A stretch of DNA of 49,271 nt from Elusimicrobiota bacterium (GTDB lineage Bacteria; Elusimicrobiota; Elusimicrobia; UBA1565): contig NVTF01000007.1 of NCBI GenBank assembly GCA_002401485.1, forward strand, positions 1-49,271, written 5' to 3'. The first letter of the stretch is position 1, and each line of letters begins with the position of its first letter. Shown here piece by piece: positions 1 through 49,271 of this stretch. The position numbers and the translations under genes were made by a program. The notes beneath the pieces were generated by a model, which was not told the origin of the DNA, did no database searches, and saw only the letters and a program-made list of their open reading frames with translations.

Positions 1-580
1 CAAAACCAAAAGCAAAAACATCGGCCGGAACCAATCCGTTCACGCCGGCATTAAAAAATTTTGGATGAGAAAACGTGTGCACCGCGCCATCTGAAATGCG
101 GCCCGCAATCGGTGCCGCCATCACAAACAAACGCTCCACCTTGGAAGGACGAAGCGCGGTGTAAAGAACCGACAACGTTCCCCCCATGCAATAGCCGACC
201 AAGGCGGTCTTTTTTTTCTTCGCCTCACGGCACACGCCCTCGACCGTTTTGTGCAGCGTGCCGAGCACATGCTCCTTAAGCCCCATGCCGGCATGTTCCT
301 GAGCCGGCTCACCCCAATCCAAAAGAAAGACGTCCCTGCCTTCCTTCAGCAGGGTTTCGACGACGCTTCGACCGGGCAGGAGGTCTAAAATCGTCGGCTT
401 ATTCACCAGCGCATACACCAGCAGCACCGGCGTGGTTTTGCGATTTTTCGCGGGAGACTTGTAGCGATACAGCGTCGAACGTCCAAAACGCGCGATCTGC
501 GACCTAGGCGATTGGGCGACCACCGCCTTTTTCGCTCCGGTCATGAGCGAGACGGTGTGTTTTGCGTATTCGGCAATCAT
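1..580 (-). CDS. phaC: PhaC-like poly(3-hydroxyalkanoate) synthase, partial (C-terminus runs off window start)
   Basis: Minus-strand reading from ATG at 580: MIAEYAKHTVSLMTGAKKAVVAQSPRSQIARFGRSTLYRYKSP...TPVLLVYALVNKPTILDLLPGRSVVETLL...VGYCMGGTLSVLY; GYCxGG nucleophile box and the VYALVNKP signature of class III PhaC. Not in the ORF track because it lacks a stop inside the window. Confidence 0.85.
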   Translation of the reverse strand, partial: MIAEYAKHTVSLMTGAKKAVVAQSPRSQIARFGRSTLYRYKSPAKNRKTTPVLLVYALVNKPTILDLLPGRSVVETLLKEGRDVFLLDWGEPAQEHAGMGLKEHVLGTLHKTVEGVCREAKKKKTALVGYCMGGTLSVLYTALRPSKVERLFVMAAPIAGRISDGAVHTFSHPKFFNAGVNGLVPADVFAFGF

Positions 581-1327
581 CTAAAACCCCGTCGTCAGGC
601 CGCCGTCAACGCAAAACACCTGGCCTGTCACGTAGGAGGCCTCGGGACCCGCCAGGAACATATGCATCGAAGCGATTTCCGCCGGTTTCGCGAAACGTTT
701 GAGCGGGATCCTTTCTTCAAGCCCCTTCCTCACTTTTTCAGGCAACCCCTCGGTCATGCGGGTCTCGACAAAGCCCGGCATCACGCAATTGACGCGAATG
801 CCGTGCCGCGCGAACTCCAAGGCCATGGTTTTGGTCAACCCGATGATGCCCGCCTTGGCCGCCGCGTAATTCGCTTGGCCGACATTTCCCAAGGCTGAAA
901 CCGAGGTGGTGTTGAGAATGACGCCGTCGCCTTGTTTGCGCATGACGGCATACGCCGCCCGGCTGCAAATAAAAGCCCCGCGCAGATGCGTGCGGATCAC
1001 CGCGTCAAACTGTTCATCCGACATCTTATGAGCGAAGGCGTCGCGAGTAATTCCTGCATTGTTAATCAACACGTCGATGCGCCCGAAAGCCTCCACAGTG
1101 GTTGTGATCAACGCACGCGCCTGATCGGTGTCCGCCGCGTCCGCTTTAACAAAACGAACCTTCTTTTCCCCGCCGTTTTCCGCGACAAACGCCAGTCCGG
1201 CTTGCTCGTCGAGATCGCTGACCACCACCCTGGCGCCGCGCGCCAAGAATTTCTTCGAGACTACCGCCCCGATTCCGCGCACGCCGCCGGTAACAATGGC
1301 GACGAAGTCTTTTGAAATTTCGTTCAT
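581..1327 (-). CDS. SDR-family acetoacetyl-CoA / 3-oxoacyl-ACP reductase (PhaB/FabG-like)
   Basis: MNEISKDFVAIVTGGVRGIG...INNAGITRDAF...YAAAKAGIIGLTK...VNCVMPGFVETRMT; Rossmann motif and YxxxK. Start placed at the internal MNEIS. Confidence 0.88.
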   Translation of the reverse strand: MNEISKDFVAIVTGGVRGIGAVVSKKFLARGARVVVSDLDEQAGLAFVAENGGEKKVRFVKADAADTDQARALITTTVEAFGRIDVLINNAGITRDAFAHKMSDEQFDAVIRTHLRGAFICSRAAYAVMRKQGDGVILNTTSVSALGNVGQANYAAAKAGIIGLTKTMALEFARHGIRVNCVMPGFVETRMTEGLPEKVRKGLEERIPLKRFAKPAEIASMHMFLAGPEASYVTGQVFCVDGGLTTGF

Positions 1328-2727
1328 GTTTCCCTCAATGTTGATTTGAGAATTTTCCCCATCGCGTTTTTGGGCAGCGACTCGACCCAATGAAAGCGTT
1401 TAGGGATTTTGTAACGGGCCAGGTTTCCTTCTAAAAATTCCTTCAAGGCGCGAGCCGAGATCGAGCGCTTCCGTGCAACCAGAAACGCCGTTCCCACCTC
1501 TCCCCAACGAGTATCGGGCACACCCACAACAGCGGCTTCGGAGACCTCCGGGTGGTTCAGCAAGGACGTCTCAACCTCCGCCGGATATACATTTTCCCCG
1601 CCCGAAATAAACATTTCCTTGAGACGACCCAGGATGTAGTAATAACCATCGGCGTCGCGTTCGGCGAGGTCGCCGGTAGACACCCAGTCTTCAGCGCCGG
1701 CGCCTCCCAAATATCCTGAGAAAACGTGAGGTCCGCGAATCAACAACTCCCCGGAATCCGCGTTGTTGCCGGATTTATCCACCAACTTCATTTCCGTACC
1801 CGGCATCGGTAGTCCGACCGATGAAGATTTAGATCCCGCCTGACTTTCCGGGAAATAGAAGCAGTTCGGCCCAACCTCAGTCATGCCAAAACCCTGCTTA
1901 AAAATTAATCCGCGCTTGCGATAGGCCTGAGCCAACGGCGCGGGACACGGGGCTCCACCCGAAATAAGGAAGCGCGGACAGGCTCCCTGAAGGTCTTCTT
2001 CCAGTAATGCGGCAAACATCGTGGGAACACCAAACACCACCGTCACCTGACCCGTGCGGAGCAAGGCTGCGACTCGTGACGGGTCGAATTTAGAATGCAG
2101 ATGCACCATGCCCCCCAATGACAACAGGGGCAAGGTCAAGACATTCCATCCGCCGGTATGAAACAACGGTGCGCCGCTGACGGTTGTATCGTCTGGGCGA
2201 AGACCCCAACCGATCACCGTTTGACGCGCATTCGCGTCGATCATGCGGTTGGACAACAGCGCCCCTTTCGGGCGGCCGGTTGTTCCAGAGGTATAAAGAA
2301 CAAGCGGGGTCGCTTCCGGGTCCGGGACGCCTCCTGCAATCGCTTCACCTTGCGCCAATGCGGAAAGGGAAAGAGGAACCCCCCGGCACAACGAATGAGC
2401 CGCTGCCGCGTGCGCCGCATCATGCAAAATAACGGTGGGCCGAAAATCCTCAAAAATACGGGACAACTCCGAGGGCGTGAGACGCCAATTGAGGGGACAC
2501 AGCGTCCATCCATGGGCGCGCGCCGCGAAGAGGGCGGCGAGCGTTTCCATGCGATTATAGCTAAGCAACGCAACGCGATCACCGCGGCGCAATCCCAGGT
2601 CCCGCAAGGTTCCTGCCGCCCGGCGGGCCAGCCTCACAAGCCCCCCATACGAAAGACTGTTCCCTTCATCATCGAAAAGGGCGATCTTCTCAGGATGAAG
2701 GGCAGCCTGTGCGTCAAGCCAATCCAT
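1324..2727 (-). CDS. AMP-dependent acyl-CoA synthetase/ligase
   Basis: LVLYTSGTTGRPKGALLSN, GFGMTEVGP, STGDLAERDADGYYYILGRLKEMFISGGENVYPAEVE, PKNAMGKILKSTLR: ANL superfamily motifs. Confidence 0.93.
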   Translation of the reverse strand: MDWLDAQAALHPEKIALFDDEGNSLSYGGLVRLARRAAGTLRDLGLRRGDRVALLSYNRMETLAALFAARAHGWTLCPLNWRLTPSELSRIFEDFRPTVILHDAAHAAAAHSLCRGVPLSLSALAQGEAIAGGVPDPEATPLVLYTSGTTGRPKGALLSNRMIDANARQTVIGWGLRPDDTTVSGAPLFHTGGWNVLTLPLLSLGGMVHLHSKFDPSRVAALLRTGQVTVVFGVPTMFAALLEEDLQGACPRFLISGGAPCPAPLAQAYRKRGLIFKQGFGMTEVGPNCFYFPESQAGSKSSSVGLPMPGTEMKLVDKSGNNADSGELLIRGPHVFSGYLGGAGAEDWVSTGDLAERDADGYYYILGRLKEMFISGGENVYPAEVETSLLNHPEVSEAAVVGVPDTRWGEVGTAFLVARKRSISARALKEFLEGNLARYKIPKRFHWVESLPKNAMGKILKSTLRET

Positions 2728-3712
2728 CGGTTGCCTCCTTATTAGAAAGCCATTTCAAAACCTTCGGCCACAACTCACGATGCGCCCGGCCGGAAACCGA
2801 AAGACCGACATGCCCCGCCTTAAATGCGATCGACTCGGCCCGGCGTCCGAGCAGCCCGAGAGCGGCTTCGGCAGCGGCCGGCGGAACCAGATGGTCGCGT
2901 TCTCCATAAATAACAAGCGCGGGACCCCGAAAGCGGCTCCTCTTTAAATCCTTGGACTTCATGAATTTATTGTCCTGGTAAAAATCTTTAACGACCCGCC
3001 GAAAAACCTCGCCGGGATGCGGAACAAATTCCCGTTTCCACGCTTCCAGCGCCAGGAATTGTTCGATTTGCCCCTCCGAGAGTTTTTTCTGATAAAGCGC
3101 GTCCAGAAATCCGAGATTGCCGCGAAGAGAGGACAGGGGTTTTAGGGTTTCGAAGGCGCTCCACAAAAACGAACCGGGAACATTGCCAAACGCGCGCACG
3201 AGAAGATCCACATCGAATTGACCCTTTTGCGACCATGTGCACAAGGTTCCCATTTTTGAAAAATCCACCGGGGTTGCCAATAGGATAAGCCGGGCGATTG
3301 TTTTAGGGCGTGCCGCGGCGTAGAGCAGCGAAAACAGTCCCCCCTCACAGTACCCGAACACGGTTGGTTTTTTTCCGGGGTGGCGGGCGGCGATCACATC
3401 CATAAAATGCCCGAGGTCTCCGAGCACATAGTCCTCGAGCGGTCGCGACGCGTCTTGGGGACGCGCCGTTCCCCAATCAACCAGATAGACCGGGTGACCG
3501 GCGTCGCGAAACCGCTCCACAACGCTTAATCCCGGAAGCAGGTCGAGCACAAACGGTTTGTTGACCATGGCATACACCATGAGAACAGGGGCCCGATGAA
3601 CGCGCCCTTTCGGGGCGTAGTAAAAAAGGGATGCGGGGCCGGAGCCCGCCGCCTTTCGACGGGGAGTCCGGCCCACGCGGACCGAGGCAGGTTTAATACT
3701 TGCCGCAGCCAT
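2714..3712 (-). CDS. phaC: PhaC-like poly(3-hydroxyalkanoate) synthase (second copy)
   Basis: APVLMVYAMVNKPFVLDLLPGLSVVERF, FGYCEGGLFSLLYAA, YGERDHLVPP, KAGHVGLSV: Cys nucleophile box, Asp and His of the PhaC alpha/beta hydrolase fold. Confidence 0.88.
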   Translation of the reverse strand: MAAASIKPASVRVGRTPRRKAAGSGPASLFYYAPKGRVHRAPVLMVYAMVNKPFVLDLLPGLSVVERFRDAGHPVYLVDWGTARPQDASRPLEDYVLGDLGHFMDVIAARHPGKKPTVFGYCEGGLFSLLYAAARPKTIARLILLATPVDFSKMGTLCTWSQKGQFDVDLLVRAFGNVPGSFLWSAFETLKPLSSLRGNLGFLDALYQKKLSEGQIEQFLALEAWKREFVPHPGEVFRRVVKDFYQDNKFMKSKDLKRSRFRGPALVIYGERDHLVPPAAAEAALGLLGRRAESIAFKAGHVGLSVSGRAHRELWPKVLKWLSNKEATDGLA

Positions 3713-3830
3713 GCTTCTTCTTCGTTTTCCGCGTCGTTTCGGGGCGCGCGGGTATCCCTAGGAACTCGGCGGCCATCGCGGCTGATAGGTCCCGATGCCC
3801 GCACAGTAGTTCCAAACTATGGCGCGGCAT

Positions 3831-4160
3831 TTAGGCTCCGACTTTCTCCGCGAGTTTCGCCGACTGCTCACGCATCATCTTGCGCACCGGCTGCGCAATA
3901 GAACGGCGATAGGTGCTAAACGCCGCCTTCACGCCCGAACGGGCGGTCTCAATATTTTTTTCCTGCAGTCCGTAAAAAATATCCGTCGCGGGCGCCGCGG
4001 CCCGGATTTGCCTCAATCCGCTTTGCGCGGCTTCAAAGGCGTCATCAATGCCCTGCTGCAGCATCTCTTCCATCTTTTCCTGCGCCTCAATGCCGATCTC
4101 CAGTGATTCGTTGATTGAATCCGCTGCCTGCTGTTGTACGTTCTCTTTCTGTTTGCGCAT
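3831..4160 (-). CDS. Phasin-like / short coiled-coil PHA granule-associated protein
   Basis: 109-aa Gln/Glu/Ala-rich helical protein (MRKQKENVQQQAADSINESLEIGIEAQEKMEEMLQQGIDDAFEAAQSGLRQ...) in a PHA cluster; AGGAGG upstream of the ATG. Confidence 0.6.
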   Translation of the reverse strand: MRKQKENVQQQAADSINESLEIGIEAQEKMEEMLQQGIDDAFEAAQSGLRQIRAAAPATDIFYGLQEKNIETARSGVKAAFSTYRRSIAQPVRKMMREQSAKLAEKVGA

Positions 4161-4172
4161 CGTTTGCCCCTC

Positions 4173-5021
4173 CTAAGGGTGATTCCTCTCCCCGCGCCCC
4201 GAATTTCCAGCGATGTGGGACCCCGGCGTATGCGGCGCGAGAAACTCCAAAATCGCACCGTTCACGGCATCGGGTTCTTCAACGAAAAAATAGTGGCCGC
4301 CGCCAAGATAACGTTCAAGACGGACATCGGTGATGCGCGCTGCCAGGCGTTCACTGTTCACCGGGGGGACAATTAAATCGTCCTCGCCCGTCATCACCAA
4401 GCAGGGGACTTGCGGAGCGCGGGGCAGAGACGAAAAGCCGGCGCCTGCTGCGGCCTGCGTCCACCACGATTGCGGGGCGATAGGATCGGCCAACCGCCGC
4501 CGCGCGGCTTCCTTTAGATGTTCCTCATTCAACTCCCAATACCAGTTGGAATGCGCCAAACGCATCGCGCCGGTTAAGGTTTGCAGCGGGTCCCCATTGG
4601 CATTAGGCTGGATGCTCGCATACACCGACGGACTCATCCCAATCGCCAACGGCAGCCCCGGGGTGGTGCATAACAGGGTTAAGGTGGCGACCCGTTCGGG
4701 ATTGCGGCGCTCCAATTCTTGGGCGATCATCCCGCCCAACGATGCCCCCAGCACATGAGCGCGGGCGATGTCCAAGGCATCGAGCAATTGCGCCGCGTCA
4801 TCGGCCATGTGAGCGATTGTATACGGTCCCGACGGACGGTCGCTGCCGCCTACGCCCCGATTGTCGAAGGTGACCACGCGGTACTGCGAGGAGAGAGCAT
4901 CGATTTGAGCGGACCACATACCGCGGTCCCGGCCAAGGCCTGCAATCAACAGCAAAGGAAATCCGTCGCCGACCGAGCCGTATTCCAGTCTCAATCCGTT
5001 TTCAATAACCACGCTGGGCAT
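4173..5021 (-). CDS. Alpha/beta hydrolase
   Basis: PLLLIAGLGRDRGMW, TFDNRGVGGSDRP, HVLGASLGGMIAQE, TGEDDLIVPP, GGGHYFF: complete alpha/beta hydrolase motif set. Confidence 0.88.
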   Translation of the reverse strand: MPSVVIENGLRLEYGSVGDGFPLLLIAGLGRDRGMWSAQIDALSSQYRVVTFDNRGVGGSDRPSGPYTIAHMADDAAQLLDALDIARAHVLGASLGGMIAQELERRNPERVATLTLLCTTPGLPLAIGMSPSVYASIQPNANGDPLQTLTGAMRLAHSNWYWELNEEHLKEAARRRLADPIAPQSWWTQAAAGAGFSSLPRAPQVPCLVMTGEDDLIVPPVNSERLAARITDVRLERYLGGGHYFFVEEPDAVNGAILEFLAPHTPGSHIAGNSGRGERNHP

Positions 5022-5022
5022 C

Positions 5023-5658
5023 TTATTTCCTCGGTGTCAGCCCGTAGCGGTATACGCGCGCGAATAGGTCGATCATTTCTTTGTCCGATTTTCCAAAATG
5101 CTTCCGCACGCCAAAAAGCCGCTCAACAATAAAATAATTAAAGAAACTCAGGGTCACCATCATCATCGCGGCGGCAGGATCAATGTCCTTCGCCAACCCC
5201 CTAGCGGCTTTTCCATTCGTCACGGCAAGATGTTTTTCGTAGCGTGCGTGCATGCCGCGAAACAGGGTTCCGATATAACGCCCCTGAAACTCGACAACGT
5301 CTACGTAGATGAGCAGGATGTAGTCTGAAAATCGGCGTATCGTTTCTTGGGAAGCATTGCCGATCGCTTCGATATTCTCCGGGAAGGGCGCTGCGAGAAA
5401 AGCCTGGGGAAGAGGATTTTCCGGATTGAAGTATTCTTCTTCGTAGCGTTCGAGAAGCGCAGCAAAGAGTTTCTCCTTCCCAGAATAGTGATTGTAGAGA
5501 TTGCCGAGGCTAACGCCGGCCTGCTTGGCGATGTCGCGAATCGAGGTCCCGTGAAAGCCCCGGTTGCAGAATAAGGAGCGGGCTGCGTCGAGAATTTTGT
5601 CCTTGTTGGCGCCTTTCGATTTTCTGACAGTCCGCTTTTTCTTCGTCGTGTTTGCCAT
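5023..5658 (-). CDS. TetR/AcrR-family transcriptional regulator
   Basis: KDKILDAARSLFCNRGFHGTSIRDIAKQAGVSLGNLYNHYSGKEKLFAALL: canonical TetR N-terminal HTH. Confidence 0.95.
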   Translation of the reverse strand: MANTTKKKRTVRKSKGANKDKILDAARSLFCNRGFHGTSIRDIAKQAGVSLGNLYNHYSGKEKLFAALLERYEEEYFNPENPLPQAFLAAPFPENIEAIGNASQETIRRFSDYILLIYVDVVEFQGRYIGTLFRGMHARYEKHLAVTNGKAARGLAKDIDPAAAMMMVTLSFFNYFIVERLFGVRKHFGKSDKEMIDLFARVYRYGLTPRK

Positions 5659-5676
5659 GGGGGGCCTCTATAATGA

Positions 5677-5692
5677 ATGAACGATCGTTCAT
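5677..5692. promoter_or_regulatory. Perfect 16-bp palindrome, probable TetR operator
   Basis: ATGAACGATCGTTCAT, 18 bp upstream of the tetR start and directly upstream of a minus-strand TATAGA (5667..5672). Confidence 0.7.
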
Positions 5693-5758
5693 AATAATAC
5701 CCCAAACCCCGCTCCTTTGTCAACCTGGAACGGTCGCCTCTTCAGATTGTTTTTTGCG

Positions 5759-6484
5759 TCAACCGCTTTTGAGGAAGAACTGCATCGTCGTGCCGCCGCA
5801 CTCGATGATGTCGCCGTCATTCAACGACACCGACCCGCTCACGCTTGAGCCGTTTACAATCGGGTAACCGTCTTTAACCGCCATCAGGGTATAGCCGTCG
5901 GGCTTGCGATGCACCGATGCCGCGACTTCCGGAGCGGAGCCGAACAGCCCCGTTCCTTTAATCGGGATTTGAACACGATCGGATTTTCCGATGTAAGTGG
6001 AAAGACCTTTGAGAGCATACTCCGGATCACCGGCAATGCCCTTCAAAACACGCAGGTAACCCGCTTTTTCTTGGGGGTCTTCCGTATTCTTCGCCGCCGC
6101 TGCAGCCATTTCCGCTTTCTTCTCAGCGGAAAGCACCATCGTTTCATCAGCGGCTGCGGGTTTTGCCGCAACGGGAGGCACTATTTCTTCTTCGGGCTCT
6201 TCCGAGATAAAAACTAGGGCATGCCGCGCGAGACCGACAACATCATTGTGATGCAGGCCGGCTTTCATCACCCGTTTTTCGTTTACAAAAGTCCCGTTCG
6301 TCGATTCCAAATCCTCGACGTAATGGGTGTCGCCTTTGAGAACAATCTTGCAATGATGTCCGGAAATCGCCGGGTTATCGATCACGATATCGTTATCGGG
6401 TTTACGACCCACGGAAATAGAGGATTTATTGATCGGAATTTCCTTGATCACCGCGGCGTTAAATTTTAAAAGCAGCTTCGGCAT
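5759..6484 (-). CDS. FHA-domain protein (N-terminal FHA plus C-terminal FHA-like domain)
   Basis: ISVGRKPDNDIVIDNPAISGHHCKIV...VEDLESTNGTFVNEKRV; second module YIGKSDRVQIPIKG...ASVHRKPDGYTLMAVKDGYPIVNGSSVSGSVSLNDGDIIECGGTTMQF. Confidence 0.92.
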   Translation of the reverse strand: MPKLLLKFNAAVIKEIPINKSSISVGRKPDNDIVIDNPAISGHHCKIVLKGDTHYVEDLESTNGTFVNEKRVMKAGLHHNDVVGLARHALVFISEEPEEEIVPPVAAKPAAADETMVLSAEKKAEMAAAAAKNTEDPQEKAGYLRVLKGIAGDPEYALKGLSTYIGKSDRVQIPIKGTGLFGSAPEVAASVHRKPDGYTLMAVKDGYPIVNGSSVSGSVSLNDGDIIECGGTTMQFFLKSG

Positions 6485-6496
6485 AACAGGGTCTCC

Positions 6497-7315
6497 CTAA
6501 CCTCCAAACAAATGGCCTAGAAAATTTTTAACGGTGCTGGGTTTCGCAGCCCCAACACGAACAATCGCGACGGTGACATTATCGACCCCGCCTGCTTCAT
6601 TGGCCATCTTTATAAATTTGTCCGTCCAGGACTGAGGCGTCCCGGGAGTGGAAAGAACCTCCGCCATTTGAGGATCGGTAACCATTTTTGTCAAACCGTC
6701 AGAACACACGAGAAAAATATCGCCGGACAGCACCGGGTGTTCATGCACCTCAACATCGACCTTCTCTTCAGTCCCGAGCGCGCGCGTGAGAATATTTTGC
6801 AGATGTGATTTTTCCGCCTCATCCTCGGTGATCAAACCATGCTTCACCTGATCCATCACCAAGGAATGGTCTTCGGTTATCCGTTCAATCACGCCGTTTC
6901 TAAAGAGATACATGCGGCTGTCACCGACGTGGGCGACCGCAATTGATTTAGGTCCGGTCAACACGGCGACCACGGTTGTTCCCATGCCGTGGTCCTTCGC
7001 GAAGGCCCGCGCCTTCTCAAAAATAACGGTGTTGGCGCTTTCGATAAGATGCACGAGCTGCCGCTCGGCGATACTTTGCGTTTCGTCGCCGCCCTTGGGA
7101 ACCGCTTTTTTTCCGCCGCCCAACATTTGTTTCCCGAAGGATAATATCGTTTCGATGGCGAGACCACTGGCCACCTCGCCCGAGTTGTGTCCCCCCATCC
7201 CATCGGCAACAACAATCAAACCCAGCTCCGGCAAGAGGCCGATGCTGTCTTCGTTGCGCTCCCGGACCTTTCCCGGATCGGTCTTGCCTGCCATTTCGTA
7301 ATGAGAGTCACTCAT
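6497..7315 (-). CDS. PP2C-family Ser/Thr protein phosphatase (Stp/PrpC-like)
   Basis: TDPGKVRERNEDSIGLLPELGLIVVADGMGGHNSGE, VAHVGDSRMYLFRNG, ITEDHSLV, VCSDGLTKMV, DNVTVAIVRV: PP2C metal-binding motifs. Overlaps the kinase stop by 4 bp. Confidence 0.95.
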   Translation of the reverse strand: MSDSHYEMAGKTDPGKVRERNEDSIGLLPELGLIVVADGMGGHNSGEVASGLAIETILSFGKQMLGGGKKAVPKGGDETQSIAERQLVHLIESANTVIFEKARAFAKDHGMGTTVVAVLTGPKSIAVAHVGDSRMYLFRNGVIERITEDHSLVMDQVKHGLITEDEAEKSHLQNILTRALGTEEKVDVEVHEHPVLSGDIFLVCSDGLTKMVTDPQMAEVLSTPGTPQSWTDKFIKMANEAGGVDNVTVAIVRVGAAKPSTVKNFLGHLFGG

Positions 7316-10300
7316 GGAGTTGGAGGTGATTTTTTAGAATCGATTAAGCTAACCGTCTCATCTCCATTTGAAGGTTCCGCAGTCTGGATCAGTTCGGGCA
7401 TGATTGAATCAACAAGAGCATCCGCTCGACCGGCAGTGCTGTCCGGGTCGATAGATTCGGCGGCGGGTTCGGCGGCGGGTTCGGCGGGAGCCTCACCACC
7501 GGCTTCCCACAATCCCGATGCCTGTCCCGGCGTCAGGACCAGGGTCTCATCGGTCGCTGGGGCGGGCTCCGGCGCGGGTTCCGGCGCGGGCTCCGGCGCC
7601 GGTGCCGGCTCAATGGCAATTTCGGCAGCTGGTTCCGGTGCCGGTGCCGGCTCAATGGCAATTTCGGCAGCGGGTTGGGGCACAGGTTCAAGAGTAATCT
7701 CCGCACTCGGTTCCGGCGCGGGCTCCGGTGCCGGCTCGGCCGCAGGAGGGATGTCGAGTGTCATCGCATCCGCAGGTTTGAGCACGAGGGTTTCCTCAGT
7801 TGCAGGAGGCGCTTCGACGCTCGGTTCGGGCGCAGGTTCAGGAGCGGGTTCCGGCGTCGCTTCAGCGGTTGGCGCAAGCTCGACTGTTGATGATGCAGCC
7901 TCATCGAGCGCGGGCTGGTCCGGATTAATTGTCGAAGCAATTTCTTCCGGCGTGAATCCCAAATCCTCAATCCCAGACGCAGGTTCCGGCACAGGCTCAA
8001 TGGGTATCGCAGCCGTCGGCTCCGGAGCCGGCTCCGCAGCGGGTGCGGGGGCCGCATTCAACTCCAAGGCTGCCCCTAAATCCGCTGCAGAGTCCGACGG
8101 CGGCTCTACTGAAGGTTCAGGTTGGGCGACAGGATCTACGGCCGGGGCGCCACCGAAGGCGGCACCCAAATCGAGTTTAGGTTCCGCGCTCGCCCCCAAC
8201 CCAGGCCTCGAACCAAGTTCGACTCCAATCGCGGGTTCTGCCAACGGAGGCGACGACGCCCCCCCCACACCCGACTGCGCACCCATTTCAATGGCCGGAC
8301 CCGCGCTGGCATCAGAATCAACGGGTTGACTCTCATCAGCCGCCGGGGCAGAGGCATTTCCCGATGTGATCGCCGCAATAACAGCCTGAAGATCCGCCGA
8401 AAACTCTCCGCCGCGCTGATAACGCTCCTCGGGTTTTTTCATCATCGCCTTTTCGATAATCTTCTTGGCGGCGGGATTAATACTGGGATTGGCAATCGCG
8501 GGATCGGGTGTCGGGTCGTTGGCGATCTGAAAGAGCAGCGTGCCAATACCTTCGCCGCCCTTAAAGGGCTTTTCACCGGTGAGAAATTCGTAAAGGGTCA
8601 CACCCAGGCTGAAGAGATCGGAGCGGCCATCAACCTTCTTTCCCGCCACCTGTTCGGGACTCATGTAGGACGGGGTTCCCAGGATCGTCCCCGTAGCCGT
8701 CTTCGAGGAGGCTTGGATACGCGCGATGCCGAAGTCCGTCACCCGGACCGCTCCGTCTTTGAGCAGCATAAGATTGGCCGGTTTTATATCGCGATGCACA
8801 ATACCCTGCTCATGCGCATAATCGAGAGCGTCCGCGACCTTCGCGATATGATGCATCGCCTTTTCAGGAGGAAGCAAGGCATCTTTTTTGGTGAACTCGA
8901 CCATGTCGTCACCGTCCAACAGTTCCATGGCGATATAACAAATGTCCTGGTCTTCCCCCGCATCGAACACACGCACGATACCGGGATGATTCAGGGTACC
9001 GGCTGATTCCGCTTCGCGGAAAAATCGCTCCTTAACCTCCTTCACCTCAGCGGGACTGTCCCCTTCCCCGAGCATCAGGGTCTTAATCGCCACCTTTCGG
9101 TTTATTTTCGGATCTTTACCGAGATAGACAATTCCCATGGCGCCGCGACCGAGTTCTTTTTCAATCTCATAACGACCGAGGGTTGGCTTGGAGGCACCGC
9201 CGGTAACCATGACCGTGCCTTCCGGGGTTGATTTTCCAAGCCCCCCAAACACCGCGCCCTCTGCGGCCTTGGCGAGCTTGTCGATTTTCTCAGCGATGTC
9301 CTTGTATTTGCTATCGACGGTGCCGATATGTTTGTAAACCGATACGGCCTTCGCATACTGACGTTTTCGCTCAAAATCGAGTCCGAGATTATAAAGCGTT
9401 GCCTTAAACGCATCATCGATCTGTTCCTCAGGAACAAGTCGAAATTTTTCGAACGCCATATCATGCATGCCTTGTCCTTGAAACGAGAGACCCAGCATCT
9501 TATTGGTCTCGACGTGAGACGCTTCAACAATTTCCTTGCCGCGTTCGGTAAACAAAAACCGTCGAGTGACAATCACGATGTAGCCCGCCAACAACAGAAA
9601 CGACGGATAAACAACCTTGACCCACTCCCCGCGCTCTTGGAAGGCATAAAACCCGCCGCCGAGCAGGCCGCCCAGCAGCAAAACCGTGAGACTCGCTCCG
9701 CCAAGCGCCCGTATGCGCGGCAGAATAAACATAATGAAGAACCCAATAAAGCCGATCGCTCCGAGCTCGCCTTCCAGTTTCCACTTCGGCCGGATAATAA
9801 AACGACTGCTGAGAATATTCTCAATCACGTTCGCGATATATTCGATCGGGGGAAGCGACGGGGATACCGGCGTGGCGTAGGGCTGCCCCACCCCGGAGGC
9901 GGCCGTCCCAACCACGACAATCTTATCTTTGAAGACGCCCAGCGGGACCTTTCCTTCGAGAACCTCGTAAAACGAATAATAGCGGAAGGTTTTCTTAGGT
10001 CCGTTAAAGGTGACCAGCATGGATTGCCGTTCATCCAATGGAATCTTCCATTTTCCGAGGGTGATGACATCTCCCGCGGTGACCTGAACATCGTCGGGCG
10101 TCAAGCCGAGATATTGCGTCACAAGCTGAAGAGCGAAAGACGGAAACACTCGTGATCCGTACTTCAACGCCGGGGTTTCGCGACGCACAAGACCATCCTG
10201 GTCGCTATCGACAAAAACATGGCCCACACCCACGGCAGCTTCCAAGAAGGGTTTCATCGGCGGCGTTGCCTTTCGCGATTCGAGCTCGACCATGAACTGG

Positions 10301-10902
10301 CCTTCGGCCCGCAGTACAATTTTTTCTCGGATCGTTGAGGACGACACAATCGCCGGCAATTCGGGAGGCGTTCCTCCGACGGGCTCATCGACCTGGGAAA
10401 GAAGAATCGGGAGCACAACATTGCCGGCGCGGCGGATTGAGTCGGCGAGCGGCGTGTCATAGTCGAGCCGAACGGCGGCGGCGGCGAATTGGTTTTCGAA
10501 ACGAACTCCGCGCTGCAGGATCTTTCGTTTGGAAACAAGCTCCAGGTAGTTTGTCCGCATTCCTTCGAGCTCATCAATAGCGGGATTGCGCGAAGACTCC
10601 GACAATATGATGTCTATTCCGATGACGCGTGCTTGGGCTTTTGCCAAAACATCAATAAGAGACGCGAGTCGTGTTCGCGGCCAAGGCCAACGACCTAAAC
10701 GGTCAATGGATTCATCATCAATCGCGATTAGAACAACGTCGGTAGAGGGATCGAGATTCGTTCGAAATTGGATGCGTGCATCGTAGTACTGCAGCTCCAA
10801 TTCCTCAAGGGGAGACTCAGGAAGAAAATAATAGGAGGCCGCCACTCCTCCTGTGAGGAGTGCGCCGATAAGAAAATCCGCCACCCACGACCGCTTTTCC
10901 AT
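7312..10902 (-). CDS. CHASE2-domain transmembrane Ser/Thr protein kinase with Pro/Ala/Glu-rich C-terminal tail
   Basis: N-terminal CHASE2-like sensor (YYDARIQFRTNLDPSTDVVLIAIDDESIDRLGRWPWPRTRLASLIDVL...), TM helices, short TPR-like segment, kinase domain (YEIEKELGRGAMGIVYLGKDP, VAIKT, HRDIKPANLML, DFGIAR, GTPSYMSPEQ), then a ~320-aa PAE-rich tail. Confidence 0.92.
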   Translation of the reverse strand: MEKRSWVADFLIGALLTGGVAASYYFLPESPLEELELQYYDARIQFRTNLDPSTDVVLIAIDDESIDRLGRWPWPRTRLASLIDVLAKAQARVIGIDIILSESSRNPAIDELEGMRTNYLELVSKRKILQRGVRFENQFAAAAVRLDYDTPLADSIRRAGNVVLPILLSQVDEPVGGTPPELPAIVSSSTIREKIVLRAEGQFMVELESRKATPPMKPFLEAAVGVGHVFVDSDQDGLVRRETPALKYGSRVFPSFALQLVTQYLGLTPDDVQVTAGDVITLGKWKIPLDERQSMLVTFNGPKKTFRYYSFYEVLEGKVPLGVFKDKIVVVGTAASGVGQPYATPVSPSLPPIEYIANVIENILSSRFIIRPKWKLEGELGAIGFIGFFIMFILPRIRALGGASLTVLLLGGLLGGGFYAFQERGEWVKVVYPSFLLLAGYIVIVTRRFLFTERGKEIVEASHVETNKMLGLSFQGQGMHDMAFEKFRLVPEEQIDDAFKATLYNLGLDFERKRQYAKAVSVYKHIGTVDSKYKDIAEKIDKLAKAAEGAVFGGLGKSTPEGTVMVTGGASKPTLGRYEIEKELGRGAMGIVYLGKDPKINRKVAIKTLMLGEGDSPAEVKEVKERFFREAESAGTLNHPGIVRVFDAGEDQDICYIAMELLDGDDMVEFTKKDALLPPEKAMHHIAKVADALDYAHEQGIVHRDIKPANLMLLKDGAVRVTDFGIARIQASSKTATGTILGTPSYMSPEQVAGKKVDGRSDLFSLGVTLYEFLTGEKPFKGGEGIGTLLFQIANDPTPDPAIANPSINPAAKKIIEKAMMKKPEERYQRGGEFSADLQAVIAAITSGNASAPAADESQPVDSDASAGPAIEMGAQSGVGGASSPPLAEPAIGVELGSRPGLGASAEPKLDLGAAFGGAPAVDPVAQPEPSVEPPSDSAADLGAALELNAAPAPAAEPAPEPTAAIPIEPVPEPASGIEDLGFTPEEIASTINPDQPALDEAASSTVELAPTAEATPEPAPEPAPEPSVEAPPATEETLVLKPADAMTLDIPPAAEPAPEPAPEPSAEITLEPVPQPAAEIAIEPAPAPEPAAEIAIEPAPAPEPAPEPAPEPAPATDETLVLTPGQASGLWEAGGEAPAEPAAEPAAESIDPDSTAGRADALVDSIMPELIQTAEPSNGDETVSLIDSKKSPPTP
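7601..7670. repeat. 42-bp tandem repeat inside the kinase tail
   Basis: ggtgccggctcaatggcaatttcggcag occurs at 7601 and 7643 (period 42 bp = 14 aa, EIAIEPAPAPEPAA x2). Confidence 0.85.
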
Positions 10903-11019
10903 AAATTAGGCTGAAAACCAAAGCTTTTAACAGCGCCTCGGGGGAGTTTAGCGGGATAATCAGAACCTGTCAATCCATGGGACTTCCCCCAAGAGACTTG
11001 ATTTTGATACCCTGATAGA

Positions 11020-11406
11020 ATGATTCGAAAAGTGATAAAAATACTGACGATTTCGGTATTTAGCCTTGTCCTTATGAGCGGGCTTGAAGCCGCCGCAGCC
11101 CCCAAACATAAACCGTCTCCTCACTATTCGATTAAAAAAATAAAAATGCTGCGCGAAGGAAAGTACAGGGCCATTTTGGACGGTATTCTTTGCAATAGCT
11201 GCACCCGGTCAATCGTTTTGCGCCTCAAAAAAATCTCGGGCGTCGAAAACGCCCAGTTCGACTTTGAAGAGGGTTATCTCTGGATCACCATTGAAGAGAA
11301 TGCCCACGTTCGAACGAGTAAGGTCCTGCGCGCACTGCGTCTGGCCGGACGCAAAAACAACCTCGGAACCCGGTTCACCATTACTGAAATCCGGAACGTG
11401 CGTTGA
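11020..11406 (+). CDS. Exported HMA-like (heavy-metal-associated fold) small protein
   Basis: Signal peptide MIRKVIKILTISVFSLVLMSGLEAAAA; GILCNSCTRSIVLRLKKISGVENAQFDFEEGYLWITIEE resembles the HMA beta-alpha-beta fold with a CxxC motif. Confidence 0.6.
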   Translation: MIRKVIKILTISVFSLVLMSGLEAAAAPKHKPSPHYSIKKIKMLREGKYRAILDGILCNSCTRSIVLRLKKISGVENAQFDFEEGYLWITIEENAHVRTSKVLRALRLAGRKNNLGTRFTITEIRNVR

Positions 11407-11822
11407 CCGCGATCACCTTCCCCCTATCCACGACAGTAACCGTCCGTTTTCGCGATACCGACGCGATGGGGCATGTGAACAACGCCGTTTATTCGAGCTA
11501 CCTGGAAGAAGCGCGCATCATTTATTGGCAGGAACTAACCGGGCTCAAAGACTTCGCGAAAGTCGACTTAATTCTCGCGCACGTCGATATCAACTATCGA
11601 TCCCCCGCCTTCGTCGGAGAAACGCTCGTTGTTCACATCAGCCTCACTCGCATTGGCGGCAGCAGTTTCGATTTTTCCTACCGCGTCGTCGAGAAATCCA
11701 GTAATCGCATCGTAGTGGAAGCAACCTCGACGCAGTGCCTGTATGACTATGAAAAAAGCCGGATCAAACGGATTCCGGCCGAGCTCAAGGAAAAAATCGC
11801 GGCATTGCAAGCGCGCGACTAA
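11403..11822 (+). CDS. Acyl-CoA thioesterase (4-hydroxybenzoyl-CoA thioesterase/YbgC-type hotdog)
   Basis: VTVRFRDTDAMGHVNNAVYSSYLEEARIIYWQEL: hotdog RxxDTDxMGHVNN motif. TTG start overlapping the previous stop. Confidence 0.9.
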   Translation: MTAITFPLSTTVTVRFRDTDAMGHVNNAVYSSYLEEARIIYWQELTGLKDFAKVDLILAHVDINYRSPAFVGETLVVHISLTRIGGSSFDFSYRVVEKSSNRIVVEATSTQCLYDYEKSRIKRIPAELKEKIAALQARD

Positions 11823-11825
11823 TTT

Positions 11826-12272
11826 TTATTCCCTAAAAACGCTGACGCTCGCGTCCTCGCCATCCATCTCTATGGTCATCTGAATCGGACGGCAGCAGAT
11901 CCGGCAATCTTCGACGAGATCCTGCCCATCATCATCGGGATCCACGCCCATCTGAAACGCCTCGCCGCAGTGCGGGCATTCGATTTCAGTCCATTGAAGC
12001 GCCGCACGGGCATCCTCAATCTTCACCACATCATCGAAAACTTTTTTCAGAGCGGAAAAATCCGCATCATCCTCTTTGGTGCCGTTAGACAAGGCATGTT
12101 CTTCCGCCTCCGCATCGTGGTCAATTAAACCGACCAGGGCATCCAAACCTTCAGGAGAGGTCTCCGATTTCGGCTCCTCCTCTTCGGCTACCTCAGCGAC
12201 AGCGACCGAACCGTTCTTTCCGGTGGCTTTTTTCTTACTGGATTTGACTTTGCTTTTAGTAGTCTTCGGCAT
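11826..12272 (-). CDS. CPXCG-type cysteine-rich small protein with Lys/Glu-rich N-terminal extension
   Basis: C-terminus IECPHCGEAFQMGVDPDDDGQDLVEDCRICCRPIQMTIEMD matches the CPxCG zinc-ribbon family. Confidence 0.75.
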   Translation of the reverse strand: MPKTTKSKVKSSKKKATGKNGSVAVAEVAEEEEPKSETSPEGLDALVGLIDHDAEAEEHALSNGTKEDDADFSALKKVFDDVVKIEDARAALQWTEIECPHCGEAFQMGVDPDDDGQDLVEDCRICCRPIQMTIEMDGEDASVSVFRE

Positions 12273-12326
12273 GAGAAACCTCGATACCCGTGCTCCTTCA
12301 AACTATAGACGCCGATCCTAAATGCG

Positions 12327-12602
12327 TCAAGAGGAAGTGATGATCTTCTCTTTTTGAGTTCGGCTTAGGGCCTTGATTTTGGCCTCCCGCACGAGGGCGC
12401 CGGAACGCGTGAAACCGTCTTCCCGGTAGCGAAGCGCAACCGGACGGCGCGCGCGCGTATAGGCCGCACCCTTCCCCTGATTGTGCACCTCAATGCGCGC
12501 GGCAACATTTTTCGCGATGCCCGTATAATACGAACCATCCCGACAGGCGACAATGTAAACGCTCCAATCCGTCGGGACTGAATTAATCGCGGAAGATTTC
12601 AC
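12327..12602 (-). CDS. GIY-YIG domain endonuclease-like protein (UPF0213/YhbQ-type)
   Basis: WSVYIVACRDGSYYTGIAKNVAARIEVHNQGKGAAYTRARRPVALRYRE. The ORF-track start (12863) would overlap lapA; a GTG at 12602 (or 12608) is more likely. Confidence 0.85.
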   Translation of the reverse strand: MKSSAINSVPTDWSVYIVACRDGSYYTGIAKNVAARIEVHNQGKGAAYTRARRPVALRYREDGFTRSGALVREAKIKALSRTQKEKIITSS

Positions 12603-12624
12603 GATCACATGATACAATGAAACT

Positions 12625-12936
12625 ATGCCCGCCATTCTTTTTCTTGCGATCCTCATCGGCATCCTTGCCTGCATTTTCGCGCTGCAGAACACAGAAGTCA
12701 TTGCCATCACCTTCCTTCTCTGGAAAGTAGAGGCATCACTGGCGTTAGTGCTCTTGTTGACATTCGCGCTCGGCGCGGCAATGGGTATCCTTGCCTGCGC
12801 ACCGGCTCTTGTGAAGGGAAAATTATCAGGACGAGACCCCGCAGATCCCAAGGCGGAGTCCAAGAAGGATGTTGGGAAAATAGAGACGTCCGAAGAAGCG
12901 AAACCGCCGACTAAGGAAGAACCTCCGAACCCTTAA
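12625..12936 (+). CDS. LapA-domain (DUF1049) small membrane protein
   Basis: Two TM helices: MPAILFLAILIGILACIFALQNTEVIAITFLLWKVEASLALVLLLTFALGAAMGIL; 'ALQNTEVIAITFLLW' is typical of LapA. Confidence 0.8.
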   Translation: MPAILFLAILIGILACIFALQNTEVIAITFLLWKVEASLALVLLLTFALGAAMGILACAPALVKGKLSGRDPADPKAESKKDVGKIETSEEAKPPTKEEPPNP

Positions 12937-14497
12937 AGACGTTTTCAGCGGCGACAATTCGCACCCGTCCCGGTCTCAATCCCAAATCATGATGCGCCCA
13001 AACGGCGTCCTGCCGGATCATCTCTAATTTCTTCTCAGGCATCGTCCAGGCGCCGTCGCGTTCATCCACCTGGTAATCGGCGGGACCTTTTCCGTAGGCG
13101 GGCTTGGGATCCACCAAGGACGCGGCAATTCGATCCGCCTCATCATCATCGGTGACAATCAAATAATCGAGGGCTTTTCCTTTCAAATGCCGACGAACGG
13201 CATCGTTCATTTCGGTGCACGAGACGCCTTCAACCGCGTCGAGGTACCCCCCCAGCCATCCGGGAGAGATCCCATAAAACGCGTCATCAATCCGAGAGGC
13301 CAGAATGCGACGCTTCGTTTCCGCCAAACTTAAATACAGGACGCGCGCTTTTTTCTTTGCGGCCCCGCAATCCTCCTCGGTCATCGTGCCGCGTGCAAAC
13401 CGCTCAAACTCCCAACTCAGAGCCCGCAACAGGTGACCGGCAACTTTATGATCGACGGGCCGAATCCACAAGCTGAAATATTGGCTGAGACGCGGCGTAT
13501 TCGGCGGTGGAAATAAATTCGACGGCCGGTCCGCGAAATGCTCCATGTAGGAATAATTCCCGTAGTTGTAGCCGCGTTTATCGCGAATTTCGGTATAGAG
13601 CCGGCCTAACGAATCGCGGTGAGTTCCCAACCAAACGTTGGCGACGTAGAGCGGCCAATAGTCCTCGTGACTTCGCGTCACTTCAATAGGAACCGCCGCG
13701 TGCAATCCCGTGGAAATGGCATTAGGCAAGGCGACAATCACCGCTCTCGAGACTCCATCATCACGGGGCGCCGATAGCGTGCGCCCTTTAATCCAACGCC
13801 AACCCGTCTTCCCGTATCCGGACAGCGCTTTTTGCAGCACCGCCAGATTGGAATCATCAATGCCGGCAACACCCAGGGTCGTATTTTCAGGCACGTAATA
13901 CGCGGCAAAATAACCTCTCACGTCCCGCTGTTCGACGGCACCGAGACCGCGCATCGTTCCGATTGTCGGATGCGCCCGCCCTCCGCCTTCATGCACCATG
14001 GCATCCAGCGACTTCAGACCCATGGATTCGATTTGCTCCAACCGCAGCGCTTGCAGTGACTCGCGGGCTTCGCCCCGCAATCGGTCCAATTCATCTTCGA
14101 CAAAAAGAGGTTGGGTGAACATCGGCGTAAAAATGCGTTCGATGAACTCACCCAAGACCTCAACGGGCACGGTCATCGCAAACGTTGTTGCCTCTTTCCC
14201 GATACGAACGCGCGGCGTCGCGCGGCCTCCCCAGGGGCGGGTAATCTCGGCCAACCGTTCCTTTGTGATCGGATCAGAACGGTCTCCAAACCCGCCTTCA
14301 ATTACCATGCGCGCGGTCAAACGCGCCAATCCCTCAAGCCCTTTGGGATCACGCGCCGACCCGGTTCGAACCTGCACAAACAGGGTCACGAGCGGATCAA
14401 CAACATCCCCCTGAGACCTGACAATGCGAAGGCCGGGTTTAGCGGCCGCAGTCTGAGCCCATACCAATGAGGCGATGATAAATCCCAACCGTCTCAT
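12911..14497 (-). CDS. M16 family peptidase-like protein lacking HxxEH (non-catalytic partner)
   Basis: Signal peptide MRRLGFIIASLVWAQTAAA; M16 fold (FVQVRTGSARDPKGLEGLARLTARMVIEGG; REIRDKRGYNYGNYSY). The position of HxxEH is occupied by RLTAR. Confidence 0.85.
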   Translation of the reverse strand: MRRLGFIIASLVWAQTAAAKPGLRIVRSQGDVVDPLVTLFVQVRTGSARDPKGLEGLARLTARMVIEGGFGDRSDPITKERLAEITRPWGGRATPRVRIGKEATTFAMTVPVEVLGEFIERIFTPMFTQPLFVEDELDRLRGEARESLQALRLEQIESMGLKSLDAMVHEGGGRAHPTIGTMRGLGAVEQRDVRGYFAAYYVPENTTLGVAGIDDSNLAVLQKALSGYGKTGWRWIKGRTLSAPRDDGVSRAVIVALPNAISTGLHAAVPIEVTRSHEDYWPLYVANVWLGTHRDSLGRLYTEIRDKRGYNYGNYSYMEHFADRPSNLFPPPNTPRLSQYFSLWIRPVDHKVAGHLLRALSWEFERFARGTMTEEDCGAAKKKARVLYLSLAETKRRILASRIDDAFYGISPGWLGGYLDAVEGVSCTEMNDAVRRHLKGKALDYLIVTDDDEADRIAASLVDPKPAYGKGPADYQVDERDGAWTMPEKKLEMIRQDAVWAHHDLGLRPGRVRIVAAENVFKGSEVLP

Positions 14498-15897
14498 TTC
14501 TTTTTCTCCCCGGAGGGAGGAACCAGCGTCACAACGACCCGACCCGCCTCGGTAAACCAACGTGACGCAAACGCATCAATGTCTTCGGGGCGCAGGGCTT
14601 GCAGGGACTCTTCGACGTGTTCAAACACCTTAAGGTCCCGCCCGAAGCGATAATATTGGGAAACCGTTGACGCGATCGCAGCGGAGCTCGAAAGGCCGCC
14701 GAGAAAATCATAACGAAAACGGCTCTTGAGGCGCTCCAGACGTTGGGCCGCCTTCTCAGTGCTCGAGAATTTCTTTAAGGCATTGAGACCCGACACCAAA
14801 TCCGCCTCCACTTCGGAGAGGTACTCCCCCCCGTCTGTTTTATAACGGTCCTTGTACAACTTCGCGGACAAAGTCATCGATCGCGGATCCAAACTTTTAA
14901 ACCCGCCCGAACCTTCGGCGAACTTGAGTTCGCTCACGGACTTTTTATCGTAGCGAAGCGTTTTGTACATCGGGGCCGCCGGCGTCACCAGCAATTCCCC
15001 TAAAATCTCCATCACTGCGCCGTCACGCGAGCCCGGACGAAATGCGGGCATATTGATTCCTACCCAAACATAAGGGGCGACATCACTATCCCACACAATG
15101 CATTCGCGTCGCCCTGCTTTCCACACGCCTGACGCGGGAGCTAAGACAGGGATTTTTCCGCGCTTCCAATCCTTAAACCGCCGCTCGGCGGCCGCAAAAA
15201 CATCCTCAGCCCGAACGTCTCCCGTCACGATAAGAACGGTATTGTTCGGGCGGTAATAATCCCGGTAGAACGCCTTGGCGGGAAGGAACTCGTTGGGCAT
15301 ATCGACGACATCCTCCCGCGTCCCGATGGTTGTATGCCCGTAGGGATGATCCTTAAACAAAAGTCCCAGCATTTTTTCCGATAGCCGCAGGGTCGGAAAC
15401 GACGCCCCATTCCGGTACTCCCCGAGCACCGCCCCCGACTCGTTTTCAAAGGTTTTCTTCGTAAAGTCGAGATTCATGAAGCGGTCGGCTTCCAGTTCAA
15501 TGAGTCGTTCGAGATTCGATGAAAAACTAAGCGGATGGTAGTAGGTAACGTCGAACCAGGTCCACGCGTTGTTATGGGCTCCGATCGCATCAATCGCAGT
15601 GCCGTACCCCCCGGCCTTTCCTTCAAATCGATGCCGAAAAAGGATGTGCTCAAAGAGATGAGCCAAGCCGGTTTTGCCGGCTTCCACTTCATTTCGCGAG
15701 CCGGCGAGCACGAGTGTATTCACACTCAATACCTGGGGAAACGCAGGCGTCTCCACCACGAGCACATCGAGGCCGTTGTCGAGAGTTCGCCGCGCAATCG
15801 CGTGCGGAAAGAGCGTCGCATGCGCCGGGGCCGCGAGCAGGATTGCGAGAAGACTAACTTTCACGCTGCTGCCAATAGGCGACAAAATATTGAGCAT
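14494..15897 (-). CDS. M16 family zinc metallopeptidase (catalytic partner)
   Basis: GLAHLFEHILFRH (HxxEH) plus downstream Glu in ENESGAVLGEYRNG; signal peptide. Confidence 0.92.
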   Translation of the reverse strand: MLNILSPIGSSVKVSLLAILLAAPAHATLFPHAIARRTLDNGLDVLVVETPAFPQVLSVNTLVLAGSRNEVEAGKTGLAHLFEHILFRHRFEGKAGGYGTAIDAIGAHNNAWTWFDVTYYHPLSFSSNLERLIELEADRFMNLDFTKKTFENESGAVLGEYRNGASFPTLRLSEKMLGLLFKDHPYGHTTIGTREDVVDMPNEFLPAKAFYRDYYRPNNTVLIVTGDVRAEDVFAAAERRFKDWKRGKIPVLAPASGVWKAGRRECIVWDSDVAPYVWVGINMPAFRPGSRDGAVMEILGELLVTPAAPMYKTLRYDKKSVSELKFAEGSGGFKSLDPRSMTLSAKLYKDRYKTDGGEYLSEVEADLVSGLNALKKFSSTEKAAQRLERLKSRFRYDFLGGLSSSAAIASTVSQYYRFGRDLKVFEHVEESLQALRPEDIDAFASRWFTEAGRVVVTLVPPSGEKKK

Positions 15898-16288
15898 ACC
15901 GTTCTTCAGAGAAAACTTCCTTCAACACTCCGGCAAAATCGGAAAGACTGACCATGCCCACGGCGCGTCCCTCTTCGGCGATTGGAACATGACGAAAACG
16001 CCGCTGAGACAGCAATTCAAATACCCGCTGAAGCGGCTCTCCGGGAGCGACGCAGATCGGATCCGGTGTCATGACCTTGGAAACCGGAGTGGTATTGCCG
16101 TCAATTCCTTCTGCGGCCACACGATTCAAGAGATCACGTTCAGTAAAAATGCCGACAATCTTGTCCTTCTGGGCAACCACCACGCACCCTACATGGCGAG
16201 AGCGCATGATGCGCGTCACGGCATTTATCGTCTCATCGGGTCCGACAGTAAAAACTTCTCGCAGCAGCAGTTTAGCGGTATGTTCCAT
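15854..16288 (-). CDS. CBS-domain pair protein
   Basis: TINAVTRIMRSRHVGCVVVAQKDKIVGIFTERDLLNRV...VSKVMTPDPICVAPGEPLQRVFELLSQRRFRHVPIAEEGRAVGMVSLSDF. Confidence 0.95.
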   Translation of the reverse strand: MEHTAKLLLREVFTVGPDETINAVTRIMRSRHVGCVVVAQKDKIVGIFTERDLLNRVAAEGIDGNTTPVSKVMTPDPICVAPGEPLQRVFELLSQRRFRHVPIAEEGRAVGMVSLSDFAGVLKEVFSEERYAQYFVAYWQQRES

Positions 16289-16370
16289 GGTCTTTCGAGT
16301 CTAACAAATTCACCAAATTCCCCCGGAAACGCCCTTGCGGCCGCTCTGGCCCGGGGCTACACTCTTGCCG

Positions 16371-18179
16371 ATGTCTGAAATAACCAGCGACAGCCTCGCC
16401 ACGAAGAAGCAGCGCGCTGCCGTCGAGTCCTTTCTCGGCGCCCTCGTAAAGGGCTCCAAAACGGTCACCCTCTATAAGGAAGGGCATGCCATCATCGGCC
16501 AGGTGAGCAGTCGCGTCAATCAACTGCTAAAAAACGCCATCGGCGAAGAACAGAACCTTATGTTCGAGCTTAAAGCAAAAACCGTTCTCCTTGATGAAAT
16601 GGCTCTGGAGGAGACCGACGAGACCATTCGTTTTGCCACGTCCCTGCACGCTCTGGGCATCGGCCAGGTCATTTTAACGACCCGGCTTGAAGACATTGAA
16701 ATGTACGAATTCATGCGGCTCTTGGTCTGGAAACCGACTGAGGAAATGACATTGACCGACATGCAAAAAGAGCTTCAGACAAAAAAGGTTGACGGCCTGC
16801 AGCTCATCAGCATTCTTTCGTTTGTTGTCACGGGTGAACAAGAGGAAGACACGCGTAATCCCGGGGAATTGAACGAAGAACAGCTCACCGCCATTCTCGC
16901 CGCCCAAACAATCCCCGATTTTCTCCACATAATTCTAAAACAAGCGGAAGTCGTTAATAATAGAACCGCCGAAGAGATTGTTTTTTCCATTGACCAGGTC
17001 CTGCATCGAGACACATCAATTGAGGCCTTCCAAGATGAAATGAATTGGGATGTTTATGATGGAAGGATCCGCGTCCGATGGTACGAATTGCGCGGTGACA
17101 TCCAAGGCCTCAAAAAATGGACCCAAGCAACACTGGTCAGCGCCTTAACAACCTTCACCAACGAAGAATTTGAGTCACTCAAAAATCACCATACACACGA
17201 CGCCAATGCGAGCTTCAGCTACGCGCTGCAATATGTTCATTTTGTCCTGGATAATCCTGTCGGGGAACAACAGCCGCGTTTTGCTCTCTACGCCTATGCA
17301 CGCCTCTTGGAAGATCTCGGAAGAATTGGGGACCTCCGCTCTCTGCTCAAAGAATTTGATTTGTGGCGCAAGATGGCCCAGGATCCAAAATGGGGCGCCT
17401 ACCTCGCGACCCTAAGGGACGAAGTTCAGAAAAAAGTTCCATCACCGGCGCTCGCGGGAAGCGTAGCGAAAAAGGCCGGGGAGTTCGATCCCGATGGTGA
17501 TGAAATCAAAAGCCTGCACGATTTCGTGTTGACGGTCGGCAAGGATCTCGTTCCCGGATTGCTGGAAGAATTCCGCAATACCACGCAGAAAGAGGAACGG
17601 CAGCGTTTAACAAAATTTCTTGCCGATCTCTATAAACGATTCGGGGGGAAACCCCTGATAAATGCCCTCAAAGATTCGGATTACTTCTTTGTTATCGGCA
17701 TCGTCGGAATCCTCGCCGAGCTTGGCCTCGCAGATCTCGCAAAACATATCGGGCATTTGCTGAACCACAAACATGAAAAAGTCCGCGCGACCGTCATCGG
17801 ACAGTTTCGACGAACAGGCGGGGCAACCGCCGCGCGCGCGCTCACCGATTTCATTTCCAACGGCAAACACAACGAACAAGCGCAAATCGCCGCGACAACC
17901 CTTTCCCTTATCCCCATCGAGGGGGTGGACGATCTCCTCTTCGAGGCCTACAACGCCAATGAAGATTACGATATTCGGCTGGCGATCGTCACAGCGCTCG
18001 GGCGGCATCCGGGCCCGGATACAGCGGATTTCCTTCGCACGGTTGCTCACCAGACGCTCAAGGAACGGTTTTTTGACTTTATCGCCAAAATTCGCGGCGC
18101 AAAAATGAGCCTGCGCGTCGCGGCTCGTAAATCGCTTAAACAAATCGAGGGAGATCCCGAAGCCGAGGCGAAAAAGTAA
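16371..18179 (+). CDS. HEAT-repeat-like protein with conserved N-terminal domain
   Basis: C-terminal alpha-solenoid (GIVGILAELGLADLAKHIGHLLNHKHEKVRATVIGQFRRTGGATAARALTDFI...). Start taken as MSEITSDSL; preceded by TACACT-N7-ATG. Confidence 0.7.
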   Translation: MSEITSDSLATKKQRAAVESFLGALVKGSKTVTLYKEGHAIIGQVSSRVNQLLKNAIGEEQNLMFELKAKTVLLDEMALEETDETIRFATSLHALGIGQVILTTRLEDIEMYEFMRLLVWKPTEEMTLTDMQKELQTKKVDGLQLISILSFVVTGEQEEDTRNPGELNEEQLTAILAAQTIPDFLHIILKQAEVVNNRTAEEIVFSIDQVLHRDTSIEAFQDEMNWDVYDGRIRVRWYELRGDIQGLKKWTQATLVSALTTFTNEEFESLKNHHTHDANASFSYALQYVHFVLDNPVGEQQPRFALYAYARLLEDLGRIGDLRSLLKEFDLWRKMAQDPKWGAYLATLRDEVQKKVPSPALAGSVAKKAGEFDPDGDEIKSLHDFVLTVGKDLVPGLLEEFRNTTQKEERQRLTKFLADLYKRFGGKPLINALKDSDYFFVIGIVGILAELGLADLAKHIGHLLNHKHEKVRATVIGQFRRTGGATAARALTDFISNGKHNEQAQIAATTLSLIPIEGVDDLLFEAYNANEDYDIRLAIVTALGRHPGPDTADFLRTVAHQTLKERFFDFIAKIRGAKMSLRVAARKSLKQIEGDPEAEAKK

Positions 18180-19706
18180 ATGGCCCGTCGCGTACGGAAA
18201 TCAAGAGCCGGACTCGAGCGCTGGAATCAATTCGTTCAAATTCTTCGCGATATGAATTTCGCGTTTACCAATATTCGAATCTATCCTCCCACCCACACGG
18301 AAGTTAACTCGGTGATCACCCGGCTGCATGAAGCGGTTGGCCCTCTCACCGAAGAACTGGAAGACATCGGGTTCGGCTTCATGGACGACATGCTCTACGT
18401 CGAAGGTGCGATGTCTATTGAGCAAACCAAGAAGAACGAGATGCTTGTTGAACGCTTTTCGAAATGCCGCGTGAAATACATGACGATCATTAAAGGCGTC
18501 ACGAAGAAAGATCTTCTGGATTTTTTCATCGCCCTTAATGATGAATCGAAAAAAGACGAAATCGGCCCGCCGATGGAAGCGGTAAAAAAGAAAGGCGTCG
18601 AGCATATTCATGTTGTTGAAGCCGAGGTCGATGACGTTGCGAGTAAATCCAAACTCGCTCGAAAAAAGACGCTCTTGGACTGGTATCAAAAAGCGATCGA
18701 CACCCTGCAGCCCATTCACACGTCCATTAAAAAAGGAGAAGACGCCGATCTAACGGCGCTCTACCGCCTCGCCGATGACATGATGGCGACTATGCGGACA
18801 AAAGGGTATGAACCGTTCCTCCTGCTCCCCTATCTCGCGGATGGACAGGACCCGCACACAGCGCACTGCGTCAACGTCGCGATCACCTCTTGCGCCCTCG
18901 GAGAACTGCATGGGCTCAACTCAGGACAGCTTCAATCCGTCGCCGTGGCCGCCTTCCTCCACGACATGGGCCGATGCGTGATGCCGGCAGAGTGGGTTAC
19001 CAGCCAATCGCCCCTCTCTCTTTTTGAACGCGCCGCCGCAGCACAGCATACCACCTGGGGTTTTCTGCTCCTCATGCGCAACAAAGAAATCCCTCCCTCG
19101 GTCGGGCTCATTGCGGCCCATCACCATGAAGGTCCAAAAAAGGAATATCCCGAAGGAAGCTACAAACCCGACGTTTTCCATAAACTCATTCGCATGGCGG
19201 ATGTATACGACCTCGCCAAAATGAATGATGAATATTACTGGAAGAAACAACGCCGCGACCGCTACCTGCGCCACATTCTCCGCCAGCGCGGCACCTGGTA
19301 CGATTCCGAACTCTCCAAACTACTCACCCAACTGGTCGGACTCTATCCCGTAGGCACCATGGTCCGTCTCGAAAACGGCCATCGCGGGATCGTTGTACGC
19401 GCGGAACCCTCCAACGTTGGGCGACCCAAGGTATACCTCTTCTCGGTCCCCCCGGAAGAAGCGGAAGAATATGCCGCACACCAAATCGCTGCCCCCGGAC
19501 AGGAAGGGGAAGAAGCGCCCACCGTAGAAGTCGCTCCTCTAGCATCCGAAGATACCCCCCCCATCATCGCCGACCTCATGGACCTAACCCCCGACGGCCT
19601 CCACTTCAAACACAACATCGCATTCTCAACCCAACCCATCAATGACGAAAATGTCCACGCCCTCCTCGACGCCAAAAAAGAATTTTTGCTGAGTTATACG
19701 CTGTAG
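18180..19706 (+). CDS. HD-domain phosphohydrolase (HD-GYP-related, degenerate GYP)
   Basis: AAFLHDMGRCVMP, GLIAAHHHEGPKKEYPEG, KLIRMADVYDLAKM; starts directly after the HEAT gene stop (TAA ATG). Confidence 0.85.
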   Translation: MARRVRKSRAGLERWNQFVQILRDMNFAFTNIRIYPPTHTEVNSVITRLHEAVGPLTEELEDIGFGFMDDMLYVEGAMSIEQTKKNEMLVERFSKCRVKYMTIIKGVTKKDLLDFFIALNDESKKDEIGPPMEAVKKKGVEHIHVVEAEVDDVASKSKLARKKTLLDWYQKAIDTLQPIHTSIKKGEDADLTALYRLADDMMATMRTKGYEPFLLLPYLADGQDPHTAHCVNVAITSCALGELHGLNSGQLQSVAVAAFLHDMGRCVMPAEWVTSQSPLSLFERAAAAQHTTWGFLLLMRNKEIPPSVGLIAAHHHEGPKKEYPEGSYKPDVFHKLIRMADVYDLAKMNDEYYWKKQRRDRYLRHILRQRGTWYDSELSKLLTQLVGLYPVGTMVRLENGHRGIVVRAEPSNVGRPKVYLFSVPPEEAEEYAAHQIAAPGQEGEEAPTVEVAPLASEDTPPIIADLMDLTPDGLHFKHNIAFSTQPINDENVHALLDAKKEFLLSYTL

Positions 19707-19739
19707 AGAGGTGCCAGGCACCGCGTGCGGTTGTTGCGT

Positions 19740-21296
19740 TTAGCGCCAGACGTCGATGACTTCGGAGTGGATTGCGTCTAGGTCGACGGCGGCGTTTTCC
19801 GGGTTGGGAGTCTTGAGGGAGACGGCGATGGTTGCGGCGGTTGAGGCGACGACGGCGGGGAAAATTTCGTAGAGGACGTTGGACAAGGACTTTGCTTCGG
19901 CAAAGCCGTGTGCGGCGAGCCAGCCCTTAAAACCTGGAATAATCGCTGTCCACCATCCGATTGGCGCGCTATTCCAGACAATCGTCACGACAAATCCCGT
20001 GATCATGCCTGCCAGAACACCCTGACGCGTCAGTCCCTTCCAAAATAAAGAAAGAACGATGGCCGGGCAAAACACCGATGTGATGCCAGCCCAACCAAAG
20101 AGGACAAACCAGAAAACGAGCGTACCGCCCTTCAGGGCAAAAACCAGGGCCAGCCCCATTAAAATGCAGGTCACGAGACGGCTCATTTCCGTCAGACTCT
20201 TGTCGCTGGCCTCAGGGTGCAAAATCTTCTGATACACATCTCGCACCACCGCCGACGAGGCCAAAATCAAGAGTGAGTCGGCCGTAGACATAATCGCCGC
20301 TAAAACCACTGCGATAAACAATCCGACGAGAATCGCAGGCATAAGTTCATTAACGAGCATCGGGAGCACTGTTTCCTGGTCCGTGAGCGTTTTAAATATC
20401 ACCCGGCCGCACATCCCGGTAAAAACAGCGCCGCCATCGGCAAAAAGCGTGAACAAGGCAGCGACGACAGATCCCTGCCTGATTTCCTTGATGTCCCGCA
20501 ACGCCATAAAGCGAACGGATAATTGAGGAGAGCCAAGGTACCCGATGCCTACGGTGGCAAGGCCGACCGCTGACAAGACGGATTTTATTCCAAACCCATC
20601 CGTACCCCAAGGACTAAGGAGTCCAGGATCCTGGGCACTGAGACCCTCGAATAAGGGTGTAAAGCCTCCGATGTGAACAATCGCAACGATCGGCAGCAGA
20701 GTAAGACCGGCAACCATCATCCCACCTTGAAGGAAATCGCTCCATGCGACTGCTATAAAGCCCCCTGCGACGGTATAGGCGAGAATAATGATGAGGCCGA
20801 CCATGATGCCCCACAAATTGGGCAGACCCAGAAATGTCTCAAACGCCTTTCCCGTCGCGGCGAGCTGCGCTGACAGATAGGCGGTAACGAAAACGACTAA
20901 GACGATTGCCGAAACGATCCGAATTCCGTGCGAGGTATCGGAAACGCGGCTTTCGAGATAATCCGGTATCGTAATCGATTCATAGCGATCTGTAAGCGCC
21001 TTGAACCGCTGGGTTAGGAACACCCAACACGCCACGACCCCGAGCATCTCCCCCATCAGCACCCATAGTGCATGAGCACCCACGGCAAACCCCATTCCGG
21101 TTAATCCAAGGAGCAGCCAGCCGCTTTCCCCTGTAGCGCGGGACGAGAATGCGACAATCCAATAATTGAGCGTTTTCCCCCCAACATAGAAATCCTTAAT
21201 GTCTTTAACGCGCTTGGAGGCGTAGTACGCAATAACAAACAGACCCGCAAAATAAATCGCAACAACGCCAAACTTGAGGAAGGAATCCAGCGTCAC
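19740..21296 (-). CDS. Sodium:solute symporter (SSS family, PutP-like)
   Basis: ~12-13 TM; FYVGGKTLNYWIVAFSSRATGESGWLLLGLTGMGF, ILVGLFIAVVLAAIMSTADSLLILASSAVVRDVYQ. GTG start. Confidence 0.93.
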   Translation of the reverse strand: MTLDSFLKFGVVAIYFAGLFVIAYYASKRVKDIKDFYVGGKTLNYWIVAFSSRATGESGWLLLGLTGMGFAVGAHALWVLMGEMLGVVACWVFLTQRFKALTDRYESITIPDYLESRVSDTSHGIRIVSAIVLVVFVTAYLSAQLAATGKAFETFLGLPNLWGIMVGLIIILAYTVAGGFIAVAWSDFLQGGMMVAGLTLLPIVAIVHIGGFTPLFEGLSAQDPGLLSPWGTDGFGIKSVLSAVGLATVGIGYLGSPQLSVRFMALRDIKEIRQGSVVAALFTLFADGGAVFTGMCGRVIFKTLTDQETVLPMLVNELMPAILVGLFIAVVLAAIMSTADSLLILASSAVVRDVYQKILHPEASDKSLTEMSRLVTCILMGLALVFALKGGTLVFWFVLFGWAGITSVFCPAIVLSLFWKGLTRQGVLAGMITGFVVTIVWNSAPIGWWTAIIPGFKGWLAAHGFAEAKSLSNVLYEIFPAVVASTAATIAVSLKTPNPENAAVDLDAIHSEVIDVWR

Positions 21297-21385
21297 TGCT
21301 TTTCGCCCATTTTCTTATAAAAATACAAGACAAGCGCCATAGGAGGCGCCCAGCAGAGTGTGAAGAAAACCCAAAACTCCGTCAC
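21293..21385 (-). CDS. 30-aa single-TM microprotein upstream of the SSS symporter (candidate small accessory protein)
   Basis: GTG ACG GAG TTT TGG ... : MTEFWVFFTLCWAPPMALVLYFYKKMGEKQ*; stop overlaps the symporter GTG start (GTGA); preceded by TATAAT-N7-GTG. Absent from the ORF track. Confidence 0.75.
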   Translation of the reverse strand: MTEFWVFFTLCWAPPMALVLYFYKKMGEKQ

Positions 21386-21392
21386 GGGTTTT

Positions 21393-21398
21393 ATTATA
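21393..21398 (-). promoter_or_regulatory. -10 element for the microprotein/symporter transcript
   Basis: Minus strand cttgTATAATaaaacccGTG: TATAAT 7 nt before the start codon. Confidence 0.7.
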
Positions 21399-21564
21399 CA
21401 AGACCGTTTCTCGACTTTTTGGAACAAAGTGGAACTTTAAACGAATAGAAGTGAGAATTTTCGGATTAATTAGCCCTTTCAGGACAATTTTCCGTGAAAA
21501 ATCGATTGTGCGCGTAAAGTATGTGGAAATAGTGCGAATCTGGAGAAACGGTCTCCAATAAGAA

Positions 21565-21594
21565 GGAGCCCCTGTCGCGACCGACGGGGGCTCC
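21565..21594 (-). terminator. Strong hairpin, probable terminator of the minus-strand pyrimidine operon
   Basis: ggagcccctgtcg-cgac-cgacgggggctcc: 13-bp stem with 4-nt loop, followed on the minus strand by TTCTTATT. Confidence 0.7.
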
Positions 21595-21635
21595 CGGAAA
21601 CGGTGAGAGGGTTACTAAGTCTCTAAACCGATTCC

Positions 21636-22973
21636 TTAAACTGCTTCCTTGATGCTTTCTTCGATGGCGCCGGCGATGGTGTCGGCGTCGGCTTCGGTGA
21701 TGCAGAGCGGGGGTTTGATGCGGAGGGTGTTGCCCCGTTGGCCGCCTTTGCCGATGATGACGCCGCGCTTTTTGCAGCCTTCCATGATTGCGGATGCCAA
21801 CTCGGGGTTGTATTCCTTGGATTTTTTATCCTTAACGAGTTCGACGCCGATCATGAGGCCGTAGCCGCGCACGTCGCCGATTTGTTCGTATTTTGCTTCA
21901 AGCTTTTTTAGCTTGTCGCGAAGGATGCCGCCGATTTTTTCGGCGTTCACATCGAGCTTTTCATCTTCAATCACGTCGAGAACGGCTTCGCCGACGGTGC
22001 AGGCGATTGGATTGTTGCCGTAGGTATTGAAGTGCAAGCGACCCTTCAGGGCGTCGGCGATTTCGCGGGTGGTTACAACCGCGCCGAGCGGATAGCCGTT
22101 GCCGATGCCCTTGGCCATATCAACGATGTCGGGTTTGACGCCATATTTGGCGATGCCGTAGAACGCGTCCGGACCGAAGCGGCCCATACCGCATTGAACC
22201 TCGTCGGAAACGAAGAGGCCGCCAGCTGCCTTCACCATTTCATAGACCTTCGGCCAGTAGTTCAACTCCGGAGTTATCACGCCGCCGTTGCCCGACACCG
22301 GCTCGCCGACGAACGCCGCGAGTTTCCCAGCGGTCGAATGGTCAATGACGCCTTGAAGCTGGTCGGCGCAGATATCGGCCCACTGCTCGGTGGAAATACC
22401 TTCGGGACGGCGGTAGGAATAGTTTGCGGGAGCGTGGTACACGCCCGGCGCGTAGGGCGTCGAGTGGCGCCAAGGGCCTTGACCCGTAAGCGACATCGAC
22501 ATCAATGTGCGGCCGTGGAAACTATGCTGCAGCCCGATGAAATCGGAGCAGCCCGTATAAAGCTTCGCGAGCGTCGTCATCAACTCGGTCGCTTCGGTTC
22601 CCGAGTTCGTAAAGAACACGGCATCGAAGTCGGGGTTGACCGTCTTCGCCTTCTTCAGCATCTTCTCGGCGTAGCGCGGAAGTTCGGGGTACAGGAAAAG
22701 CGTCGTGGAATGCCACAACTTCTCCATTTGTTTTTGCGCCCGCTCCACCACAACAGGGTGGCAATGGCCGACGGAAACCGTCACAACACCCGCGAAAGCA
22801 TCGAGATATTTATTCCCCTTATCGTCCCAGATGTACTGCAGCTTCCCATGAGAGATTAGAATCGGCTCATTAAAATAGGTCATCAACGGGAAGCAATGCT
22901 TCTCGCGTTCTTTTAATACTTCAGCGGCCGAGGGGCCGGTGTAGGGCGGGGCGTCTTTAGTTGCAGTGGTCAT
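21636..22973 (-). CDS. Class III aminotransferase (beta-alanine/omega-amino acid:pyruvate type, AGXT2-like)
   Basis: DAVFFTNSGTEATELMTTLAKLYTG, FHGRTLMSMSLTG, LFVSDEVQCGMGRFG, DIVDMAKGIGNGYPLGAVV: class III aminotransferase PLP motifs. Confidence 0.92.
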   Translation of the reverse strand: MTTATKDAPPYTGPSAAEVLKEREKHCFPLMTYFNEPILISHGKLQYIWDDKGNKYLDAFAGVVTVSVGHCHPVVVERAQKQMEKLWHSTTLFLYPELPRYAEKMLKKAKTVNPDFDAVFFTNSGTEATELMTTLAKLYTGCSDFIGLQHSFHGRTLMSMSLTGQGPWRHSTPYAPGVYHAPANYSYRRPEGISTEQWADICADQLQGVIDHSTAGKLAAFVGEPVSGNGGVITPELNYWPKVYEMVKAAGGLFVSDEVQCGMGRFGPDAFYGIAKYGVKPDIVDMAKGIGNGYPLGAVVTTREIADALKGRLHFNTYGNNPIACTVGEAVLDVIEDEKLDVNAEKIGGILRDKLKKLEAKYEQIGDVRGYGLMIGVELVKDKKSKEYNPELASAIMEGCKKRGVIIGKGGQRGNTLRIKPPLCITEADADTIAGAIEESIKEAV

Positions 22974-22983
22974 ATCGTCTCCG

Positions 22984-23580
22984 TCAATTTTTCTTTAGAT
23001 TGAATTTCGGCTGCCAATCGGCGTGACCGTCCTGGAGCAGATCAAACAAAGGCCAAACAGCACAGAAATCGTCGCCCGGACCGAAGGGCGCCTTCGAGAT
23101 GCGAACGATGCTTCCATCCTCGTTCTTTCGAAACGCGGAAACACCTGGCTTAAATTTACCGTAATCAGGATGATCTTCACCTTCAAAACCCATCGCCTTG
23201 ATGAATTCCGATTTTTCTCCCGACAACATCGGAAAAGACCAACCGCGCTTAGCCTTAAAGGCCTTCTGCGTTTCCACGGAATCCGCGGAAACAACAACGG
23301 CGGCGGCGCGGTCGGAAATGTACTGCCATTGTCCGTCCAGGCCATCGGCCCACAAGGTGCAATACGGGCACTGTGTTCCCATGTTGTGAATAACGAGCAG
23401 GTCTTTCTTATCCCCGAATAGCTCCGACAACTTAACGGCCTTGTTGTCATGATCGATCAGGACATGGTCCGCCACCTTTTCAGGAGTCAGCTTTTGCCTC
23501 AGCTCCGCGCGCTTCTTCTTGAGCTCCAAAATTTGCAGCTCGAGTTCGTCCAGTTCCGATATTTTTTCAGTGGTCGTCAT
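22984..23580 (-). CDS. Thioredoxin-fold DUF899-like redoxin
   Basis: LLVIHNMGTQCPYCTLWADGLDGQWQYISDRAAAVVVSADSVE...GWSFPMLSGEKSEFIKAMGF. Confidence 0.75.
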   Translation of the reverse strand: MTTTEKISELDELELQILELKKKRAELRQKLTPEKVADHVLIDHDNKAVKLSELFGDKKDLLVIHNMGTQCPYCTLWADGLDGQWQYISDRAAAVVVSADSVETQKAFKAKRGWSFPMLSGEKSEFIKAMGFEGEDHPDYGKFKPGVSAFRKNEDGSIVRISKAPFGPGDDFCAVWPLFDLLQDGHADWQPKFNLKKN

Positions 23581-25088
23581 CAGTAAATATTGCTCTCACG
23601 TTTCTTGCCGGTGAAATCAAGAAAGATAGTCTTGGATTTCGAGAAGAAGTTAATGCCTTCTTTCGCCATCTCTTTATCACCGACGGCGGAACCCTTCACG
23701 CCGCCAAAGGGCACCTGAGCCTCGCCGCCGATGGTCGGGGAATTGATATGGAACATCCCGACTTCAGACTCTTCCATATAGGTCATCGCTGTCGTGATGT
23801 CCTGCGTATAAATCGCACAGGTCAATCCAAAGACTGTGTCATTGGCGTATTCAATCGCCTGTTCGAGCGTCTTCACGCGAAACACGGCCAGAACCGGGCC
23901 GAACACTTCTTCCTGAGCGATTTTCATCTTCGGCGTGCAATGATCAAAGATTGTCGGCTCAACGAAGTAGCCAAACTTAAGATCGCCGTCCTCAACGCGA
24001 TTTCCGCCGCAAACAATCTTGGCGCCTTCGTCCCGAGCAATCTTGATGTAGTCAAGATCGGTGTCGAGCTGTCCTTGATCGACGGCCGGTCCAAGACCGA
24101 TACCCTCTTCAAGCGCGGGGCCGATTTTCATCGCGTTAGCGGCATCAACAACCTTCTTAAGGAACTCGTCTGCGATGTCTTCATGAAGAATCAAGCGGCT
24201 CGTGGCGGTGCAGCGCTGTCCCGTGGATCCAAACGCACCCTTGACCACTCCCGCTAGAGCGAGATCTAAGTCCGCGTCCTTCCAAACGATGCAGGGGTTC
24301 TTTCCGCCCATTTCGCAGGTGACCGGAATGCCGCGTTTGCCGCAAATCGTGTGCACGCGCACGCCGATCTGATTGGAACCCGTGAAACTAACCGCTTTCA
24401 CACGATCGTCTTCCACGAGGCTGTCTCCGACTTCCGATCCCGCGCCGACGATGAAGCTGAGAACGCCCTTAGGCAATCCCGCTTCATCGAAAAGCTTCAC
24501 CAGTTCGGAGGCAAGCCAGGGGGTGTTTGATGCCGGCTTAAAAATAACCGCGTTGCCCGCTACCAGCGCCGGGGCGATCTTCCAGCAGGGAATCGCCCAC
24601 GGAAAATTCCAAGGGGTAATGATCGACACCACGCCGAGGGGTTCGCGCACGGTGTAGAGAAGATTTTTCGGGAGTTCCGAAGGAGCCGTGGTGCCCATAA
24701 AACGCAGACCTTCACCGGCGAACCACTCAAGAAGGTTGATGCCCTTCTCCATTTCACCAAGCGCTTCAGGAAGAATCTTTCCTTCTTCACGGGCAAGGAT
24801 GCGCGCGAGGCGTTCCTTGTTCTGACGGGCCAAGGCCACAACCTTATCGAGCACACGCGCCCGGGCCGGAGCCGGCGTCGCCTTCCAGCCTTTGTAGGCT
24901 TCCTGCGCGGCGGCCAGCGCCTTTTGCACGTCTTCTTTCGACGCGCCTTTGCAGGTCGCAACTACTTCGCGCGAGTCCGAGGGGTTGACCGATTTGATCT
25001 CCCGCGTGCCCGTGCCTTCGACCCATTCGCCGCCGATGAATTGCTTCAAAACCGCGATATCGGTTTTCTCTTTTGTCGCTGTCGTCAT
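23580..25088 (-). CDS. NAD(P)-dependent aldehyde dehydrogenase
   Basis: TPWNFPWAIPCWKIAPALVAGNAVIFKPA, SFTGSNQIG, CEMGGKNPCIV, GAFGSTGQRCTATSRL: ALDH catalytic Glu and Cys motifs. Confidence 0.95.
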   Translation of the reverse strand: MTTATKEKTDIAVLKQFIGGEWVEGTGTREIKSVNPSDSREVVATCKGASKEDVQKALAAAQEAYKGWKATPAPARARVLDKVVALARQNKERLARILAREEGKILPEALGEMEKGINLLEWFAGEGLRFMGTTAPSELPKNLLYTVREPLGVVSIITPWNFPWAIPCWKIAPALVAGNAVIFKPASNTPWLASELVKLFDEAGLPKGVLSFIVGAGSEVGDSLVEDDRVKAVSFTGSNQIGVRVHTICGKRGIPVTCEMGGKNPCIVWKDADLDLALAGVVKGAFGSTGQRCTATSRLILHEDIADEFLKKVVDAANAMKIGPALEEGIGLGPAVDQGQLDTDLDYIKIARDEGAKIVCGGNRVEDGDLKFGYFVEPTIFDHCTPKMKIAQEEVFGPVLAVFRVKTLEQAIEYANDTVFGLTCAIYTQDITTAMTYMEESEVGMFHINSPTIGGEAQVPFGGVKGSAVGDKEMAKEGINFFSKSKTIFLDFTGKKRESNIY

Positions 25089-25103
25089 ATTGCTTCTCCT
25101 AAA

Positions 25104-26540
25104 TTAGACCAACGCCGGTTCGAGCGTCTTGGAATCAAGCGTCTTGCCGTACTTCGCGCGTTTGATGAACTGCCCTTTCGGGAGCTTCGATGAAAGTTTT
25201 CCGTTTTCGACCATGTGATGACCGCGCATGAACACTTCTTTGATGGTGCATTCGACTTCGCGCCCTTCGTAGGGGTTGTAGTCGACGTTCATGTGATGGG
25301 TCTTCGCCGAGATCGTGTATTTTGTGCTGGGATCGATGATGGTGATATCGGCGTCAAATCCGATCGCGATGGTTCCCTTCTTGCCGTAAAGGCCGAAGAT
25401 CTTCGCGGGGTTGGTGGCGGTGAGCTCCACGAACTTGCTCGGCGTGATTTTCCCCTTCTCCACCGCGTCCCACATGAGCTGCATGCGGTTTTCGATGCCG
25501 GGGGCACCGTTGGGGATCTTGGAGAAGTCATCCTTGCCGAGAACCTTGCCCATCTTCGATCCGTCGCGAAGTTCAAAACAGAACGAGCAGTGATCGGTCG
25601 CGACGGTTGAAATCGTCCCATCGTTAAGGCCGCTCCAAAGTGCGCGTTCATTGCCCTTGGGGCGCAGCGGCGGCGACATGACAAACTTCGCGCCCTCAAA
25701 CCCTTCGCGCTGGTAGTCCTCATGCGAGAGATACAAATACTGCGGGCAGGTCTCCGCGATTACCGGCAATCCCTTGCGCTTCGCGCGGCGGACGGCGTCA
25801 AGAGCCTCCTCGGCTGTGAGGTGCACCACATAGAGGGGCGAACCCGCCATCTCAGCCAGAGCTATGCCGCGATTTGTCGCCTCAGCCTCGCAAGCCAACG
25901 GTCGGGTCAGCGCGTGCCACTCAGGCGAGGTATTGCCATTTTCGAGCGCTTCCTTGACCATGAGCTCTACGGTGTGGCCGTTTTCGCAATGCAATGAGAC
26001 CATGCCGCCGTTCTTGGCGCTTTGGCGCATGGCGCGGAAAATCGCGTCGTCTTCCGACATCAACGCTCCTTTATAAGCCATGAACAACTTAAAGCTGGGG
26101 ATGCCCTGCTCAACAATCGCGTCCATCTCGGGAACACGGCTCTCGGGCAGATCGGTGATGATGAGGTGAAAGCCGTAGTCGATGACGGATTTGCCGTCGG
26201 CTTTCTTGTGCCAGTTGTCGACGCCGGTCTGGAGGGATTCACCCGGGGCCTGGATCGCAAAGTCGACGAGGCAGGTGGTTCCACCCGCCGCGGCGCCTTC
26301 TGTACCGGTCTTAAAATCGTCAGCGGTCAACGCGCCCATAAACGGCATATCGAGATGCGTGTGCACGTCGATGCCGCCCGGCACAACCCGCATGCCCGTC
26401 GCGTCAATGACCTTCGCGCCGGCGGCGTCGAGATCACGGCCGATTTCAACGATGACCTCATCCTTTACGCCGATATCGGCGGTGAAGCGGTCGGATGCGG
26501 TTTGAATGTCCGCGTTTTTAATCACTAGATCTAATGCCAT
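25104..26540 (-). CDS. pydB: Dihydropyrimidinase (D-hydantoinase)
   Basis: VVPGGIDVHTHLDMPFMG, FKLFMAYKGALM (metal-bridging Lys), HCENGHTVE, ATDHCSF, GAPGIENRMQLMWDAV. Confidence 0.95.
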   Translation of the reverse strand: MALDLVIKNADIQTASDRFTADIGVKDEVIVEIGRDLDAAGAKVIDATGMRVVPGGIDVHTHLDMPFMGALTADDFKTGTEGAAAGGTTCLVDFAIQAPGESLQTGVDNWHKKADGKSVIDYGFHLIITDLPESRVPEMDAIVEQGIPSFKLFMAYKGALMSEDDAIFRAMRQSAKNGGMVSLHCENGHTVELMVKEALENGNTSPEWHALTRPLACEAEATNRGIALAEMAGSPLYVVHLTAEEALDAVRRAKRKGLPVIAETCPQYLYLSHEDYQREGFEGAKFVMSPPLRPKGNERALWSGLNDGTISTVATDHCSFCFELRDGSKMGKVLGKDDFSKIPNGAPGIENRMQLMWDAVEKGKITPSKFVELTATNPAKIFGLYGKKGTIAIGFDADITIIDPSTKYTISAKTHHMNVDYNPYEGREVECTIKEVFMRGHHMVENGKLSSKLPKGQFIKRAKYGKTLDSKTLEPALV

Positions 26541-26550
26541 GTTAAGCTCC

Positions 26551-28068
26551 TTACTTCTTCTTAGAAATCAGTCCGTAAAACACGCCGGAAACGCCGAACG
26601 AGACGAACCACGCGTAGCTGTAAAGTTCCATCCAAAACGAAGAGACGGTCATCACCTTGATCGTCCCGAGAAAGCCGGGGACGCAGGGGGCGATACCGAG
26701 AACCAACGCAGCAATGGCCATCGGATTAAAGCCGCCCGTGTAGGCGTAGACACCCTTCGCGTCGTAGAGTGCGTCCAGGTCCAACTCCATCTTGCGCACC
26801 CAATAATAATCGGAGAGCATCACGCCCGCGATCGAACCCAAAAGCGCCGAATAACCAATCAGCCACGTGAAGATGTAGCCGGTGGGATCGGCGACAAGCT
26901 TCCACGGTTGAATCACGATACCGATGACTCCCGTGATGAGGCCGCCCATCTTAAACGAAATCTTCTTCGGCATAAGGTTCGAAAAACCGACGGCGGGGCT
27001 CACAACATTGGCTGCCAAGTTCGTTGACAGCGTCGCGAGCGTGAGCGCGAGCATCGCGAGTAAAACGACGATCGGATTCTGAAACTTCCCGAGAATCACG
27101 ACCGGATCCCAGATCGGATCCCCCCCGAAGATAACGACAGTCGCCGAGGTAACCGCCACGCCGATGAAGGCGATAAAGGTCATTGTTGTCGGCAGGCCCA
27201 TCGCCTGGCCCATGATTTGCTCGCGTTGATCGCGCGCGTGCCGGGAGAAATCCGGGATATTGAGCGAGAGAGTCGCCCAGAAGCCGACCATGCCGGTCAA
27301 CCCGGGGATGAAGACCTTCCAGAACTGCCCTTCCTTAGCTCCCCCCACGCCGAACTCAGACGGCCGGCTCAGCATCTCACCAAATCCGCCGGCCGCGAAG
27401 TAGGCCCACCCGAGCAATGCCAGCGCCATCACGATCAGCACCGGCGCGGCATAATCCTCAATATGACGAATCGACTCCATACCCCGCCAAACAATGCCCA
27501 TGTTGAGCGCCCAGAAAAACAGGAAACAGGCAAATTGGGCCGCGTTGATGCCCAGCCCGCCAATCAACGCCATCTCCGAAATTCCCGGCCAGAACACGAG
27601 CAGGCCTTGGTAAATCGCAAAGCCGCCGATCCAGGTTTGAATGCCGAACCAACCGCAAGCAACAAGTCCGCGCAGTACCGAGGGGATATGCGCCCCCTGC
27701 GTTCCAAACGCCGCGCGGCAGTACACCGGGAACGGGATCCCGTATTTCGTCCCCGCGTGCGCGTTGGCGATCATCGGACCAAGGACGATGACGTTGCCAA
27801 ACATGATCGTCAGCATCGCCTGCCACCAATTCATTCCTTGCTGAATCAGACTCGCGGCGAGCATGTAGCTCGGGATGCAGACGGCCATGCCGACCCACAG
27901 CGCCGCGATATCGAACCTACCCCACTTACGGTCCTTCGCGCCGACGGGCGCGATATCCTCGTTGTACAGGGGCGAACCGGAGATGTCGCTGCGAAGCTCG
28001 ACGATATCTGCGCTCATTTGGGGTGACCCGGAGATGTCGCGGCGAAGCTCGACGATATCTGGGCTCAT
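26551..28068 (-). CDS. NCS1-family nucleobase:cation symporter (allantoin/uracil/hydantoin permease)
   Basis: WVGMAVCIPSYMLAASLIQQGMNWWQAMLTIMFGNVIVLGPMIANAHAGTKYGIPFPVYCRAAFGTQGAHIPSVLRGLVACGWFGIQTWIGG: NCS1 signatures. Confidence 0.95.
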   Translation of the reverse strand: MSPDIVELRRDISGSPQMSADIVELRSDISGSPLYNEDIAPVGAKDRKWGRFDIAALWVGMAVCIPSYMLAASLIQQGMNWWQAMLTIMFGNVIVLGPMIANAHAGTKYGIPFPVYCRAAFGTQGAHIPSVLRGLVACGWFGIQTWIGGFAIYQGLLVFWPGISEMALIGGLGINAAQFACFLFFWALNMGIVWRGMESIRHIEDYAAPVLIVMALALLGWAYFAAGGFGEMLSRPSEFGVGGAKEGQFWKVFIPGLTGMVGFWATLSLNIPDFSRHARDQREQIMGQAMGLPTTMTFIAFIGVAVTSATVVIFGGDPIWDPVVILGKFQNPIVVLLAMLALTLATLSTNLAANVVSPAVGFSNLMPKKISFKMGGLITGVIGIVIQPWKLVADPTGYIFTWLIGYSALLGSIAGVMLSDYYWVRKMELDLDALYDAKGVYAYTGGFNPMAIAALVLGIAPCVPGFLGTIKVMTVSSFWMELYSYAWFVSFGVSGVFYGLISKKK

Positions 28069-28071
28069 TTA
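27971..28071. repeat. 51-bp tandem duplication at the 5' end of the NCS1 gene
   Basis: ccggagatgtcgc(t/g)gcgaagctcgacgatatctg(c/g)gctcattt at 27977 and 28028; encodes MSPDIVELRRDISGSPQ / MSADIVELRSDISGSP. Confidence 0.9.
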
Positions 28072-28944
28072 GGGAAGCATCTCCACCAAATCACCGTAGG
28101 TTTCCGGCCGGCGGTCCCGGAAGAACTGCCAGGTGTTGCGGACCTTCACGATTTCGTCAAAGTCGAGATCCGCCACAATTAATTCGTCTTTATCGCGGGA
28201 ACCGACTTCAACCATTTGACCGCGTGGGTCGCAGAAGTAGCTCTGGCCGTAAAACTCACCGAATTCCCAGGGCTTCTCGGTTCCCACCCGGTTAATCGCG
28301 CCGATGTAGTATTGATTCGCAACCGCGTGCGCAGGCTGCTCAAGCTTCCAGAGATATTCGGAAAGGCCGGCTACCGTCGCCGACGGGTTAAAAACAATCT
28401 CCGCGCCATTGAGGCCGAGGATGCGCGCCCCGTCAGGGAAATGGCGGTCGTAGCAAATGTAAACGCCGACCTTGCCGTATTTGGTTTGGAAAACCGGGTA
28501 GCCGGTGTTGCCGGGCTTGAAGTAGAACTTTTCCCAGAAGCCGGGCGCGCAATGCGGAATATGATTTTTGCGGTAAGAACCCAGCAAGGTTCCATCGGCG
28601 TCGATGACGGCGGCCGTGTTGTAATACGTTCCGGGCGACGGCGTCTCGTAGATCGGAAGCACAATCACCATATTGTGCTTCTTGGCGAGCTTCTGAAAGA
28701 TTTGCGTCGTCGGGCCATCGATCCGTTCGGCGGATTCGTACCAACGCACGTCCTGTTCGCAGCAGAAATAAGGCCCGTAAAAAATTTCCTGAAGGCAAAG
28801 CATCTGAACCTTCTTTTCGCCGGCTTCATCGACGAGCTTAATATGCTTGTCGATCATCTTTTTCTTGATGTCGGCGATCGAGTGATCGTCGATGGACCAA
28901 TCGCAGGATGCCTGAATCAAACCGGCTCGGACGTTTCTTGCCAT
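28069..28944 (-). CDS. pydC: Beta-ureidopropionase / N-carbamoyl-beta-alanine amidohydrolase (nitrilase superfamily)
   Basis: LCLQEIFYGPYFCCEQD, YRKNHIPHCAPGFWEKFYFKPGN, KVGVYICYDRHFPDGARILGLNGAEIVFNPSATV: Glu-Lys-Cys nitrilase triad. Confidence 0.95.
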   Translation of the reverse strand: MARNVRAGLIQASCDWSIDDHSIADIKKKMIDKHIKLVDEAGEKKVQMLCLQEIFYGPYFCCEQDVRWYESAERIDGPTTQIFQKLAKKHNMVIVLPIYETPSPGTYYNTAAVIDADGTLLGSYRKNHIPHCAPGFWEKFYFKPGNTGYPVFQTKYGKVGVYICYDRHFPDGARILGLNGAEIVFNPSATVAGLSEYLWKLEQPAHAVANQYYIGAINRVGTEKPWEFGEFYGQSYFCDPRGQMVEVGSRDKDELIVADLDFDEIVKVRNTWQFFRDRRPETYGDLVEMLP

Positions 28945-28957
28945 CTTTATTTCTCCT

Positions 28958-30313
28958 CTAGTCGTGAAAACGCTTATAAACTTCTTTATAGCCCGTCATG
29001 CCCGCAGCGGTGTACTGCTCCCAGGTCAGCGGCGCGTGCCCCGTCTCAACGTCTTCCATAGTAATGCACTCCTCAACAGGACACACCAGCGAGCACAAAT
29101 TGCAGCCGACGCAATCTTCTTCGATCACGGTTGGGATTTTCCAACCCTTTCCGGTCTTGCCGTAGTCGGAGGGACGCACAATGCACTGATGTGCGGTGTC
29201 ATTGCAGGCGATGAAGCACAAATCACATTCGATGCATGTGCTCGAATCGATCTTCGCCACCGTTTTATGGTGAAGATTCAGATGCTTCCATTCAACGATA
29301 TCGCCGGCGGACTTGCCGATAAAATCGTCCAGCGTCTCGAATTCATGCTCACGCATCCAATTTTCTAATCCGGAAATCATGTCTTCCACAATGCGGAAAC
29401 CATAATGCATGACCGCCGTGCAAACCTGAACACTGCTCGAACCCAACAGCAAAAATTCGGTGGCGTCGCGCCAGTCGGACACGCCGCCGATGCCTGAAAT
29501 CGGCAAATTCTTCGTCTCAGGATCGTTTGCAATCTGGCTGACCATGTTCAAGGCGATCGGCTTCACCGCCGGGCCGCAATACCCGCCATGCGCACCCTTG
29601 CCGCCGATCGCGAACTTCGGCTTGAGGGTATCGAGATCGATGCCCATCACCGAGTTAATGGTATTAATCAGACTGACCCCGTCGGTCTTACCGGCCATCG
29701 CAGCCCGCGCGGGGAATCGAACATCAGCGATATTAGGCGTCAACTTCGTCAGCACGGGAGTCTTCGCGACTTCCTTCACATACTCGACTACTTTTTGAAT
29801 GTACTCCGGCACCTGACCGACCGCGGCGCCCATGCCGCGCTCCGACATTCCGTGGGGACAGCCGAAATTGAGCTCGAGACCATCACAACCGGTGTCTTCC
29901 GCCTTTTTCACAATGTCATGCCAATTCTTTCGCTCACACGGCACCATGAGACTGACGATCACGGCATGTTTCGGGTATTTTTTCTTAACCTCTGCGATTT
30001 CCTTGAGGTTCACATCGAGCGGGCGGTCGGTGATAAGCTCCACATTGTTAAAACCGGCCATCTTCATTCCGCCGATGTCGATGGCGCCGTAGCGAGAGGT
30101 CACATTAACGACGGCCGGATCCTCGCCGAGCGTCTTCCAGACGGCGCCCCCCCAGCCATGATCGAACGCACGCATCACCTGTTCACCGGAATTTGCCGGC
30201 GGGGCGGAGGCGAGCCAAAACGGGTTGGGCGATTTAATGCCGGCCGTGTTGGAGGAAAGATCGACCTTTCCTTTGAGTTTCTTAAACGTTCGCGGTTTCA
30301 AGTGTTTTCGCAT
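28958..30313 (-). CDS. preA: NAD-dependent dihydropyrimidine dehydrogenase, catalytic subunit PreA/PydA (with 4Fe-4S)
   Basis: KSPNPFWLASAPPANSGEQVMRAFDHGWGGAVWKTLG, LELNFGCPHGMSERGMGAAVGQ, GIGGVSDWRDATEFLLLGSSSVQVCTAVM, CIECDLCFIACND, CVGCNLCSLVCPVEECITM. Start set to MRKHLKP. Confidence 0.95.
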   Translation of the reverse strand: MRKHLKPRTFKKLKGKVDLSSNTAGIKSPNPFWLASAPPANSGEQVMRAFDHGWGGAVWKTLGEDPAVVNVTSRYGAIDIGGMKMAGFNNVELITDRPLDVNLKEIAEVKKKYPKHAVIVSLMVPCERKNWHDIVKKAEDTGCDGLELNFGCPHGMSERGMGAAVGQVPEYIQKVVEYVKEVAKTPVLTKLTPNIADVRFPARAAMAGKTDGVSLINTINSVMGIDLDTLKPKFAIGGKGAHGGYCGPAVKPIALNMVSQIANDPETKNLPISGIGGVSDWRDATEFLLLGSSSVQVCTAVMHYGFRIVEDMISGLENWMREHEFETLDDFIGKSAGDIVEWKHLNLHHKTVAKIDSSTCIECDLCFIACNDTAHQCIVRPSDYGKTGKGWKIPTVIEEDCVGCNLCSLVCPVEECITMEDVETGHAPLTWEQYTAAGMTGYKEVYKRFHD

Positions 30314-31712
30314 GATGGTGGTTTGGCGGCCGAACAGTGCGCACGCCCTCAATGGTTTGGATCCAATCAGAATGCTCCGGGCCCGGGGGGTTTCCCGGGA
30401 AGAGCGTGTTGAAAATTCCCAACGCCGCACGTTTGCCGTGTGCGGCCGCGTTCACGATTTCGGCGCCACCGTTAACCGCGTCCCCCCCTGCAAATACCAT
30501 AGGATTGGAGGTCTGCAGCGTGGTCGCGTCAACGACAATGCGTCCTTTTTTATCAAGCGTGATGCCCGCGGTTTTAGAAAGCAGATCGACCTGTTTGGTC
30601 TGCCCGATGGCTTTCACAATACGATCGCAGGGGATCTCAAACTCCGAACCCTCGATCGGCAGCACCTTTCCGTCTTTTAATTCGGTGCGCTGGAGGCGAA
30701 TGCCAGTGACCTTGTCGTCGCCGAGAATTGCAATCGGCATGGTTTGCCACTCGAACGTGATTTCATCGCCCGCAGCCAATTCGTATTCATAGTCATACGC
30801 CGACATATCAGCACGACCGCGACGATACGACATCACAACCTTCGGTGTCCCGATGCGCTTGGCTTGGGTAACAACATCAATGGCGGTATTGCCCGCACCG
30901 ATGCAAACGGTGGTCTCTCCAGCGGGAATCGCGTCAAACTCGTGATTCTTGATGTACTCGATAAAATGAAGGGCCTCGTACACACCCTTCAGACCTTCAC
31001 CCGGAATTGCGAGCGGTGCTGTCGCGCCCAGACCGACGCCTAAGAAAATCGCGTCAAACTTCTTTTCGAGGTCTTCAAATTTCAAATCATCCCCGAGAAC
31101 GGTTTCGTAGCGAATATCGACGCCGAGGTCGAGAACCAGCGCGACCTCATCCAACGCGACCCTCTGATCCATCTTATACTCCGCCATCCCGTAGGTATTT
31201 AACCCGCCCGGCATCGGTTTTTTTTCAAAAACCGTGACCGCAAATCCCAATCGCCGTAAATACGCCGCAGCGGAAAGCCCCGCCGGTCCTCCGCCCACAA
31301 TCCCAACCGTTTTGCCGTTGGGCTCTCCGGCCTCAAAAGGCTGAATACCCTTCTCCATCAGGGCGTCCGTTGCAAATCTCTGCAAGCGTCCGATTTCAAT
31401 CGGTTTTTCATGCCAGCCGAGATATACGCACGAACCCTCGCATAAGGCTTCCACCGGACAGACACGGGCGCAGGAATGACCCATCGCATTGGCATCAAAA
31501 ATTGTAATGGCCGATCCTAAATTGTCTTTCGAACCGATTTGTTTGATGAACTTCGGGATATTGATATGGGTCGGGCACGCAATAGTGCAGGGCGAGTCGT
31601 AGCAGTTGAGACAGCGGTCCGCTTCAACTCGCGCCTCCTCGCGGCGCATAGGAGGCGTCATTTCCTTTAACAGTGGAAAATCGTCGATCGTTTTATTGTT
31701 TTTATCGCTCAT
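30282..31712 (-). CDS. preT: NAD-dependent dihydropyrimidine dehydrogenase subunit PreT (GltD-like FAD/Fe-S)
   Basis: MSDKNNKTIDDFPLLKEMTPPMRREEARVEADRCLNCYDSPCTIACPTHINIPKFI, GHSCARVCPVEALCEGSCV, VGIVGGGPAGLSAAAYLRRLG, CIGAGNTAIDV, VFAGGDAVNGGAEIVNAAAHGKRAA. Confidence 0.95.
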   Translation of the reverse strand: MSDKNNKTIDDFPLLKEMTPPMRREEARVEADRCLNCYDSPCTIACPTHINIPKFIKQIGSKDNLGSAITIFDANAMGHSCARVCPVEALCEGSCVYLGWHEKPIEIGRLQRFATDALMEKGIQPFEAGEPNGKTVGIVGGGPAGLSAAAYLRRLGFAVTVFEKKPMPGGLNTYGMAEYKMDQRVALDEVALVLDLGVDIRYETVLGDDLKFEDLEKKFDAIFLGVGLGATAPLAIPGEGLKGVYEALHFIEYIKNHEFDAIPAGETTVCIGAGNTAIDVVTQAKRIGTPKVVMSYRRGRADMSAYDYEYELAAGDEITFEWQTMPIAILGDDKVTGIRLQRTELKDGKVLPIEGSEFEIPCDRIVKAIGQTKQVDLLSKTAGITLDKKGRIVVDATTLQTSNPMVFAGGDAVNGGAEIVNAAAHGKRAALGIFNTLFPGNPPGPEHSDWIQTIEGVRTVRPPNHHHAKTLETANV

Positions 31713-31765
31713 AAACGGAGTCCGGCTGAAGCATGCCTGAAGGGACATACAAACGGCGGACCTCC

Positions 31766-31795
31766 ATTGTACCGCGACCCATAATTCCAAGTCAA
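31766..31795 (-). promoter_or_regulatory. Sigma70-type promoter for the pyrimidine-degradation operon
   Basis: Minus strand TTGACT-N18-TACAAT, ~55 nt upstream of preT ATG. Confidence 0.7.
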
Positions 31796-31806
31796 CCGGA
31801 GATTTG

Positions 31807-31822
31807 CAGGTCTTTAGACCTG
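31807..31822. promoter_or_regulatory. Palindrome CAGGTCTTTAGACCTG, candidate operator
   Basis: Arms CAGGTC/GACCTG, 11 bp upstream of the preT -35 and ~85 bp upstream of the divergent histidine kinase gene. Confidence 0.5.
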
Positions 31823-31907
31823 GGCAATAGAGGCATTCTGATGTGCTTTAGGGCACATTTAGAGGCATCTTGCGGGTTTTCCCGAATCCGACAATACTGG
31901 GGACGCT

Positions 31908-33887
31908 ATGCCTGAAATCGTCATTCTCAAGGGAAAGGCCGAAATCAGCCGAATTTCCCTATTTGGGAACTCCCTTTCCGTCGGGAGAGACCCCTCCAAC
32001 GGAATTGTGGTCGATGATCCCCGCGTCTCGCGAAAACACGCCCGGATTTTTCGGGAAAACGACGATTTTATTTACGAAGACGTTGGCAGCACGATGGGCA
32101 GCCTCTTCAGTGGAAAAGAGGTCTCCCGGCATGTTTTTTCCAACGGCGACACCATTGAACTGGGACAATCCAGCCTTGTATTTGTAGCCATAGACGGCGA
32201 TTTGGTCGATATCGAGGCCTCAACCCCGGGACCTGACAAAGGGTCGCTGAAAACCTGGCCCAACCTCGGCAACATGCTGGACAAGGTTGATGAGTCCGGT
32301 GAAAGTTCTCGACTTTTAAAAGCTTTATTTGAAATCAGCCTCGAACTCGACTCTGCGGAAGAATTCGATGATGTTTTGACTCGAATCATGGATAAGGCTC
32401 TGGTCATGATGGGCGGAGAACGGGGTTTCATCATGCTCCGGGATTTAGATTCCGGGCAATTACGTCTGCATTCGGCACGCGATACGCAAGGAGAAATCAC
32501 AGGCGTCAACGCGGAAGGAGTCAGCAAGTCCCTCATGGAGAAGGTTCTCAACACAGGCGAACCCGTGCTCATCGACAACGCAATGGACCCCGAAATGCAA
32601 ACCCGCAGCATGGTCATGAATCATATTCACTCCGCGATGTGCGTGCCCCTCAAGAACGGAAACGAAGTGGCGGGTGTGATCTACGCGGACCATCGCTCAC
32701 GCTCCAGTGCCTTTACCGACACAGACCTTGCATTTTTCACGACCTTCGCCATCCAGGCTAAGGCGGCCATCGACTCCAGCCGGGCCTACTGGAAACTAGT
32801 CGATGGCCTATTCAGCGCCTCCGGAGACTTCGTCGCTGTTTGCTCCCCTGAGGGACGCATCACGCGGGCCAACAAAGGCGCGCTCGAACTGCTGGGCTTG
32901 GCTTCTTCTGAAATAGAAGGACGCCCCATCGAATCCATCGTGGCTGCCACTGACCAACCCGCGGCGCTTGTTTTGGTCCAAAAAATCACTTCCAGCGGTC
33001 GGGCGCAAGGAGAAACACTTCAATTGCAGCATTCGGATGGACGCCTGATCGCGATCAACCTCTCTGGATTTGTTATGCGGGACCGGCAGGGTTCGGTTCA
33101 AGGCCTTTGCCTGATCGGTCGCGACCTCACCAATGAAATGAAGCTCATCGCTCATTTGAAGAGCGTGACGGCACGGCTTTTCGAGGTCAACAACATGAAA
33201 TCCGAATTTGTGGGAATGATCTCCCACGAGTTAAAAGGCCCTCTCACGGTCATTCTGGGATTTGCCGATATGCTCAGGAAAAGTCCGGACATGCTCCAAA
33301 ACCCGGAGAAAACCTCTCAGCGCCTCACCCAAATTATGTTGGCCGGAGAGAGAGCAAACACCCTGATCGGGGAACTCCTGGAACTGAATCAACTCGAAAC
33401 AGGACGTACTGATTTGAAGGTGGCCCGGCTCGACGTGATCGAAATACTAAACGCCTCCGTGCAAGGCCTCGCGCTCTCCGCCCAGAAAAACAATATCACC
33501 GTGACGATCACAACCCCGGAAAAAACTCCGCAGATTTTGGCGGATGCTAATTTAATTCGACGCGTCTTCGATAACCTTATTTCCAACGGCATCAAATACA
33601 ACAAAAACGGAGGAAAGCTCGCAATTTCGATCCTTGTGCACGCCGGCCAAACCGAGTTTCGATTCAAAGACGAAGGCGTCGGGCTTTCGGCCAACGATCA
33701 AAAAAATGTCTTCACCCAATTCTTTCGATCGGCGAATACCGCACAATCCCACAAAGGAACGGGTCTCGGCCTTTCCATCGTCAAGGCAATCGTCGAACGC
33801 CACGGCGGAACACTCTCCCTGGAGAGTGAACTCGGCAACGGAACGACGTATATCACCACATTGCTTCTAGAACCGCCCAAAATATGA
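31908..33887 (+). CDS. FHA-GAF-PAS sensor histidine kinase
   Basis: FHA: SVGRDPSNGIVVDDPRVSRKHARIF...VGSTMGSLFSG; GAF: LMMGGERGFIMLRD...; PAS: SPEGRITRANKGALELLG; HisKA: FVGMISHELKGPLTVILGFADML; HATPase: NLISNGIKYNKNGG, KDEGVGLS, GTGLGLSIVKAIVERHGG. Confidence 0.95.
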   Translation: MPEIVILKGKAEISRISLFGNSLSVGRDPSNGIVVDDPRVSRKHARIFRENDDFIYEDVGSTMGSLFSGKEVSRHVFSNGDTIELGQSSLVFVAIDGDLVDIEASTPGPDKGSLKTWPNLGNMLDKVDESGESSRLLKALFEISLELDSAEEFDDVLTRIMDKALVMMGGERGFIMLRDLDSGQLRLHSARDTQGEITGVNAEGVSKSLMEKVLNTGEPVLIDNAMDPEMQTRSMVMNHIHSAMCVPLKNGNEVAGVIYADHRSRSSAFTDTDLAFFTTFAIQAKAAIDSSRAYWKLVDGLFSASGDFVAVCSPEGRITRANKGALELLGLASSEIEGRPIESIVAATDQPAALVLVQKITSSGRAQGETLQLQHSDGRLIAINLSGFVMRDRQGSVQGLCLIGRDLTNEMKLIAHLKSVTARLFEVNNMKSEFVGMISHELKGPLTVILGFADMLRKSPDMLQNPEKTSQRLTQIMLAGERANTLIGELLELNQLETGRTDLKVARLDVIEILNASVQGLALSAQKNNITVTITTPEKTPQILADANLIRRVFDNLISNGIKYNKNGGKLAISILVHAGQTEFRFKDEGVGLSANDQKNVFTQFFRSANTAQSHKGTGLGLSIVKAIVERHGGTLSLESELGNGTTYITTLLLEPPKI

Positions 33888-34474
33888 GCGGCGAAGCCAA
33901 ATATGAATTCGACGACTCCTGGGACAATGCCTCACGGGAGCCCCTTGAGATATTCGCGCATATTCGCATGTTTCCGATGCTGCTGGTGCCCCTGCTTTTC
34001 GGGACCCTGTGCATCTTTTGGTTTTCGCATTCCGCCGGAATGGGAGCCTTTCGCGCCGGTATCGCCGCACTCGTTTTTCTCGTCGTCTGGACCCTCACAA
34101 CCGCCTTCCTCCCGACGATTTTTAAGGGCCTCTTCGTAATCCTCATCATCGGCGTTGCGGGATGGGCCTACATCATGATTCGCGCGAAAATGCCGGACAT
34201 GCTCCAAGCGGGTCTCATGACCTTTATCGCCGTTGCACTCGCCACCTTCATCGGGGTCACAATTCTACGAGCCGAATTTCTTGTACCGGTTGCCTCCGAT
34301 CCCAAACACCTCGATGTAGCCGTTCGTCTCGAATCAATCAAACAGCGCCTGCCCCATGCCGCCCCAAGCCCAAATTCCGGCGGCACTCGAAAAGGTCGTC
34401 GCACGTGGATTGGCGAAGGATCCCGGGGACCGCTACGCGTCGGCTCAAGGGTTTGCGGAAGCCCTCGCGTTTAA
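33884..34474 (+). CDS. Multi-TM membrane protein, C-terminus probably frameshifted
   Basis: ~5 hydrophobic segments; overlaps the HK stop (ATGA). The last ~35 aa look non-native because the +1 frame there encodes a kinase C-lobe tail. Confidence 0.6.
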   Translation: MSGEAKYEFDDSWDNASREPLEIFAHIRMFPMLLVPLLFGTLCIFWFSHSAGMGAFRAGIAALVFLVVWTLTTAFLPTIFKGLFVILIIGVAGWAYIMIRAKMPDMLQAGLMTFIAVALATFIGVTILRAEFLVPVASDPKHLDVAVRLESIKQRLPHAAPSPNSGGTRKGRRTWIGEGSRGPLRVGSRVCGSPRV

Positions 34475-34499
34475 ACCTCCGGCACCCGCTCCCCTATAA
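34356..34499 (+). pseudogene. Remnant of Hanks-type Ser/Thr kinase C-lobe (last 47 aa)
   Basis: Frame overlapping the previous ORF: MPPQAQIPAALEKVVARGLAKDPGDRYASAQGFAEALAFKPPAPAPL*; matches the kinase subdomain XI consensus (LxxVVxRxLAKDPxxRYxSAxxFAxAL). Confidence 0.75.
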
Positions 34500-35756
34500 A
34501 TACCCGGCGCGGTGAATTTCATAAAAAAACCATCCCAGACTCGCCAACGGATAGAGAACCCAAATCCCCGTTGACGCCGCTCCCATTAACGTTTTCATCC
34601 CGTTGGAAATGAAGACGGGCATATGATCGAGCAAAGGCGTCCAGAAAACCAACAGCCACAAAACAAACGCGGCGCTGCTCGCCGCCAACAGCAGCGGATA
34701 GCTGGCACGAATAAAAACAACGGAACGCAGCCCCGGCGTGCCCATACCGATCTCTCCGTCACCCAGCCAAAAATTCCGCTTTTCCCCGCGCCACACAAAT
34801 ACGTCCGGGGACGGCGGCGGCAACAGCAAACGCCGCACCGTTTCGAGATCGACGTTTTTCTTTTCTGTTTTCGCATAGGCTTGAAAATCAGCCCCCATAC
34901 GCTTCAAGCGCGCCAAAACACCGTCGTCAACGTCCCGGTCTTTGAGCACATACGGCTTTGCAAGAGTTTCCGCATCCCCGGTGTTTTTCGAAGTTGCTGA
35001 TTTAATTCGCTGCACGAGTTTTTCGGACGGGGTTTCTTTAAACTCGAAGATGACCCGCACGAGTGTCGGTTCCCCCCACCCTTCAAACACGTAATTGAGT
35101 GTCCCCGGGATCGGTTCTTCGATGGTGACCTGCAATTCTTCAATCCGCATCGGCCCGAGATTCCAGTAATGGCGCAGCCGCAAATAGGGCCGCACCACCA
35201 TCACAGCCTCGCGATTTTTTCCAAACAAGGATTCTCCCGACGATTCCCTCAGCCATTCGGAGATGACATACGAGCGGGGACGAACGCGCGGTTTTTTCGT
35301 TTCGAGGACTTTGAATACCGGCGGTGACGTCGCAAGAGACGGTTGTGTTGATTCCGTTTTCGCAACCGCGCCGCATCGAAGCGATCCCAGCAGCGAAATC
35401 AAAACCCCATCGCGCACAATGCGCCCGGTGAGTTCGTATCGGTGCCCCTCACACAACAGCAACCCTTCCAGACGGCGGGAATCGACCGAGTCCTTCTTAA
35501 TAAAAACAGGGTCCCCCGATATGAGCTCAGAGATAAAATAATTCTCCCAACGTCCCTCGGCCTCTTTTCTTAGACCGGAAGCATCGGTGCGATTGCTCCG
35601 CGCCGCTTGGAATTTCTGGGCTTGCGGACCCTTAAGCCGCAACACGAGGACTCCCGATTTCTGCGCGGACCACCCCGCAGGAGGCGCGCTCACTCTTAAA
35701 TCGGCCTCCGCGGCCGAAAGCGAAAAAACCGCCAACAAGGACAGGAGAGAGTTCAC
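34494..35756 (-). CDS. Exported/membrane-anchored protein of unknown function
   Basis: GTG start at 35756 gives signal peptide MNSLLSLLAVFSLSAAEA (TACATT-N6-GTG upstream); two C-terminal TM helices. No family recognised. Confidence 0.65.
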   Translation of the reverse strand: MNSLLSLLAVFSLSAAEADLRVSAPPAGWSAQKSGVLVLRLKGPQAQKFQAARSNRTDASGLRKEAEGRWENYFISELISGDPVFIKKDSVDSRRLEGLLLCEGHRYELTGRIVRDGVLISLLGSLRCGAVAKTESTQPSLATSPPVFKVLETKKPRVRPRSYVISEWLRESSGESLFGKNREAVMVVRPYLRLRHYWNLGPMRIEELQVTIEEPIPGTLNYVFEGWGEPTLVRVIFEFKETPSEKLVQRIKSATSKNTGDAETLAKPYVLKDRDVDDGVLARLKRMGADFQAYAKTEKKNVDLETVRRLLLPPPSPDVFVWRGEKRNFWLGDGEIGMGTPGLRSVVFIRASYPLLLAASSAAFVLWLLVFWTPLLDHMPVFISNGMKTLMGAASTGIWVLYPLASLGWFFYEIHRAGYL

Positions 35757-35869
35757 GGATAGAATGTACCCGGCAACGAGTGTTTTAGCCAGATGGGCCT
35801 TTAGACCTATATTTTTCGGGCCTCTTCGGCCCTGATTGCCAGACAAGCGCCCGGGTTATCCTATTAGCT

Positions 35870-36775
35870 ATGAAGCCGCAATTCGTGCTTCCGGCCCTAT
35901 TATTGGCAGCGCCTGCCGCCGCCGATCCGGTTATCGTGCAGCGGGTTATTTTAGACGAAAATAAGCCCCAGGTCTTCAAATACCGGAAACTCGGCGAGGG
36001 CTACAGTTGCAAAAATGGCATTGGTTTTACAGGGAAAAATGACATACCTCTTCCCAAACTCATTAAAACTAAACGCGGCGCATGTGGACAATTCGCCGAT
36101 GCCCGCCTCGATGAAACGAATCTGCGCGGCGCCGACTTCAGGGGTGCAGACCTCAATTCGGCTCATCTCAATAATGCCAATCTCAAGGGGGCCCAGCTTC
36201 GATCCGCTGAAGTCAATTACTCCCTTTTGCTCGAGGCGAACCTCGCTGAATCCAATGCCGAGCACGCAAACTTTGTGGCAAGCCGCCTCGACGGAGCCAA
36301 TTTCAAACGCGCAAAACTCATGGGTGCCAATTTTGTGGTCTCCTCCATCATCGGCGCCAATCTGGTGGAAGCAAACCTCAACGGAGCCGTGATGAACGGC
36401 ATCGATGCCAAAAAAGCCAGGATGGGAAAATCAACCATGCGGGGGGTCGTTGCCCGAGGCGGTGATTTTAGAGCCGCTTCTTTAGCCGGAGCGGATCTGC
36501 GCAATTCCGACTTTTATCGCGCGGACCTGCGACGCGCAAAACTTACCGGCGCGGATTTTCGTTCGGCGAACTTATACGATGCCGACCTGCGGGGAGCCGA
36601 CCTCACCGCCGCCGATTTGCGCTATGCAAACCTCAGCAAGACCGATTTGCGCGGGACCAACCTCAAGGACGCACGGCTCAAAGGCGCAAAACTCTCCGGG
36701 GCGATTTTCAATGATCGCACCGTGCTTCCCATCGACCCGGTCGACGCTGAAGACCGAGGCATGATCGAAGAGTAG
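35870..36775 (+). CDS. Exported pentapeptide-repeat protein
   Basis: Signal peptide MKPQFVLPALLLAAPAAA; A(D/N)Lxx repeats (LRGADFRGADLNSAHLNNANLKGAQL...ADLRNSDFYRADLRRAKLTGADFRSANLYDADLRGADLTAADLRYANL). Confidence 0.92.
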   Translation: MKPQFVLPALLLAAPAAADPVIVQRVILDENKPQVFKYRKLGEGYSCKNGIGFTGKNDIPLPKLIKTKRGACGQFADARLDETNLRGADFRGADLNSAHLNNANLKGAQLRSAEVNYSLLLEANLAESNAEHANFVASRLDGANFKRAKLMGANFVVSSIIGANLVEANLNGAVMNGIDAKKARMGKSTMRGVVARGGDFRAASLAGADLRNSDFYRADLRRAKLTGADFRSANLYDADLRGADLTAADLRYANLSKTDLRGTNLKDARLKGAKLSGAIFNDRTVLPIDPVDAEDRGMIEE

Positions 36776-36787
36776 TACCCTATACGC

Positions 36788-37174
36788 GTGCTCCCCGAAT
36801 TAGCTGAAGGCCAAACTATTCGCTTCGAACGCCCGATCACCGAAGACGACGTTTTGAAGTTTGCAGACGTTTCCGGCGACAAGGGACGTCATCACATGGA
36901 GAAAGACCAACAAGGGCGTCTCATGGCGCACGGTCTTCTCACAGCGACCCTGCCGACCAAACTCGGAGGCGACCTCAATTACATGGCTCGCAAGATGGCC
37001 TTCGACTTCATGCAGCCGGTTTATTCGGGCGACACCCTCATTTGCGTCGGAACCGTCGTCTCCATCCTTCGCCGCCCCAAACGCCTCAAGGCTCGATTTA
37101 GTTTTGAAATCAAGAACCAGCACGGGGACATTGTCGCCACCGGCTCCACCTTCGGTTTTATTTTAGACCAATGA
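36788..37174 (+). CDS. MaoC-like acyl dehydratase / (R)-enoyl-CoA hydratase
   Basis: ITEDDVLKFADVSGDKGRHHMEKD...MAHGLLTATLPTKLGGDLNYMARKMAFDFMQPVYSGDTL: hotdog hydratase. GTG start. Confidence 0.82.
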   Translation: MLPELAEGQTIRFERPITEDDVLKFADVSGDKGRHHMEKDQQGRLMAHGLLTATLPTKLGGDLNYMARKMAFDFMQPVYSGDTLICVGTVVSILRRPKRLKARFSFEIKNQHGDIVATGSTFGFILDQ

Positions 37175-38061
37175 AGCGCGTCTACATCCTCGTTGTACTC
37201 AATATCATTGTAGGCGCCTGCACGTGGGCGTTCAATGAGACGCTGACGGTGATGGACACCGTTGAGATGATAAAACTGCGCCTGCATGGTGTTCAAACCC
37301 TGCATACCGAAACTCTTGATATTCTCGTCCGGGATCGATGCGAACGCGGAAGGCCCTGCCGCTGCGTGGCTTTGGTTCACGGGCTGGGCGACAACAACAA
37401 AACTTGGGGCAATGCCCTGCTCGCCACTCCCAAGGGGGTGCGGGTGTACGCCCCCAACATGCCCGGCACCGAAGGAAGTCAACGACCGGACTCCCCTGCC
37501 GGCTGGAAAATTCCAGCCCAATCAAACGTCCTGCAATCGGTTCTTTCCGGAGTGGAAGGCTGCCCCTCGTGGACAGTCGCCGGAAACAGTCTTGGAGGCT
37601 GGACCGCCTCGTGGCTTGCACTGCATTGGCCCGAAGGAGTTCAAAAACTCGTCCTCGTAAATTCGGCGGGACTCACAGATTCCACCGGCTCCTCCGACCT
37701 CGCGGCGAAAACCCTCGCCAGCCCGACTATCGAATCCCTTAAAAAATTCACCAAACTCGCCTTCCACCAAGAACGCTCCATACCAGAACGGGTATGGCCC
37801 GATGTTCTCGGCCGCATTCTCAGGCGCGGCACCTACGAAATTGCATCCGCCATCACGCAAGAAGATTTTCTCGATGGCAGGTTAGGGGCCTTAAAAATGC
37901 CCGTCACCATTCTCTGGGGAAAATCGGACGGCGTCATCCCGCTTGCACAAGCGGCTCACTTCAAAAGCGAAATCGAACACGCCTCGGTCGTGATTGTGGA
38001 GAACTGCGGGCATTTACCGCAGAAGGAATGTCCGGCGGCGCTCATTGCCGAGATTTACTAG
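37171..38061 (+). CDS. Alpha/beta hydrolase, membrane-anchored or exported
   Basis: N-terminal hydrophobic segment with Cys (YILVVLNIIVGACTWAF); VHGLGDNNKTWG, VAGNSLGGWTASWLA, LWGKSDGVIP, VENCGHLP. Confidence 0.85.
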   Translation: MKRVYILVVLNIIVGACTWAFNETLTVMDTVEMIKLRLHGVQTLHTETLDILVRDRCERGRPCRCVALVHGLGDNNKTWGNALLATPKGVRVYAPNMPGTEGSQRPDSPAGWKIPAQSNVLQSVLSGVEGCPSWTVAGNSLGGWTASWLALHWPEGVQKLVLVNSAGLTDSTGSSDLAAKTLASPTIESLKKFTKLAFHQERSIPERVWPDVLGRILRRGTYEIASAITQEDFLDGRLGALKMPVTILWGKSDGVIPLAQAAHFKSEIEHASVVIVENCGHLPQKECPAALIAEIY

Positions 38062-39181
38062 AGCCCAAGAGGAAAAACGCCGCGAGCAGGCCCAATACAA
38101 AACCGACCCAGGTATTCACCGCGATAATGCCGCACGCGGTTGCTACCGCTACAAAAAACTCTTCCCGGTCAGCGCACTTTCGAGCAGGAAGGGTCAGCTC
38201 CAAACCGGCGAAAACCAGCAGAACGCCAAGCACCGAGGCGGGATACCACGTCATAAAACTGACCGCGGCGGCGCCGAAAACCAACCCTAAAAATATTTTA
38301 GCCGTGCCCAAGGCGACCACACTGCCGCCTGTTCGCGCGCCGAAGCGATGCTGCGCCGCGAGCCCCCCTGAACCGTGGCATGCGGGCATGGCCCCAAACA
38401 GGCAAGCCCCGATATTCATCAGGCCGACACTCACAGCCATCTTTTTCGCTGGGATCCCGCGACCCGGATAGAGCTCGGAACTTAACGCGCAGACCGCAAT
38501 CACCGAGTTCAACAGGGTTAACGGGATTTGCGGCAGCGCTCCCTGAAGCATGCCGACCTTCCACGCGCCCCATTGAGGGAAAATAAATTCCGGCCCCCGC
38601 CAGCCGAGCGTGAGTCCGGACAAAAGTTCGCCGTGGCCGACGAAGAGAATAAGGATTCCCCCCAAAAAAATAACAAGCGCGGAAGGAAATTTTTTCCAGC
38701 GATTACCCAGCAAAACCAATGCAACCGCAAGAAGCGCCACGACCCTGCTGTCCAATCCCGCCCAGCCAAGCCCCATCACCATGGAAACACCCTTGGACGC
38801 GAGTTTAAGTCCAACACCCAACTGAATACCCCGGACCACCGGGCGGGGAATGACGCGCTCCGCCCACTCCACCGTCCCGGTCATGCCTAACGCCAAAATC
38901 ACCATGCCGGCGGTAAATCCCGCGGCGGCGATTTCAACGGGGAGCAATTGCTGGGCGATCGCAACAGCGGCGATCGCCTTCATCGGCTGTACCGGAACCG
39001 GTTGATTAAAAATAATTCCCGTGAGGATGTTAAACAAACCCGCAAAAACGAGAACCGTGCCTGCATCCAAACCACAGACAATGATCAAGGAGGCCGTGAG
39101 GGGAATAAAAGTTCCCAGGTCTCCTAGAGATCCCGAAAGTTCGTCACGATTGAAGCGTAAGTGACGAAGTCTGTCGCGCAC
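38042..39181 (-). CDS. MOT1-like putative sulfate/molybdate transporter
   Basis: NRDELSGSLGDLGTFIPLTASLIIVCGLDAGTVLVFAGLFNILTGIIFNQPVPVQPMKAIAAVAIA: MOT1 signature (PxPVQPMKxI). Confidence 0.88.
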   Translation of the reverse strand: MRDRLRHLRFNRDELSGSLGDLGTFIPLTASLIIVCGLDAGTVLVFAGLFNILTGIIFNQPVPVQPMKAIAAVAIAQQLLPVEIAAAGFTAGMVILALGMTGTVEWAERVIPRPVVRGIQLGVGLKLASKGVSMVMGLGWAGLDSRVVALLAVALVLLGNRWKKFPSALVIFLGGILILFVGHGELLSGLTLGWRGPEFIFPQWGAWKVGMLQGALPQIPLTLLNSVIAVCALSSELYPGRGIPAKKMAVSVGLMNIGACLFGAMPACHGSGGLAAQHRFGARTGGSVVALGTAKIFLGLVFGAAAVSFMTWYPASVLGVLLVFAGLELTLPARKCADREEFFVAVATACGIIAVNTWVGFVLGLLAAFFLLGSSKSRQ

Positions 39182-41206
39182 TTACCAGATGCCGACGCGT
39201 TTGTCGTTGGAAAGATGGAGCACATCTCCATCCTTCACGCTAAAGGCCTTGTAAAACTCCGGCATGTTGCGTACGACGCCGTTCACGCGGTATTCCGATG
39301 GAGAATGCGGGTCGGTCGCCAAACGCACGCTCAAGGCCTTGTCGCGAATTTTTCCGCGCCACACCTGGCCCCAGCCGAGGAAGAAGCGCTGCGGCCCGGT
39401 AAATCCCTTAATGACGGATGACTTTCTTCCAATGAGCGAAAGTTCGTACGCCCGATAGGCCACCGTCAGCCCTCCGAGGTCACCGATATTTTCGCCTTGC
39501 GTGAGTTCGCCGTTAACAAATTCACCCGGCAGGGCCTCAAACGCCGAATACTGGGAAACCAAAAGCTCGGTGCGTTTCTTAAAGGCCGCCCGGTCCTTTT
39601 TTGTCCACCAATTTTTCAGCACCCCGTCCCCGTTGTATTTAGATCCCTGGTCGTCGAAGCCATGGCCCATCTCATGGCCGATCACGGCGCCGATGCCGCC
39701 GTAGTTCACCGCGTCATCCGCCTTCGCATTAAAAAACGGCGGTTGTAAAATCGCTGCGGGGAATACAATTTCGTTGAGCGTCGGGTTGAAATAGGCATTC
39801 ACCGTTTGCGCGAGCATGCCCCATTCGTCCCGATCGACGGGCTTGCCAAGTTTGGCGAGACGGCGATCGTACTCGACACGCTCGGAACGGATCACATTGC
39901 CTATGAGATCATCGGCGGACACAACGAGCTTCGAATAGTCCTTGAATTTTTTCGGGTACCCGATTTTCGGATTAAACTTTGAGAGCTTATAGAGAGCTTT
40001 CTTTCGCGTCTCCGGGCCCATCCAGGCAAGACTCTTAATTCGCTCGCCGTATGCGGCGCGAAGATTCTCAACAAGCTGAACCATGCGCTTCTTCGAAGAA
40101 GCCGGGAAGAACTTCTTGACGTAAATGGCGCTGACATCTTCGCCTACCGTGCCGTTGACCAGCCCGACCGCACGTTTCCAACGAGCGCGAATCTCAGGCT
40201 GCCCGCTTAAGGCTTTGCCCGAATACGCAAACGCCGCGTCGACAAAAGCATCGGACAAATAGAAAGCACGCGCCTCGAGAACTCTCAGCTTCGCATAGAG
40301 CTTCCACGTCTTGAGATCATGTTTAGCAAGAACCTGTTTGAATCCCGGCAGGTAGCTGGGTTCGGTAACAATGATTTCCTTCTCTTCGGAGCGGATGCCG
40401 GTTGCCTTGAAAAATCGCTGAACGTCCAATCCCAGCGAAGCAAGCTTGCGTTTGTTGTAGGTCTTGTCGGCATCACGGCGCTGGACCCGGGTCCAGTGAT
40501 GCTTCGCGAGCGCCTTTTCCACCATATAGACGGTTTTCGCTTTTTTCGCGGCATTCGTCTCTCCGCTCAGCTCAAACATCTTCTCCGCAAAAACGAGATA
40601 CGCAGCGCGAATCGCTTTGGAGCGGTCGTCTTTTTTGAAATAGTAGTCGCGGTCGGGAAGCCCTAATCCGGAGGCGCCGAAGTAGACGATGTTTGTTGCG
40701 ACATCTTTTTTATCGGCCCGAATGCCGAAGTAAAAAGGAGAGTCGATTCCCCAACTCTGCGCGCTGCCGAACCAATCGATCAGGGTTTTCTTCGTCGCGA
40801 TTGCATCGATCGCCGCGAGTTCCCCTTTAATCGGATCCATGCCGAGAGCTTCAACGCGTTTCTCATCCATAAAGCTGCGGTAGAGATCAGCAATGCGTTG
40901 GTTGGCGGCACCGGCGACGTTTTTCTTTTTCGAGAGTCCTTGGATGATGCCTTTCACTGCGGCTTCGGAATCGTCACGCAGTTGGTGGAAGGCGCCAAAA
41001 ACCGACTTATCATCAGGCATTTTGTAATTCTTAATCCAGGTGCCGTTTACGTAGAGGTAAAAATCGTCCTGCGGGCGAAGGGACACGTCCATCGCGGATG
41101 TGTCGATGCCCAGGCGGGTGTTTAAGGCCTTATTGTTGGATGTCGCGCAGGCGGCACTGGAAACTAATAATCCGGCAACGAGGCCGGTCTTTTTCAAAGT
41201 GGTCAT
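39182..41206 (-). CDS. M13 family zinc metallopeptidase (neprilysin/PepO-like lipoprotein)
   Basis: Start MTTLKKTGLVAGLLVSSAACATS (lipobox-like); GIGAVIGHEMGHGFDDQGSKYNGDGVLKNWW; GENIGDLGGLTVAYRAY. SD GGAGG. Confidence 0.94.
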   Translation of the reverse strand: MTTLKKTGLVAGLLVSSAACATSNNKALNTRLGIDTSAMDVSLRPQDDFYLYVNGTWIKNYKMPDDKSVFGAFHQLRDDSEAAVKGIIQGLSKKKNVAGAANQRIADLYRSFMDEKRVEALGMDPIKGELAAIDAIATKKTLIDWFGSAQSWGIDSPFYFGIRADKKDVATNIVYFGASGLGLPDRDYYFKKDDRSKAIRAAYLVFAEKMFELSGETNAAKKAKTVYMVEKALAKHHWTRVQRRDADKTYNKRKLASLGLDVQRFFKATGIRSEEKEIIVTEPSYLPGFKQVLAKHDLKTWKLYAKLRVLEARAFYLSDAFVDAAFAYSGKALSGQPEIRARWKRAVGLVNGTVGEDVSAIYVKKFFPASSKKRMVQLVENLRAAYGERIKSLAWMGPETRKKALYKLSKFNPKIGYPKKFKDYSKLVVSADDLIGNVIRSERVEYDRRLAKLGKPVDRDEWGMLAQTVNAYFNPTLNEIVFPAAILQPPFFNAKADDAVNYGGIGAVIGHEMGHGFDDQGSKYNGDGVLKNWWTKKDRAAFKKRTELLVSQYSAFEALPGEFVNGELTQGENIGDLGGLTVAYRAYELSLIGRKSSVIKGFTGPQRFFLGWGQVWRGKIRDKALSVRLATDPHSPSEYRVNGVVRNMPEFYKAFSVKDGDVLHLSNDKRVGIW

Positions 41207-41255
41207 GGGAATCCTCCGATAGTTCATTCTACCACCTACATAGACCCCCATCCTA

Positions 41256-41271
41256 CAGGTCAAAGGACCTG
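41256..41271. promoter_or_regulatory. Palindrome CAGGTCAAAGGACCTG, candidate operator
   Basis: Identical arms (CAGGTC-N4-GACCTG) to the 31807 site; in the divergent M13/ABC intergenic region. Confidence 0.45.
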
Positions 41272-41428
41272 TCTTGTTGATTTCCTTCCGCCGTCTTATT
41301 TCACGTTGGCGAGAGGGACCTCTTATTCGCATTACTGCAATAGGACCTACTTCTTCGAGGGCCTAATGGTGAGACCTGCGGGGACGATAGACCTTCCAGG
41401 TTAAAGACCAACGGCGGTAAAATGACCT

Positions 41429-44326
41429 ATGTTTAAAAAGGGAATGGCAGGCGTTTTATCGGCCGTCCTGATCGGGCTTCCTCCTTATGAAGCCTGCGCC
41501 CGCAGCCTCACCGCCCCCGTACGTGTTGCCGGAGCAACCCTCACGGGCACCCTGCATCCTCTCGTCACACCCGGACTCACGTCCACACTCTCGACACTGG
41601 ACTCGACCCTGGCCCCAGGCTTAACCGGGACACTGCCGGTCCTCACTCCGATCACGCTTGTCCCATCCCAAAATTTAAAAATCGTTGCCCCTAGCGCCGT
41701 GAGGGCGGCGAACATCAACGTCTCCCCGGCAGTACGTTCCGTTAGAATTGCGGCAAAGGCCCAAACCCCAAAACCACTCGCGAAACTCCTTGCCCAACAA
41801 AACAGCATCGCCGAAACAGCCCAATCCCTGGCCGACATGCCCGCAGGCAATGCTTCCGCCGCGGGAATCGCGATCATGGACAAAATTCTTGGGGAGCAAT
41901 CCTTTAACAGCGCCGACTCTCCACGCAATGAGGGATACGGACTGCAGACCTTTGATTCCGAAGGCAATCTCAGCGATAAACATCCCAGCCAACTCGTGCC
42001 CGCGTCAGCCGACTCACCACGCAAAAAAGAACGCCGGCCGCCGACACCGCAGGGAATGGATGCAATCAGTAAGGTTCTCCCGACAACAGCCGCCGGACAA
42101 TGGGGCGCGGCATTGTTCACCGGAGGACTCGCCGCCGGAGCGTATTTCGGCTCGAGTCATTTGGCGACCATGGCTCTCACCGGAATATTGGCGCATGCAC
42201 CGGTGGCCGCGCTCGTGGCGGCAGGCATTTTCGCCGCCTCTGCAATTTCTTATCTCGGTCTCGGCGTACGCGTGATGCTGGCGCGCAGCGGCACTATCGA
42301 AGCCGGCGACCACAGCCCCATGAAGCGCCCCTACGCCTTCTTTCAAAAAGGCGGCTTTCGAAGTATTCTCTTTACGCCCGTCGATAGTGAAAATGCCCCG
42401 TACATGCCTTCCTACGCAAAATGGACGCTCACGCTGCACGCGCGAGTCCGCAAGAAGGCCGGGAAAATTCTTGGATATACAGTTCAGACCATCGTTAACG
42501 TTCGTTATTTAGTCGGCGAGTCCATCGCCTTCGGACGTTCGCTGCTGGGCCTCTTCCCCCTGATCAAGTCCATGTACCGAGGCGACAAAGAGGTAAAACC
42601 CTTCGTCAAACAATACCGCAAGTCCGTCTGGACCCTGCAGGGCATCAATGTTGTGCAGGCCGTCATGGGAGTCGCAACGAGCTACGTGGTCGGCGCGCTC
42701 ATCGACGCCGCAACCGAAAATACAATGGGTACCGCGGTCATGTTCGCAGGCGCCATGGTCGCGATGATGCTCGCCAACGCTGTTCTCAACACAACCTACG
42801 GCTGGATCAAGGGCCGCCTCACCAGCAACGTTCTTACAAGTTTCCGTGAAAATCTCTTCGGGCATTTGCTGCGCCTACCCTTTGGTTTTTTTGGAAAGGA
42901 AAAACCGTCCCAAGTCGCCGCACGCATGAGTGTTGATGTCGCCAACCTCGCTACCAAGAACATCGGCATCCCGGTGATTCTTCCCTATTACGGGGCGATG
43001 GCTCTGTTCGCCGGCATCATGATCACGCTCACCAGCTGGCAAACCACCTTGCTCGTCACCCTCGTCGGCATTCCCCTTTCCTTAGTGGCGCACATCTACG
43101 GCAATAAAGCGGAACGCCTCAATGAAGCCCAGGTGAATCGGCGCGCGGAAATGATCAGCGCGGGAGAAGAGACCCTCAGCCGGGCCCGCGACATTCGCGC
43201 CTTCGCCACCGAGGATCTCGAAACCAACCGCTACATCGGCAGCGTGGACGCCTTCATCGGCACACTCATGCGAAAAACACGCATCTCCTCAATTTATACC
43301 GGGGGCATGGACCAACTCTACCACGCGGCTTTCTACCTCTCGGTTCTCTTCATCGGTCTCTTCTCGTTTATCGCCACCGGCGAACCCACCATCGGTCAAA
43401 CCATGGCCATGGTCGGCTACGCGGGTTACATGCGCCAAGCCCTCGCCGGATCCTTAAGCCTCTACACCCAGTACCGGGAGACAACCGGCTCCTCACGCCG
43501 GGTCCTCGACTACCTAAAAGAAAAACCCGCCGTAAACGAAGCCCCCGACGCTGTGGATCCCGGCGTTCTGAAAGGAGGCGTCTCTTTCTCGGGCGTGGAC
43601 TTCAGCTACGACGGAAAATACAAGGTTCTCCAAGACATCAATTTTGACGTGGCTCCCGGCCAACACGTCGCACTGGTCGGCGGCGAAGGGTCAGGCAAAA
43701 GCGCCCTGCTGGACTTAATTGCTCGACTCGACGATCCGACCGTGGGCGGCGTCTCCTTCGACGGAAAGGCGGCGACGACTCTTAAATTAGCCGCTCTGCG
43801 CCGACAATTATCCCTGCTGCACGATAACGGCATCTGGCTCGATGACCAGACCGTGCGTGATAATTTGACCTACGGCCTAAAAGACGAAGTTTCGGACGAA
43901 GAGATTTTAGAGGCTGCCCGCAAAGGCGGTGCCGACTTCCTCGAAAATACTGGCACGTTCCCCGACGGCCTGGACACAATTTTGAATGAAGGCAATTGGC
44001 GATTCACCGCGTTTCGCAAAAAACAATTGGAAATTTCGCGGGCAATTCTCGCCGATCCCCGAATCGTTTTGCTCGACCGCCCGGTCTCAGGACTCAACGA
44101 TTTTGAAGCAGCCCGAATCGAAGCCCAACTCCGCAAGTTAACGGCAGGGCGCACCTCCTTCTCAATCGGACAACGCATCGAAGACGCCCGTTCTGCGGAT
44201 GTTATCTTCGTGATCAAAAAGGGGACCATCGTCGAACGCGGACGCCACGACGAACTAATGGCCGCAGAGGGTGTTTATTACAACCTCTGGATCTCTGAAA
44301 AAGCGAAAGAAGCCGCCGAAAAATAA
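41429..44326 (+). CDS. ABC-exporter-like protein with signal peptide, ~300-aa N-terminal extension and degenerate nucleotide-binding domain
   Basis: ABC TM core (NVVQAVMGVATSYVVGALIDAATENTMGTAV...) and NBD with Walker A GGEGSGKS, but LSGGQ, the Walker B Glu and the H-switch are not conserved (see findings). Confidence 0.88.
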   Translation: MFKKGMAGVLSAVLIGLPPYEACARSLTAPVRVAGATLTGTLHPLVTPGLTSTLSTLDSTLAPGLTGTLPVLTPITLVPSQNLKIVAPSAVRAANINVSPAVRSVRIAAKAQTPKPLAKLLAQQNSIAETAQSLADMPAGNASAAGIAIMDKILGEQSFNSADSPRNEGYGLQTFDSEGNLSDKHPSQLVPASADSPRKKERRPPTPQGMDAISKVLPTTAAGQWGAALFTGGLAAGAYFGSSHLATMALTGILAHAPVAALVAAGIFAASAISYLGLGVRVMLARSGTIEAGDHSPMKRPYAFFQKGGFRSILFTPVDSENAPYMPSYAKWTLTLHARVRKKAGKILGYTVQTIVNVRYLVGESIAFGRSLLGLFPLIKSMYRGDKEVKPFVKQYRKSVWTLQGINVVQAVMGVATSYVVGALIDAATENTMGTAVMFAGAMVAMMLANAVLNTTYGWIKGRLTSNVLTSFRENLFGHLLRLPFGFFGKEKPSQVAARMSVDVANLATKNIGIPVILPYYGAMALFAGIMITLTSWQTTLLVTLVGIPLSLVAHIYGNKAERLNEAQVNRRAEMISAGEETLSRARDIRAFATEDLETNRYIGSVDAFIGTLMRKTRISSIYTGGMDQLYHAAFYLSVLFIGLFSFIATGEPTIGQTMAMVGYAGYMRQALAGSLSLYTQYRETTGSSRRVLDYLKEKPAVNEAPDAVDPGVLKGGVSFSGVDFSYDGKYKVLQDINFDVAPGQHVALVGGEGSGKSALLDLIARLDDPTVGGVSFDGKAATTLKLAALRRQLSLLHDNGIWLDDQTVRDNLTYGLKDEVSDEEILEAARKGGADFLENTGTFPDGLDTILNEGNWRFTAFRKKQLEISRAILADPRIVLLDRPVSGLNDFEAARIEAQLRKLTAGRTSFSIGQRIEDARSADVIFVIKKGTIVERGRHDELMAAEGVYYNLWISEKAKEAAEK

Positions 44327-44367
44327 ACCCCTAAAGTCTTTGCCAGCTCCTCGGATAATGAGGGGGT

Positions 44368-45681
44368 ATGCCTACCCTCGAAGGAATTTCTGTCGAACAA
44401 AAAGCGCTGGAGATGAATCTCGACAGCGGAAAATACGGCACGATTGCGGAAATCGGCGGCGGCCAGGAAACCGCGCGTTGGTTTTTCCGAGTTGGGGGCG
44501 CGTCCGGTTCAGTCGCGAAAACCGTGTCCGCCTACGACATGCAGGTCAGCGACGCCATTTACGGCTGCTCCCCTCGCTACGTTTCCGAACAACGCATCAG
44601 CACCATGCTGGATCATGAATACGACCTGCTGCTGAGCCGGCTCACCAAAAGTCGCGGAGCGAAGAGCACGTTTTTCGCGTTCGCCAATACCGCCGCCGTA
44701 CGCAGCTACCGCTGGCGCAAGGACGGCAACGGCTGGCTCGGCATTCAATTTCAAACAAAGGCGAACGGGCCAGCACACCGAATTATTCTGCATGCCGGTC
44801 TTCGCGGGTCTGAAACCGCCGACCAACAGGAAACCCTCGGCGTTCTCGGCGTGAACTTAATCTACGGCGCGATGTTCCTGCATGCGGAACCCGAAGCCCT
44901 TGTGGACTCACTCTTCGATCACCTCTCCCTGAGCCACGCGGAGATCGACTTCATCCGATTCGAAGGCCCGGCCTTCTCAAAAATAGGAAATCGGCGCATG
45001 AATCTTCGCCTTGTTCACAGCGGCCTCGCCGAAGCCGTCGCCTTCACCGCAAAAGGACGTCCGATCGAACCAAACAGCCTGTTGCGCAATCGAGCGCTCT
45101 TAACGCTGCGAGGAAGCTTCAACCCGGTTACCAATACCCACGTTCGCATTTTGGAAGCTTCGCTAAGCCGCTTTCGACAGGAGTTTTCCCTCAAAGAAGA
45201 AGAGGTCATCGCCGCTCCCGAGATTTCACTGCACAATCTAAAATCCTCCGATCGCTTCTCGTCGAAGGACTACCTGCATCGGCTGACAACCTTGGCCCGC
45301 CTCGGCTACCCCGTACTCGTCACGAACTTTCCGGAATTTTACCGCCTCGCCGATTATCTCTCGCGTCACACCGACCGCGAGATCGCCTTCGCCACCGGCA
45401 TCAAACTACTGCAAAATATTTTTGAGGAAAAATATTACGAAGGACTTAAAGGCGGAATCCTGGAAGCCTTCGGCCGCATGTTCACCAACCGGGTTAGGCT
45501 CTACGCGTATCTGGGGGAAGGACAACATGCGGGGGACCTGAGTACTGTTAATAAATTACCCGTGGCGCCGCATTTGCGTCACCTCTACCAGCATCTCATC
45601 CGCAACCATTTCATTCGAGCGGTTCGGCCGAAAAAGATCAGCGGGACGCAGAAGTTGTCGCTCCAGATACACCGGAATTAA
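44368..45681 (+). CDS. NadD-like nucleotidyltransferase-fold protein with conserved N-terminal domain
   Basis: LRGSFNPVTNTHVRILEASL aligns with GxFxPxHxGH but the first His is Thr; N-terminal GTIAEIGGGQETARWFF...SAYDMQVSDAIYG...YVSEQRISTMLDHEYDLL. Confidence 0.7.
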   Translation: MPTLEGISVEQKALEMNLDSGKYGTIAEIGGGQETARWFFRVGGASGSVAKTVSAYDMQVSDAIYGCSPRYVSEQRISTMLDHEYDLLLSRLTKSRGAKSTFFAFANTAAVRSYRWRKDGNGWLGIQFQTKANGPAHRIILHAGLRGSETADQQETLGVLGVNLIYGAMFLHAEPEALVDSLFDHLSLSHAEIDFIRFEGPAFSKIGNRRMNLRLVHSGLAEAVAFTAKGRPIEPNSLLRNRALLTLRGSFNPVTNTHVRILEASLSRFRQEFSLKEEEVIAAPEISLHNLKSSDRFSSKDYLHRLTTLARLGYPVLVTNFPEFYRLADYLSRHTDREIAFATGIKLLQNIFEEKYYEGLKGGILEAFGRMFTNRVRLYAYLGEGQHAGDLSTVNKLPVAPHLRHLYQHLIRNHFIRAVRPKKISGTQKLSLQIHRN

Positions 45682-45686
45682 GTTTA

Positions 45687-45905
45687 TTAGGATTTCTCAG
45701 AAGGGGTTTCGCTGAATTTAAGCAAACCTTCGGCTTCCTCAATATGTTCTTTGCCAACGCAAACTTCAACGCCTCCAAGCGCAAGAACCTTAAAAGGATC
45801 CAGTCGGCAAATATCCGAGTTCAAAAGGAAAGCGGGAATTTTCCGCGCCATCAGCATTTCGCATACAAACCCGGCTTCAATCGCATCATAACTGAAAAAA
45901 AACAA
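45687..45905 (-). CDS. DUF2007-like putative signal-transducing protein
   Basis: YDAIEAGFVCEMLMARKIPAFLLNSDI...LALGGVEVCVGKEHIEEAEGLL. Confidence 0.75.
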   Translation of the reverse strand: MFFFSYDAIEAGFVCEMLMARKIPAFLLNSDICRLDPFKVLALGGVEVCVGKEHIEEAEGLLKFSETPSEKS

Positions 45906-47196
45906 TCTTGCCCTCTCCGGAGTTGTTGCTATTGTAGAAACGCAGACCGGAAAAGATGTCCCGGGCCAATGCGATCATGAGAAGAATCTCTACCCCGGCA
46001 AACGCGTGCGAAAGTTTGGGAATTAGATCGAGGGACCAAGACAGAGACGCTATCGTTGCAGCATAAATCCCGCCAACAAGAAGCACCTTCTCAAGCCTTC
46101 CCTCTATGAATTCACTGATGGGTGAAGCGTCCTTTCGGCCTTCCATTTCCCCGCCGGATTTCTCGATTATCTGTCCCAGCGATTTTATATCGAAACAGAT
46201 CGCCGCGATCACGTAGCAAGCGGCCACAATGAGACACAGCAAGAAGATTCGTCCCCCCATGTGCCCGAATCTGAAGAAGTCCGCCATTGCGCCTGCCACG
46301 GCCAGGCTGGGGAAAAAACCAAAAACAGTGAGAGGGATGGCCGTTATTCCAGACGAGATTGCGATCGCAGCAACGCCAACCTGGCTCATATGAATCGGGA
46401 GGAACGTGCGTGTCTCTGGGTACACTTTATTCCCCACCTTTTTACGCTCAAGCTGCACGGGGATCTTCAACTGCAGAGATTCCATAAACACAACAGCACC
46501 AACAATCAATCCCAACAAGATAACGATTAGTTCGGGGCGTTCGAGCAGGGGTTGATAGAAAAGATTCCTCACCTTAGAACCAAAGAGAGAAGATAAATCT
46601 AGAAAGATCAGAACAAGCACTCCATTGGCCACTCCTCTCTTTGTGATTTGCTGAGCCAACCACGGGGCAAAGAGGGCGCCTGCGGTCAAAGAAATTACCG
46701 CGACTGGAAAAAAAGGAACGCTCGACGCATTTACAATGGACAACCCCGATGGGGTCGGCATGGAATTAAATGTTGCTGCGATCAAACAAGCATGCACGGC
46801 TGCAAATAGGATGGTTAGCCGCAACACCCTTCGACGCCAAATATCCCCGCCATCAGCAGAAAAAAATCCTGCAATCTTGACCAAATACAGAAACCCGGCT
46901 GCGGCCAGGAAAGGGCGTATTCCCAATGAGAGAATCGAAAATTGGCCCATCGCTCCGGCGACGAATTTGTTAGAACTGGCGAGATTCGTGGGATCAGACG
47001 AAGTGAGGGCGCGGATAACATCGAGGTTTAATCCTGGGATAGGAATGATGGACCCGATTTTATAGGCGATAAGCGCGCCAATCGTAAATAAAATCCGGTT
47101 TCTTGTCTCAGGCTTTATCTCTGGTATGAAATCTCCGTAGCGAACCCGGAATGTTCCCTCTTGCTCCTGCGAGCGATAGCATAACGCCATTGTCAA
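45886..47196 (-). CDS. SecY-family protein translocase channel paralogue
   Basis: NRILFTIGALIAYKIGSIIPIPGLNLDVI, MGQFSILSLGIRPFLAAAGFLYLV, QQITKRGVANGVLVLIFLDL, ETRTFLPIHMSQVGVAAIAISSGI; 10-TM SecY pattern. Confidence 0.88.
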   Translation of the reverse strand: MTMALCYRSQEQEGTFRVRYGDFIPEIKPETRNRILFTIGALIAYKIGSIIPIPGLNLDVIRALTSSDPTNLASSNKFVAGAMGQFSILSLGIRPFLAAAGFLYLVKIAGFFSADGGDIWRRRVLRLTILFAAVHACLIAATFNSMPTPSGLSIVNASSVPFFPVAVISLTAGALFAPWLAQQITKRGVANGVLVLIFLDLSSLFGSKVRNLFYQPLLERPELIVILLGLIVGAVVFMESLQLKIPVQLERKKVGNKVYPETRTFLPIHMSQVGVAAIAISSGITAIPLTVFGFFPSLAVAGAMADFFRFGHMGGRIFLLCLIVAACYVIAAICFDIKSLGQIIEKSGGEMEGRKDASPISEFIEGRLEKVLLVGGIYAATIASLSWSLDLIPKLSHAFAGVEILLMIALARDIFSGLRFYNSNNSGEGKIVFFQL

Positions 47197-47274
47197 CTTC
47201 GAACAATGAATGAATCAGAAACGGCCGCATTCGAATCTGGCACCCTAAAGAAACCGTGTTATAATATCGGCGTC

Positions 47275-47349
47275 GGGCAATTAGCTCAGCGGTAGAGCGT
47301 TCCCTTTACACGGGAAGGGCCGGGGGTTCGATCCCCTCATTGCCCACCA
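47275..47349 (+). tRNA. tRNA-Val (anticodon TAC), CCA encoded
   Basis: gggcaat-ta-gctc-agcggta-gagc-g-ttccc-tttacac-gggaa-gggcc-ggggg-ttcgatc-cccctc-like arm-attgccc-a-cca; cloverleaf folds, TTCGATC T-loop; TATAAT just upstream. Confidence 0.93.
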
Positions 47350-47467
47350 TTTTCGAGAAGCGCCGACTCATTCAAACGAGTCGGCGTTTTTGCTTGGCAG
47401 CCGGCCCCAATCTCAAATCGAATTTTTAGAGTTATGTTTATTATTTAAGGCCTATTCACCCTGTGAG

Positions 47468-48494
47468 TTCAATTCCGAAGTGCAACACCCTATCGCATCC
47501 GGATATGATGAGGGTGAAATGCCAAGTAATTACAAGCAGTTGTCACACGAAGAACGAGACCGACTTTCGGTCTACAACGCTCAGAAATTCTCCCTTCGCA
47601 GGATCGCCAGGTTAATGAGGCGCAACGTCAGCACCATATCACGCGAGCTCAAACGCAACGCCGCGCCCGTTAATACAAGCTACTACCTGCCCAATAGAGC
47701 CCAAGAGCGAGCTGACGCACGCAAAGCGCTGGCACACGAACGCCAGCGCATTCCCGAGCCGCGTCTGCGTGCTTTCATTACCTACAAACTTAAATGCAAA
47801 TGGTCCCCAGAACGTATCGCTGGCCGTTGGAAGATGCTCGGACACAAACCTATCAGCTTCGAAGCGATCTATCAGTGGATTTACGCCGATTCCCGAAATC
47901 TTGTCCCGTTTCTAGCACGGTCGCATTTTATTCGGCGAAAGCGACGACATACAAAAAAGCACCGAGGACCTCATATCCCGTCGAGGATTTCTATTGATCA
48001 ACGACCCGGAAGTGTTGCTCCACGACAGGAGGTCGGGCATTGGGAGGGAGATACAATCATCGGGGTTAGAAATAAATCAGCCCTTCAAATACTTGTCGAA
48101 AGAAAAACACGCTACACCCATATCGTAAAGCTGCCCGCAAAGAACGCGGTTTCAGTCAAGCATGCAGTAACAAAAATTCTTCGCAAATATCCCAAAGAAA
48201 TGAAACGTACGATCACCTACGACAATGGTTCTGAGAACGCTAAACACATGGCCATAAACAAGATATTGGGAACGAAATCGTTCTTTTGCGATCCAATGTG
48301 CAGTTGGCAGAAAGGCACGGTCGAAAACACAATCGGCCTCTTTCGGAGGTGGTTTCCCAAGAAAACCGATTTTCGAAATGTGCCAGAAGAGCAGATTCAG
48401 AAGACGCAGGCGTGGCTGAACAGTTTGCCTAGGAAATGTTTAGGTTTTAGAACACCGAAGGAAGCCTTGAAGGGTGTTGCACTTAATGGTTGAA
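47468..48494 (+). mobile_element. IS30-family insertion sequence
   Basis: Imperfect 24-bp terminal inverted repeats TTCAAttccgAAGTGCAACACCCT (47468..47491) and its complement TTCAAccattAAGTGCAACACCCT (48471..48494) around an IS30-type transposase. Confidence 0.85.
47519..48493 (+). CDS. IS30 family transposase
   Basis: YKQLSHEERDRLSVYNAQKFSLRRIARLMRRNVSTISRELKRN; DDE core VGHWEGDTIIG...ITYDNGSEN...PMCSWQKGTVENTIGLFRRWFPKKTDF. Stop codon lies in the right IR. Confidence 0.95.
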   Translation: MPSNYKQLSHEERDRLSVYNAQKFSLRRIARLMRRNVSTISRELKRNAAPVNTSYYLPNRAQERADARKALAHERQRIPEPRLRAFITYKLKCKWSPERIAGRWKMLGHKPISFEAIYQWIYADSRNLVPFLARSHFIRRKRRHTKKHRGPHIPSRISIDQRPGSVAPRQEVGHWEGDTIIGVRNKSALQILVERKTRYTHIVKLPAKNAVSVKHAVTKILRKYPKEMKRTITYDNGSENAKHMAINKILGTKSFFCDPMCSWQKGTVENTIGLFRRWFPKKTDFRNVPEEQIQKTQAWLNSLPRKCLGFRTPKEALKGVALNG

Positions 48495-48667
48495 TGTGGC
48501 CCCGTATCGATACGGATAAATAATCCTTATTTTTTCAGCACTTTGTTGAAAATTCGATTCGCTTTCGCGGGATCACTAATGAAAAGCTAAATGCATAGTA
48601 CCTGTCCCCAACATTGTAGGCCCATAGACCCAACTTTAACATGTGCTTTTCGGGCTACATTTAAAAT

Positions 48668-49207
48668 GTGAGAAAAGTACTCGCAATTAGCCTGGTGACA
48701 GCGCTTTTATGCGTCAGCACGCAAGCGAATGTCTGGGCGAACAGGTTTGTCCGCGCCAAAACAAATTCCTCCGCAAGAATGGCTGGGCTCCAGTCACCAG
48801 TCATGGAACTCCAAGGCTTGATGGATATGACCGTGATGGGTTCTTTTGGGGAAGGGATCCCACTCCTTGGAGGGACCCATGATACGGCAACACCGATCAT
48901 TAAACCGCGCGAAGTTGAGACCTCCGCATTGCTTGCAATACAAAATCCCTCCTTCTCTGCGTTTCATGCAGCCCTGCAAGGCCCCTCAAAACGACAACGA
49001 GCACGATCCTATTCCCAAACACGAATACCTGGAAACGTTGAAAAAACTCCCCCGAAACAACCTGACGGCCCTAGGCTCGTCGCGGCGGTTAACAAGCAGT
49101 TGGGTGATCTCGGAAAAATCGATTTTGGAAACTTGGATGACAACGAAATTTCCGGGCTCGCCCAAAGGATCTTGGCGGTGTCCCGAATTGTGGAGAAATT
49201 CGTTTAG
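48668..49207 (+). CDS. Exported protein of unknown function
   Basis: GTG start, signal peptide MRKVLAISLVTALLCVSTQANVWA; TACATT-N6-GTG upstream. No family recognised. Confidence 0.6.
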   Translation: MRKVLAISLVTALLCVSTQANVWANRFVRAKTNSSARMAGLQSPVMELQGLMDMTVMGSFGEGIPLLGGTHDTATPIIKPREVETSALLAIQNPSFSAFHAALQGPSKRQRARSYSQTRIPGNVEKTPPKQPDGPRLVAAVNKQLGDLGKIDFGNLDDNEISGLAQRILAVSRIVEKFV

Positions 49208-49271
49208 CGTAGCCTTTGGCTGAGGAATTTCATTCTAGCTTTTCTGTTCTCCTTCCGTTTTATTTACCTTT

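Follow-up and report, generated by a model that had tools for sequence, protein, structure and literature searches.

An Elusimicrobiota ABC exporter-like protein with lost hydrolysis motifs and a conserved membrane domain

The window, the whole 49,271-nucleotide stretch analyzed, encodes a 965-aa protein (P0001) in which an ABC_membrane domain is fused to ABC_tran in an exporter fold, as seen by Pfam, AlphaFold and Foldseek. The LSGGQ signature, the catalytic Glu, the Q-loop Gln and the switch His of functional exporters are all missing from P0001. We give roughly even odds (about 0.5) to the reading that it is a membrane protein of type IV exporter descent that no longer hydrolyzes ATP and acts as an ATP-independent transporter or gated facilitator, like SbmA/BacA. 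Somewhat short of an even chance, we propose that ABC exporters in this Elusimicrobiota order were converted stepwise, at least two times, to ATP-independent transporters outside SbmA/BacA, and that P0001 is an intermediate stage, its ATPase dead yet still present, in a natural series from primary to secondary transport. P0001 looks like one of a family of pumps in the course of abandoning ATP.

Domain layout and catalytic motifs

Pfam matches to P0001 are ABC_membrane at residues 407-672 (6.7e-31) and ABC_tran at 734-886 (3.7e-18). In the single-chain AlphaFold model, pLDDT is mostly over 90 in the transmembrane domain (TMD) and the nucleotide-binding domain (NBD), and the N-terminal extension is disordered. 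A Foldseek search with this model returned type IV exporters among the best matches (TM-score to target about 0.84-0.87), and the best NCBIfam scores were to MsbA and TAP-like families, far below the equivalog cut-offs. A sequence-only reading of the gene had claimed an open frame of this length with a preserved exporter fold, and ORF, Pfam and the AlphaFold core agree on it (Table 1).

The same reading had called Walker A intact and the signature, Walker B Glu, switch His and Q-loop altered. Each call was confirmed by reading the sequence and by alignment to intact relatives, relative to which P0001 has LHD for VPQ, FTAFR for LSGGQ, LLDR for LLDE and GQ for AH, with Walker A and the Walker B Asp still canonical. 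P0001 is also the lowest-scoring full-length ABC_tran match (profile positions about 1-136) in its own genome (71.4 bits vs 85.8-128). From these motifs we infer that hydrolysis has been lost and that the ATPase of P0001 is disabled; having kept a canonical Walker A, the protein may still bind ATP.

Table 1. Features of the P0001 gene in the window, and NBD-less exporter genes adjoining relA in other genomes
Feature	Coordinates	Strand	Basis
Whole gene, ABC-exporter-like protein P0001	41429..44326	+	ORF, 965 aa plus stop
Hydrophobic, signal-peptide-like N-terminus with A-x-A site (..LPPYEACA)	41429..41500	+	sequence
Low-complexity Ala/Thr/Pro/Leu extension	41501..42091	+	disordered in AlphaFold model
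Thr/Pro stretch inside extension	41537-41650	+	sequence
Two SADSPR motifs	41909-41929 and 42005-42025 (aa 161-167, 193-199)	+	
Putative extra TM pair upstream of exporter core	42092..42286	+	model helices 222-251 and 257-286
Exporter TMD, TM1-6	42587..43519	+	Pfam; model pLDDT mostly over 90
Coupling helix 2 (ARDIRA), with clade-specific Asp588	43184..43201	+	predicted helix 586-591
Asp628, start of TM5, clade-specific acidic position	43310..43312	+	
NBD, predicted fold intact, dead by sequence	43571..44293	+	model, alignment
Walker A GGEGSGKS, canonical	43679..43702 (aa 751-758)	+	
Q-loop position, Gln to Asp	43814..43831	+	
Signature, LSGGQ to FTAFR	44003..44017 (aa 859-863)	+	
Walker B IVLLDR, catalytic Glu to Arg	44063..44080	+	
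Switch SIGQR, His to Gln	44162..44176	+	
NBD-less MsbA-type genes directly before relA	L104:4907-5866; L136:919-1971; L137:2979-4049; L138:3174-4181		
NBD-less MsbA-type gene directly before relA	L139:4378-5610	-	

Constraint in the congeneric orthologue

Searching genome contigs with P0001 alone returned a congener and distant ABC proteins only; the best outside match was in Elusimicrobia bacterium CG_4_9_14_3_um_filter_62_55. The orthologue in the congener (genome G001, same genus) is 71% identical overall and aligns with GGEEGAKG at Walker A, where Gly and Ser are gone, LTPLR at the signature, LLDR at Walker B and IGER at the switch. Close homologues with canonical LSGGQ, Glu and His had been named as the sign of merely local degeneration, and this closest one is dead too. 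The substitutions to Arg and Gln had been put forward as possibly fixed: the change from Glu to Arg is common to both species, but the switch His is Gln in P0001 and Glu in the congener.

P0001 and its orthologue are 87% identical (0.870) in the TMD, with dN/dS 0.075 over aa 386-700, and 71% (0.710) in the NBD, with dN/dS 0.15. In the intact tandem exporter of the genus the order is reversed for the same two species (TMDs, 0.759/0.765; NBDs, 0.826/0.796). By this comparison, constraint in the P0001 pair has moved from the ATPase engine to the membrane domain. The NBD, judged by its dN/dS, is still under moderate constraint and so does something. We rejected local decay because the orthologue is also dead and the TMD is strongly constrained. 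The original proposal of a neofunctionalized pseudo-transporter rather than a decaying gene holds up on these grounds, the loss being fixed in the congener and the TMD under strong purifying selection, and on the existence of clade members without an ATPase.

A clade with dead or missing ATPases

We sought relatives in 341 Elusimicrobiota genomes and across the order, the relatives being from draft genomes, and built a maximum-likelihood tree of 57 units from the TMD only. P0001 and its congener orthologue (clade A) fall together with clades B, C and D, apart from the remaining units (support 100/97). This clade has nine members and none is catalytically intact: five have a dead ATPase, three have none, and the ninth is truncated where its contig stops. 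The columns of ICL2 and the TM5 start might have converged once the NBD was dead; in a tree without them and without the longest branches, the clade is kept at 95/79 and found in 97% of bootstrap trees. Bootstrap values for the clade in the TMD tree range over 95-100%.

The NBD of clade B (G004, G009, G010) is dead, with Walker A reading ..ARRSL (ARR for GKS), LDxEQ, and neither the Walker B Asp nor the His. Clades C (G004:C2, G040:C180, and the truncated G049 member) and D (G004:C76) are without an NBD. Their complete frames end at the TMD/NBD linker, Pfam finds ABC_membrane only in the two NBD-less G004 proteins, and a tblastn search of the flanking sequence fetched around the clade C loci turned up no NBD. 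We also considered, and rejected, an independent NBD protein working with clade C, the closest match in G040 and G049 being only 38% identical.

Clades B and C are sisters (100/100), and the position of D in the clade is uncertain. The simplest reading of the tree would have the ATPase inactivated once in an ancestor and the NBD deleted once or twice afterwards. Independent ATPase deaths in A and B are possible, since the two have no obvious catalytic substitutions in common. Clade B has dN/dS of 0.36-0.53 (TMD, NBD), which we did not take as relaxed selection because intact exporters from these high-GC genomes have similar values.

Two clade B genes from different families (L046:821-3370 and L036:7765-10167) are 87% identical in the TMD with dS 0.14; exporter genes matched in the same two genomes, which are possibly not orthologous, are 61% identical with dS 0.63. 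The likeness of the clade B genes across two families hints at horizontal transfer.

A second exporter locus beside relA

Following up a TMD-only row of 320 aa in the tree brought us to an exporter of the MsbA type that adjoins relA in most checked genomes of the order. This exporter is unrelated to the P0001 lineage, and its different states occupy one syntenic position across genera. Its NBD is intact in six genomes (G001, G002, G003, G004, G006, G013), and has an eroded Q-loop and signature (LSAGQ, LSSGQ, LSFGQ) in many others. In G009 (LDA, LSVGQ) and G015 (LDG, LTRGQ) it is dead, the switch His of both having become Asp. In a single genus, five genomes (G010, G019, G022, G040, G051) have no NBD at this locus, the TMD being followed directly by relA. 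Among the four of these five compared by codons, the TMD-only copies share 80-86% identity, and a dN/dS of 0.20-0.34 points to purifying selection on the membrane domain; both of their intracellular loops show visible erosion of the coupling stretches. As the second locus shows an equal series of intact, eroded, dead and deleted forms, ATPase loss is, on the sequences, recurrent in these exporters.

Changes in the membrane domain and coupling helices

Several columns of the TMD alignment distinguish the clade from intact exporters. Position 588 is acidic in 8 of 9 clade rows vs 1 of 46 intact units, and position 628, where TM5 begins, is D/E in 8 of 9 vs 3 of 46. Position 590 is Lys/Arg in 45/46 intact units, and position 592 is Phe/Tyr in 40/46 of them vs 2/9 clade rows (A only). 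The gained acids are few (positions 588 and 628, and in B and C also 636, a Glu where intact units mostly have Lys/Arg) and lie in or near cytoplasmic loops; no clear glutamate ladder was found in the clade alignment. The motif of coupling helix 2 is eroded in clades B-D; in P0001 the helix is kept, but with Asp588. The P0001 model has both short coupling helices (485-490, 586-591), whereas the model of an NBD-less G004 protein has neither. The outer-side loops of that NBD-less model carry no Lys/Arg, so its core appears to retain the normal orientation.

N-terminal extension

The extension is the fastest-evolving part of the protein (aa 26-225; 47% identity to the congener, dN/dS 0.25), and the signal-like N-terminus is 84% identical (dN/dS 0.14). 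The sequence-only reading had described an exported extension with two SADSPR motifs and an extra TM pair. Its hydrophobic start with an ACA site and its Thr/Pro stretch are present, but the extension is a family trait, carried also by catalytically intact exporters such as the 1748-aa tandem G000:C180. We therefore rejected it as a special mark of the dead protein. The SADSPR motifs occur at both sites in P0001, but the 71% orthologue has NGADGPF at one and nothing comparable at the other; for want of conservation they were rejected as functional elements. The extra TM pair does appear as two helices in the AlphaFold model, but at low confidence (pLDDT about 31-48), and the intact tandem exporter of the genus has a counterpart of this stretch.

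A YEA.A box occurs in other clade members and in some intact relatives; the signal-like N-termini that share it lie at window 41429-41500 and in L036, L089, L046 and L038. We rejected this box as a genome-wide sorting signal, as its single match in the own genome is the P0001 gene; it recurs in relatives. The signal-like N-terminus would export the extension, yet TM1 of an exporter starts in the cytoplasm, and the two do not fit simply. Intact relatives show the same arrangement of signal-like N-terminus and exporter.

The main rival to the transporter reading is a scaffold or receptor, in which the exporter fold would not transport and would instead anchor the exported extension or sense a ligand, as SUR does for Kir6. 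Such a role would suit a long, exported-looking extension behind a signal-like N-terminus under constraint, an NBD kept without catalysis, and a neighborhood with no common genes that point to a cargo. It fits less well with an extension that evolves fastest where the TMD core evolves slowest and that intact exporters carry as well, or with the NBD-less proteins linked to relA, which have no N-terminal extension. We regard a scaffold or receptor as unlikely, if still worth keeping in view.

Neighborhood and partner

The upstream neighbors, an M13 peptidase and a molybdate-transporter-like gene, are common to the P0001 locus and the congener; the downstream genes differ between the two, and a conserved downstream gene or partner was rejected on that account. 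A conserved partner with canonical sites had been suggested as a check, and no canonical ABC gene adjoins the P0001 gene in either species. Nor was a canonical extended paralogue found among the matches in the clade B, C and D genomes, several of which are incomplete.

Downstream in the window lie a 437-aa protein (44368-45678, +) with no Pfam or NCBIfam match, none such being called downstream in the congener, and a divergent SecY-like protein (45886-47196, -; Pfam SecY 1.2e-35) that falls short of the NCBIfam cut-off for SecY and may be a second SecY. Elsewhere, two frames of about 3,400 codons (L040:3-10256 and L041:1254-11495, the latter on the minus strand) hold exporter domains amid long regions that match no Pfam family.

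P0001 could be the dead half of a heterodimer whose working site comes from an intact ABC exporter partner. Many exporters are heterodimers in which one site is degenerate (TM287/288, TAP), and the genus has intact exporters (C180, C74). We consider this improbable because motif loss is near total, extending to the signature needed to complete a partner's site and sparing Walker A alone, because three clade members have no NBD at all, and because no conserved partner was found beside the gene in the two species or among the matches in the clade B, C and D genomes.

Less probable again is an NBD that binds ATP, or hydrolyzes it unconventionally, and so drives a slow cycle or gates the protein as in CFTR: the canonical Walker A and Walker B Asp of P0001 would allow it, but the congener has lost the Walker A Gly and Ser, and clade B has ARR for GKS and no Walker B Asp. 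A functionless pseudogene in early decay, to which the lost catalytic motifs alone might point, is barely credible with 965 codons open in two species, the low TMD dN/dS, and dead or NBD-less forms whose frames are intact in further genera and at the relA locus.

Proposed function and comparison with known systems

In the preferred reading, that of an ATP-independent transporter or facilitator, P0001 would function without ATP through its six-helix TMD, presumably as a homodimer. The most likely role of the TMD would be secondary-active transport or gated facilitation, much as in SbmA/BacA, and by analogy the same most likely applies to the other Elusimicrobiota proteins. The dead NBD is probably a structural or dimerization element, a remnant retained in P0001 and dispensed with by its relatives. 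Inactivity as an ATPase, homodimerization, transport, energy source and substrate are all points on which we infer rather than observe.

Ideas on how SbmA/BacA arose from ABC exporters have so far relied mainly on the two ends of the path, full-length YddA-like pumps and SLiPTs without an NBD. In the present set intermediates coexist: exporters with an eroded Q-loop and signature, dead ones with coupling kept, dead ones with coupling lost, and ones with the ATPase deleted. Because these states are found in living lineages, at relA in one syntenic position, the order of events and the nature of the driving force that takes over from ATP are directly testable by comparing neighboring states. A literature search for catalytically dead ABC exporters as pseudoenzymes found nothing.

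Among ATP-driven exporters, P0001 shares the TMD and NBD fold of MsbA, TM287/288 and Sav1866 and differs in having lost all hydrolysis motifs but Walker A. Substituted catalytic residues are likewise found in the NBDs of TM287/288, TAP and BmrCD, where each subunit holds part of one working site; P0001 has only Walker A and no conserved partner. The tandem G000:C180 resembles P0001 in its N-terminal extension, in the segment G-D-x-E-x-x-P-F before TM1 and in its TMD, but its catalytic motifs are canonical.

SbmA and BacA are homodimers with an exporter-like TMD, without an NBD or coupling helices, that are driven by protons, and an origin in full-length ABC transporters has been proposed for them (PMC13316013). 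Once its NBD is removed, MsbA still moves ethidium under a pH gradient (PMC4979069). The NBD-less relatives of P0001 resemble these SLiPTs in having an exporter-like TMD without an NBD and in their proposed derivation from full-length ABC transporters; P0001 itself differs in keeping a dead NBD, which its clade C and D relatives lack. No match to the SbmA/BacA Pfam family was found in P0001 (E up to 0.01) or in the G004 clade C and D proteins (E up to 0.001), an elbow helix is still predicted, and the exporter lineages of origin are others. Lacking both a profile match and an obvious glutamate ladder, the Elusimicrobiota proteins are, by sequence, outside the SbmA/BacA family and probably a case of parallel evolution.
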